From contig CAMBMO010000022.1 of the NCBI GenBank assembly GCA_945868805.1, positions 1-36,869 on the forward strand: a stretch of DNA of 36,869 nt. The letters run 5' to 3'. The notes under the pieces are model-generated. The model made no database searches and was not told the DNA's origin. It saw only the letters and a list, made by a program, of their open reading frames with translations. Shown here one piece after another: positions 1-36,869 of this stretch. Position numbers and translations under genes: made by a program. Position 1 is the first letter of the stretch; each line of letters starts with the position of its first letter. This DNA is from Singulisphaera sp. GP187. Its GTDB lineage: Bacteria > Planctomycetota > Phycisphaerae > Phycisphaerales > SM1A02.

Positions 1-254
1 ACTTCATCAAGGTGAGGGATAGATACGACTTTATAGGGCACGGTGATACAAGCGCCTGCAAAGCCCAAATCCCGAACGCCAGCGATAGCGGCAGCAACTT
101 TGGATTCCGATTGCACATCGCATTTCCAAAACTGCCAGTGCAATCCGTAGTGCGCATAGACCGCATCGAACATTCGATCAATGGGATTTTCGGCAACCGG
201 ATGCCCCAACATGCAAGTCATTTGTTTTTGTGTGGGCAGAATTGCTTCGGACAT
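1..254 (-). CDS. aroE: Shikimate dehydrogenase, N-terminal part (cut by window edge)
   Basis: Reading leftwards from ATG at 254 gives an open frame of 84 codons that runs off the window. The N-terminus carries the shikimate-binding subdomain pattern: LGHPVAENPIDRMFDAVY near residues 16-33, then GFAGACITVPYKVV near residues 70-83. The lysine of TVPYK matches the conserved catalytic Lys of the AroE family (NVTxPxK). AroE reduces 3-dehydroshikimate to shikimate with NADPH in the cytoplasm. An in-frame ATG at 266 would add four residues; neither start has a clear Shine-Dalgarno sequence. The NADP-binding domain lies outside the window, so completeness cannot be judged. It follows the M24 peptidase gene on the same strand with a 154-base gap that shows no recognisable feature. 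Confidence 0.85.
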   Translation of the reverse strand, partial: MSEAILPTQKQMTCMLGHPVAENPIDRMFDAVYAHYGLHWQFWKCDVQSESKVAAAIAGVRDLGFAGACITVPYKVVSIPHLDE

Positions 255-408
255 ACTGGATCTCATGGGTCATTGCAGAATGTGATCAGCGATGATGATT
301 GGCGGGAGTTCGCACTTCAAGAGTTGATTGCTTCTGTCACTTTCTGGTTACGGGCAGAACGACGTGGTGCAGTTCGAACGATTTGCTTGTAAGAGGAGGG
401 TGCGGAAA

Positions 409-1590
409 CTACGCCTTCACTCTCCAGTCGAGTCCTTCTGGCAATGTCCCCAAGTTCTCGCATCCATTGGCGGTCACAACAAGCATGTCTTCGACGCGCA
501 CGCCTCCAAGTCCTGGTTGATACAGACCAGGTTCAACGGTCACAACATCGCCGACGATCAGCGGGGGACCTTTGAGCGCCAAGAGCGGCGGCTCGTGGAC
601 TTCTAGCCCGACACCATGCCCGGTTCCGTGGGTCATCCGTGCTTGTGCCCATGTCTCTTCGCTCGCAGGAATTCCCATGGCGAATCCACACTCTCGAATG
701 ACCCGCGCGACTTCTGCGTGAATCGCCTCGCCGGTGACTCCGGGGCGAATCGCTGCGATCGCCGCATGTTTGGCCGCAACGACCGCGGCGTGCATTCTGA
801 TCAACTCCCGCGGCGCGACCCCATGAACGACGGTTCGCGTGCAATCGCCGTTATAGAGCGACCGACGACTTCGCGGGAAGACATCGACGATGATCGGCTC
901 GCACGTCTTCAGTTCACCGCTTCCGTGCTCGTGGCAATCGCTTCCCATTGTTCCGCATGCGATGATCGCTTCGGGATTCAGATATCCGCGTCGGAGCAAG
1001 AAGACATCAATCGCCTCGCGAATGCGCTGGCTTGTGAGTGGCTTTCCACCGCCGAGAAGAACTCCGTCGTCGCGCGCTGGAGCTGTCGCGATCGTCTGGC
1101 ATGCCATCTGCACTGCGGCCTCGGTGTCCTTCTGACACTGTCGAAGAAAATCGATTTCCTGTGCATCCTTGCACCGGCGATCGGCAACTCCAGCGCTCGG
1201 GTCGCAAGAGACTTGCAATCCAGCGGCCACGAGTTGGTGCCAGTAGATCGCCGGTGTCGATCGATCGATCGCCACAGTCGTTGCACCCGTTCGTCGCACG
1301 CACTCAGCGACCGATTGCGCGGTTGCTGTCTCTCGGTCGCCGGAAAGCCCAGTGGATGGCGTGAAATCGGCTGGGCAGTGAAAGTCATCGGCGTGGGCGT
1401 GCTTGCGCGCTCGATCTAACTCGATGTCGCGCAGGATCAGGATGCGACGAGTGGACGCGCCGTCCCCGCGCTCAACGGTAATCAGAGCAGCGGGGTCCCC
1501 GACCGGAAATCGAATTCTGTGATAAAGCGACGCGCTGATCGCTGGAATTCCCGCGATCACGGTGACATGGGTGGCGGAAGCCACCACCAA
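409..1590 (-). CDS. M24 family metallopeptidase (Xaa-Pro aminopeptidase/dipeptidase type)
   Basis: A 393-residue protein with an N-terminal creatinase-like domain (about 1-140) and a C-terminal pita-bread peptidase domain (about 145-385). The five expected dinuclear metal ligands are all present: Asp236 (IIVDVF), Asp249 (GDCTRT), His325 (HGTGHGVG), Glu353 (VEPGLY) and Glu367 (VRVEDM). It should cleave peptides next to proline in the cytoplasm. The start is uncertain: TTG at 1590, GTG at 1587 and GTG at 1584 follow each other immediately after the TAG stop of the upstream gene, so translation is probably coupled. It is the last gene of the outer-membrane/lipid A operon, though its role there is not obvious. 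X-Pro dipeptidase (PepQ) and aminopeptidase (PepP) cannot be told apart from sequence reading alone. Confidence 0.88.
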   Translation of the reverse strand: MVVASATHVTVIAGIPAISASLYHRIRFPVGDPAALITVERGDGASTRRILILRDIELDRARKHAHADDFHCPADFTPSTGLSGDRETATAQSVAECVRRTGATTVAIDRSTPAIYWHQLVAAGLQVSCDPSAGVADRRCKDAQEIDFLRQCQKDTEAAVQMACQTIATAPARDDGVLLGGGKPLTSQRIREAIDVFLLRRGYLNPEAIIACGTMGSDCHEHGSGELKTCEPIIVDVFPRSRRSLYNGDCTRTVVHGVAPRELIRMHAAVVAAKHAAIAAIRPGVTGEAIHAEVARVIRECGFAMGIPASEETWAQARMTHGTGHGVGLEVHEPPLLALKGPPLIVGDVVTVEPGLYQPGLGGVRVEDMLVVTANGCENLGTLPEGLDWRVKA

Positions 1591-2301
1591 CTAGCCCTTT
1601 GACCTTTCGCGTGCCTTGCTCGCCGCCCGTTTGGCATTTTCCGCTTCAGCCGAATCGCGCATTTCCTCTTCGGCCTGAACGCAGAGTTGGACCAACGTCG
1701 TGTGCAACTTTTCGTGCTCGGGCAAAGAATCCATCAGCGAGACCGCAAAGTCGGCCTGCCTGACTGCGTCCATCCCCGTGTCGATCATTCGAATGGCCTC
1801 GTCTCCAAGTTGTTCGATCGCGCGGAGGAACCACTGCTTTGTCGGCTTCGCAGGCTTCTCGGGCGGATCGATTCGCGCCCGAATGGTCATCAGCCCGATT
1901 GCCACGACAGGAACCAGTCCAAGTTGAGTGGATGGTTCGCGACAGAGAACTAATGCGGGTACTTCCCGGCGAATTGCAGTCAATCGGATTCGACGCGCGT
2001 CCGCTCCAACCAAGGGCGGCTCAAGCATGTGCATTCCCGCTTCGACTCGGTGATCTTCGGTGATCTCGCCCTTCACCCACTTGACTCCAGTGACATCCGA
2101 TGCGAGTTGCACGCGTTGTCGACGAGCCTCTTGAAGTGGCAACAGGATGCGACTCATCCGGCCGAAATCGCCGACTTGATGCGAGAGTTCAAGCGCGCGC
2201 TGCGCGAGTCGTTCGGCTTCGAACCATCGCGCAGACTTCAACGCACTCTGCGCTTTTTGCATGAGTTCGTCGATCCGTGCGGCTTTGGCTGGGCTCGTCA
2301 T
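1591..2301 (-). CDS. Hypothetical protein with TPR-like N-terminus
   Basis: A 236-residue protein whose family I do not recognise. Residues about 5-55 form two amphipathic helices with a TPR-like pattern (AQSALKSARWFEAERLAQRA). A middle hydrophobic stretch (about 105-140, ALVLCREPSTQLGLVPVVAI) could be a buried sheet rather than a membrane segment. The last 30 residues are charged, Ala/Glu/Lys/Arg rich and probably helical. It starts 11 bases after the lpxA stop and its stop abuts the peptidase start, so it belongs to the same transcript. No signal peptide is seen, which suggests a cytoplasmic protein. Function is unknown; position alone hints at a link to lipid A or envelope work. Confidence 0.75.
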   Translation of the reverse strand: MTSPAKAARIDELMQKAQSALKSARWFEAERLAQRALELSHQVGDFGRMSRILLPLQEARRQRVQLASDVTGVKWVKGEITEDHRVEAGMHMLEPPLVGADARRIRLTAIRREVPALVLCREPSTQLGLVPVVAIGLMTIRARIDPPEKPAKPTKQWFLRAIEQLGDEAIRMIDTGMDAVRQADFAVSLMDSLPEHEKLHTTLVQLCVQAEEEMRDSAEAENAKRAASKARERSKG

Positions 2302-2312
2302 CTGTTGTGAGG

Positions 2313-3149
2313 CTACCCACGGGTCGCGCGAGCGGCGCGCTTGTCGTCGGTTCGCTTACTTTCGAGGGAACGGCCGTTGAGCCCATCGTTCACAGCCTGA
2401 ACGCTATCTGCGATTCTGCGAATGGCCTTGGAAGTCGGCCAGTCGCGCACAAGCGATGCGATCTTCGTCACTCCGGCACCACCTCTTAGACGGTAGATCC
2501 TCTTATAGGCATCTCGAACGGCTTCGATTTCCTTCTCGGACATCCCGATGCGACTCATGGCGACATTGTTGTATCCGCGGATCGACGCTGGACTTCCCTC
2601 GACGACCATGAATGGCGGAACATCCTTCGAGACCCGCGACATGGCGCCGACGAATCCGCAATATCCGACATGCACGAAGTGATGGAGTCCAGAGCCACCA
2701 CCAATGTTCGCGTAGTCGTCAAGTTGCACGTGCCCAGCCAGCATCGCATTGTTGGCAATGATGCAGTGGCTTCCGACGATCGCGTCGTGGGCAATATGGA
2801 CATTTCCCATGACGAGATTGTGCGATCCGATCCGCGTGATTCCGCCACCATTTCCGGTGCCGCGGTGAATCGTGCTGTGTTCGCGGATCATGTTGTAGTC
2901 GCCCATCTCCAGCCATGTGGGCTCGCCGTGATACTTCAAGTCTTGGGGATCGCCACCGACGACTGCGTAGGGGTGGATCTCGTTGCCACGACCCATTCGA
3001 GTCAGCGATGTGATATGGCAGTGGGTTCGAAGAATGCAGTCTTCGCCGATATGGACGCGTGGCCCAATCGTGCAGTATGGACCGACGGTGACGGATTCCG
3101 CGAGCTCGGCGGTGGGGTCAATGATTGCAGTGGGGTGAATCTTTTGCAT
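2313..3149 (-). CDS. lpxA: Acyl-ACP--UDP-N-acetylglucosamine O-acyltransferase LpxA
   Basis: A 278-residue left-handed beta-helix enzyme that performs the first step of lipid A synthesis: 3-O acylation of UDP-GlcNAc with a 3-hydroxyacyl-ACP. Hexapeptide repeats run from about residue 5 to 190. The catalytic motif HIAHD lies at 118-122, with His121 equivalent to E. coli His125. The family stretches GGDPQDLKYHGE (65-76), NNAMLAGHV and VGAMSRVSKDVPPFMVVEG are intact. The C-terminal helical domain is followed by about 15 charged residues beyond the usual end. Its ATG at 3149 directly follows the stop of lpxC-fabZ, so the two are probably co-translated. Confidence 0.96.
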   Translation of the reverse strand: MQKIHPTAIIDPTAELAESVTVGPYCTIGPRVHIGEDCILRTHCHITSLTRMGRGNEIHPYAVVGGDPQDLKYHGEPTWLEMGDYNMIREHSTIHRGTGNGGGITRIGSHNLVMGNVHIAHDAIVGSHCIIANNAMLAGHVQLDDYANIGGGSGLHHFVHVGYCGFVGAMSRVSKDVPPFMVVEGSPASIRGYNNVAMSRIGMSEKEIEAVRDAYKRIYRLRGGAGVTKIASLVRDWPTSKAIRRIADSVQAVNDGLNGRSLESKRTDDKRAARATRG

Positions 3150-4565
3150 CTATTCGAATTCCGCGTCCACCATCATAAACCGAATCTGCGCCTCGGCGGC
3201 GAGCTTTCCCTGGACCCACGCTCGGCACTGGACCGCGGCTGTGCGTGCACTCGCGCGCAATGTCTCCGCCTCGAGGACGAGCTGATCGCCGGGAGTGACC
3301 GCCTTGCGCAACTTAACCTTATCGAGCGAGAGCAGAACAGCGATCTTCCCCGTGTGTTCAAGCGTCTGAGAGAGAAGGAGTCCCCCCAACTGAGCCATGC
3401 ATTCGACGATGAGTACGCCTGGCATGATTGGAGTTCCAGGGTAGTGACCAGGGAAAAAAGGCTCGTTGAGTGTCACATTCTTGATGCCGACGGCTCGTCT
3501 ATTTCCGTCAATTTCCACGACGCGGTCGACAAGCAACATCGGATAGCGGTGTGGCATGATGCGCGCGATCGCACGCGCATCGAGCACGCGCCCCGCGCCG
3601 GCGATTCGAGATCGCGATGCCGCTTGAGCCTGCTCGAAGAGCCGCCGTGCGAGTCGTCGATTGAGCTCGTGCCCAGATCGTTGCGCAACGATCTTGCCTT
3701 GCAATGCGACTCCCGCGAGCGCGAGATCGCCGATGACATCGAGCAACTTGTGTCGAACGCACTCGTCGGGGAAGCGGAACGAGTTTTCGATTGGTCCATC
3801 ATCGCCAACGACCAGTGCGTCCCGTGGGGTCAAGTGGCGACACATCCCCGCCGCCCACAGAGCTTCGGCTTCCGATCGCAGACTGAATGTCCGCGCGGGA
3901 GCGATCTCGGTTGCGTAATCGTCGCGTGCGAAGTCGAAGTTTCGATTTTGTCGTCCGATGTGCGACGAGACGCTGGAATAATCCAATTCGTATGTGACGC
4001 GAAAGCCATCTTCGTCGGAGGGAAGCGCTGCGATGAGCGCGTCTTCTTCTTCGATGACGATTGCTTCCGTAATTCGGTGAACATGTCGTTGGACGTCTTG
4101 TGCGATGCGCCCAGCCGCCTTGATTGGTTCAAAAAAGGGCAACGCCGATCCGTCGCCACACGGGATTTCGGGTCCGCGAAGGCGAATGCGGAGATTGTCG
4201 ATGCCGAGCCCGACGATCGCGCTCAAACAATGCTCGACGGTATCGATAGTCGCATCTCCAACACGAAGTGTTGTGCGCCGAGGGCGCGAGACCGCATGCG
4301 TGATGAGCGCGGGAATTGCGATAGGCGGATTGAGGTCGATTCGTTCGAAAACAATCCCGGTTCCTGTGGGAGCGGGGCAAAACTCAAGTTCGCCGTCGAT
4401 TCCGAGGAGCAGTCCCTTCCCGCGCACGATCGTCGAATTCGCGATGGTGTGCTGCATGCGCTCCTGGGGGATCGAGAGCTCAGCGGTCTTGGGGCGAATC
4501 AATCCGCGGAGTCCCGGCGAGTGTCCCGGCGAGTGTCCCGGCGATTCGGGATGCATTCCAGTCAT
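3150..4565 (-). CDS. lpxC-fabZ: Bifunctional LpxC deacetylase / FabZ dehydratase fusion
   Basis: A 471-residue fusion. LpxC (about 37-315) is the committed zinc deacetylase of lipid A synthesis: VEHCLSAI carries Glu111 and His112, HKLLD carries His272 and Asp276, and SGHELN carries His299, matching E. coli Glu78, His79, His238, Asp242 and His265. FabZ (about 325-471) dehydrates 3-hydroxyacyl-ACP: GHYPGTPIMPG carries His374 and VECMAQ carries Glu388. The N-terminal motif usually written GxGLHTG reads GKGLLLG, so that His is replaced by Leu53. Such fusions are known in Bacteroidetes and planctomycetes. About 36 residues precede the normal LpxC start and include a tandem SPGH repeat; Met37 could be an alternative start. 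The ATG overlaps the lpxD stop as ATGA. Confidence 0.95.
   Translation of the reverse strand: MTGMHPESPGHSPGHSPGLRGLIRPKTAELSIPQERMQHTIANSTIVRGKGLLLGIDGELEFCPAPTGTGIVFERIDLNPPIAIPALITHAVSRPRRTTLRVGDATIDTVEHCLSAIVGLGIDNLRIRLRGPEIPCGDGSALPFFEPIKAAGRIAQDVQRHVHRITEAIVIEEEDALIAALPSDEDGFRVTYELDYSSVSSHIGRQNRNFDFARDDYATEIAPARTFSLRSEAEALWAAGMCRHLTPRDALVVGDDGPIENSFRFPDECVRHKLLDVIGDLALAGVALQGKIVAQRSGHELNRRLARRLFEQAQAASRSRIAGAGRVLDARAIARIMPHRYPMLLVDRVVEIDGNRRAVGIKNVTLNEPFFPGHYPGTPIMPGVLIVECMAQLGGLLLSQTLEHTGKIAVLLSLDKVKLRKAVTPGDQLVLEAETLRASARTAAVQCRAWVQGKLAAEAQIRFMMVDAEFE
4511..4546. repeat. 12-bp tandem repeat, 3 copies, in the lpxC 5' end
   Basis: Three adjacent copies of gtcccggcgagt (the third has one change, gagt to gatt). 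The unit is a multiple of three and encodes a repeated SPGH in the N-terminal extension of the LpxC-FabZ protein, before the first conserved residue. Repeat slippage here would change length without breaking the frame. Confidence 0.9.
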
Positions 4566-5665
4566 TGTCGAGTGTGCTCTTGCGCGGAGTGACTGGCTTG
4601 GTCTTTTTCGAATGCCTTCGCACTCTCCTTGCGGCGGTTCGCTTCATCCACCAATCGCAAAAGGTCGCGCGCGACCGGAGAGAGTTTCTGAAGTGCGAGA
4701 ATGTGCCTCATTTCCACCTTGATCTCTCGGGCGGGCATTCCGCCCCAAATCTCGCCTGCTGGAACATCGTTCATGAGCGCGGTCCTCGCCGCGAGTTGAG
4801 CGCCCGAGCCGATATTTCGATGATCGGCAATCCCGGATCCCGCACCAATCCTGACCCACTCGCCGATCGTGCTCGATCCGGCGATTCCGCTCAGGCCAGC
4901 GATCACCGTCGACTTTCCTACCTGCACGTTGTGGCCGATCTGACAGTGGTTGTCGATCTTTGTACCCGCACCGATGCGCGTCGAACCAAATGTTCCACGA
5001 TCAATGCAGGTGCAACTCCCAATCTCGACACCGTCCTCGAGGACGACATTTCCAAGGTGCGGTATTCGAAGCAGTCCCTTTCCCTCGGGGCAGGCTCGGT
5101 AGCCGAAACCTTCTGTGCCAATCACGGCGCCAGCATGAACGATGACTCCTCGACCGAGGACGCATCGCTCGCGAATGATTGCATTTGCGTGGATGACCGA
5201 GCCTTCTCCGATGGTGACTCCTGAATAAATTCGAACACCAGAGTGAATGACGACTCCGTGGCCCAGCGTGCAACCAGCAGCGATCCACGCAAGCGGACCA
5301 ATTCGTATCTCGCTCTTGGGATCGACCTTTGTCTCGATCACTGCACTCGGGTGGATGCCAATGGGCGGAAGCTCGGGCGGTGGAGCAAAATGTTCGAGAA
5401 GAGAGATCATCGCGACCTCAGCTTGTTCGACATGAATGAGAGCCCGTTTGTTCGGGTCGTGTCCTGGAACTTCGACACCCTTCGAGACGAGTGCGACCTG
5501 CGCCTTGCAATCACTCCACATCCGCGCGTAACTCGAATCCGAAATGAAAGTCGCATCCTCTGCAGTAGCGCCTCGGAGATCGCCGACCCCGTGAACGACG
5601 ATCGATCCAGGTCCGTCGAGGGTTCCGCCGATCTTGGTCGCGATCTCTTGAGCAGTCAATCGCAT
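4562..5665 (-). CDS. lpxD: UDP-3-O-(3-hydroxyacyl)glucosamine N-acyltransferase LpxD
   Basis: A 367-residue enzyme that adds the N-linked 3-hydroxyacyl chain to the LpxC product. The N-terminal uridine-binding domain (about 1-100) is followed by a hexapeptide-repeat beta-helix (about 103-310) and a helical C-terminus. The catalytic motif IGHNVQVG is present, with His245 matching E. coli His239; IDRGTFGSTRIGAGTKIDN (221-239) is the typical LpxD signature. It starts 3 bases after the stop of the upstream Skp-like gene and overlaps the lpxC-fabZ start by four bases. The last 30 residues are charged and Ala/Gln/Glu rich, beyond the conserved fold. Confidence 0.95.
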   Translation of the reverse strand: MRLTAQEIATKIGGTLDGPGSIVVHGVGDLRGATAEDATFISDSSYARMWSDCKAQVALVSKGVEVPGHDPNKRALIHVEQAEVAMISLLEHFAPPPELPPIGIHPSAVIETKVDPKSEIRIGPLAWIAAGCTLGHGVVIHSGVRIYSGVTIGEGSVIHANAIIRERCVLGRGVIVHAGAVIGTEGFGYRACPEGKGLLRIPHLGNVVLEDGVEIGSCTCIDRGTFGSTRIGAGTKIDNHCQIGHNVQVGKSTVIAGLSGIAGSSTIGEWVRIGAGSGIADHRNIGSGAQLAARTALMNDVPAGEIWGGMPAREIKVEMRHILALQKLSPVARDLLRLVDEANRRKESAKAFEKDQASHSAQEHTRQ

Positions 5666-5668
5666 GAA

Positions 5669-6346
5669 TCAGCTCTTGCCGACCGGCGCGGCTGGAGGAG
5701 TAGGAGCCGGGGTGGGAATTGGTGAAGGCGTTGAGAGAGGCGCTGGAGCCGTACCGCCTGAAAGGGGATTCGTCGCTCGGAATTCGGAATTCATCCGTTC
5801 GATGAGCGAATCGGTGACATCGAGCGATGGATTGCTGTACAGCATCCGCCGACCGTTGATTTGTTGCATTGTCCCCTCAAGATTTGTCGGCGCAATCGTA
5901 GGGACGGTGTCGTCAATGAATATGAAATCGATCTTCTGCTCTTTCGCCAACTTTGCACATGTCGAACGAATAGTTGCGTACGCCTCGCGTACAGAATTCG
6001 CCTGTTCAGACTCAAGTTTCAGTTTCGCGAAGCTCTGCAGTGCGTTCAGATCCCCAGCCTTCAAGATCGCCTTGTCCATTGCATCGTTGTGTGCAGGCGT
6101 GCCAGCTTGAAAACTTTCCAAATCCTCCTGCATGGCACGAACTGCATCGGTGAGGGACACGAGCCGCTTCTCTAATTCGCCTCGCAATGTGACCGCCCTC
6201 GCTTCGGCTGCTTTGAGCTGATCCAATGATCGATAGACCTTTTCCAAATCGACGCAGGCGACGACAGCGGGTGCGGTCGGGAATCCAGCAGCGAAGAGGG
6301 CGCCACCAAGGACGATTGACGCAAGAAGGAGATGATGAGTTCGCAT
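5669..6346 (-). CDS. OmpH/Skp family periplasmic chaperone (second copy)
   Basis: A 225-residue exported protein with a signal peptide at about 1-22 (LLLASIVLGGALFAAG). The core begins with the family-typical VACVDLEKVYRSLDQLKAAEA, which forms the first strand and helix, followed by a long coiled coil (about 45-135) and a return strand at KIDFIFIDDTVP. Skp binds unfolded outer-membrane proteins and hands them to BamA. The last 30 residues are a Pro/Ala/Thr-rich tail (TPSPIPTPAPTPPAAP), which classical Skp lacks. It lies 21 bases after the other OmpH gene and 3 bases before lpxD, matching the common bamA-skp-lpxD order. Confidence 0.85.
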   Translation of the reverse strand: MRTHHLLLASIVLGGALFAAGFPTAPAVVACVDLEKVYRSLDQLKAAEARAVTLRGELEKRLVSLTDAVRAMQEDLESFQAGTPAHNDAMDKAILKAGDLNALQSFAKLKLESEQANSVREAYATIRSTCAKLAKEQKIDFIFIDDTVPTIAPTNLEGTMQQINGRRMLYSNPSLDVTDSLIERMNSEFRATNPLSGGTAPAPLSTPSPIPTPAPTPPAAPVGKS

Positions 6347-6367
6347 AGGTTTCTCTGGTGACTTGGA

Positions 6368-7012
6368 TTAGGGGTTGGCGCTTGTTGTCGTTGGGGCGAC
6401 AGTGGGTGTCGTCCGAGCGTTGTTCATTCGCAAGATAAGTTTTTCGGTCAGGTCATCCGCTTTGGCGGCGAAGAGCACTCGTCGACGAGAAATCTGCTCG
6501 ATCACCTGTTGGGAGAGAGGCATCTGGCTCCGTCGATCGCGTTGGAATTCGGCGGTCCCGTCATAGACGAAGACATACTGGTATCCCTCGGACTGCGCGA
6601 GCTTGTCAGCTTCCGCGACGATCGTTCGGTAGAGACCCTCCCATCGAAGCGCTTGCTCGCGGTCAGCTTCGACCTGCTTTGTACTCGCCCATTCCTTCAG
6701 CTGAAGCTGTTCGAGCGCGAGCCCGTCTCGCATCGTTTGGCGCTCGTTCGGATCCGTGATCGCATCTGATTCACGCGCACGCGCTTCGATTTGCTCCTTG
6801 CGCGTCTTCAATTCAATCTCAAACTTGTTCGCCATCTGCGTCAGCTCGATTTCCATCTCGCCACGTTGCTGGATCTTGTCGAGGATGCGACGGATATCGA
6901 CATTGGCGACGGCCGATGGTGACGCGCTCAGTCTGCCAGCGGTAAACGCGGCACTGCCAGCGACACAGGTTGCGGCGATCAGAATTGCGATGAAAATTGA
7001 GGTGTGACGCAT
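6368..7012 (-). CDS. OmpH/Skp family periplasmic chaperone (first copy)
   Basis: A 214-residue protein with a signal peptide (IFIAILIAATCVAGSAAF) followed by VANVDIRRILDKIQQRGEME, the usual Skp first strand and helix. A long coiled coil spans about 55-125, then a return strand YQYVFVYDGTAEF and a Thr/Pro-rich tail. I chose ATG at 7012 rather than the in-frame TTG at 7024 because GGAGAA lies 6 bases ahead of the ATG and overlaps the TTG. It sits between bamA and the second OmpH gene. The two copies share fold and order of elements but little obvious identity, so they may serve different clients or form mixed trimers; that last point is inference. Confidence 0.85.
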   Translation of the reverse strand: MRHTSIFIAILIAATCVAGSAAFTAGRLSASPSAVANVDIRRILDKIQQRGEMEIELTQMANKFEIELKTRKEQIEARARESDAITDPNERQTMRDGLALEQLQLKEWASTKQVEADREQALRWEGLYRTIVAEADKLAQSEGYQYVFVYDGTAEFQRDRRSQMPLSQQVIEQISRRRVLFAAKADDLTEKLILRMNNARTTPTVAPTTTSANP

Positions 7013-7015
7013 GCG

Positions 7016-7022
7016 CTTCTCC
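7016..7022 (-). promoter_or_regulatory. Shine-Dalgarno site deciding the start of the first OmpH gene
   Basis: On the minus strand GGAGAAG runs from 7022 to 7016. Its GGAG core ends six bases before ATG at 7012 and rules out the upstream TTG at 7024, which it nearly overlaps. Confidence 0.6.
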
Positions 7023-7110
7023 AATGGGAAATGTAGTGGAAAGTTAGTGTAGGGGAGAACTTCCCGAACTCGAAACTCCGATCGATCTCGTGGAAATCAA
7101 GTGCAGGGAA

Positions 7111-9582
7111 TCAGAACGGGAGTTCTGCCGTAAAACTAAATGTCTCGCTTTGGTCGGTGGTGTACTTCACCACGGGCACAGCAAAGTCGAACGCGAGCGG
7201 AGCTGGGCCGAGTTGCGGTATGTACAGACGGATTCCGCATCCGATCGAGACCCGATATGGGTCGAGCGCGAAGCTATCTGTCACCGTTCCCGAGTCGCAG
7301 AAGAGCACACCAGAGATAAATTTGTCGAAGATGGGTACTTCATACTGCGCACCCGCGAAGAAGCGAAATGTGCCTCCGATGGGGTCACCATTGGGGAGGC
7401 CGTCGACTTGGTCGTTCGTTGTGGTGAGTTCGTTGGTGTTTGGCGGGTCAGGTCCGATCTTGTACTTGCTCAACGGACTCACTGACCGGAAGACGAATCC
7501 GCGTAGTGATCGACCTCCCAAATAGAACCGTTCCGAGACGGGCGCGTTGCCACCCCAAATGTATCCGGCGCTTGTGTTCAGCCGGAGCACACTCTTGCGT
7601 CCGAAGAAGTCTTCGCTGAGCGGGAGAAAAGTTGTGTACGAGGCGGTGGCAACTGGAAAGGTATATGAGCCACCCATCGCCCCGAAAAATGCCAAGTCCG
7701 CCTCGAGCCGCGACCCGCGACTCGGTCGCATCTGGTTGTCAAAGTTTGTGCGAGCAGCTGCGATTCCGACCGAGTTGATGAATGCAGGCCCTCGGTCGTC
7801 CCAGACTTCTCTGGGCGTGTCTTGGTCGAATTCTGTGAGTGTCACAGATTGAAGCGAAATGCGCGTGGACGCCGTCCACATATCGCCGAATGTTCGCGAG
7901 AGACCAAACGAAGTCGCAATGCGCTCTTCGACATAATCTTCATAGACGCGATTTCGATAAAGGATGTTGGATCCAAATCCGTAGTCGCTCTCGAGAAAAT
8001 TGGGTTCGCCGAAGCTGATCGAGTAGTTGCTGACATCGATACCAGGGGCGATGGCGATCGAAAAGCTTTGCCCCGCGCCACGAAATGCGCGACCGCTGAC
8101 GAATTCGTCCAAGGTCTGCGGAGTGTCAGCGATGTCGAAATTCTGCTGGTTGAGCGAGACGGTCCCGAAGAATCCAGAGTCGCTCCCAACGCCGACTCCA
8201 AAGTTGACGCTTCCGGTATTTCGCTCTTTCACTTCGACAAGGACGTCCCGAACCTCTGCGTTATCGGGTTCCGCAGCTTGCGGTGTGACGGTCGCGGCGT
8301 TGAAGAGTCCCGATGATTCAAGTCGTCGTTTCGCAAGATCGAGCTCATGCCCGTCGAGCGGGCGACCTGGCTGAATGCGGACCCGGCGCCTAACAACATT
8401 GTCCTTGGTGATGTAGTTGCCTTGGATCCTCACGAGTCCTGCGATGACTGAGGTCGTCTCTCGCACTGTGAGGATCATGTCGACCTCTGGTTCCTCGCCG
8501 ATGCGAATCCATGTTTGATCGACTCTCGCATCGACATATCCCATCGTCTGATACGCCTCGGTGACCGCCTTGGTGGACGCCTCGACCTTGTCCATAGTGA
8601 ACGAATCACCCGGTCGAATCACCATGAGTCCGAGCACCTGTTCGGTACGCAGTACGCGCGGCTTGTCGCGTTCAGCGCCGTCGGAGGTTTCGACCTTGAC
8701 CGATCGCAATCGATACTGGCGCCCTTCACTGATGACAAAGACAACCTTTGCCTCTTTTCCGCTGGCGGAGATTTCGACGCGTTTGTCGACACGCACATCG
8801 ATGAACCCGCGGTCCTTGTAGAACTTGTCAAGCGCCGCGACATCGTCAATGAGTAAGTCCTGGTCGAGATTGCCCGTTGAGAAGACGAAGACCCATGGTT
8901 TGGTCTTGATCTGCGCGCCGAGTTGATTTGTATCGAATCGGTCGTTGCCTGAAAAGATGATCTCTCGGATCCGCACGCGCGGTCCCTCGACGATTCGGAA
9001 TATGAGGATTCCAGTTTCGAGCAATCGGGTTTCGTCGACTTCGACTTCAACCATGTAATTGCCCTTGGCTCGGTAGAGAATTTTGATTTTCTCGACCGCA
9101 CGCTCGAGCAGGAAGTCGTCGCGCGGTCCGCCGGGATAGAGCCCGATGACCGCACGGAGTTCTTGGTCGGAAGCGACCTTGTTTCCGACGACCTGAATGT
9201 CCTTGATGATCGGTTGCTCCACCAGGATGTATCGAATGCGCACCGTTCCGTCGGGCAGGAGCTCGGCGTCGGCGGTGACCGAATCGAAGTGCCCCAATCG
9301 GTAGAGGGTCGAAACATCATCCTTGACCGCCTTCGATTCGAAGGGTTGCCCCGTCGCGATCCGAAGGTTGTTTCGAATCTCCTGTTCGGTGACGCGATTG
9401 AGTCCCTGAATCACGACTTCCGAGATCGGTCGATCGGTCAGACTTTCGTCGTCGAGGTTGAGCGTCCCAGCGCCAAGTGCGGTCGCAGAAATCACCAGAA
9501 GGATGCAACATGCCCCTCGGTGGATCGCACCGGAAGTCGCGCTGATCAAGCGCGCGATCGAGCGTATGGAGCGTGCCGCCAT
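7111..9582 (-). CDS. bamA: Outer membrane protein assembly factor BamA (Omp85)
   Basis: An 823-residue Omp85 protein from ATG at 9582. A signal peptide (GACCILLVISATALGAG) is followed by five POTRA-like segments, seen as ISEVVIQGLNRV, IIKDIQVVGNKV, VRIREIIFSGNDRF, QYRLRSVKV and VIAGLVRIQGN. A 16-strand barrel domain fills the rest; LGGRSLRGFVF is the loop-6 (V)RGF motif, and the chain ends FSFTAELPF with the terminal Phe of a beta-signal. BamA folds and inserts outer-membrane proteins. The open frame continues upstream to 9750, but that part overlaps gcvT in antisense and has no family similarity, so it was left out. No good Shine-Dalgarno precedes 9582. It heads the operon that continues to the M24 peptidase. 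Confidence 0.94.
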   Translation of the reverse strand: MAARSIRSIARLISATSGAIHRGACCILLVISATALGAGTLNLDDESLTDRPISEVVIQGLNRVTEQEIRNNLRIATGQPFESKAVKDDVSTLYRLGHFDSVTADAELLPDGTVRIRYILVEQPIIKDIQVVGNKVASDQELRAVIGLYPGGPRDDFLLERAVEKIKILYRAKGNYMVEVEVDETRLLETGILIFRIVEGPRVRIREIIFSGNDRFDTNQLGAQIKTKPWVFVFSTGNLDQDLLIDDVAALDKFYKDRGFIDVRVDKRVEISASGKEAKVVFVISEGRQYRLRSVKVETSDGAERDKPRVLRTEQVLGLMVIRPGDSFTMDKVEASTKAVTEAYQTMGYVDARVDQTWIRIGEEPEVDMILTVRETTSVIAGLVRIQGNYITKDNVVRRRVRIQPGRPLDGHELDLAKRRLESSGLFNAATVTPQAAEPDNAEVRDVLVEVKERNTGSVNFGVGVGSDSGFFGTVSLNQQNFDIADTPQTLDEFVSGRAFRGAGQSFSIAIAPGIDVSNYSISFGEPNFLESDYGFGSNILYRNRVYEDYVEERIATSFGLSRTFGDMWTASTRISLQSVTLTEFDQDTPREVWDDRGPAFINSVGIAAARTNFDNQMRPSRGSRLEADLAFFGAMGGSYTFPVATASYTTFLPLSEDFFGRKSVLRLNTSAGYIWGGNAPVSERFYLGGRSLRGFVFRSVSPLSKYKIGPDPPNTNELTTTNDQVDGLPNGDPIGGTFRFFAGAQYEVPIFDKFISGVLFCDSGTVTDSFALDPYRVSIGCGIRLYIPQLGPAPLAFDFAVPVVKYTTDQSETFSFTAELPF

Positions 9583-9659
9583 GAGTTGAGGAGGGTACCC
9601 ATCGCACGAACCTCGCGTAACAGAGTATGGAGAGCAGATTCGTACGCTAGCCTTTCGAA

Positions 9660-10802
9660 ATGAACGCCACTCTCCTCCGTACTCCCTTTCATGACTTCCA
9701 TGTCGAGCATGGCGCGAAGATGGTCGATTTCGCCGGTTGGGACATGCCACTCTTGTACGGGTCCGTGATTGAGGAGCATCGACATTGCCGAACTGCTGCT
9801 GGTTTCTTTGACGTCTCGCACATGGGGAGACTTCGATTCTCGGGACGTCACGCGCGCAAGTTTCTCGACTCGGTCTGCACTCGCCAGATCTTTGGGATGC
9901 AGGTTGGTCAGTGCCGGTATGGAATCATCTGCAACGAAAAGGGAGGCTGCTTAGACGATGTGATCGTCTACTGCTTCGACGAATCGGAGTACTTGATGGT
10001 CTGCAATGCATCGAACCGAGCGAAGTTGCTCGCGCATTTCGCCGCAGTCCGGGGAGAGATGATTTTCAAGCTGGAGGATCAGACCGAGTCGACAGCGATG
10101 GTCGCACTTCAAGGACCAAAGGCGATGGAGATCGTTGGCGCACTCTCGAGCGAAGTCTTGACGCTGAAGCGCTATCGGTTCGTCCAGAAAAGTTTGATCG
10201 TCGTGAAGTTGATCGTCAGTCGCACGGGGTACACGGGCGAGGATGGCGTCGAAGTGATCCTCGGATCGACGATGGCACGTGCCGCGATGGGGATGTTTCT
10301 CAAGGATGTCAAGAGCGGGCAGAGTCCGATCCGCCCGATTGGTCTCGCCGCGAGGGACACGCTCCGAATGGAAGCAGGAATGCCGCTGTACGGACATGAA
10401 ATTGATGAGGAGACTGACCCGATCTCGGCGGGACTCTTGTTCGCGGTCAAGGTCGACAAGGGTTCCGACGACGAGCGCATCGGCCGATTCATCGGACAGA
10501 GCGCGCTTGAGAGAATCTCCAAAGATGGACCGGCTCGCAAGCTCGTAGGTCTCGGCTTGGAAGGTCGTCGAAGTGCACGCCAGGGAATGAACGTTCTTCA
10601 CGGCGCAACCGTGGTTGGGCGAGTGACGAGTGGTTGCCTCTCGCCGACATTTGATCGGCCAATCGCGATGGCATTCGTCGATGCAGGATTGGCAACTGTC
10701 GGTACGAATCTCGAAGTGGATCTTCGAGGAACAAATGTTGGCGCGGTGGTTGAGCCGTTGCCGTTCCTCCGGCCGATCGTTCGGGCGACTGCGAAAGTCT
10801 GA
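9660..10802 (+). CDS. gcvT: Glycine cleavage system aminomethyltransferase GcvT
   Basis: A 380-residue T-protein that moves the methylene group from aminomethyl-lipoyl GcvH to tetrahydrofolate, releasing ammonia. The N-terminus LRTPFHDFHVEHGAKMVDFA, then DVSHMG (about 52-57) and GYTGEDGVEV (about 194-203) are diagnostic of GcvT rather than of YgfZ or sarcosine oxidase. The C-terminal barrel domain (about 285-375) is present. No gcvH or gcvP lies nearby in the window. It diverges from bamA with only 77 bases between, too short for a glycine riboswitch. It ends 13 bases from the sigma factor stop, tail to tail. Confidence 0.93.
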   Translation: MNATLLRTPFHDFHVEHGAKMVDFAGWDMPLLYGSVIEEHRHCRTAAGFFDVSHMGRLRFSGRHARKFLDSVCTRQIFGMQVGQCRYGIICNEKGGCLDDVIVYCFDESEYLMVCNASNRAKLLAHFAAVRGEMIFKLEDQTESTAMVALQGPKAMEIVGALSSEVLTLKRYRFVQKSLIVVKLIVSRTGYTGEDGVEVILGSTMARAAMGMFLKDVKSGQSPIRPIGLAARDTLRMEAGMPLYGHEIDEETDPISAGLLFAVKVDKGSDDERIGRFIGQSALERISKDGPARKLVGLGLEGRRSARQGMNVLHGATVVGRVTSGCLSPTFDRPIAMAFVDAGLATVGTNLEVDLRGTNVGAVVEPLPFLRPIVRATAKV

Positions 10803-10815
10803 AGACGAGCCAGAG

Positions 10816-11853
10816 CTAGTTCGTCGGCGGATTCGGCATGCCCTCGCTCGGGATCTTGCTCGGGATCTTGCTCGGGATCTTGCTCGGGATATTTCCTGAG
10901 TACTTGCTTGGATGCTTTGACGAGAGCAACTCTGTCAAAGGTTGCGCAGTTGCACTCGTATGTGGAGGAGTCGATTCGTGCTTCGGACCAGTCGGGGGTG
11001 ACCGGAAGAGCAACGCCAACGACTGATTGCTTCCGATTTGGCGACCGAGTCGAGCAAGCGTTTCGACTTCGATCTGGCGAACGCGTTCACGGGTCAATCC
11101 AACGCGAAGACCGACCTCGTTGAGAGTCAGAGGTTCGGTTCCGTCCATTCCAAATCGCAGTCGCAAAACTTCTGCTTCTCGAGAGTCGATCGTGTCGAGG
11201 AGCCCAGTGATCACCCGAAGAATCTCGTTTTCTTCAACGACTTTGGTCGGGTTCTTTGATGTTGTGTCTTCGAAGACATCAGCAAAGTCCGCAACATCGC
11301 TGTCTGCGTTGTGGCTGATGACTTGGTTCGGCGTGTTGTGCGCCCGAAGCGCACGTCGAATGATCTGCAACTTTCCCAGCGGAACTTGCATCTCGCGCGC
11401 AAGCTCCTGCATCGAAGGAGGATGTCCGAGCTTCTCCTCGAGCATCTTTGACGCCGACTTGCAACGACTGATCAACTCGATCATGTACGCAGGAATGTGA
11501 ATCGGTTGGGTCGCATTGAGCAACGTCCGTTTGATGGATTGCTTGATCCACCACGATGCGTACGTCGAAAATCTCGCACCTTGTGCGGGGTCAAAGCCTT
11601 CGACGGCGCGGATCAGACCGACATTCCCCTCCTCGATCAGGTCAGGGAAAGAGATTCCACGATTCATGTAGCCCTTTGCAATCGCGATGACCAAACGGAG
11701 ATTTGCGGTGATCATCCGCTCCTTCGCGGCCACATCATTGTCGTTGATGATCGCCCAGCCGAGGGTTTTCTCCTCCGCAGGCGTGAGTAATGCGACGAGA
11801 CTGATCTCGCGCACATACATTTGGATTTCTGTTTGAACTTCAGATTTCGCCAT
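10816..11853 (-). CDS. RNA polymerase sigma-70 family factor, RpoD-like
   Basis: A 345-residue sigma factor with region 1.2 (about 5-38), region 2 (about 45-112: MITANLRLVIAIAKGYMNRG and GFDPAQGARFSTYASWWIKQ), region 3 (about 115-195) and region 4 (about 213-272: LTLNEVGLRVGLTRERVRQI). Region 1.1 of housekeeping RpoD is missing. It could be the primary factor of this lineage or a group 2 paralogue; sequence alone does not decide. Residues after about 275 form a non-conserved tail rich in Ser, Thr and Pro that ends in a fourfold (S/N)KIP repeat. The ATG at 11853 has GAGAGG five bases upstream. It diverges from the UVR-motif gene. Confidence 0.93.
   Translation of the reverse strand: MAKSEVQTEIQMYVREISLVALLTPAEEKTLGWAIINDNDVAAKERMITANLRLVIAIAKGYMNRGISFPDLIEEGNVGLIRAVEGFDPAQGARFSTYASWWIKQSIKRTLLNATQPIHIPAYMIELISRCKSASKMLEEKLGHPPSMQELAREMQVPLGKLQIIRRALRAHNTPNQVISHNADSDVADFADVFEDTTSKNPTKVVEENEILRVITGLLDTIDSREAEVLRLRFGMDGTEPLTLNEVGLRVGLTRERVRQIEVETLARLGRQIGSNQSLALLFRSPPTGPKHESTPPHTSATAQPLTELLSSKHPSKYSGNIPSKIPSKIPSKIPSEGMPNPPTN
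10846..10893. repeat. 12-bp tandem repeat, 4 copies, in the sigma factor 3' end
   Basis: Four copies of gctcgggatctt (the last ends atatt). On the minus strand they encode NIPSKIPSKIPSKIPSE in the non-conserved C-terminal tail of the sigma factor, well after region 4. The unit preserves the reading frame. Confidence 0.92.
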
Positions 11854-11858
11854 GCGAA

Positions 11859-11864
11859 CCTCTC
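11859..11864 (-). promoter_or_regulatory. Shine-Dalgarno site of the sigma factor gene
   Basis: GAGAGG on the minus strand, five bases ahead of ATG 11853; it supports that start over later in-frame ATGs. Confidence 0.5.
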
Positions 11865-11901
11865 ATGGTAGAGGGGTAAGGTACCCAAATGCCAGACCTG
11901 A

Positions 11902-12666
11902 TTGTTCGTCCTTCGGTTGGTTTTCTATGATGACTTGGTGGACGATTCTGCAAGCACACCAGAGGACGACCTCTCCCCGATCCTGGCACGATGGGAGTTT
12001 GCCTCGGATCGCATCCACGCCAGATTCATGATCGGAATCGGGGATCGAAGGTCTATTCAAGTTCGCTTGGAGGCTGGAATCCTTCAGTTTGGACTAGAGG
12101 GTCGACCCGATGGGAGGCGCCCCGAGGGGTTCGAGTCGTGGTTTGACGCATGGAAAGATCGCGAAGAATCGCCATCCCCAGGGGATCGCGAAGTGCTCCG
12201 CATCGAGGTCCTTCTCTATCACCAGCGGGCGTCGGCCTACCTCATGCTCGAAGAGTATGCGTCAGTCATCCGCGACTGCGATCGCAATGCCAGCGCGATC
12301 GCGTGGGTGCGTGGTTGGGCAAGGAACGAGTCTGAATTTCTCCCGTTCGAATCCATTCGCTTCGCGGTTGTCTTGATGCGAACGAGGGCGGAGGCGTCGT
12401 TGTGCCTGCGGGCGGGGGACACGCATGGAGCGATTGGCGCGATCGACCGAGGGCTCGCCAACTTGCAGTCCGGAGTTGGGTCTACGTCGGCGAACGCTGG
12501 TTCCGTCGAAGGGTCCATCCTGTGGGCGATGAGGGATTCCCTCGTGCCAAAGCTCCCGTCGAGTCAGCGCGTCGATCTCGAATCAAGGCTTGCGTACGCA
12601 GTGCGAATGGAGAACTACGCGCTTGCGGCGATTCTTCGAAATGAGCTTCGGCAAATCGGTTATTGA
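11902..12666 (+). CDS. UVR (UvrB/UvrC) motif protein of planctomycete type
   Basis: A protein of up to 254 residues. The N-terminal part (about 24-90, DLSPILARWEF, then VRLEAGILQFGLEGRPDGRR) and a helical middle part (about 95-200, with LLYHQRASAYLMLEEYASVI) match a family I know from planctomycetes in which a GRPDGxRPxG segment precedes TPR-like helices and a C-terminal UVR motif. The UVR-like end is LAYAVRMENYALAAILRNEL (about 229-248). The cellular role of the family is not established; UVR motifs in ClpC, McsA and UvrB mediate protein contacts. An in-frame TGA just before TTG 11902 limits the start, and no ATG occurs until 12028, so TTG 11902 or a nearby TTG/GTG (11917, 11935, 11938) is used. 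It overlaps the convergent gene by seven bases. Confidence 0.8.
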   Translation: MFVLRLVFYDDLVDDSASTPEDDLSPILARWEFASDRIHARFMIGIGDRRSIQVRLEAGILQFGLEGRPDGRRPEGFESWFDAWKDREESPSPGDREVLRIEVLLYHQRASAYLMLEEYASVIRDCDRNASAIAWVRGWARNESEFLPFESIRFAVVLMRTRAEASLCLRAGDTHGAIGAIDRGLANLQSGVGSTSANAGSVEGSILWAMRDSLVPKLPSSQRVDLESRLAYAVRMENYALAAILRNELRQIGY

Positions 12667-15257
12667 ACGAGTCGATCTCGGGACGGTTCAATCGATTCTG
12701 CGGATCTCGAAAGTTTCTCGAGCGCGCCTCGAAATGGATCGCCTCCGAGAGTTTCGTCGATTGCACGGAGCCGTGCGAGGCGCGCCTGAACAGGTTCTCC
12801 TCCTCGTCCGGAATCGTGCGCGATCTGCAGTTGAATGACTTGCGCGATCCACCACTCTCTCGATCCTTGCATGGATTGCAAGGCGAGATCGCGAGCGCTC
12901 GTCATGGCACGTGTGCGGAGTGCGTCCCGCCGAGCTGTCTCGCCTGCTTGATCGGCAGCGCTTGCCGCGAGCGAGAGCGATTCAGCGAGTCGTCGGATGT
13001 CGTCGATCGTCACCAAAGATCCCGACGCAATTGATTCGGAGCGCGCGATCGCGTCGTCCCATGAGTGTGCATAAAACGCGGCATCGGCGGCAAATCGAGC
13101 GAGCGATTCGGTGAGCGACGAATCGGGCGAATGGGGCGCGTTTCTCATTGTCCCGAGCGCCTCCCACGCATCGACTGCGTCGAGCGCACGCTGCGCCATG
13201 GCGGTCGAGCCCGGAAGCCCTTGGGCGGAGAGCGTCGAACTGAGGTTGACGAGTCGTGTCGTCAAGTCGACGAGACTCCTCAGCGCGATGGGTTGGTCGT
13301 TCGTCATGAAGCTCTCCGGTAGCGTCGCCAATTCTCGTTCGAGTGCCTCTCGCCGCGGATTTCCATGGCGCGCCGCACGTTCGAGTCGAAGGCGCAAGAT
13401 GCGCTGTGCGTCGTGCGATGTCCACTCGCTCCACTGTTCCCGCGTTGGGATCTCGATCGCGCGCACGGCCGACTCGGCGTTCGCAGAGATGAAATCCGCC
13501 GCAACATTTGCAGTCACGATCGTGGCTGCAACACGAGGGCCGGGATCGAGTCCCATACTTCGCGCGGACTTCTGCGCCTCTTCAAGTCGCGCGGTCGCCT
13601 GGGAGAGTTCGTCAATGTTTTGTGCAGACGGCGCGTTCGGTTGGGACATGATTCTCTGGATGAGTTGTCGTGTCTTCAACGCTTCTAACTGCGCGATCGA
13701 ATTTGGTCGCGATGGAAGCTCGGCGAATCGTGTCACCGCGAGGGTGAGCGACTGCTCGAAGTTCCCATCTCGGGCGCTCGGATTCGCTCGGTCAAGCGCG
13801 AGTTCGATATCGAGGGCCGCCTGCGCGGCGGTGAGCGCGAGTGGCTCCTGAGGCGCGATCTCGGCGAATCGGCGGTAGTCATCTGCGGCGGCTGGCCAAT
13901 CCGCCATGAGCGAGTGCGTCTGCGCGAGAACGACGATTGATGCGGCCTGCGCGTCGAGATCAGTTGTCTGCTTGGCGAGTGCATGAAGCGTGGCTATCGC
14001 GTCGACCGATCGTGGGTCCATTTGGAGTTCGTCGCGTGCGCGTGCAATCGTCGCCAATGGGGGGAGGACTCCCTCGACGCGTTCACCCCGGAGCACTCCA
14101 GCGATGCGCTCGAGCACTGCGAGGCGAACTCCAGCTCTTTCGAAACTCTGCGCGCTTCGAAGCGCCACGATCCAGACATTGAGCGTGGCTTCAGTGGCAG
14201 GAGACTTACCCAGAAAGATTCGGATTCGCACCACCGCATCGCCGACAAGCAGACGCAGTGCAGTCGGAAAGTCGCGGTTTTCGAGGAGCGAGTCCAGTTG
14301 TCGAAGTGCTTCGTCGCCGCGACGCTCACGAACGAGAGAGTCCGCTAGCAAGATTCGCGCGAGCGTTGTCAGGGTTGGGTCGTTGGCGACGGCCAGACGC
14401 ACACTCCCGAGGCGAGCACTCTCGGATTGAGCAGCGACCGAAGCAGCCGCAACTTCTGCGAGATCCGACTCGGGACGCAGCCGCGCGGGAATCTTTGCAC
14501 GTGCATTCGAGATCGTCTTAAGGAGCGCGATCGCCTCGATCGGTCGGTCGCGAGTCGTCGTCGGGTCGTGCTGAGTGCGGTCGATCGCGAGTCGAAGTGC
14601 GCGTGCCGCGGCCAACAGCATGGGCAAGCGCCCGTTCTCATCGTCGTCGAGTTGCACCGCCAATCGCGATCCTGGTGGGACCGTGTCGCGCGAAGTCGTC
14701 CGCAGAGCTTCGGTGGCCCGCTCGACTTGTTGCTCGATTCGGTCGATTGATGCATTCGCTCGGGAGAGAACCACGGGCAGTTGCGATCCCGCAATTGCTT
14801 CCGCTCCTCCCTCGAGGCCGAGAAATGCGAGTACGAATTCATCTTCGGCACCATCGGCGAGCCAGAGGATCGTGCGAGGGTCCTTAAGACGCGATTCGAT
14901 CAGCGCTTGGCGGACAGTTCGTAACTGGTTCAATGCTTCGAAGCGCGTCGCGAGTTCAGTCGATGGACTCTTGAGCGTCATCCTCCACCGAGCGATCGCG
15001 CGAAGCCGATCCGTCGCCGTGTCCCGCGAGTCGCCGGATGGCTCGGTGCTCTCGAGGTCGTCGAGCGCGCGCGCGAGACCGAGATCGCCGACACCGCGTA
15101 AGAACTGCTCTTCTCGAATCGCGTTGATCGTCGAATCATCGTGTGCCTTCTCTTGTGACTTCGGGCTGACAGGGGTCCCACCCTGGCAAAAGGCGTTGCC
15201 TCCGAAAGCGATCACGCTGGACGCAACGAGCGCGAGTCTGGACAAGAGATCGATCAT
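12660..15257 (-). CDS. Large exported helical-repeat protein, last gene of the vWA/ExbBD operon
   Basis: A protein of 865 residues starting at ATG 15257, which overlaps the stop of the second ExbD gene as ATGA. A signal peptide is clear (LALVASSVIAFGGNAFC). The rest is almost entirely Ala/Arg/Leu/Ser-rich amphipathic helices. Some pairs resemble TPR or solenoid repeats, such as RILLADSLVRERRGDEALRQ and VLAQTHSLMADWPAAADDYR, but no family is recognisable by eye. The protein is expected to be periplasmic, or outer-membrane-facing if anchored by partners. Placement suggests it is the periplasmic effector or scaffold of the ExbBD-driven system upstream; that is inference. The open frame extends to 15494 but that part is antisense-frame shadow of the ExbD gene. 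Confidence 0.82.
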   Translation of the reverse strand: MIDLLSRLALVASSVIAFGGNAFCQGGTPVSPKSQEKAHDDSTINAIREEQFLRGVGDLGLARALDDLESTEPSGDSRDTATDRLRAIARWRMTLKSPSTELATRFEALNQLRTVRQALIESRLKDPRTILWLADGAEDEFVLAFLGLEGGAEAIAGSQLPVVLSRANASIDRIEQQVERATEALRTTSRDTVPPGSRLAVQLDDDENGRLPMLLAAARALRLAIDRTQHDPTTTRDRPIEAIALLKTISNARAKIPARLRPESDLAEVAAASVAAQSESARLGSVRLAVANDPTLTTLARILLADSLVRERRGDEALRQLDSLLENRDFPTALRLLVGDAVVRIRIFLGKSPATEATLNVWIVALRSAQSFERAGVRLAVLERIAGVLRGERVEGVLPPLATIARARDELQMDPRSVDAIATLHALAKQTTDLDAQAASIVVLAQTHSLMADWPAAADDYRRFAEIAPQEPLALTAAQAALDIELALDRANPSARDGNFEQSLTLAVTRFAELPSRPNSIAQLEALKTRQLIQRIMSQPNAPSAQNIDELSQATARLEEAQKSARSMGLDPGPRVAATIVTANVAADFISANAESAVRAIEIPTREQWSEWTSHDAQRILRLRLERAARHGNPRREALERELATLPESFMTNDQPIALRSLVDLTTRLVNLSSTLSAQGLPGSTAMAQRALDAVDAWEALGTMRNAPHSPDSSLTESLARFAADAAFYAHSWDDAIARSESIASGSLVTIDDIRRLAESLSLAASAADQAGETARRDALRTRAMTSARDLALQSMQGSREWWIAQVIQLQIAHDSGRGGEPVQARLARLRAIDETLGGDPFRGALEKLSRSAESIEPSRDRLVQ

Positions 15258-15718
15258 GGTGTGGACTGCGTGAATCCGATATTTGCGTACCCGGCTCGCA
15301 CAGCGGCGTTGAATCCCTCGACAGCGTCCTGCCACTGCGATCCAGCTGATGGAACGATCAAGATAGGGTGAGATGACTCGAAGAGTCCTTCGTTCGTTCC
15401 AGCCTTCCGACGCAATTGGGTCATCGTGATCGCGAGTGCATCGAAGTCCTTTGTCTCTCGGCGCACTCCATCCGCACGAATTTCGATCGGACACTGATCT
15501 CCCACTCGCTCGCCGACGAAGACCTGCAAGGGTGCATCTTGCAGTGCGAGCGGGTCTGCGGTCGATCCTCGAATCGGTAGGTCGAGTCGATAGACAGCTT
15601 CATTTCGCTCGAACCGAACCGTACAGACGAAAAACACAAGCAATAGGAAGACGACGTCGATCATCGGAGTCATCGCGAGGCGCATCGTGAAACCCTCTGC
15701 CGCGCGACGCCTATTCAT
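15254..15718 (-). CDS. ExbD/TolR family protein (second of two)
   Basis: A 154-residue protein with a short cytoplasmic N-terminus, one membrane helix (MRLAMTPMIDVVFLLLVFF) and a periplasmic domain. Asp21 in the helix matches the proton-path Asp of ExbD/TolR. I start it at ATG 15718, eight bases inside the previous gene (overlap ATGAATAG), because the residues from there on match the family; an earlier in-frame start at 15745 is possible. ExbD partners with ExbB to couple the proton gradient to work in the envelope. Confidence 0.88.
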   Translation of the reverse strand: MNRRRAAEGFTMRLAMTPMIDVVFLLLVFFVCTVRFERNEAVYRLDLPIRGSTADPLALQDAPLQVFVGERVGDQCPIEIRADGVRRETKDFDALAITMTQLRRKAGTNEGLFESSHPILIVPSAGSQWQDAVEGFNAAVRAGYANIGFTQSTP

Positions 15719-16196
15719 GATCCGTCGCCTCTCGACCGAGATCATCCCGCTCGATCGCGCAGACCCGAATCGTCACGCGCTGCGATCCAACTTGCGACGC
15801 CGCTCGCGAAATCGCTTGTAACGCAGGCTCGACGAGTTCGTATCGGAGCGATCGATCTGCACGAATGTCGACTGGGATCGACGGATCGAGCCGAATCCTC
15901 TCTGCGATCGCGAGCGCGAGATCGTTCGTCCCTTTCTCATCGCGTGCGAATTTCCTTGCGCCAAGCGAGACGATCGTTCCTGTTCCGTCGGCCATCACAT
16001 TGACGGCGAGTCGCGAGCGACTGCCAGCAGGAGTCGTTGCGGGATGCCTCGGTTCCGGAAGCGCAACGGGAGGCACTTGATCTCCGCCCATTCGTGCAAC
16101 GAGAACAAAGAAAACGATGAGAAGAAAGGCCAAGTCGATCAGCGGTGTCAGATTCGCATCGATCCGAGCCGGTCCACGGGAGTACAAAAGGCTCAT
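15711..16196 (-). CDS. ExbD/TolR family protein (first of two)
   Basis: A 161-residue protein with the ExbD layout: cytoplasmic start, one membrane helix (LTPLIDLAFLLIVFFVLVA) with Asp21, then a periplasmic domain with VDIRADRSLRYELVEPAL, a typical ExbD/TolR strand-helix element. The ATG at 16196 overlaps the ExbB stop as ATGA. The two ExbD copies share the Asp position but differ widely after the helix, which argues for an asymmetric ExbD pair rather than a recent duplication. The frame is open upstream to 16529, but that part lies antisense-frame within exbB and is not family-like. Confidence 0.9.
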   Translation of the reverse strand: MSLLYSRGPARIDANLTPLIDLAFLLIVFFVLVARMGGDQVPPVALPEPRHPATTPAGSRSRLAVNVMADGTGTIVSLGARKFARDEKGTNDLALAIAERIRLDPSIPVDIRADRSLRYELVEPALQAISRAASQVGSQRVTIRVCAIERDDLGREATDHE

Positions 16197-16903
16197 GGAG
16201 TGCGTTCCGCTACGCCCGAGCGAGTCGCCGCCATCGCGGTCGCGCGCAATGTGACTTCGAGGGCTTCTGCGATGAGTGCGTCGATCCAATTCCGAACGGT
16301 CGCATAGGTCATCAGGGCAGGGATTGCCACCACGAGTCCCCAAAAGGTGGTGACCAGCGCGGTACCAATGCCACCCGCAAGGAGTGCAGGATCGGCTTGA
16401 CCACCGGAGGCTGAAACAGTTTGGAACGCGACGATCATTCCGTAGACCGTTCCAAAGAGCCCGATCATCGGACTGACTTGCGCAAAGACATTGAGCATTT
16501 CGATCGACCGAAAGCGCTTTGCTGCGCACTCTTCCGCAGTTTGTTCCGCCGCGTCGACAGCACCTGATCGCCCGAGTGGCAGTGTGTCGATCGCCGCGAC
16601 GGCGATTCGCGCGAAATCGCTTCTGCTCGCCGCCGCGATCGACCGTGCCTCGAGAGTTGATCCGCCGCTGGCTGCGCGAAGGAATGCCTCCGCGACACCT
16701 TGGGGCATGATGATCCGACGGCGATGAGCGAGCAGTGCCGACACAATCAGTCCGATGCTGACGATGCTCATCGCAATGAGTACCCAGATCATCGCACTAC
16801 CGACCCATTCGATCTGGGTGGAACCATCGGGCATCGTGCTCGATGACATGAAGAAGATCTTGGCTGCGTCGACTGTGGTCGAAAGTTCGGTGGGTGTGTT
16901 CAT
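16193..16903 (-). CDS. MotA/TolQ/ExbB family proton channel protein
   Basis: A 236-residue protein with three membrane segments: about 34-59, about 140-162 (PMIGLFGTVYGMIVAF) and about 176-200 (GIGTALVTTFWGLVVAIPAL). These last two carry the conserved Pro, Gly and Thr residues of ExbB/TolQ/MotA channels. The cytoplasmic loop between the first two contains the usual charged helices. It forms the stator with ExbD and converts proton flow to mechanical work. The start overlaps the vWA gene stop as ATGA and its own stop overlaps the first ExbD start, so expression of all subunits is tightly coupled. Confidence 0.93.
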   Translation of the reverse strand: MNTPTELSTTVDAAKIFFMSSSTMPDGSTQIEWVGSAMIWVLIAMSIVSIGLIVSALLAHRRRIIMPQGVAEAFLRAASGGSTLEARSIAAASRSDFARIAVAAIDTLPLGRSGAVDAAEQTAEECAAKRFRSIEMLNVFAQVSPMIGLFGTVYGMIVAFQTVSASGGQADPALLAGGIGTALVTTFWGLVVAIPALMTYATVRNWIDALIAEALEVTLRATAMAATRSGVAERTP

Positions 16904-18189
16904 GGTTGGTTCGTTGAAGATGGAAGAGTCTCTCGGGCAGCTTTGAGGACGCCTTCAGCCCGAGTGGCGGTCGAGTTGAGTCCAAAGGCGCGCGCTCCGC
17001 GGAGTGCGGAATCGGCGAGCCGAACGGCTGAGGCGGGATCGTGATCGTTGAGGAGGCTGATTTCGGCGGCACTCACGAGTGCTACTGGCGACGAGTGATG
17101 GAGCGGCTCGCCAAGTCCGATTCGCAGAAGCTCGGTCCGGGCTCTCGCAACCTGACCGGTCTTCAGCAATTCCAGTGCGCGCCCGAGTTTCGCTGTGGTC
17201 TCGTCGGGGACTTCCGCCTCCGCACTGTCACCGTCCGCGTTCAGTTCCACGAGTCGTGGGACGAATCGATACGAGCCACGACCGCCGTGCTCTCGTGCGA
17301 TCGCCTCAAGTGCGCCAAGCGGTTCGGGATCCATCAGATGGATGCACCCGATCTGAATCGACCGGCGACCAGTACGCGCATCTCGCGGATTGAGATTCTC
17401 GAGCATGGCCAGTAGCGCGTCGCGGTCCGTCGGTTGCGTCTGCGCCCCCATGAGACCCGAGCTCACGATGACAATTGTGTCCGGGCGAAGCGCGACAGCG
17501 ACGCGGATCGCCTTTGAGATATCGCTTTTTCCTCCCGTCGTGATCGAGTCGTTGAGCCAACCATCCAGAAGTTCAATTCCCTGCCGACCGAAAGTCGGTC
17601 CGGCACGTCTGAGCGATTCGGATTGCGCGAGAAACGCCTCGCCCGCTTGGAAGACGACCACTGCGAACTGCTGTTCATCACTGAGGCGTGCGATCGAGTG
17701 GAGCACCTCCTGCACCGCCGTGGGGTAGGCGCCGATCATCGAACCCGAAGCATCGACTAGATAGACGATGCGATGCGCTGAAGTCTGGCGAATGCCTGCG
17801 ATGGCGACGGTATTGCGCGGACTGCCGAGCGAACGCACGGGCCGATCGGTCGTCGTCATCAATTCGTCGCGGTTACGTTGGGTGCTCGCGACCACTCTGT
17901 CTGACGCAGTTTCAGATGCTGAGTGAGCTTGAGTCATCGCGATCTTGGCGATGGCCACGAATTCGCCCGTCTCGTCGGGCGACGAATTCGAGACGACACT
18001 CGCCCGAGGAAGGAGCACCGCTTCGATCGGTGCAGGTTCAAACGCGAATTGTGCCGAGTCGCCGAGGACTTGGCTCTCATATTCGCTCGCGGTTTGTATC
18101 GAGACGATTCCGACACTCAAGAGCAATGCTGCCAGCCCCACATGGGTGAGGCCGGAACACGCCCAGGGGATCAGGCGTCGCGGCACCAT
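16900..18189 (-). CDS. TonB-like membrane-anchored vWA domain protein
   Basis: A 429-residue protein. The N-terminus (VPRRLIPWACSGLTHVGLAA) resembles the TonB anchor: PRR-PW before one membrane helix that carries Ser12-x3-His16, the spacing of E. coli TonB Ser16/His20. A linker (about 35-138) leads to a von Willebrand A domain (about 140-315) with MIDAS DASGS at 146-150; the later MIDAS positions are weaker (GGKSD at 219-223, and VSSG where TDG is usual). About 330-429 is helical and TPR-like. No TonB C-terminal domain is present. First gene of the operon with ExbB and two ExbD proteins, it is the probable energised partner. The ATG at 18189 lies three bases from the stop of the DoxX-like gene. 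Confidence 0.85.
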   Translation of the reverse strand: MVPRRLIPWACSGLTHVGLAALLLSVGIVSIQTASEYESQVLGDSAQFAFEPAPIEAVLLPRASVVSNSSPDETGEFVAIAKIAMTQAHSASETASDRVVASTQRNRDELMTTTDRPVRSLGSPRNTVAIAGIRQTSAHRIVYLVDASGSMIGAYPTAVQEVLHSIARLSDEQQFAVVVFQAGEAFLAQSESLRRAGPTFGRQGIELLDGWLNDSITTGGKSDISKAIRVAVALRPDTIVIVSSGLMGAQTQPTDRDALLAMLENLNPRDARTGRRSIQIGCIHLMDPEPLGALEAIAREHGGRGSYRFVPRLVELNADGDSAEAEVPDETTAKLGRALELLKTGQVARARTELLRIGLGEPLHHSSPVALVSAAEISLLNDHDPASAVRLADSALRGARAFGLNSTATRAEGVLKAARETLPSSTNQP

Positions 18190-18192
18190 GGA

Positions 18193-18840
18193 TTATCTCG
18201 ACTCTCTCCGAGTGGACTTCGCGTTCGCGGTCGTACCAGAGCTCGACTTCTTGGGTTGTCTTCCCATCATCTCATCGAAGCTCAGCGCTCCTGATCCGAC
18301 GAGGACGATGTTCATCGCAAGCACGAAGAGTCCGACTTGGGCGCACGCACGAAAGTAGTCCGGCTGGGAAATAGTCCACCATGCACTCTCTCTGATTGGG
18401 GTCCAACTGGTCGTCCAGAATGCGCTGGCGATGACACATGCGATTGCGAGCGCACTGAGGCGAGTGAATGCGCCGACAACGAGCAGAATCGATCCTCCGA
18501 ACTCAACGAACGCGATAATCCATGCGACGATTGCTGGATAGGGAACACCAGCTGCACTGGCAACGAGTGCGTCGCGGTAGAGAGCGCGGGTGACACGTGG
18601 TGCATTTCCTTGAGGAAGCGTCGTGGTTGCTTCGGCGGAACCAAGTCCAGTCGATTGAATGCGTTGCCAGTCGAGTCCGTCTGCGGAAACCCCGATCGAG
18701 ACGAGTCGGTCCGCATCGGACATCGAGAACTCCTCGCTCGTGTACAGGTTGCGCCATCCGATCGGGAGGAGAGCTGCGAACAGCACGAGTCGCGCGATCA
18801 GCGGAAAGCACTTGAATGCACAAGTTTCACGAAAGGCCAT
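18193..18840 (-). CDS. DoxX-like membrane protein
   Basis: A 215-residue membrane protein with four likely helices: LIARLVLFAALLPIGWRNLY, then IVAWIIAFVEFGGSILLVVG, LSALAIACVIASAFWTT and AQVGLFVLAMNIVLVGSGAL. The order and the FxxFxxGxxLxxGxxT-like segment of helices two and three fit DoxX/DoxD. A loop of about 70 residues between helices one and two is longer than in small DoxX proteins. The C-terminus is basic (KKSSSGTTANAKSTRR). I prefer ATG 18840 because AGG lies nine bases ahead of it; the alternative ATG 18849 lies directly after that AGG. It precedes the vWA operon by three bases and may be its first gene. Function in the family is poorly defined. Confidence 0.75.
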   Translation of the reverse strand: MAFRETCAFKCFPLIARLVLFAALLPIGWRNLYTSEEFSMSDADRLVSIGVSADGLDWQRIQSTGLGSAEATTTLPQGNAPRVTRALYRDALVASAAGVPYPAIVAWIIAFVEFGGSILLVVGAFTRLSALAIACVIASAFWTTSWTPIRESAWWTISQPDYFRACAQVGLFVLAMNIVLVGSGALSFDEMMGRQPKKSSSGTTANAKSTRRESR

Positions 18841-18868
18841 GGCTATCATCCTACGAAGGTGTTCAGAC

Positions 18869-18949
18869 GCGGGCGTGGCGGAATGGCAGACGCGCTGGAT
18901 TTAGGTTCCAGTGGGGAAACTCGTGCAGGTTCAAGTCCTGTCGCCCGTA
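18869..18949 (+). tRNA. tRNA-Leu, anticodon UAG
   Basis: The sequence folds as a class II tRNA. The acceptor stem GCGGGCG pairs with CGCCCGT (one G-U at the end). The D-arm is GCG/CGC, the anticodon stem CTGGA/TCCAG encloses loop TTTAGGT with anticodon TAG, a variable arm follows, and the T-arm is GCAGG-TTCAAGT-CCTGT. The discriminator is A, as expected for leucine. CCA is not encoded (CTT follows). A TATCAT at 18844-18849 sits at a suitable distance for a -10 box, inside the 5' end of the divergent DoxX-like gene, but no good -35 is seen. Confidence 0.95.
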
Positions 18950-19076
18950 CTTCCCTGATTGATCGATCGCGGTCGCGACAAGAGTTGCGCCTCGCCCGTG
19001 CGTTGTCGGGCGTGCCGAGCGCGAATGCGGTTCGTCGATCGCCGACTCGATCGCCTTCTCGATAGTCTTCCAACGA

Positions 19077-20429
19077 ATGATCGAGTGGCAACCAAACTCT
19101 TGGAAATCCCTCGTCGCGAGTCAGCAGGTGCCGTGGCCAGATCCTCGAGCTGTGGATCTCGTCATTGAGGAGATCAAGAATCTTCCACCGCTCGTCACAA
19201 GCGGGGAAGTCGCGACCCTGAAAGTGCAGTTGGCGGAGGCCGCGCGGGGTGAGCGATTCCTTCTGCACGGCGGCGACTGCGCCGAGAGCTTCGCGGACTG
19301 CCGGTCGGCATCAATCACGAACCAGTTAAAGATCCTCTTGCAGATGAGTCTCGTTCTGACGCATGCGTCGCACAAGCGAGTCATCCGCATCGGTCGCATC
19401 GCTGGTCAGTACGCCAAGCCACGGTCAGCGGAGGCCGAAGTTCGCGATGGCGTCGCACTCCCGTCGTTTCGCGGGGACAATGTCAATCGTCCGGAGTTTT
19501 CCGAGAGTGCGCGCACGCCGAATCCTCAACTGCTTCTGCGTGGTTATGAACGCTCGGCGCTGACCCTCAATTTCATTCGCGCACTTTTGGATGGCGGATT
19601 CACCGATTTGCACCATCCAGAGCATTGGAATCTCGACTGGGTCGCTCACTCGCCACTCGCGGAGGAGTACAAGCGCGTTGTCGATTCGATCGGGGCGGGA
19701 ATCCGATTCATGGAGTCACTTGAGGACCGGCACCTCGATCAGACGCAGTGTCTCGACTTTTTCACGAGCCACGAGTGTCTTCTGCTCGACCTCGAATCGG
19801 CGCAAACACGCGTCGTCCCGCGTCGCAGTGGCTGGTGGAACCTCTCGACGCACTTCCCTTGGCTCGGCGCACGAACCGGAAAGATCGACGGGGCGCATGT
19901 CGAATACCTTAGGGGTATCGAAAACCCCATCGGGATCAAGGTCGCGAGCGATCGAAGTCCGAATGAACTTGTCGCCCTCTGCGAGCGCTTGAATCCTGGT
20001 CGTGAAGCGGGGCGAATCTCCTTGATCCATCGTTTGGGTGCGCACCAGATCGCCGCATTGCTCCCTGCATACATCGATGCAATCACGCGCGCAAAGATTC
20101 CGGTGCTCTGGATTTGCGATCCGATGCACGGAAACACCGAATCGGTCATCGTGAAGTCACTTTCTGGAGAGGCGATCTCGAGAAAGACACGCAAGTTTTC
20201 GCACATCCTCGCGGAATTGGAACAAGCGTTCGAGATTCACAAATCGAAGGGAACCGTGCTGGGTGGGGTCCACTTCGAGCTGACGGGTAAAGATGTCACT
20301 GAGTGCGTCGGTGGGGCGCGCGGGCTGGCCGAAGCCGATCTCGATCGCGCCTATCAGAGCTCGCTCGATCCGCGCTTGAACTACGAACAGGCGCTCGAGA
20401 TGGCATTGCTGGTCGCTCGTCGGGTGTGA
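19077..20429 (+). CDS. Class II 3-deoxy-7-phosphoheptulonate synthase
   Basis: A 450-residue plant-type DAHP synthase that condenses phosphoenolpyruvate with erythrose 4-phosphate, the entry to the shikimate pathway. The signature stretches are FLLHGGDCAESF (Cys68 as metal ligand), RIGRIAGQYAKPRS, FTSHECLLLDLESA, ICDPMHGNT, GGVHFELTG and DPRLNYEQALEM, giving the expected Cys, His, Glu and Asp metal ligands. Length is normal. It follows tRNA-Leu after 127 bases, which contain a 6-bp inverted repeat (CGCCCG at 18993, CGGGCG at 19007) but no T-run. ATG 19077 lacks a clear Shine-Dalgarno site. The only other shikimate gene in the window is the partial aroE at the far left. Confidence 0.95.
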   Translation: MIEWQPNSWKSLVASQQVPWPDPRAVDLVIEEIKNLPPLVTSGEVATLKVQLAEAARGERFLLHGGDCAESFADCRSASITNQLKILLQMSLVLTHASHKRVIRIGRIAGQYAKPRSAEAEVRDGVALPSFRGDNVNRPEFSESARTPNPQLLLRGYERSALTLNFIRALLDGGFTDLHHPEHWNLDWVAHSPLAEEYKRVVDSIGAGIRFMESLEDRHLDQTQCLDFFTSHECLLLDLESAQTRVVPRRSGWWNLSTHFPWLGARTGKIDGAHVEYLRGIENPIGIKVASDRSPNELVALCERLNPGREAGRISLIHRLGAHQIAALLPAYIDAITRAKIPVLWICDPMHGNTESVIVKSLSGEAISRKTRKFSHILAELEQAFEIHKSKGTVLGGVHFELTGKDVTECVGGARGLAEADLDRAYQSSLDPRLNYEQALEMALLVARRV

Positions 20430-20488
20430 CGGCTCGCTCCACCGATCCGCTCGGGCGCGCCACTTTTCGATACTCTCGCCCGCTCGCC

Positions 20489-21829
20489 ATGCCAAAGTCA
20501 TCGAGACGAATCGCCATTACAGGAGTCGGTCCCGTGTCGGGTTTCGGCATTGGGATGGATCCACTCTGGAAGGGACTCTGTGAGGGTGCTTCATCGATCC
20601 GCCCGATCTCGACATTCGATCCAAGTGGGTTCATCACGACGGTCGCATCGATGATCACGCCTGAACAGTTGGACATTCGGGCGATCGTCCCGAAGAGTTA
20701 TCGAAAGGCGACCAAGGTGATGGCACGGGACATCGAGATCGCAGTCGCGGCCGCCGCTTCGGCTGTCCAGGCAGCGGGACTCACGACACGCGCAACGGCA
20801 GAAGGGATTGCGCCAACGATTGCTCCAGAGCGAGTCGGTTGCCACATTGGAGCGGGGCTGATTCCTGCGGACTCGGACGAATTGGCCGCCGCCATGTTGA
20901 CCTGTCGCGATGCGGAGGGCGGGTTCGATCCAGGCGAATGGGGCCGCACGGGGATGAACAATCTCACGCCGCTCTGGTTACTGAAGTATCTGCCGAACAT
21001 GCTGGCGTGCCATGTCACGATCATCCACGATTGCCAGGGTCCATCCAACACATTGACCTGCGCCGAAGCTTCCGGCGGACTTTCGATCGGCGAATCCATG
21101 CGAGTGATTCGCCGGGGCGATGCGGACGCATGTCTTTCCGGTGGCGCAGAGAGCAAGGTCAATTACATGGGGTTGCTGCGTCAAACATTTGCGAATCGCC
21201 TCGCGCCCGTACCAGTGGGCGCCGATGGTGTGGCAGCCGTGAGACCATTCGATCCGCATGCTGGAGGCACAGTGCTCGGCGAAGGCGGTGGCATCCTCAT
21301 CACCGAGGCATTCGAGAGTGCGATTGGACGAGGCGCTCTGGTTCTCGCGGAAGTGGCGGGATTCGCAGCGAGTCAATGCGCTTGCATAGACACTGTGGGC
21401 GTCGACCTCTCGGGATCGTCCGACGAGATCGCGGCGGCGATCGAAGGCGCACTGCAAGATGCGGGCATTTCGGCAACGGAAATTGACGCAATCGTCCCGC
21501 TCGGCAGCGGAATCGCAAATGTCGACGCGGCTGAAGCGAAGGCGCTTCGATCGTGCTTGGGAGATCGACTCGCCAAGATTCCACTCATTACGCTCGCGCC
21601 ACAGATTGGAATCTGTGGGGCGGGTGCGAGTGCGCTCGCGGTCTGCGTTGCGGCGCAGTGCATTCGAGAACAGAAACTTCCTGCACGCCTGTCGACAACA
21701 GGATCCATTGCATTGGGTGTCGATGCCGACGCACGGTCGACAGGTTCTGCAACGCTTCGCGCAGTTCTGGTGACAACCACGGGCATGGGCGGTCAGAGTG
21801 CAGCCCTCGTACTGCGGAGAGTGACATGA
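20489..21829 (+). CDS. Ketoacyl synthase homologue lacking the catalytic residues (chain-length-factor-like)
   Basis: A 446-residue thiolase-fold protein of the FabF family, starting RIAITGVGPVSGFG. The nucleophile elbow reads GPSNTLTCAEASGGLSIGE: aligned to FabF, the Cys position is Glu193. The first His (HGTGT in FabF) is Leu338 in PLGSGIANVDAAEA. The KSMxGH segment reads APQIGI, so Lys becomes Ala370 and the second His becomes Ile375. It therefore cannot condense acyl chains in the usual way. It resembles in logic the KS-beta/chain-length factor of type II polyketide systems, where Gln replaces Cys. Its stop overlaps the start of an intact FabF-like gene (ATGA), so the two are probably made in equal amounts and form a heterodimer; that is inference. 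The frame is open back to 20303, overlapping DAHP synthase, and was not included. Confidence 0.88.
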   Translation: MPKSSRRIAITGVGPVSGFGIGMDPLWKGLCEGASSIRPISTFDPSGFITTVASMITPEQLDIRAIVPKSYRKATKVMARDIEIAVAAAASAVQAAGLTTRATAEGIAPTIAPERVGCHIGAGLIPADSDELAAAMLTCRDAEGGFDPGEWGRTGMNNLTPLWLLKYLPNMLACHVTIIHDCQGPSNTLTCAEASGGLSIGESMRVIRRGDADACLSGGAESKVNYMGLLRQTFANRLAPVPVGADGVAAVRPFDPHAGGTVLGEGGGILITEAFESAIGRGALVLAEVAGFAASQCACIDTVGVDLSGSSDEIAAAIEGALQDAGISATEIDAIVPLGSGIANVDAAEAKALRSCLGDRLAKIPLITLAPQIGICGAGASALAVCVAAQCIREQKLPARLSTTGSIALGVDADARSTGSATLRAVLVTTTGMGGQSAALVLRRVT

Positions 21830-23166
21830 GCGCGAGGAAAGACATCTCGCCAAGCCAGCGAGTCGTTGTGAGCGGGATGGGATGGGTCACTCCGCTTGGG
21901 CACGATCTCGAGACCGTCTGGTCCGCCCTGATGCGTGGCGCATCAGGTATGGCTCCGATCACCCGATTTGATGCGCGCACTTTCCCGACGTCATTCGCGG
22001 CGGAAGTGAAAGACTTCGATGTGAATCCACTCTTGAAGGATCCATCTGCACATGCGACTGCAGGGATCAATTCGAAGTTCGCCCTCGGTGCGGCTGCGCA
22101 AGCGTGGCGGCAGGCAGAACTCGATGTCAAACCAGCGCGCAATTTGCGTCGCGTTGGCATGTACCTCGGTGCGGGAGAGGGAGTGATCGATACGCCGAAT
22201 TATCTTGCGACGAATCTTCGCGCCTGGGACGCGGCTCGCGGAAAGACCGACGGCGTGCTGTGGGCTGAGCTCGGTCACAAGCTGATGCAGGCCGCACGCG
22301 AGATTGAACAAGAGCCCAATATGCCGCTCGCACACATCGCACGCGAGTTTGGCGCTCGAGGGCCCGCATACAACTGCTTGACCGCATGCGCAGCAAGCAC
22401 GCAAGCGATTGGCGAAGCTTCGAGCATTCTGCGCGGTGGCGAGGCTGATGTGATGATCGCTGGTGGCGCACACACGATGATCCATGTGCTGGGAGTGACA
22501 GGCTTCAACCGACTGACTGCGCTCAGTACAAGCACGGGGGATCCGTGCAAGGCGAGTCGTCCATTCGACCTGACTCGAGGAGGATTTGTGATGGGGGAGG
22601 GCGCTGGAATGGTCATTCTCGAAACGCTCGAACATGCTCGCGCACGAGGGGCGAAGCCACTGGCCGAACTGATCGGATTTGGTTCGAGCGCGGACTCCTA
22701 TCGAATCACCGACATCGAACCAACTGGTCGTGGCGCGGCCGCAGCGATGTTGCAGGCACTCTCGCAGGCGGGAATCGATCCACACGCTCGTGGAGACGAT
22801 GGACGCCCCATGGTTGATTACATCTCTGCGCACGGGACTGGTACGAAGGAGAACGACTCGATCGAGACTCTCGCCGTCAAGCGAGTCTTTGGCGATCTTG
22901 CAAAGGATATTCCGATGAGTTCGGTCAAGAGCATGCTGGGACACTTGATCGCCGCGGCTGGCGCCGTCGAGTTCATCACATGTGTCATGGCGATTCACCG
23001 AGGGATGCTGCCACCCACGATCAACTATGCAACCCCTGATCCGGAATGCGATCTGGATTATGTTGCGAACACGCCGCGCCAAGCGAAGGTCAGAACTTGT
23101 CTCTCCAACTCGTTCGGATTCGGCGGCCAGAACGACACGGTCTGCGTGACCGCGTTCACTGAATAG
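21826..23166 (+). CDS. Beta-ketoacyl-ACP synthase, FabF (KAS II) type
   Basis: A 446-residue condensing enzyme with the full active site: Cys188 in LTACAAS, His336 in SAHGTGTKEND, Lys368 and His373 in VKSMLGHLIAAAG, and the GFGG loop near 431-434. It extends acyl-ACP with malonyl-ACP. Its start overlaps the stop of the preceding Cys-less homologue. Both proteins are 446 residues, yet they differ widely, so the pair is ancient. The intact enzyme could be the housekeeping FabF, but no acpP, fabG or fabD lies nearby; with its partner it may build a special long-chain or polyene product instead. No ketoreductase or acyl carrier protein is in the window. Confidence 0.92.
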   Translation: MSARKDISPSQRVVVSGMGWVTPLGHDLETVWSALMRGASGMAPITRFDARTFPTSFAAEVKDFDVNPLLKDPSAHATAGINSKFALGAAAQAWRQAELDVKPARNLRRVGMYLGAGEGVIDTPNYLATNLRAWDAARGKTDGVLWAELGHKLMQAAREIEQEPNMPLAHIAREFGARGPAYNCLTACAASTQAIGEASSILRGGEADVMIAGGAHTMIHVLGVTGFNRLTALSTSTGDPCKASRPFDLTRGGFVMGEGAGMVILETLEHARARGAKPLAELIGFGSSADSYRITDIEPTGRGAAAAMLQALSQAGIDPHARGDDGRPMVDYISAHGTGTKENDSIETLAVKRVFGDLAKDIPMSSVKSMLGHLIAAAGAVEFITCVMAIHRGMLPPTINYATPDPECDLDYVANTPRQAKVRTCLSNSFGFGGQNDTVCVTAFTE

Positions 23167-23167
23167 C

Positions 23168-23806
23168 GTGGGCGTGAATTGGAAATCGCGGGCCGGGTGC
23201 ATCCGAATCTTGGCGTTGGTCGCGTTGGGACTCGCAATTCTTTGGGGCGCGGGATGGATCCTCGCATCGCTCTCACCATCTGGATGGATTGCTGCCGAGA
23301 CGATTCGCGACGACCCCGAGAGCGATCGCCGGGGATGCGACCTCGAGCAGAACCTCGCCGCCGCAATCACTCGAGTCCGCGATCCCGGCGCTTCATGGGC
23401 GATCCGAATCCAGGACTTGGACGTCAACGCGTGGATCGCCTGCCGACTGCCGCAGTGGAAGGACCACGATCCGACACTTGCTTGGCCGATCGAAGGCGCG
23501 ACCGCGCGTCTGCGATTCGACCGTGACTGCGCGACGATTCTCATAGAGATGGACGGTCGTATCTGGAGCGGTTCTTTCGAGATGATCGTCGAAGCGGGCG
23601 GAATCCGACTCGTCCCGGGTTGGGGCGCGGTCGGCATGCTCCCGATACCCGATGGGGCGCGCCTGGCGAGTCGTTGGCTCGAGGGGGTCGCCGCCGATAA
23701 ATTGCTGCTTCCACGCCTCTTCAAACTCGGCGATGGTCGAAGTGTCGAGGTGCGCCGGATCGACATTCGGTCGGGTGCGGCTGAGATCGAATTCGTTACG
23801 AGGTAG
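23168..23806 (+). CDS. Hypothetical single-pass membrane protein
   Basis: A 212-residue protein with one N-terminal membrane helix (ILALVALGLAILWGAGWIL, about 14-32) and a soluble, probably periplasmic part. That part contains IRIQDLDVNAWIACRLPQW, resembling the strand-loop seen in lipid-binding or AsmA-like small membrane proteins, but I cannot assign a family. Start is GTG 23168, one base after the FabF stop, or GTG 23174. Close linkage to the ketoacyl synthase pair suggests a shared transcript and possibly a role with their lipid product; the role is inference. Confidence 0.72.
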   Translation: MGVNWKSRAGCIRILALVALGLAILWGAGWILASLSPSGWIAAETIRDDPESDRRGCDLEQNLAAAITRVRDPGASWAIRIQDLDVNAWIACRLPQWKDHDPTLAWPIEGATARLRFDRDCATILIEMDGRIWSGSFEMIVEAGGIRLVPGWGAVGMLPIPDGARLASRWLEGVAADKLLLPRLFKLGDGRSVEVRRIDIRSGAAEIEFVTR

Positions 23807-23930
23807 CACCCCCACGAATTCTTCCGGTGTCGTGTTATCGCGTGTCACTCGCCTTTCAGTCACCAAGCGCAAGCATTCCAAACTCCTGAGAGCTCGATAG
23901 GATGCTGACCCGCGCGACGCGTTCTTACCG

Positions 23931-25610
23931 ATGCCAAACCTGACAATCAACGGCGTTCTGCTCGAGTTCCAAAAGGGTCAATCCATCCTCGAGGTCGCGA
24001 TCGACAACGCGATCGAGATTCCCCACTATTGCTATCACCCTGGATTGTCCGTGCCGGCGAACTGTCGCATCTGCCTCGCGGAGATTTCGCAGCCCAATCA
24101 CAAGACGGGACAACTTGAGTTGATTCCCAAGCTCATGCCCACCTGTCATACCGTGGCCGCCGAGGGGATGGTCGTCTCCACTCTCACTCCCAAGGCAGAG
24201 GCGAATCAGAAAGCGGTGATGGAATATCTGCTGATCAACCATCCTGTCGATTGCGCTGTCTGCGATCAGGCGGGGGAGTGCGGATTGCAGGATTATTCGT
24301 ACGAGTACGGTCGATCGCATTCGCGGTTCGAAGAAGACAAGATCAAGAATCCGAAGAAGGATGTTGGACCGCATGTCTTGCTGTACAGCGATCGCTGCAT
24401 CATGTGCACTCGTTGCGTGAGGTTCACGAAGGAAGTGACGAAGACATCCGAGTTGATGGTCGAAGGTCGTGGCGGCACCGAGATGATCGATGTCTTTCCC
24501 GGGATCGCGCTTGACAACGAACTCTCGGGGAATGTCGTCGACCTCTGCCCCGTGGGGGCGCTTCTTGACAAGGATTTCCTCTTTCAGCAACGTGTCTGGT
24601 TTCTGAAGAAGACGCCATCGATCGATGGAATCACCGCCAGTGGCGACAACATTTCGATCGAGCACAACGAGGGTGTCGTCTATCGAATCAAGCCTCGCAC
24701 AAACCTCGAAGTAAATCAGTGGTGGATCACCGATGAAGTTCGCTACGGCTGGAAGTTCGTTCACTCCGAGAATCGCCTGACTCTGCCTGCGCTTCGTGGC
24801 GCCGTGTCCTTCGATCGAGCTGACCCTGCGGCTGCGTGGGACGCGACAATGAGCCGAGCAGTTGATGTCCTCCAGGCTGGATCTCGCAATGGTCGCATCG
24901 CGTTCCTTGCGAGTCCGATGCTCTCATGCGAGGACGCATTTCTGCTCGGTCGCGCCATCCTGTCAATTGATCCATCAGCGGTGCTCGGAGTCGGTCCAGT
25001 GCCGAAATCAGGCGAGGACAGGACGCTCGATGGAGGCTTCACGATTTCTTGCGAGAAGGCACCGAATGCGCGTGGCGTTCGCCGCGTACTCGAAGCGCTT
25101 GCTGGCACTGCGCCAGCTCGCCGGCCAACCGGGGCACCATCGGTTTGCGACGCAAACGAATTTTTGGCTGCACTGACGAGCGCTGGATCGAGCGTCGCGT
25201 TGGTGACCGGAAATTATCCTAGCGAGTGGGTCGACGAGCCCCTCGCCCGCGCACTCGCGGTGCGCCGATTCGTCCTTCTCGACACGCTTCCCAATCGATT
25301 GACTTCATTGGCCGAGACGTTTCTTCCCGTCGCGACTTGGGTCGAGAAGTCAGGCACCTTCGAAAATGCAAAGAATCGCTTGCAGTCGTTTGAGCGCGCG
25401 ATATCGCCAGTCGATTTCGTAAAGTGCGAGGGGCAGATCGCTCTCGACCTCGCGACGAGATTGACTGGTTCTCCTGCGGCAATTTACGATGCCGCGCGCA
25501 CGCGACTCGAAATGTCGGCTGTGCGTGGACTCGAAATCTTTGCGGATCAAGTTCGTCATCCGCCTTTAGCACATGCGCGCGCAAGCGACATGGTGACCGT
25601 CGAAATTTAG
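23931..25610 (+). CDS. nuoG: NADH-quinone oxidoreductase subunit G (NuoG) type protein
   Basis: A 559-residue iron-sulfur protein of complex I. A ferredoxin-like 2Fe-2S domain has Cys34, Cys45, Cys48 and Cys72; the NuoG His-Cys motif has His104, Cys108, Cys111 and Cys117; the next 4Fe-4S site has Cys156, Cys159, Cys162 and Cys206. The molybdopterin-oxidoreductase-like domain follows (about 225-530), with RIKPRTNLEVNQWWITDEVR typical of NuoG, but the four cysteines of the extra N7 cluster found in E. coli NuoG are absent. It is shorter than E. coli NuoG (about 908) and near the length of compact bacterial forms. No other nuo gene is in the window, so the subunit is encoded away from its complex or in a small local set. 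The 124 bases upstream hold no clear promoter. Confidence 0.9.
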   Translation: MPNLTINGVLLEFQKGQSILEVAIDNAIEIPHYCYHPGLSVPANCRICLAEISQPNHKTGQLELIPKLMPTCHTVAAEGMVVSTLTPKAEANQKAVMEYLLINHPVDCAVCDQAGECGLQDYSYEYGRSHSRFEEDKIKNPKKDVGPHVLLYSDRCIMCTRCVRFTKEVTKTSELMVEGRGGTEMIDVFPGIALDNELSGNVVDLCPVGALLDKDFLFQQRVWFLKKTPSIDGITASGDNISIEHNEGVVYRIKPRTNLEVNQWWITDEVRYGWKFVHSENRLTLPALRGAVSFDRADPAAAWDATMSRAVDVLQAGSRNGRIAFLASPMLSCEDAFLLGRAILSIDPSAVLGVGPVPKSGEDRTLDGGFTISCEKAPNARGVRRVLEALAGTAPARRPTGAPSVCDANEFLAALTSAGSSVALVTGNYPSEWVDEPLARALAVRRFVLLDTLPNRLTSLAETFLPVATWVEKSGTFENAKNRLQSFERAISPVDFVKCEGQIALDLATRLTGSPAAIYDAARTRLEMSAVRGLEIFADQVRHPPLAHARASDMVTVEI

Positions 25611-25630
25611 TCTCGCGCATCGACTTCGCA

Positions 25631-25740
25631 TGATCAGGCAAGATCAGGCATGATCAGGCATGATCAGGCAAGATCAGGCATGATCAGGCAAGGTCAGGCA
25701 AGATCAGGCAAGGTCAGGCAAGAACAAGCACGATCAGGAT
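25631..25740. repeat. 10-bp tandem repeat array, 11 units
   Basis: Eleven consecutive decamers with consensus WGATCAGGCA fill the gap between nuoG and the MATE gene. The first position alternates T or A; units 7 and 9 have GGTC, unit 10 is AGAACAAGCA and unit 11 is CGATCAGGAT, so the array decays toward the MATE start. T-type units contain the palindrome TGATCA and almost all units contain GATC. The period equals about one helical turn and is not a multiple of three, consistent with non-coding DNA. There are no spacers, so it is not a CRISPR array. Confidence 0.95.
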
Positions 25741-25749
25741 TACTCCAAC

Positions 25750-27189
25750 ATGCCGATTCAAAGAGTGAAGTCTGCGGTTCGATCTGCGAGCGAGGTGTGG
25801 TCGCTCGCGTGGCCGACTGTCATCACGATGATGAGCTACACCATGATGCAGTTCGTGGACAGCATGATGGTCGCTCGGCTCGGTCCGGTCGAACTTTCGG
25901 CCCAAGGTAACGGCGGAGTCTGGACCTGGACGGTGATTGCGGTTCTCATCGGGGCGATCTCGCTCGTGAACACATTTGTCGCGCAGAGTGTCGGCGCGGG
26001 CGAGCTGGCCGCGGTCGCTCGCTATGCCTGGAGCGGTATCTGGCTCGCAATCGGTTCGTGGATTTTCATCCTCATTCCAACTGGTTTTCTATTGTTTCCA
26101 CTGGCATTCTCATGGATGGGGCATGAACCGCTCCTCGAGAAACTCGAACTGGACTATTCGCAAATCCTGATCGTCGGGGGCGTTTTCACACTCGTTGGCA
26201 AAGCGATCAACAATTTCTTCTTCGGTATCGGTCGTCCGAAAGTCGTCACGATCGCTGCAATTCTCGGAAACATCGTCAATCTCGTGTTGAACTATGTCTT
26301 CATCTTCGGCGAAAGGGGGATTCCAGAGCTTGAACTTCCGGGGATCCCAGGACTCGCTCCGATGGGTGTCGCGGGATCGGCGCTCGCCACGGTGATCGGG
26401 ACCGCATGCGAGTGCGCGCTTCCCCTCGCCATTTTCTTTGGCAAAGAGATGTCAACGGAATTTGGTACGCGCGTTGCGTGGCGCCCTGACATGCCAGCGA
26501 TCAAGGATCTCATTCGAGTCGGTTGGCCTGCAAGTGTCCAATTCGGAAACGAGATGTTCTGCTGGTCAGTCTTCATGACGGTCATCGTTGGAACATTTGG
26601 CACCACGCATCTCGCCGCTGGGTGGATCGTCCTTCGCTATATGCACCTTTCGTTCATGCCCGCGGTCGGGTTCAGCATCGCGACAACAACTCTCGTCGGT
26701 CGTTCAATTGGAGCGAACGATCCTGACCTTGCGATGCGCTACGCACGCACAGCCGTCTGGATGTCGGTGGCGTACATGACGGCGTGGGGAATCCTCATGG
26801 TGATCTTCCGAGAGCCGATGATTCGGATCTTTACATCGAACGCCGTTGACGGTTCCGTCTCGCCTGAGGTCGTGGTCGAAATCGGCGCGAAGATCATGAT
26901 TTGCGCGGCGACGTTTCAGGCCTTTGACGCGATCGGCATCGTCTATTCGGGTGCGCTCCGTGGAGCAGGCGACACATTTTGGCCAGGAGTCGCCACCGTC
27001 GCTTTCAGTTGGATCGTGATCGTTGGAGGCGGGTACTGGATTGCGTTCAAGCATCCGCACCTTGGCTCCCTCGGACCTTGGATTGGCTCGACGGTCTACA
27101 TCGTCGCCATCAGTGTGTTCATGGCTTGGCGCTTCGAGCGCGGGCCGTGGCGAACCCACAAGCTCGTTCGCCACGCGACGTCGCCGTAA
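25750..27189 (+). CDS. MATE family efflux transporter
   Basis: A 479-residue membrane protein with twelve predicted helices in two halves. The family pattern is clear: LAWPTVITMMSYTMMQFVDSMMVARLGP at the start of the first half and IRVGWPASVQFGNEMFCWSVF at the start of the second, with GALRGAGDTFWP late in the chain. MATE proteins export cationic compounds in exchange for Na+ or H+; the substrate here is unknown. The ATG lies ten bases after an AGGA that is the end of the decamer array. It is 139 bases downstream of nuoG and may have its own promoter inside or near the repeat array. Confidence 0.93.
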   Translation: MPIQRVKSAVRSASEVWSLAWPTVITMMSYTMMQFVDSMMVARLGPVELSAQGNGGVWTWTVIAVLIGAISLVNTFVAQSVGAGELAAVARYAWSGIWLAIGSWIFILIPTGFLLFPLAFSWMGHEPLLEKLELDYSQILIVGGVFTLVGKAINNFFFGIGRPKVVTIAAILGNIVNLVLNYVFIFGERGIPELELPGIPGLAPMGVAGSALATVIGTACECALPLAIFFGKEMSTEFGTRVAWRPDMPAIKDLIRVGWPASVQFGNEMFCWSVFMTVIVGTFGTTHLAAGWIVLRYMHLSFMPAVGFSIATTTLVGRSIGANDPDLAMRYARTAVWMSVAYMTAWGILMVIFREPMIRIFTSNAVDGSVSPEVVVEIGAKIMICAATFQAFDAIGIVYSGALRGAGDTFWPGVATVAFSWIVIVGGGYWIAFKHPHLGSLGPWIGSTVYIVAISVFMAWRFERGPWRTHKLVRHATSP

Positions 27190-27306
27190 CGGAGCGCGTG
27201 CCCCCGTTTGGAGCTTGGAGGGCATTGGCGGTATGCTTGCCGACCCCCAAGAAATGCGCAGTGCAGATTTTGGCCCCATACATTTGGTCTTGAAGAGGTT
27301 TAGCGA

Positions 27307-28224
27307 ATGAGCAATGCAACGATAAAGCCAGTCAACCCAGGGAATTCAGTCGCAGCGAAGCCACACTTCGATCTTGCGGTTCGTCACGCGGCGGACGGTA
27401 ATCGTCCCGAAGCTGTCGCCTCGTTTCGCGTCGCGCTCGAGCACGACCGAGCGATCGACACGCTCTTCGCGTTGGCTCGACTTCTCGATCGCATGGGCGA
27501 GGACGAAGAGGCGATCGACTTGTACGAGGAAATTTGCTACCTGCCGACTCCTCCAGTCAACGCGCTGATCAATCTCGCTGTGCTGTACGAGGACATGGAC
27601 GAGCTTCCTCGCGCCGAACGATGCTTGCGTCGAGTGCTCGCGCTTTATCCCAATCACGCTCACGCGCGCATGTATGTCAAGGATGTTTGCGCGGTGCGCA
27701 CGATGTCGTATGACGCAAATGCCGAACAACAACTCGCCCGTCGCAATGCGATTCTCGACACGCCGATCACCGATTTCGAGCTGAGCGCACGCGCACGCAA
27801 CTGCCTAAAGAAAGTGGAGATCCGGACGCTTGGAGACTTGCTCCGCGTCACCGAAGCCGAGTTGATGTCCTTCAAGAACTTCGGCGAGACGAGCATTGCC
27901 GAAATCAAGTCGATGCTTAACTCGCGCGGACTGCGACTGGGTCAAGGTCTTGAGGGCGGGTTCGAAGAGTCGTACCGTCGCGAGTACCTCGATCAGCTTC
28001 GCACGCAGGTTGAGGCAGAGCTTCTCGAGCGACCAGTCAGTTGCCTCGAATTGACCATCCGCGCTCGCAAGGCGGTTCAGTTGCTCGAGGTTCGAACGCT
28101 CGGCGAACTCGCCTGTCGCACCGAGGCGGAGCTGATGGGGATGAAGAATTTCGGATCGACCAGTCTCGACGAAATCAAGTCGCAGCTCGCGACCCATGGA
28201 TTGGCGCTTCGAACGATTGAGTGA
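27307..28224 (+). CDS. TPR protein with two RNA polymerase alpha C-terminal domains
   Basis: A 305-residue protein. Residues about 15-125 form TPR helices (DLAVRHAADGNRPEAVASFR, LINLAVLYEDMDELPRAERC). Two copies of the RNA polymerase alpha-CTD follow at about 152-211 and 242-301. Compared with E. coli alpha, CTD1 keeps Arg162 (R265), Asn165 (N268), Gly193 (G296), Ser196 (S299) and Glu199 (E302); CTD2 keeps the Arg (252), Gly, Ser and Glu but has Lys255 at the Asn position. It lacks the alpha N-terminal assembly domain, so it cannot build the core enzyme and is more likely a DNA- or activator-binding regulator. GAAGAGG stands eight bases before the ATG. Similar proteins are known from planctomycetes; their function is not settled. 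Confidence 0.92.
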   Translation: MSNATIKPVNPGNSVAAKPHFDLAVRHAADGNRPEAVASFRVALEHDRAIDTLFALARLLDRMGEDEEAIDLYEEICYLPTPPVNALINLAVLYEDMDELPRAERCLRRVLALYPNHAHARMYVKDVCAVRTMSYDANAEQQLARRNAILDTPITDFELSARARNCLKKVEIRTLGDLLRVTEAELMSFKNFGETSIAEIKSMLNSRGLRLGQGLEGGFEESYRREYLDQLRTQVEAELLERPVSCLELTIRARKAVQLLEVRTLGELACRTEAELMGMKNFGSTSLDEIKSQLATHGLALRTIE

Positions 28225-28259
28225 TTCGTTGATTTCTTGACGGGTTGGGCTTTTCGGTC

Positions 28260-29774
28260 ATGGAAGACCTCGCTCACATCCTCCACACATCGCTTGTGCG
28301 CGCTTGTCGCGCATCTGTCGCATCTGTCGCATCTGTCGCATGCGGACTCCTTGCGTTCGTCGCGCTCGTTGGGTGTGCGAACGATCCAATCGTCGCGCAC
28401 ACTTCCAAAACCGCGCCAGTCGCGTTGGTGAGGGCATCGACCGAGGTTGAGTCGCCCGTCGTCGCTGCAACGACGGTCAATCCTCCACTGCTCGATCCAC
28501 CAGTCCTTCCGATTCCCGCCCAGAAACCCGCCCCAGTACCGCCGAGGCCGCTCCCAGTGCCTCCGAGCCTCGAGCCCGAAGTCGCGATTCGAATCGACAC
28601 GCTCTCGCCATCGGATTCGATCGTGATCGACCACCCGAGCGGGAGGGTCAGCATCCTTTCTGAGAGTCTCTCGGGCGAGGGGGAAATGTGGACAGCCAGC
28701 GCACCCGTGGAAATCCGGGCAATTGGTTCGGGATGGCGCGTCACGCCGAGTAGGCGCTCGCGACCTGCATCGAGCGACGCGATCGACGATGTGGCACTGA
28801 AGACGCGCGATATTGGAGAAGGCGAATTGACGATCCAAGCTCCGCACGGGAACGATCAGCCAATCATCTGGAAGGGGAATTCGTGGCCAGGGAAACTGCG
28901 GGTGGTGCGGACGCCAGAGAAAATCGATCTGGTGATGGATGTTGCGATGGATACTTACTTGCCTGGCGTGATCGCGAAGGAACTTTATCCATCGTGGTGC
29001 GCGGCTGCCTATCACGCACAAGCGATCGCCGCACGCAGTTTCGCTCTGGTCGAGGAAGCGCGCTGGGAGGGTCGCCGTCACTACGACATGGTTGCTGGAC
29101 AGCAGAGTCAGGCGTGGATTGGCGCGACGAAAAATGCAAAGGCAATTGACGCTGTGCGGGAGACACGTGGCCAGGTGCTCGTCCACGATGGAGTCGTCGT
29201 TCCGGCGTACTACTCCAGCTGTTGCGGAGGTCGACCCGCCAATGCGCTCGGCGTGCTGACGGACAATCCCCATCACGACATCGCACCCATCTCGACCGGG
29301 AACTCGGAGACACCGCGTGGTTCCTGCTGTGAGGGAACCGCAGTCTCGAAGTGGAAGGCGTCGATTTCGCTTGCGACCATTCGCGCCCGTTTGCAGGAAT
29401 GGGGAAGAACCAATGGCCGCACCGATTTGAGCGACTTGCAACCTCCCTCAAGCATCGCAGTCGCTGACAAGAATTCGGCAGGTCGACCAACGATCCTCGT
29501 GATTCGCTCTCGATCAGGAGCAGAAGTGACCATAGACGCAGAGGACTTTCGCCGTGCGATCAACGCCGCCGGGGACTCCAAGACCAGTATGAGGTCGTCC
29601 GACTGTTCGATTCGCATCGCGTCGGGCAATGTTGATTTCGCAGGTCGTGGTTTCGGGCATGGCGTCGGACTCTGTCAACATGGAGCGCAGGAGATGGGAC
29701 GCAAGGGATCGTCCTATCGGCAGATCCTCACTCGTTATTATCCTGAAACGATGATCGTGCAGGCTTGGAAATAA
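28260..29774 (+). CDS. SpoIID/LytB domain lipoprotein
   Basis: A 504-residue protein from ATG 28260 with a long signal region ending in a lipobox (FVALVGC), so a lipid anchor is likely. A proline-rich linker follows (about 75-115). The SpoIID domain spans about 220-500: YLPGVIAKELYPSWCAAAYH, AQAIAARSFALVEEA, AYYSSCCGGR and GRGFGHGVGLCQHGAQEM, the core of the family. SpoIID is a lytic transglycosylase acting on peptide-free glycan strands in sporulating Firmicutes; homologues in non-sporulating bacteria remodel peptidoglycan, probably at division. Here it is periplasmic and should act on the wall. An in-frame TTG at 28245 would add five residues. The signal sequence contains a 9-bp tandem repeat. 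Confidence 0.9.
   Translation: MEDLAHILHTSLVRACRASVASVASVACGLLAFVALVGCANDPIVAHTSKTAPVALVRASTEVESPVVAATTVNPPLLDPPVLPIPAQKPAPVPPRPLPVPPSLEPEVAIRIDTLSPSDSIVIDHPSGRVSILSESLSGEGEMWTASAPVEIRAIGSGWRVTPSRRSRPASSDAIDDVALKTRDIGEGELTIQAPHGNDQPIIWKGNSWPGKLRVVRTPEKIDLVMDVAMDTYLPGVIAKELYPSWCAAAYHAQAIAARSFALVEEARWEGRRHYDMVAGQQSQAWIGATKNAKAIDAVRETRGQVLVHDGVVVPAYYSSCCGGRPANALGVLTDNPHHDIAPISTGNSETPRGSCCEGTAVSKWKASISLATIRARLQEWGRTNGRTDLSDLQPPSSIAVADKNSAGRPTILVIRSRSGAEVTIDAEDFRRAINAAGDSKTSMRSSDCSIRIASGNVDFAGRGFGHGVGLCQHGAQEMGRKGSSYRQILTRYYPETMIVQAWK
28312..28338. repeat. 9-bp tandem repeat, 3 copies, in the SpoIID signal sequence
   Basis: Three copies of catctgtcg encode ASVASVASVA just ahead of the hydrophobic core of the signal peptide. 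The unit keeps the frame, so copy-number change would alter only the length of the region before the core. Confidence 0.9.
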
Positions 29775-29777
29775 TCA

Positions 29778-30380
29778 ATGTTTACTGGAATCGTCCATGG
29801 TATTGGGGCCATCGTGAAATGCGCCGCTACGCCGTGTGGACGGCGACTCGTCGTCGATGCGGGCTCGTCGATGATTCCGCCGCGAACGGGTGACTCGATC
29901 AGTATCGACGGCGTCTGCTTGACGGTGGTCGAGATTCAGCGCGGTGAAATCGCATTTGATGTGATGGCACAGACACTCTCGATGACGACGATTGGATCGC
30001 TGTGCGTTGGTGATGCAGTCAATGTCGAATCAGCTCTCCGGATGGGCGATCCAATGGGAGGGCACATCGTGCAGGGGCATGTGGATTCGATTGGAGAAGT
30101 CTTGGCAATCGATCGCAGCGATGGACAGTGTCGAGTGCGACTACACGTCAATGACGACGCGCTTTCAATCGTTGTCTCACAAGGCTCGATCACCGTCGAT
30201 GGAGTCTCGCTCACGGTGGCGAGTCGAGGCGCCGATTGGTTGGAAGTCGCCCTGATTCCAGAAACACTTTCAAGGACGGCGCTCGGTCGTTTGGCGGTCG
30301 GAGATCGGGTCAACCTCGAGGTCGACGCGATCGCACGCCTCGTCGATCAGGCAGTCGCACGGCGAATGGGTGTGGTCTAG
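29778..30380 (+). CDS. ribE: Riboflavin synthase, alpha subunit
   Basis: A 200-residue protein made of two similar lumazine-binding barrels (about 1-97 and 98-190). The N-terminal MFTGIV, the segments DSISIDGVCLTVVE and GSITVDGVSLTVAS, and GGHIVQGHVDSIG are diagnostic. It converts two molecules of 6,7-dimethyl-8-ribityllumazine to riboflavin and a pyrimidine by-product in the cytoplasm. It starts three bases after the SpoIID gene, with no other rib gene and no visible FMN riboswitch. Its TAG stop shares CTAG with the stop of the convergent phosphatase gene. Confidence 0.96.
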   Translation: MFTGIVHGIGAIVKCAATPCGRRLVVDAGSSMIPPRTGDSISIDGVCLTVVEIQRGEIAFDVMAQTLSMTTIGSLCVGDAVNVESALRMGDPMGGHIVQGHVDSIGEVLAIDRSDGQCRVRLHVNDDALSIVVSQGSITVDGVSLTVASRGADWLEVALIPETLSRTALGRLAVGDRVNLEVDAIARLVDQAVARRMGVV

Positions 30381-31642
30381 TCGTCGATCCAGGCCGAACA
30401 GACAAGCGTGAGATCATCGATTTGCGGAAAGTCGAGCGACTCTTCATTTAATCTGAGATTGACTTGATCGATGAATTCACTCGGACGCTCGATCGACGCG
30501 AATTCGTTGAAGACATCCAGATATCTGCGATTGGGTAGGCGTGGCGCCGCGGGATCCTGCCCTAATTCTGGGAATGCCTGCTCGAATCCATCGGAGTAAA
30601 AGAGCAACTTGTCGCCTGGCGCCAAATCCACGACTTCCTCGGAAAATGATTCGTCGTCAAAGACGCCGAGCAGTCCACCATGCGTCTGGATGATTTCGCA
30701 TTGACCGTCGCGCGGGATCCGAATGAGTGGGAGGTGGCCCGCGCTCGCGACAGTCAGTCGATGCGTGTGGGTATCGATGACGGCGTAGATCGCAGTCGCG
30801 AATCGAGTGGTTCGACCCGCGCGCGACATCATGTCCGCATTCACCAGCGAAAGCGCCTCCCGCGGAGGGATGATTCGGTACGACTTCTCCGTAATCTCCT
30901 TGGTCGGAAGGCTTCGGGAAATGACAAGGGTCAAAAGTGCCGCGGGTACTCCATGACCAACCGCATCGGTGACAAAGACCCCGAGGTGGTTTTCGTCCAG
31001 TCGCATCACGTTGTAGATGTCCCCAGAAACGTATGCCGCGGGTCGCCAGAGCGCCGCCGACGCAATGCCACCGAGTGTCGGCAGGACGCGCGGAAGAAAC
31101 TCGCGCTGAACGCTCGCAGCCAATTGGAGTTCTTCTTGGATCCCGTCGATTTCGCTCCGGAGTCCACCCGAAGATCCGAGGGCGCTGACCGTGTCGAGTT
31201 TCAAGCGGTTGAATTCACGCTGTCGCGAGATGAGCGCGGACAGTGCTGTGGCGAGGTGTTCTGGACCGAGCGCCGGATCGATCGCGAATGAGACGCCAGC
31301 TGGAGGATCTTGAAGTGGACCGAATTCCGCGCAGAGCGCGATGATCGGAATCATCGACGAGACCGCCTCTTCCGCCGCGGGTGATTGCATGTCTTCGACG
31401 GTCGGTGCGCCGACCATCAGGAGTGCCTGCGCCTCGCGCACTTCAGTCGCGATCTCGACGCAGTCGCGCCTTTCGATGACCCGAGCGTCGAAATCGAACT
31501 TTGAGCAGAGAACGCGCGCAACGGTCTCGTGAGTCGATCCAACTTGGAGCGTGACGATCGCGATGCGCGGGCGAAGTCGTCGCAGTGACTGATGTTCAAT
31601 CGGGATTGGCACGAACGAGCGATTGTAATGAGTGGCTAGCAT
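30377..31642 (-). CDS. SpoIIE/RsbU-type protein phosphatase with receiver-like N-terminus
   Basis: A 421-residue cytoplasmic protein. Residues about 25-140 have the alternating strand-helix pattern of a response-regulator receiver (RIAIVTLQVG, ALLMVGAPT, IPIIALCAEF), but the third strand ends VGAPT with no phosphoacceptor Asp. A helical linker (about 160-185, IQEELQLAASVQREFLP) joins it to a PP2C-type phosphatase domain with metal-binding Asp208 (VSGDIY), Asp226 (VTDAVGHG) and Asp351 (FYSDG), and IDDLTLV near the end. Such enzymes dephosphorylate anti-sigma antagonists or similar switch proteins. No antagonist or kinase partner lies beside it. It diverges from the carbinolamine dehydratase gene with nine bases between starts. 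Confidence 0.9.
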   Translation of the reverse strand: MLATHYNRSFVPIPIEHQSLRRLRPRIAIVTLQVGSTHETVARVLCSKFDFDARVIERRDCVEIATEVREAQALLMVGAPTVEDMQSPAAEEAVSSMIPIIALCAEFGPLQDPPAGVSFAIDPALGPEHLATALSALISRQREFNRLKLDTVSALGSSGGLRSEIDGIQEELQLAASVQREFLPRVLPTLGGIASAALWRPAAYVSGDIYNVMRLDENHLGVFVTDAVGHGVPAALLTLVISRSLPTKEITEKSYRIIPPREALSLVNADMMSRAGRTTRFATAIYAVIDTHTHRLTVASAGHLPLIRIPRDGQCEIIQTHGGLLGVFDDESFSEEVVDLAPGDKLLFYSDGFEQAFPELGQDPAAPRLPNRRYLDVFNEFASIERPSEFIDQVNLRLNEESLDFPQIDDLTLVCSAWIDD

Positions 31643-31651
31643 CCATGGTGG

Positions 31652-31939
31652 ATGTCGCTGAAACTCTCACCATCTGAAGTCGTCGCAAGCATGAACCGCG
31701 TCCAGAAATGGTCCTGCACGGGGGCTTTGATCGAGCGCACATTTGACTTCGTCGACTTCAACGCCGCCATGCGGTTCGTGAATCGAGTGGCCGAAGAGGC
31801 GGAGCGGACTCAGCATCACCCCGACATCCTCATCAAGTACAACCGGGTCACGCTCGGGTTTTCCACTCACGATGCGGGTGGATTGACCGAGAAAGATTTT
31901 TCAGCCGCTCTCGCCGCGGACACGGCGAGCATCGGCTGA
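31652..31939 (+). CDS. phhB: 4a-hydroxytetrahydrobiopterin (pterin carbinolamine) dehydratase
   Basis: A 95-residue protein, the usual size. The family core HHPDILIKYNRVTLGFSTHD (about 55-74) followed by GGLTEKDF is intact, including the His-His and the later His of the active site. It dehydrates 4a-carbinolamine pterin produced by aromatic amino acid hydroxylases. No hydroxylase is in the window, and many bacteria carry it as an orphan gene, possibly with another pterin role. GGTGG lies directly before the ATG. Confidence 0.92.
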   Translation: MSLKLSPSEVVASMNRVQKWSCTGALIERTFDFVDFNAAMRFVNRVAEEAERTQHHPDILIKYNRVTLGFSTHDAGGLTEKDFSAALAADTASIG

Positions 31940-31948
31940 GTCGTTGGG

Positions 31949-33040
31949 CTATCCCTTCTCGGTTTCCGGTGGGGCGAATGCCTGACGAAGGAGCGACGCG
32001 CGAACTTCCCGTTCCATCAGGTCGCCTTCGAGTGCGCGTGGATCGATGATCGAAAGGTGGGCTGGTTGCACCTGCAACAAGAGTCGCTGAACGAGTGAGA
32101 GATCGATCGGGAGCAATCCCATCACGACCCCGAATCGGACCCGGCTGAGATCCTTGGTCGCATCGTCGGCTTTCTGGTGATAACGGGAAATCAAGTTTCC
32201 CAGTGCGTGGTGCACAATGTCCATGATGCGAGTGTGATGTCGAGCGACTGCCGCGACGCGTGCGTCGCGCTCGTATCCAATGAGACGTGGGAGCACGACC
32301 GAGTGAAACTCCTCGAGAAGTTGCTTCTCCGGTGATCCAAGTGTGTTCTGATTGGAAAACTGGAAGAAATCACCGATCGATTCCGATCCCTCACCGTAGT
32401 AGCCGCGAACGGCGACATGCAAGTCTCTCGCGGCGCGTTTGACCTGGTCGACTTGCTTCATGATTACGATGCCTGGAAGGTGGAGCATCGCGCTCATGCG
32501 AATTCCCGAACCGACATTTGTCGGACACGCCGTCAGGTACCCCCAGCGTGGGTGAAATGAAAAACTCATCGTCTCGGCGAGAGAATGCTCTAGTTTGAAC
32601 GCCGACTCGAAGGCATCGGGCAGTCTGGATCCTGCACACAAGGACTGAATTCGAAGGTGATCCTCTTCGTTGACCATGACGCTCGACTGCTCGTCCGTCG
32701 AGAGCGCGAGCGCACGAGGACCCTCCGCATTCGCGAACTGGCGTGAGACCAGATGACGCTCCGAGAGCAGGATCCGATCGCGCGAGTTTGCCGAGGGCAG
32801 GTCGATCCAACGAAGTCCTCCTCCGCCCTCGGATCCTTCGTTCGCGCCAACTTGTCGCGGGCATCGGTCGACGGCGCGACGAACGACGCGCAGGATTTCT
32901 TGACGAACGGGATTGCTCGCCCGCGGCAGGAATGGGAACCCCGAGATATTGCGAGCGAGGCGTACTCGACTCGTCACCACCACATCGCAGTCCGGTCCGA
33001 TCTGCGACATCGCTGCGGAAAATGGCTGTGCGGGATTCAT
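31949..33040 (-). CDS. mcsB: Protein arginine kinase McsB
   Basis: A 363-residue guanido kinase-fold protein. SRVRLARNISGFPF (about 24-37), NEEDHLRIQ, RGYYGEGSES and FQFSNQNTLGSPEKQLLEEF are the McsB/phosphagen kinase signatures, including Arg residues that bind ATP phosphates. In Firmicutes McsB phosphorylates arginines and marks proteins for ClpCP. The start overlaps the mcsA stop as ATGA. In this window it travels with kdsA and mcsA, without ctsR or clpC. Met11 is an alternative start but the coupled ATG at 33040 is favoured. Confidence 0.95.
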   Translation of the reverse strand: MNPAQPFSAAMSQIGPDCDVVVTSRVRLARNISGFPFLPRASNPVRQEILRVVRRAVDRCPRQVGANEGSEGGGGLRWIDLPSANSRDRILLSERHLVSRQFANAEGPRALALSTDEQSSVMVNEEDHLRIQSLCAGSRLPDAFESAFKLEHSLAETMSFSFHPRWGYLTACPTNVGSGIRMSAMLHLPGIVIMKQVDQVKRAARDLHVAVRGYYGEGSESIGDFFQFSNQNTLGSPEKQLLEEFHSVVLPRLIGYERDARVAAVARHHTRIMDIVHHALGNLISRYHQKADDATKDLSRVRFGVVMGLLPIDLSLVQRLLLQVQPAHLSIIDPRALEGDLMEREVRASLLRQAFAPPETEKG

Positions 33041-33549
33041 CCTGGTGTCTTCGCTGGGTCTGGAGAATCCAGCGCCTTTAATTCGTCGCGCAGTTTCGCT
33101 GCACGTTCATATTGCTCCGCCGAAATTGCCGCATCCAAGTCGCGCATCAACTTCGCACGCAGGATCTGAATGCGCTCTGCCTCGACTCCGCCATCGGGAC
33201 TCTGCCCGAGATGGTGCGTCGCGCCACCTTGCGCGCGCGAGATGATCTGTTCGAGCATCGGCATGAACGCCTCATAGCAGGCTGGGCAACCGAGCATTCC
33301 CGTCTTCCGAAACGCCGTGAATGTCAATCCGCACGCCACGCAAGACTGCGTTCGCTCCTTCAATTTCGTTCCTTCAACCTTGGCGATCTCTGCCAGCTTT
33401 GGCATGATGTCGGCGATCGGTTGATCGATGGGTAGGGGATATCCCGCGGCGATTGCGTGTTCTGCGCAGAGGTGAACCTCGGTCGCTGATGGTCCCTTGA
33501 TCACCGTTTCATGGACGATCGCGGCCTTCTCGCATTGGTCGCACTTCAT
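33037..33549 (-). CDS. mcsA: McsA-like zinc-finger protein with UVR motif, activator of McsB
   Basis: A 170-residue protein from ATG 33549. Two zinc-binding modules are visible: CDQC at 3-6 with a following CAEH, and CVAC with a later CPAC. The C-terminal UVR motif (MRDLDAAISAEQYERAAKLR) ends the protein. In Firmicutes McsA is the activator of the arginine kinase McsB. The ATG overlaps the kdsA stop and the stop overlaps the mcsB start. The open frame reaches back to 33663 but that stretch is a shadow of kdsA. Confidence 0.93.
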   Translation of the reverse strand: MKCDQCEKAAIVHETVIKGPSATEVHLCAEHAIAAGYPLPIDQPIADIMPKLAEIAKVEGTKLKERTQSCVACGLTFTAFRKTGMLGCPACYEAFMPMLEQIISRAQGGATHHLGQSPDGGVEAERIQILRAKLMRDLDAAISAEQYERAAKLRDELKALDSPDPAKTPG

Positions 33550-34376
33550 CGGTTCGCCACCACACGTCGAATCGATGCGAGTTGCTGCAGGAGCGCTGGC
33601 ATCTGATCGAGTGGTTGAATTGTCGCACGGTCGCTCTGGGATGATGCTGGATTGGGATGGCACTCGATGAAGATCGCGTCGACTCCCGCGGCGACTGCAG
33701 CGCGCGCAAGGAGTGGCGCGTGCTCAGGATTTCCGCCACTGGTCGATCCCTCGCCAGGTCGCTGGGTCGAGTGACTCACGTCGAAGCAAACGGGCACGCC
33801 CATCGTCAGCATTTCCCCGACTCCCGCAAAGTCATTCACCAATCTGTGATAGCCAAAGAAAGTTCCGCGTTCGGTCAGCATGATCTGGCTCGCACCTGAC
33901 GCCCGCAGTTTCTCGATCGCGCCGCCCATCTCTGATGGTGCCATGAACTGACCCTTCTTGATATTGACCGCGCGACCAGTTGCCGCCGCCGCCGCAAGCA
34001 GATCCGTCTGACGAGCCAAGAACGCTGGAATCTGCAAGATGTCGACGGCCTGCGCGACGCGCGCCGCCTGTCCCGGTTCGTGGATGTCGGTCGTCACCAC
34101 AACCCCGAATGCGCTCTTCAGGATCGCGAGCATTTCACAACCGCGTTCGAGGCCTGGTCCGCGGGAACTCTTCACACTCGAGCGATTCGCCTTGTCGAAA
34201 CTGGCTTTAAAGACAAACGAGAGCCCCGATTGCAGGCATGCATCGCGGATCGTCTCGCAGATTTGTCTGTTGATCTCGTCCGATTCGAGGACGCAAGGGC
34301 CGGCAATGACGACGAGCGGACCGCGTCCAAACGGTGGTGCGGACTGCGAAAAAAACTGGTTCGCGTCAAATGCCAT
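33546..34376 (-). CDS. kdsA: 3-deoxy-8-phosphooctulonate synthase (KDO 8-P synthase)
   Basis: A 276-residue enzyme that condenses phosphoenolpyruvate with arabinose 5-phosphate for the Kdo of lipopolysaccharide. The motifs VVIAGPCVLESD, FKASFDKANRSS, RGPGLERG, CFDVSHSTQRPGE and FIECHPNP are typical. Cys28 in AGPC marks the metal-dependent class; the metal-independent E. coli form has Asn here. The cytoplasmic enzyme fits the lipid A genes earlier in the window. It is the first gene of kdsA-mcsA-mcsB, with no Shine-Dalgarno ahead of ATG 34376 (AACCATAAAA). The 150 bases to the divergent gene hold the promoters. Confidence 0.95.
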   Translation of the reverse strand: MAFDANQFFSQSAPPFGRGPLVVIAGPCVLESDEINRQICETIRDACLQSGLSFVFKASFDKANRSSVKSSRGPGLERGCEMLAILKSAFGVVVTTDIHEPGQAARVAQAVDILQIPAFLARQTDLLAAAAATGRAVNIKKGQFMAPSEMGGAIEKLRASGASQIMLTERGTFFGYHRLVNDFAGVGEMLTMGVPVCFDVSHSTQRPGEGSTSGGNPEHAPLLARAAVAAGVDAIFIECHPNPASSQSDRATIQPLDQMPALLQQLASIRRVVANR

Positions 34377-34424
34377 TTTTATGGTTTTCCGAGAAAAGAA
34401 CCGTTGGAAAAGTCGTTGGGGCGA

Positions 34425-34454
34425 TTGGCATCACCTTTGAATTTATCCGATAGT
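34425..34454 (+). promoter_or_regulatory. Possible sigma-70 promoter of the DUF1444-like gene
   Basis: TTGGCA (34425-34430) and GATAGT (34449-34454) match five and four of six consensus bases at 18-base spacing. Transcription would start near 34461, leaving a leader of about 65 bases. No experimental support. Confidence 0.35.
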
Positions 34455-34512
34455 TGGATTGAAGGTGCGCATGATTGACGCATCCCTCAGGCAGACGGAC
34501 CTAGGCAGTTCC

Positions 34513-34526
34513 AAGGAGGTGATCCA
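34513..34526 (+). promoter_or_regulatory. Exceptionally long Shine-Dalgarno sequence
   Basis: AAGGAGGTGATCCA is the exact complement of the common bacterial 16S rRNA 3' end (TGGATCACCTCCTT). The GGAGG core ends seven bases before GTG 34527, an ideal spacing, and it decides that start. Most other genes here have weak or no Shine-Dalgarno sites. Confidence 0.85.
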
Positions 34527-35336
34527 GTGGACGAATCGAACAAAGAGCAATTTCCCGATGACTGGCAGGCGTTTACCGAAGTGATCGGGAGCCTGTTAAA
34601 AGGTTGGTACGAGCAACGCCCCATTCACATCGTCTCTCCACTCAAGCTGTCAATCGACGGCAAGGCGATGGGCTTGGACAACCTCTATCGAATGATCCAT
34701 CAAGATCCTGACCGGGGATTCGCATTCGTTCGGAGCTATTTCGAACGCATTTTCGAAGGCGACTCGGTGGGAGCGACTCTGATTCCATTTGCCGTCGCTC
34801 GCCACCGCATCATGCCAAGAATTCAACCCGAATCGATTTTCGACGGCGTTGATCGGCAGTCGATCGCTCACCTGCCGTGGGTCAATGGAACGGTGATTGT
34901 CTTTGTCCTCGACATGCCCGAAATGACCGTCAGTGTCTCGACTGAGCAAATGGTTCGCTGGGGAATTGGCCCCGAGGACCTGGAAGAAATCGCCCGTCAG
35001 AATCTCGGTTCGTACGCGCCTGACTTGCAAGTGCAGGTCATCGCCAGTCACGACGGTGGGCGTGCGGCGCTCTTGTCGTTGAAGGATGGCTATGACGCGG
35101 CAAGACTGCTCTTGTCAAAGTTGCATGAACGACTCGCGAAGGAACTCCGAGGTGATTTCTATGTTGCCACCCCAGCGCGAGATGTTTTCATCGCGCTCTC
35201 CTACGGACCCGAGCCATTTATCGATCGTGTGAGGGCGAGAATTGCGCGCGACTACTCGCGACTTCCCTATCCGATCACAAGCGACTTTTTTATCGTTACG
35301 CGCGATGGCGTCGCAGGAACTGCGAAGGCGGCGTAG
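34527..35336 (+). CDS. DUF1444-like protein
   Basis: A 269-residue soluble protein starting with GTG behind a very strong ribosome-binding site. Layout and motifs (FIVTRDGVAG near the C-terminus, MVRWGIGPEDLEEIARQNLG in the middle) recall the DUF1444/YtpQ family, whose function is unknown. I make this assignment from memory of the family pattern, so treat it as tentative. No signal peptide or membrane helix is seen. The gene diverges from kdsA and is followed after 38 bases by a 61-residue ORF. Confidence 0.78.
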   Translation: MDESNKEQFPDDWQAFTEVIGSLLKGWYEQRPIHIVSPLKLSIDGKAMGLDNLYRMIHQDPDRGFAFVRSYFERIFEGDSVGATLIPFAVARHRIMPRIQPESIFDGVDRQSIAHLPWVNGTVIVFVLDMPEMTVSVSTEQMVRWGIGPEDLEEIARQNLGSYAPDLQVQVIASHDGGRAALLSLKDGYDAARLLLSKLHERLAKELRGDFYVATPARDVFIALSYGPEPFIDRVRARIARDYSRLPYPITSDFFIVTRDGVAGTAKAA

Positions 35337-35374
35337 CAGTATTGCTGCAAGTTCAGGTCGGGTAAGTTGGGGCG

Positions 35375-35560
35375 ATGAAAGTCGAACCCATCCTCGCCGA
35401 ACTCAATCGCCAGCGCAACGATCTCTCGAAGGATCCAACAGACATCGAGTGGTTCGCGCTTCATCACGCGTTCTGCTTCATTTCGTATCACTTGGCGGAC
35501 TTTCAGAAGTATCTCGATGAAGTCGTGAAGCCGGGCGATCCGAAGCCGACGCCGCAATAG
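35375..35560 (+). CDS. Small hypothetical protein (61 residues)
   Basis: Starts MKVEPILAELNRQRNDLSKD and contains DIEWFALHHAFCFISYHLAD, an aromatic- and His-rich central helix. It is soluble by appearance and unlike any family I recognise. Its place between two same-strand genes with short gaps, a G-rich stretch before ATG 35375 and normal codon use support a real gene. Confidence 0.6.
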   Translation: MKVEPILAELNRQRNDLSKDPTDIEWFALHHAFCFISYHLADFQKYLDEVVKPGDPKPTPQ

Positions 35561-35581
35561 GGACGGCGGTACCGTTGACGC

Positions 35582-36869
35582 ATGGTCACGGATAGACCGA
35601 CACTTCGACCCACGCTCGCGCAGTTGTACGGAAGTCGCACGATGCTCGTGCTTCTTGCGCTCGGTTTTTCTGGGGGCATTCCCAATCTTCTCGCAACGAG
35701 CATCGCGCCCGCGTGGACAACCGTTGCGGGATGGAGTCTCGAAGCGATCGGATTGCTCTGGCTCTTGCAGTTGCCGTACGCGCTGAAATTCTTGTGGGCA
35801 CCAGTTGTCGATCGAGTGAAGCTGCCGCTCGTCTCGTCGCTCGGTCAGAGGCGAAGTTGGATTCTTGTCAGTCAAGTGGCGGTGCTTGTCGGAGTTCTCG
35901 GCGTCGGAGCGTGGGGACCTGGGGAGTGGGTTGAAGGAGCGAGCGGTGCGTCGGGCCACGCGTGGATCTTCATGTCGATCTTGGTTGTGGTGGTCTTCTT
36001 CAGCGCGACGCAGGACATCGTGAGCGATGCGTATCGAGTCGAGGTGCTTTCACCGAGCCAGTTGGGAGCGGGTGCGGGTGTCTTTGTCAGCGGATATCGA
36101 TTGGCATATGTGGTGTTGGGTGCGGGGATATTGGCATCAGTCGAGTCATTGGGTTGGAATCTCGCGGTCGCGTCGCTCGCCCTACTCGCGCTTGTCGGAA
36201 TCATCGGGACTCTTCGCGCACAAGAGCCAGAATCTCGCGGCGCACCCGAACCGGGATTTCACGGCGCGGTTGTCGCACCGATCGCGATTCTGTGGGGTCA
36301 CTGGAAGTGGCGGCTCGTCGCGCTTGTGGCGTTCGTGCTTGTCTTTCGCTTGCCAGACCAATTGGCGAATGCGATGACGGCGCCGCTCTTGCTGAAGGGA
36401 CTCGGATACACGCCGGCGCAATTGGGATGGGTGAGGCAGGGATTCGGATTCTCATTGACGATTTGCGGCGCGCTCGCGGGTGGGTGGATGGTCGCGAGGT
36501 TCGGATTGATGAAGTGCCTCCTTGTCTTCGGTGCGTTGCAAGCGCTCAGTAACGGAGGGTTCCTTTTGCTCGCTGAAATCTTTCACGCGACAACGGCGAG
36601 TGCTCCAGCTATCGCGGCTCCGGTCGTGGCACTCCTGCCGGTGATCGCTCTAGAAAACTTCGCGGGTGGGCTCGTCACTGCGGGTTTTGTCGCATTCCTG
36701 ATGAGTGTCTGCGAGCGCAAGCAAGTCGCGACGCAGTACGCGATGCTGACTGCGTTGATGGCACTCAGCAGCGCAATCGGCGGACCGGTCAGCGGTTTGC
36801 TGACGAAGCAACTCGACTACCCGATGTTCTTTCTGCTGACGATTCTCGTCGGTGCTCCCGGCATGGCAC
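35582..36869 (+). CDS. AmpG-like MFS permease (C-terminus cut by window end)
   Basis: An open frame of 429 codons from ATG 35582 to the window end. It has many membrane segments. Two AmpG signatures are clear: LPYALKFLWAPVVDRVK (about 64-80), then a GQRRSWILVSQ motif, and SATQDIVSDAYRVEVL in the next loop. AmpG permeases import anhydromuropeptides for cell wall recycling; relatives carry other solutes, so the substrate is not certain. The start has no strong Shine-Dalgarno site. The stop codon is outside the window. Confidence 0.85.
   Translation, partial: MVTDRPTLRPTLAQLYGSRTMLVLLALGFSGGIPNLLATSIAPAWTTVAGWSLEAIGLLWLLQLPYALKFLWAPVVDRVKLPLVSSLGQRRSWILVSQVAVLVGVLGVGAWGPGEWVEGASGASGHAWIFMSILVVVVFFSATQDIVSDAYRVEVLSPSQLGAGAGVFVSGYRLAYVVLGAGILASVESLGWNLAVASLALLALVGIIGTLRAQEPESRGAPEPGFHGAVVAPIAILWGHWKWRLVALVAFVLVFRLPDQLANAMTAPLLLKGLGYTPAQLGWVRQGFGFSLTICGALAGGWMVARFGLMKCLLVFGALQALSNGGFLLLAEIFHATTASAPAIAAPVVALLPVIALENFAGGLVTAGFVAFLMSVCERKQVATQYAMLTALMALSSAIGGPVSGLLTKQLDYPMFFLLTILVGAPGMA

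Follow-up and report, generated by a model that had tools for sequence, protein, structure and literature searches.

The 36,869-nucleotide stretch analysed here (the window) carries on its forward strand a gene for a protein that joins a TPR domain to two copies of the C-terminal domain of the RNA polymerase alpha subunit (alpha-CTD), which we call the tandem-CTD protein. The gene, the parts of its product and the gene that follows are laid out as follows.

27307..28224, + strand: TPR / alpha-CTD / alpha-CTD protein (P0001), 305 amino acids, an open reading frame with an ATG start
27346..27711, + strand: TPR domain, residues about 14-135, placed by Pfam, structure model and fold match
27742..27942, + strand: first alpha-CTD (CTD1), residues about 146-212, placed by Pfam, residues and structure model
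27943..28014, + strand: linker between CTD1 and CTD2, mostly helical by AlphaFold prediction (helix 213-234)
28009..28212, + strand: second alpha-CTD (CTD2), residues about 235-302, placed by Pfam and residues
28245..29774, + strand: next gene downstream, encoding a SpoIID-domain protein (PF08486, E 4.6e-18)

The Pfam family RNA_pol_A_CTD (PF03118) matched two stretches of the 305-amino-acid protein (E 6.4e-37; 125.5 bits, cut-off 23.8) and TPR_2 matched three (E 3.7e-14, 52 bits against a cut-off of 27), confirming a first-pass annotation that had described two alpha-CTD copies and a TPR part with no alpha N-terminal domain. At the DNA level the CTDs were matched at 27742-27921 (E 1.7e-21) and 28009-28191 (E 4.4e-15). 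The alpha N-terminal domain (alpha-NTD) was absent among the 17 Pfam families listed, as were, by Pfam, the RuvA_N, RuvA_C, NERD and kinase domains, and all eight RNA polymerase alpha equivalogs listed scored below their own cut-offs. The genome's own RpoA, 333 amino acids long, is encoded whole on a different contig (G000:C9). A fragment or fusion artefact of rpoA was considered and rejected, because rpoA is separate and whole and the protein recurs phylum-wide. Elsewhere in the window, a reverse-strand gene (10816-11853) encodes a sigma-70-family factor with Sigma70_r3 over its cut-off. Sigma-70-type promoter sites numbered zero in 26900-30500, against a shuffle mean of 0.8, which is uninformative.

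The whole-protein AlphaFold model, built with 91 orthologues, had a mean pLDDT of 87.9 and a pTM of 0.49, predicting individual domains that are well formed and a mutual arrangement that is uncertain. A search with this model returned TPR structures only, among the 50 matches listed, and its TPR part aligned with TPR structures at VIA-align Z of about 15-16, within residues 9-135. The CTD fold match came from CTD1 modelled by itself (pLDDT 89.3, pTM 0.75): Foldseek rows 1-7 were chains of the alpha subunit or its CTD from E. coli and Caulobacter, at 0.7-1.6 Angstrom over 64-69 columns, and the matches included alpha-CTD on DNA with CAP (1lb2 and 3n4m), on AT-rich DNA (9zum) and together with sigma region 4 on UP/-35 DNA (3n97). 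Since the CTD1 model matches alpha subunits and orthologues span the phylum, the domain assignment is far beyond chance.

With the window protein as query, 57 of 61 close genomes (its own included) had an orthologue. The class gave 144 of 150, or 123 of 126 when good assemblies alone are counted, and the phylum 188 of 199, or 112 of 114. In these counts the genome draws overlap and contig ends truncate some of the matches; we read the domain make-up in 105 distinct orthologues, the window's included, rather than in every match. Among 98 genomes of the phylum, 81 had three Pfam CTD matches, the number that one RpoA plus one tandem-CTD protein should give, and the others had four (9 genomes), five (2), six (2), two (3) or one (1). 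Two good assemblies were missed by the phylum search. In one (G329), a 153-amino-acid frame at a contig end holds two of the three CTD matches, and the other (G224) has a single CTD match, in a 73-amino-acid frame. In the four close genomes without an orthologue (G010, G022, G025 and G026), the matches were to the RpoA CTD; these and six more genomes lacking an orthologue in the close-genome and class searches (G066, G077, G081, G128, G140 and G145) each have a single CTD, whose frame is the size of an RpoA (334-405 amino acids), and five of the ten (G022, G025, G066, G081 and G128) are good assemblies. The gene may be dispensable, unless the one-CTD genomes reflect assembly gaps, from which loss is indistinguishable here.

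Ten genomes of one other phylum, reached through L016-L018, yielded no single match combining TPR with two CTDs, and in all ten a frame of RpoA size carried a CTD match. The record L016 is titled Planctomycetales bacterium, yet its genome groups with a different small phylum; it is without the protein. A contig scan with six peptides of the window protein, which reaches close relatives only and is uninformative on other phyla, gave 15 loci (11 orthologues, 1 fragment and 3 RpoA). Members outside the window's order often have longer frames, of about 430-500 amino acids by predicted starts, and in the window's order the protein is shorter, with a reduced TPR arm. Orthologues of the L124 and L091 type carry some 130-190 extra N-terminal residues with more TPR-like helices or repeats.

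Contact residues are given in E. coli alpha numbering, which is consistent with passages of published papers. In the window's CTD1, R162, N165, G193, S196 and E199 correspond to R265, N268, G296, S299 and E302, N191 belongs to the DNA-contact set as well, and the sigma-contact acids are D156 and E158; CTD2 has R252, K255, G283, S286 and E289, with Lys at the N268 place. The first-pass annotation had made the same calls, five equivalents in CTD1 and Lys for N268 in CTD2, and they were correct. We then followed these places through an alignment (A1) of the window protein and 90 of the 104 other distinct orthologues; the 14 omitted were four near relatives from the genus and ten others, most of which had an automatic start placed far upstream. 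Among the 91 sequences, CTD1 has R265 in 91, N268 in 85 (Thr in 6), N294 in 91, G296 in 91, S299 in 88 and E302 in 90, as well as C269 in 79. CTD2 has R265 in 91, N294 in 90, G296 in 90, S299 in 89 and E302 in 91, and N268 in 2, with Lys or Arg at this place in 84. Orthologues thus retain in both CTDs the Arg/Gly/Ser/Glu set, whose loss across orthologues the annotation had named as a result that would refute its proposal. Place 298 is Thr in 65 of 91 CTD1s and 88 of 91 CTD2s; because it is also Thr in all 21 planctomycete RpoAs, taken from 21 genomes, this is no loss relative to the host's own CTD. Passages of one paper describe R265 and N268 contacting backbone and minor groove in a CAP-DNA-alpha-CTD crystal, and changes of N268 to A, D, W or T that impair E. 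coli alpha-CTD function (PMC11434276). As N268 changes are harmful in E. coli, CTD2 and the six CTD1s with Thr may bind DNA differently.

The acids that face sigma are also kept in CTD1, with Asp at 259 in 87 of 91 sequences (Glu in the other 4) and Glu at 261 in 80 (Asp in 9 more). Acidic residues thus occupy 259 and 261 in 91/91 and 89/91 CTD1s, in 48/91 and 68/91 CTD2s and in 18/21 and 14/21 planctomycete RpoAs, and the RpoA of the window genome has Asn at 261. The main sigma factor, read in the window genome only, has the motif HPVRRQRLTSF, with Arg at the R603 place as defined by HPSRSEVLRSF, which we take to be the E. coli counterpart. In E. coli, according to passages of one paper, D259 and E261 aid UP-element function through contact with sigma70 R603 (PMC5511352). 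Sigma region 4, which the first-pass annotation had listed as one thing a detached CTD pair might bind, therefore gains some support as a partner from the near-constant acids of CTD1 and the sigma Arg. The TPR part has N89, A120 and D126 in all 91 sequences, E95 in 90 and D96 in 89, a pattern that would fit a conserved ligand of the TPR groove.

A tree of 60-residue CTD segments, from 45 of the 91 orthologues taken at random and 29 RpoA sequences (eight from outside the phylum, including E. coli), resolved CTD1 (45/45), CTD2 (45/45) and RpoA (29/29) as separate clades. The CTD1 (0.68) and CTD2 (0.79) clades were modestly supported, the split from RpoA well (0.98), and the clade pattern would fit one duplication preceding the radiation of the phylum. 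Identity of the protein correlated with RpoA identity (r 0.69 over 153 genome pairs, a value reached in 0 of 2000 permutations), and descent is largely vertical. A recent or mobile origin was unsupported, given identities that track RpoA and plasmid and phage collections with 1 and 6 matching records, respectively, at 29-43% query coverage, none of them at 80% and several annotated rpoA.

CTD1 is more conserved overall than the CTD of the polymerase itself. Across 18 matched genomes, which are those of the 21 RpoA genomes with an orthologue in A1, mean pairwise identity was 65.1% for CTD1, 56.9% for the RpoA CTD and 50.2% for CTD2, and mean entropy was 0.93, 1.15 and 1.37 bits, respectively. 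We divided the domain into DNA, sigma and activator faces by the places usually assigned to each in alpha-CTD. At the DNA-contact places RpoA was the most conserved (0.15 bit, versus 0.36 for CTD1 and 0.57 for CTD2). The sigma-side places 257-259 and 261 had entropies of 0.83 bits in CTD1, 1.74 in RpoA and 1.92 in CTD2, and the activator-contact places 285-288 had 0.83, 1.64 and 1.16 bits. Because the sigma and activator places are equally tight, CTD1 seems to be held by protein contacts in general, with sigma as one candidate. Within the genus (8 sequences, 28 pairs), pN/pS was 0.047 for CTD1, 0.148 for CTD2 and 0.175 for the TPR part. Mean net charge was +0.9 and +1.1 for the two CTDs and -0.2 for the RpoA CTD, with a spread of about 2, making the detached domains slightly more basic only.

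Several known systems invite comparison. CTD1 resembles the RpoA alpha-CTD (PF03118) in fold, in its DNA-contact residues and in the D259/E261 acids; unlike RpoA, the tandem-CTD protein has no alpha-NTD, carries two CTDs on a TPR domain, is encoded apart from rpoA and has CTDs that form clades of their own. PglW of BREX (NERD - kinase - alpha-CTD; NCBIfam NF033442) also has a detached alpha-CTD, but it is about 1400 amino acids long, with kinase and NERD domains that are both absent from the tandem-CTD protein. One PglW-like protein, with NERD, kinase and alpha-CTD, was seen at L191:2485-6753 (-); the frames of L191, L192, L193, L199 and L200 are 1405-1519 amino acids long with one alpha-CTD match each, and those of L192 and L200 start like that of L191. 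Short stand-alone alpha-CTD proteins (NCBIfam NF005841, PRK07758) likewise lack the NTD, but are about 95-137 amino acids long, with one CTD and no TPR; the window protein scored 39.8 bits against NF005841, whose cut-off is 115. A 137-amino-acid frame at L196:1047-1457 (-) is of this kind, a single alpha-CTD being its sole Pfam domain over cut-off. Detached alpha-CTDs of the same phylum also occur in proteins from two genomes that have sigma region 4 and HARE-HTH instead of TPR. At L194:2593-5058 (+), an 822-amino-acid chain joins three alpha-CTD matches to Sigma70 region 4 and HARE-HTH, and at L195:2538-4640 (+) a 701-amino-acid chain does so with two. Spx and other alpha-CTD-dependent factors likewise exert trans-acting control at the level of the alpha-CTD, but Spx binds the alpha-CTD, whereas the tandem-CTD protein itself consists of alpha-CTDs (PMC2801614).

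That CTD1 is held more tightly than the polymerase's own tail suggests that a piece of the polymerase has been turned into a transcription factor. We tentatively propose, at slightly less than an even chance, that the protein is a core transcription factor of planctomycetes derived from a detached part of the polymerase, with CTD1 on A/T-rich upstream DNA by sigma region 4 and a partner on the TPR domain. CTD1 would enter the A/T-rich minor groove upstream of the -35 element, as the RpoA alpha-CTD does, and its D259 and E261 would contact sigma region 4, making the protein an extra, trans-acting alpha-CTD at promoters whose net effect would be activation. CTD2, with Lys or Arg for N268, might hold adjacent DNA in another mode or make a protein contact, and the TPR domain would bring a conserved partner to the initiation complex. 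This proposal draws support from the alpha-CTD fold matches, the retained DNA-contact residues and the presence of both D259/E261 and the sigma Arg; from the constraint on CTD1, the near-universality of the gene and its identity tracking that of RpoA; and from the two other proteins of the phylum in which a single chain combines alpha-CTDs with sigma region 4. Counting against it are the absence of N268 from CTD2 and the Thr there in 6/91 CTD1s, a tight conservation of CTD1 that is not special to the sigma side, the lower conservation of CTD1 than of RpoA at DNA-contact places, a CTD charge barely above that of RpoA, the one-CTD good assemblies and the pTM of 0.49 for the domain arrangement. 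That the protein serves as a lineage-specific general initiation factor of Planctomycetota, placing a third alpha-CTD beside sigma region 4 at many promoters while the TPR domain couples a partner, is possible but doubtful.

Two alternatives rest on the same residues as the core-factor proposal, and are distinguishable from it by experiment alone. The protein could be a nucleoid-type binder of the A/T minor groove, a bivalent CTD clamp that coats or bridges DNA genome-wide, free of the polymerase, with the TPR domain as an oligomerization or anchoring element. R265, G296, S299 and E302 in both CTDs, the basic change at N268 in CTD2 and the standing of the gene as a core gene of the phylum would all agree with such a role, which we consider unlikely, as it leaves the tight protein-contact places of CTD1 (257-261 and 285-288) unexplained, though CTD1 is tighter overall. 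Alternatively, the protein could be a competitor or decoy that takes UP-like DNA, sigma region 4 or activators from the RpoA CTDs and lowers transcription, with the TPR domain as sensor. The detachment of the CTDs from the polymerase and the equal tightness of activator and sigma places in CTD1 (0.83 bit each) speak for it, but place 287, within the activator set, is variable in CTD1 (A in 64/91), and a near-universal gene under strong purifying selection would better fit a standing part of the machinery, although this last argument is weaker than the one that the protein-contact faces give against a nucleoid-type binder; we hold a decoy to be quite improbable.

The gene neighbourhood bears on two further alternatives. 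In the window, the stop codon lies 20 nt before the SpoIID gene if the latter starts at TTG 28245, and 35 nt before it with ATG 28260, and the two genes are probably co-transcribed. A short tandem repeat of gcatctgtc units near the SpoIID gene start (28311-28341) encodes Ala-Ser-Val repeats, maybe within the SpoIID signal peptide. We scored 101 distinct loci, each with 900 nt or more of downstream sequence, by similarity to neighbours from 42 loci. On the same strand, spoIID begins within 1200 nt downstream in 44 of them, 20 have ruvA at up to 700 nt, and 3 have tgt at up to about 215 nt; the remaining 34 gave none of the three, and 16 of these have flanks under 1500 nt. The SpoIID, RuvA, RuvB and TGT domains were confirmed by Pfam on one example each. 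The fullest order, in L097 and L098, is tandem-CTD gene - ruvA - ruvB - one more gene - spoIID - tgt, and in L124 the order is tandem-CTD gene - spoIID - tgt - yajC - secDF (yajC and secDF named by eye). These arrangements look like remnants of one ancestral cluster trimmed lineage by lineage, and the neighbourhood points to an old housekeeping context rather than a single pathway. The recurring neighbours are not transcription genes, which counts against the core-factor proposal.

From the proximity of spoIID in 44/101 loci, one could suppose that the protein is an envelope-linked regulator, a cytoplasmic protein whose TPR domain reads a signal tied to the SpoIID-type wall enzyme and whose CTDs set wall-gene transcription; ruvA or tgt occupies that place in other lineages and an inherited cluster accounts for the gene order too, making this very unlikely. 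A DNA-repair or recombination accessory, whose HhH-like CTDs would bind DNA together with RuvA/RuvB, is highly improbable even though ruvA follows in 20/101 loci (ruvB next in L097 and L098) and RuvA also has HhH domains, since the link, with spoIID in 44 loci and tgt in 3, looks to be to the old cluster and not to ruvA itself, the CTDs match alpha-CTDs, and a RuvC match away from the gene in 12 of 12 genomes checked makes it no stand-in for RuvC.

In textbook accounts activated transcription centres on the alpha-CTD, a domain that is normally attached to the polymerase. Detached alpha-CTDs are already known, from BREX PglW (NF033442) and the short stand-alone proteins (NF005841). A TPR and tandem alpha-CTD protein as a core gene of a phylum had no description in the literature we searched, a set with most subscription journals outside it. 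In P. limnophila, passages of one study list 108 essential phylum-specific proteins of unidentified function, and count the housekeeping sigma and the subunits of the core RNA polymerase among the essential gene products (PMC10632474). A phylum with unusual cell biology appears to retain a second, free pair of alpha-CTDs, the first copy of which is held more tightly than the polymerase's own. If the core-factor proposal holds at promoters, the role of an alpha-CTD uncoupled from the core would become directly testable, and the protein would offer a concrete entry point into planctomycete transcription. Were it also a general initiation factor, these bacteria would regulate their polymerase through a removable copy, acting in trans, of a domain that is elsewhere covalently bound to the enzyme.
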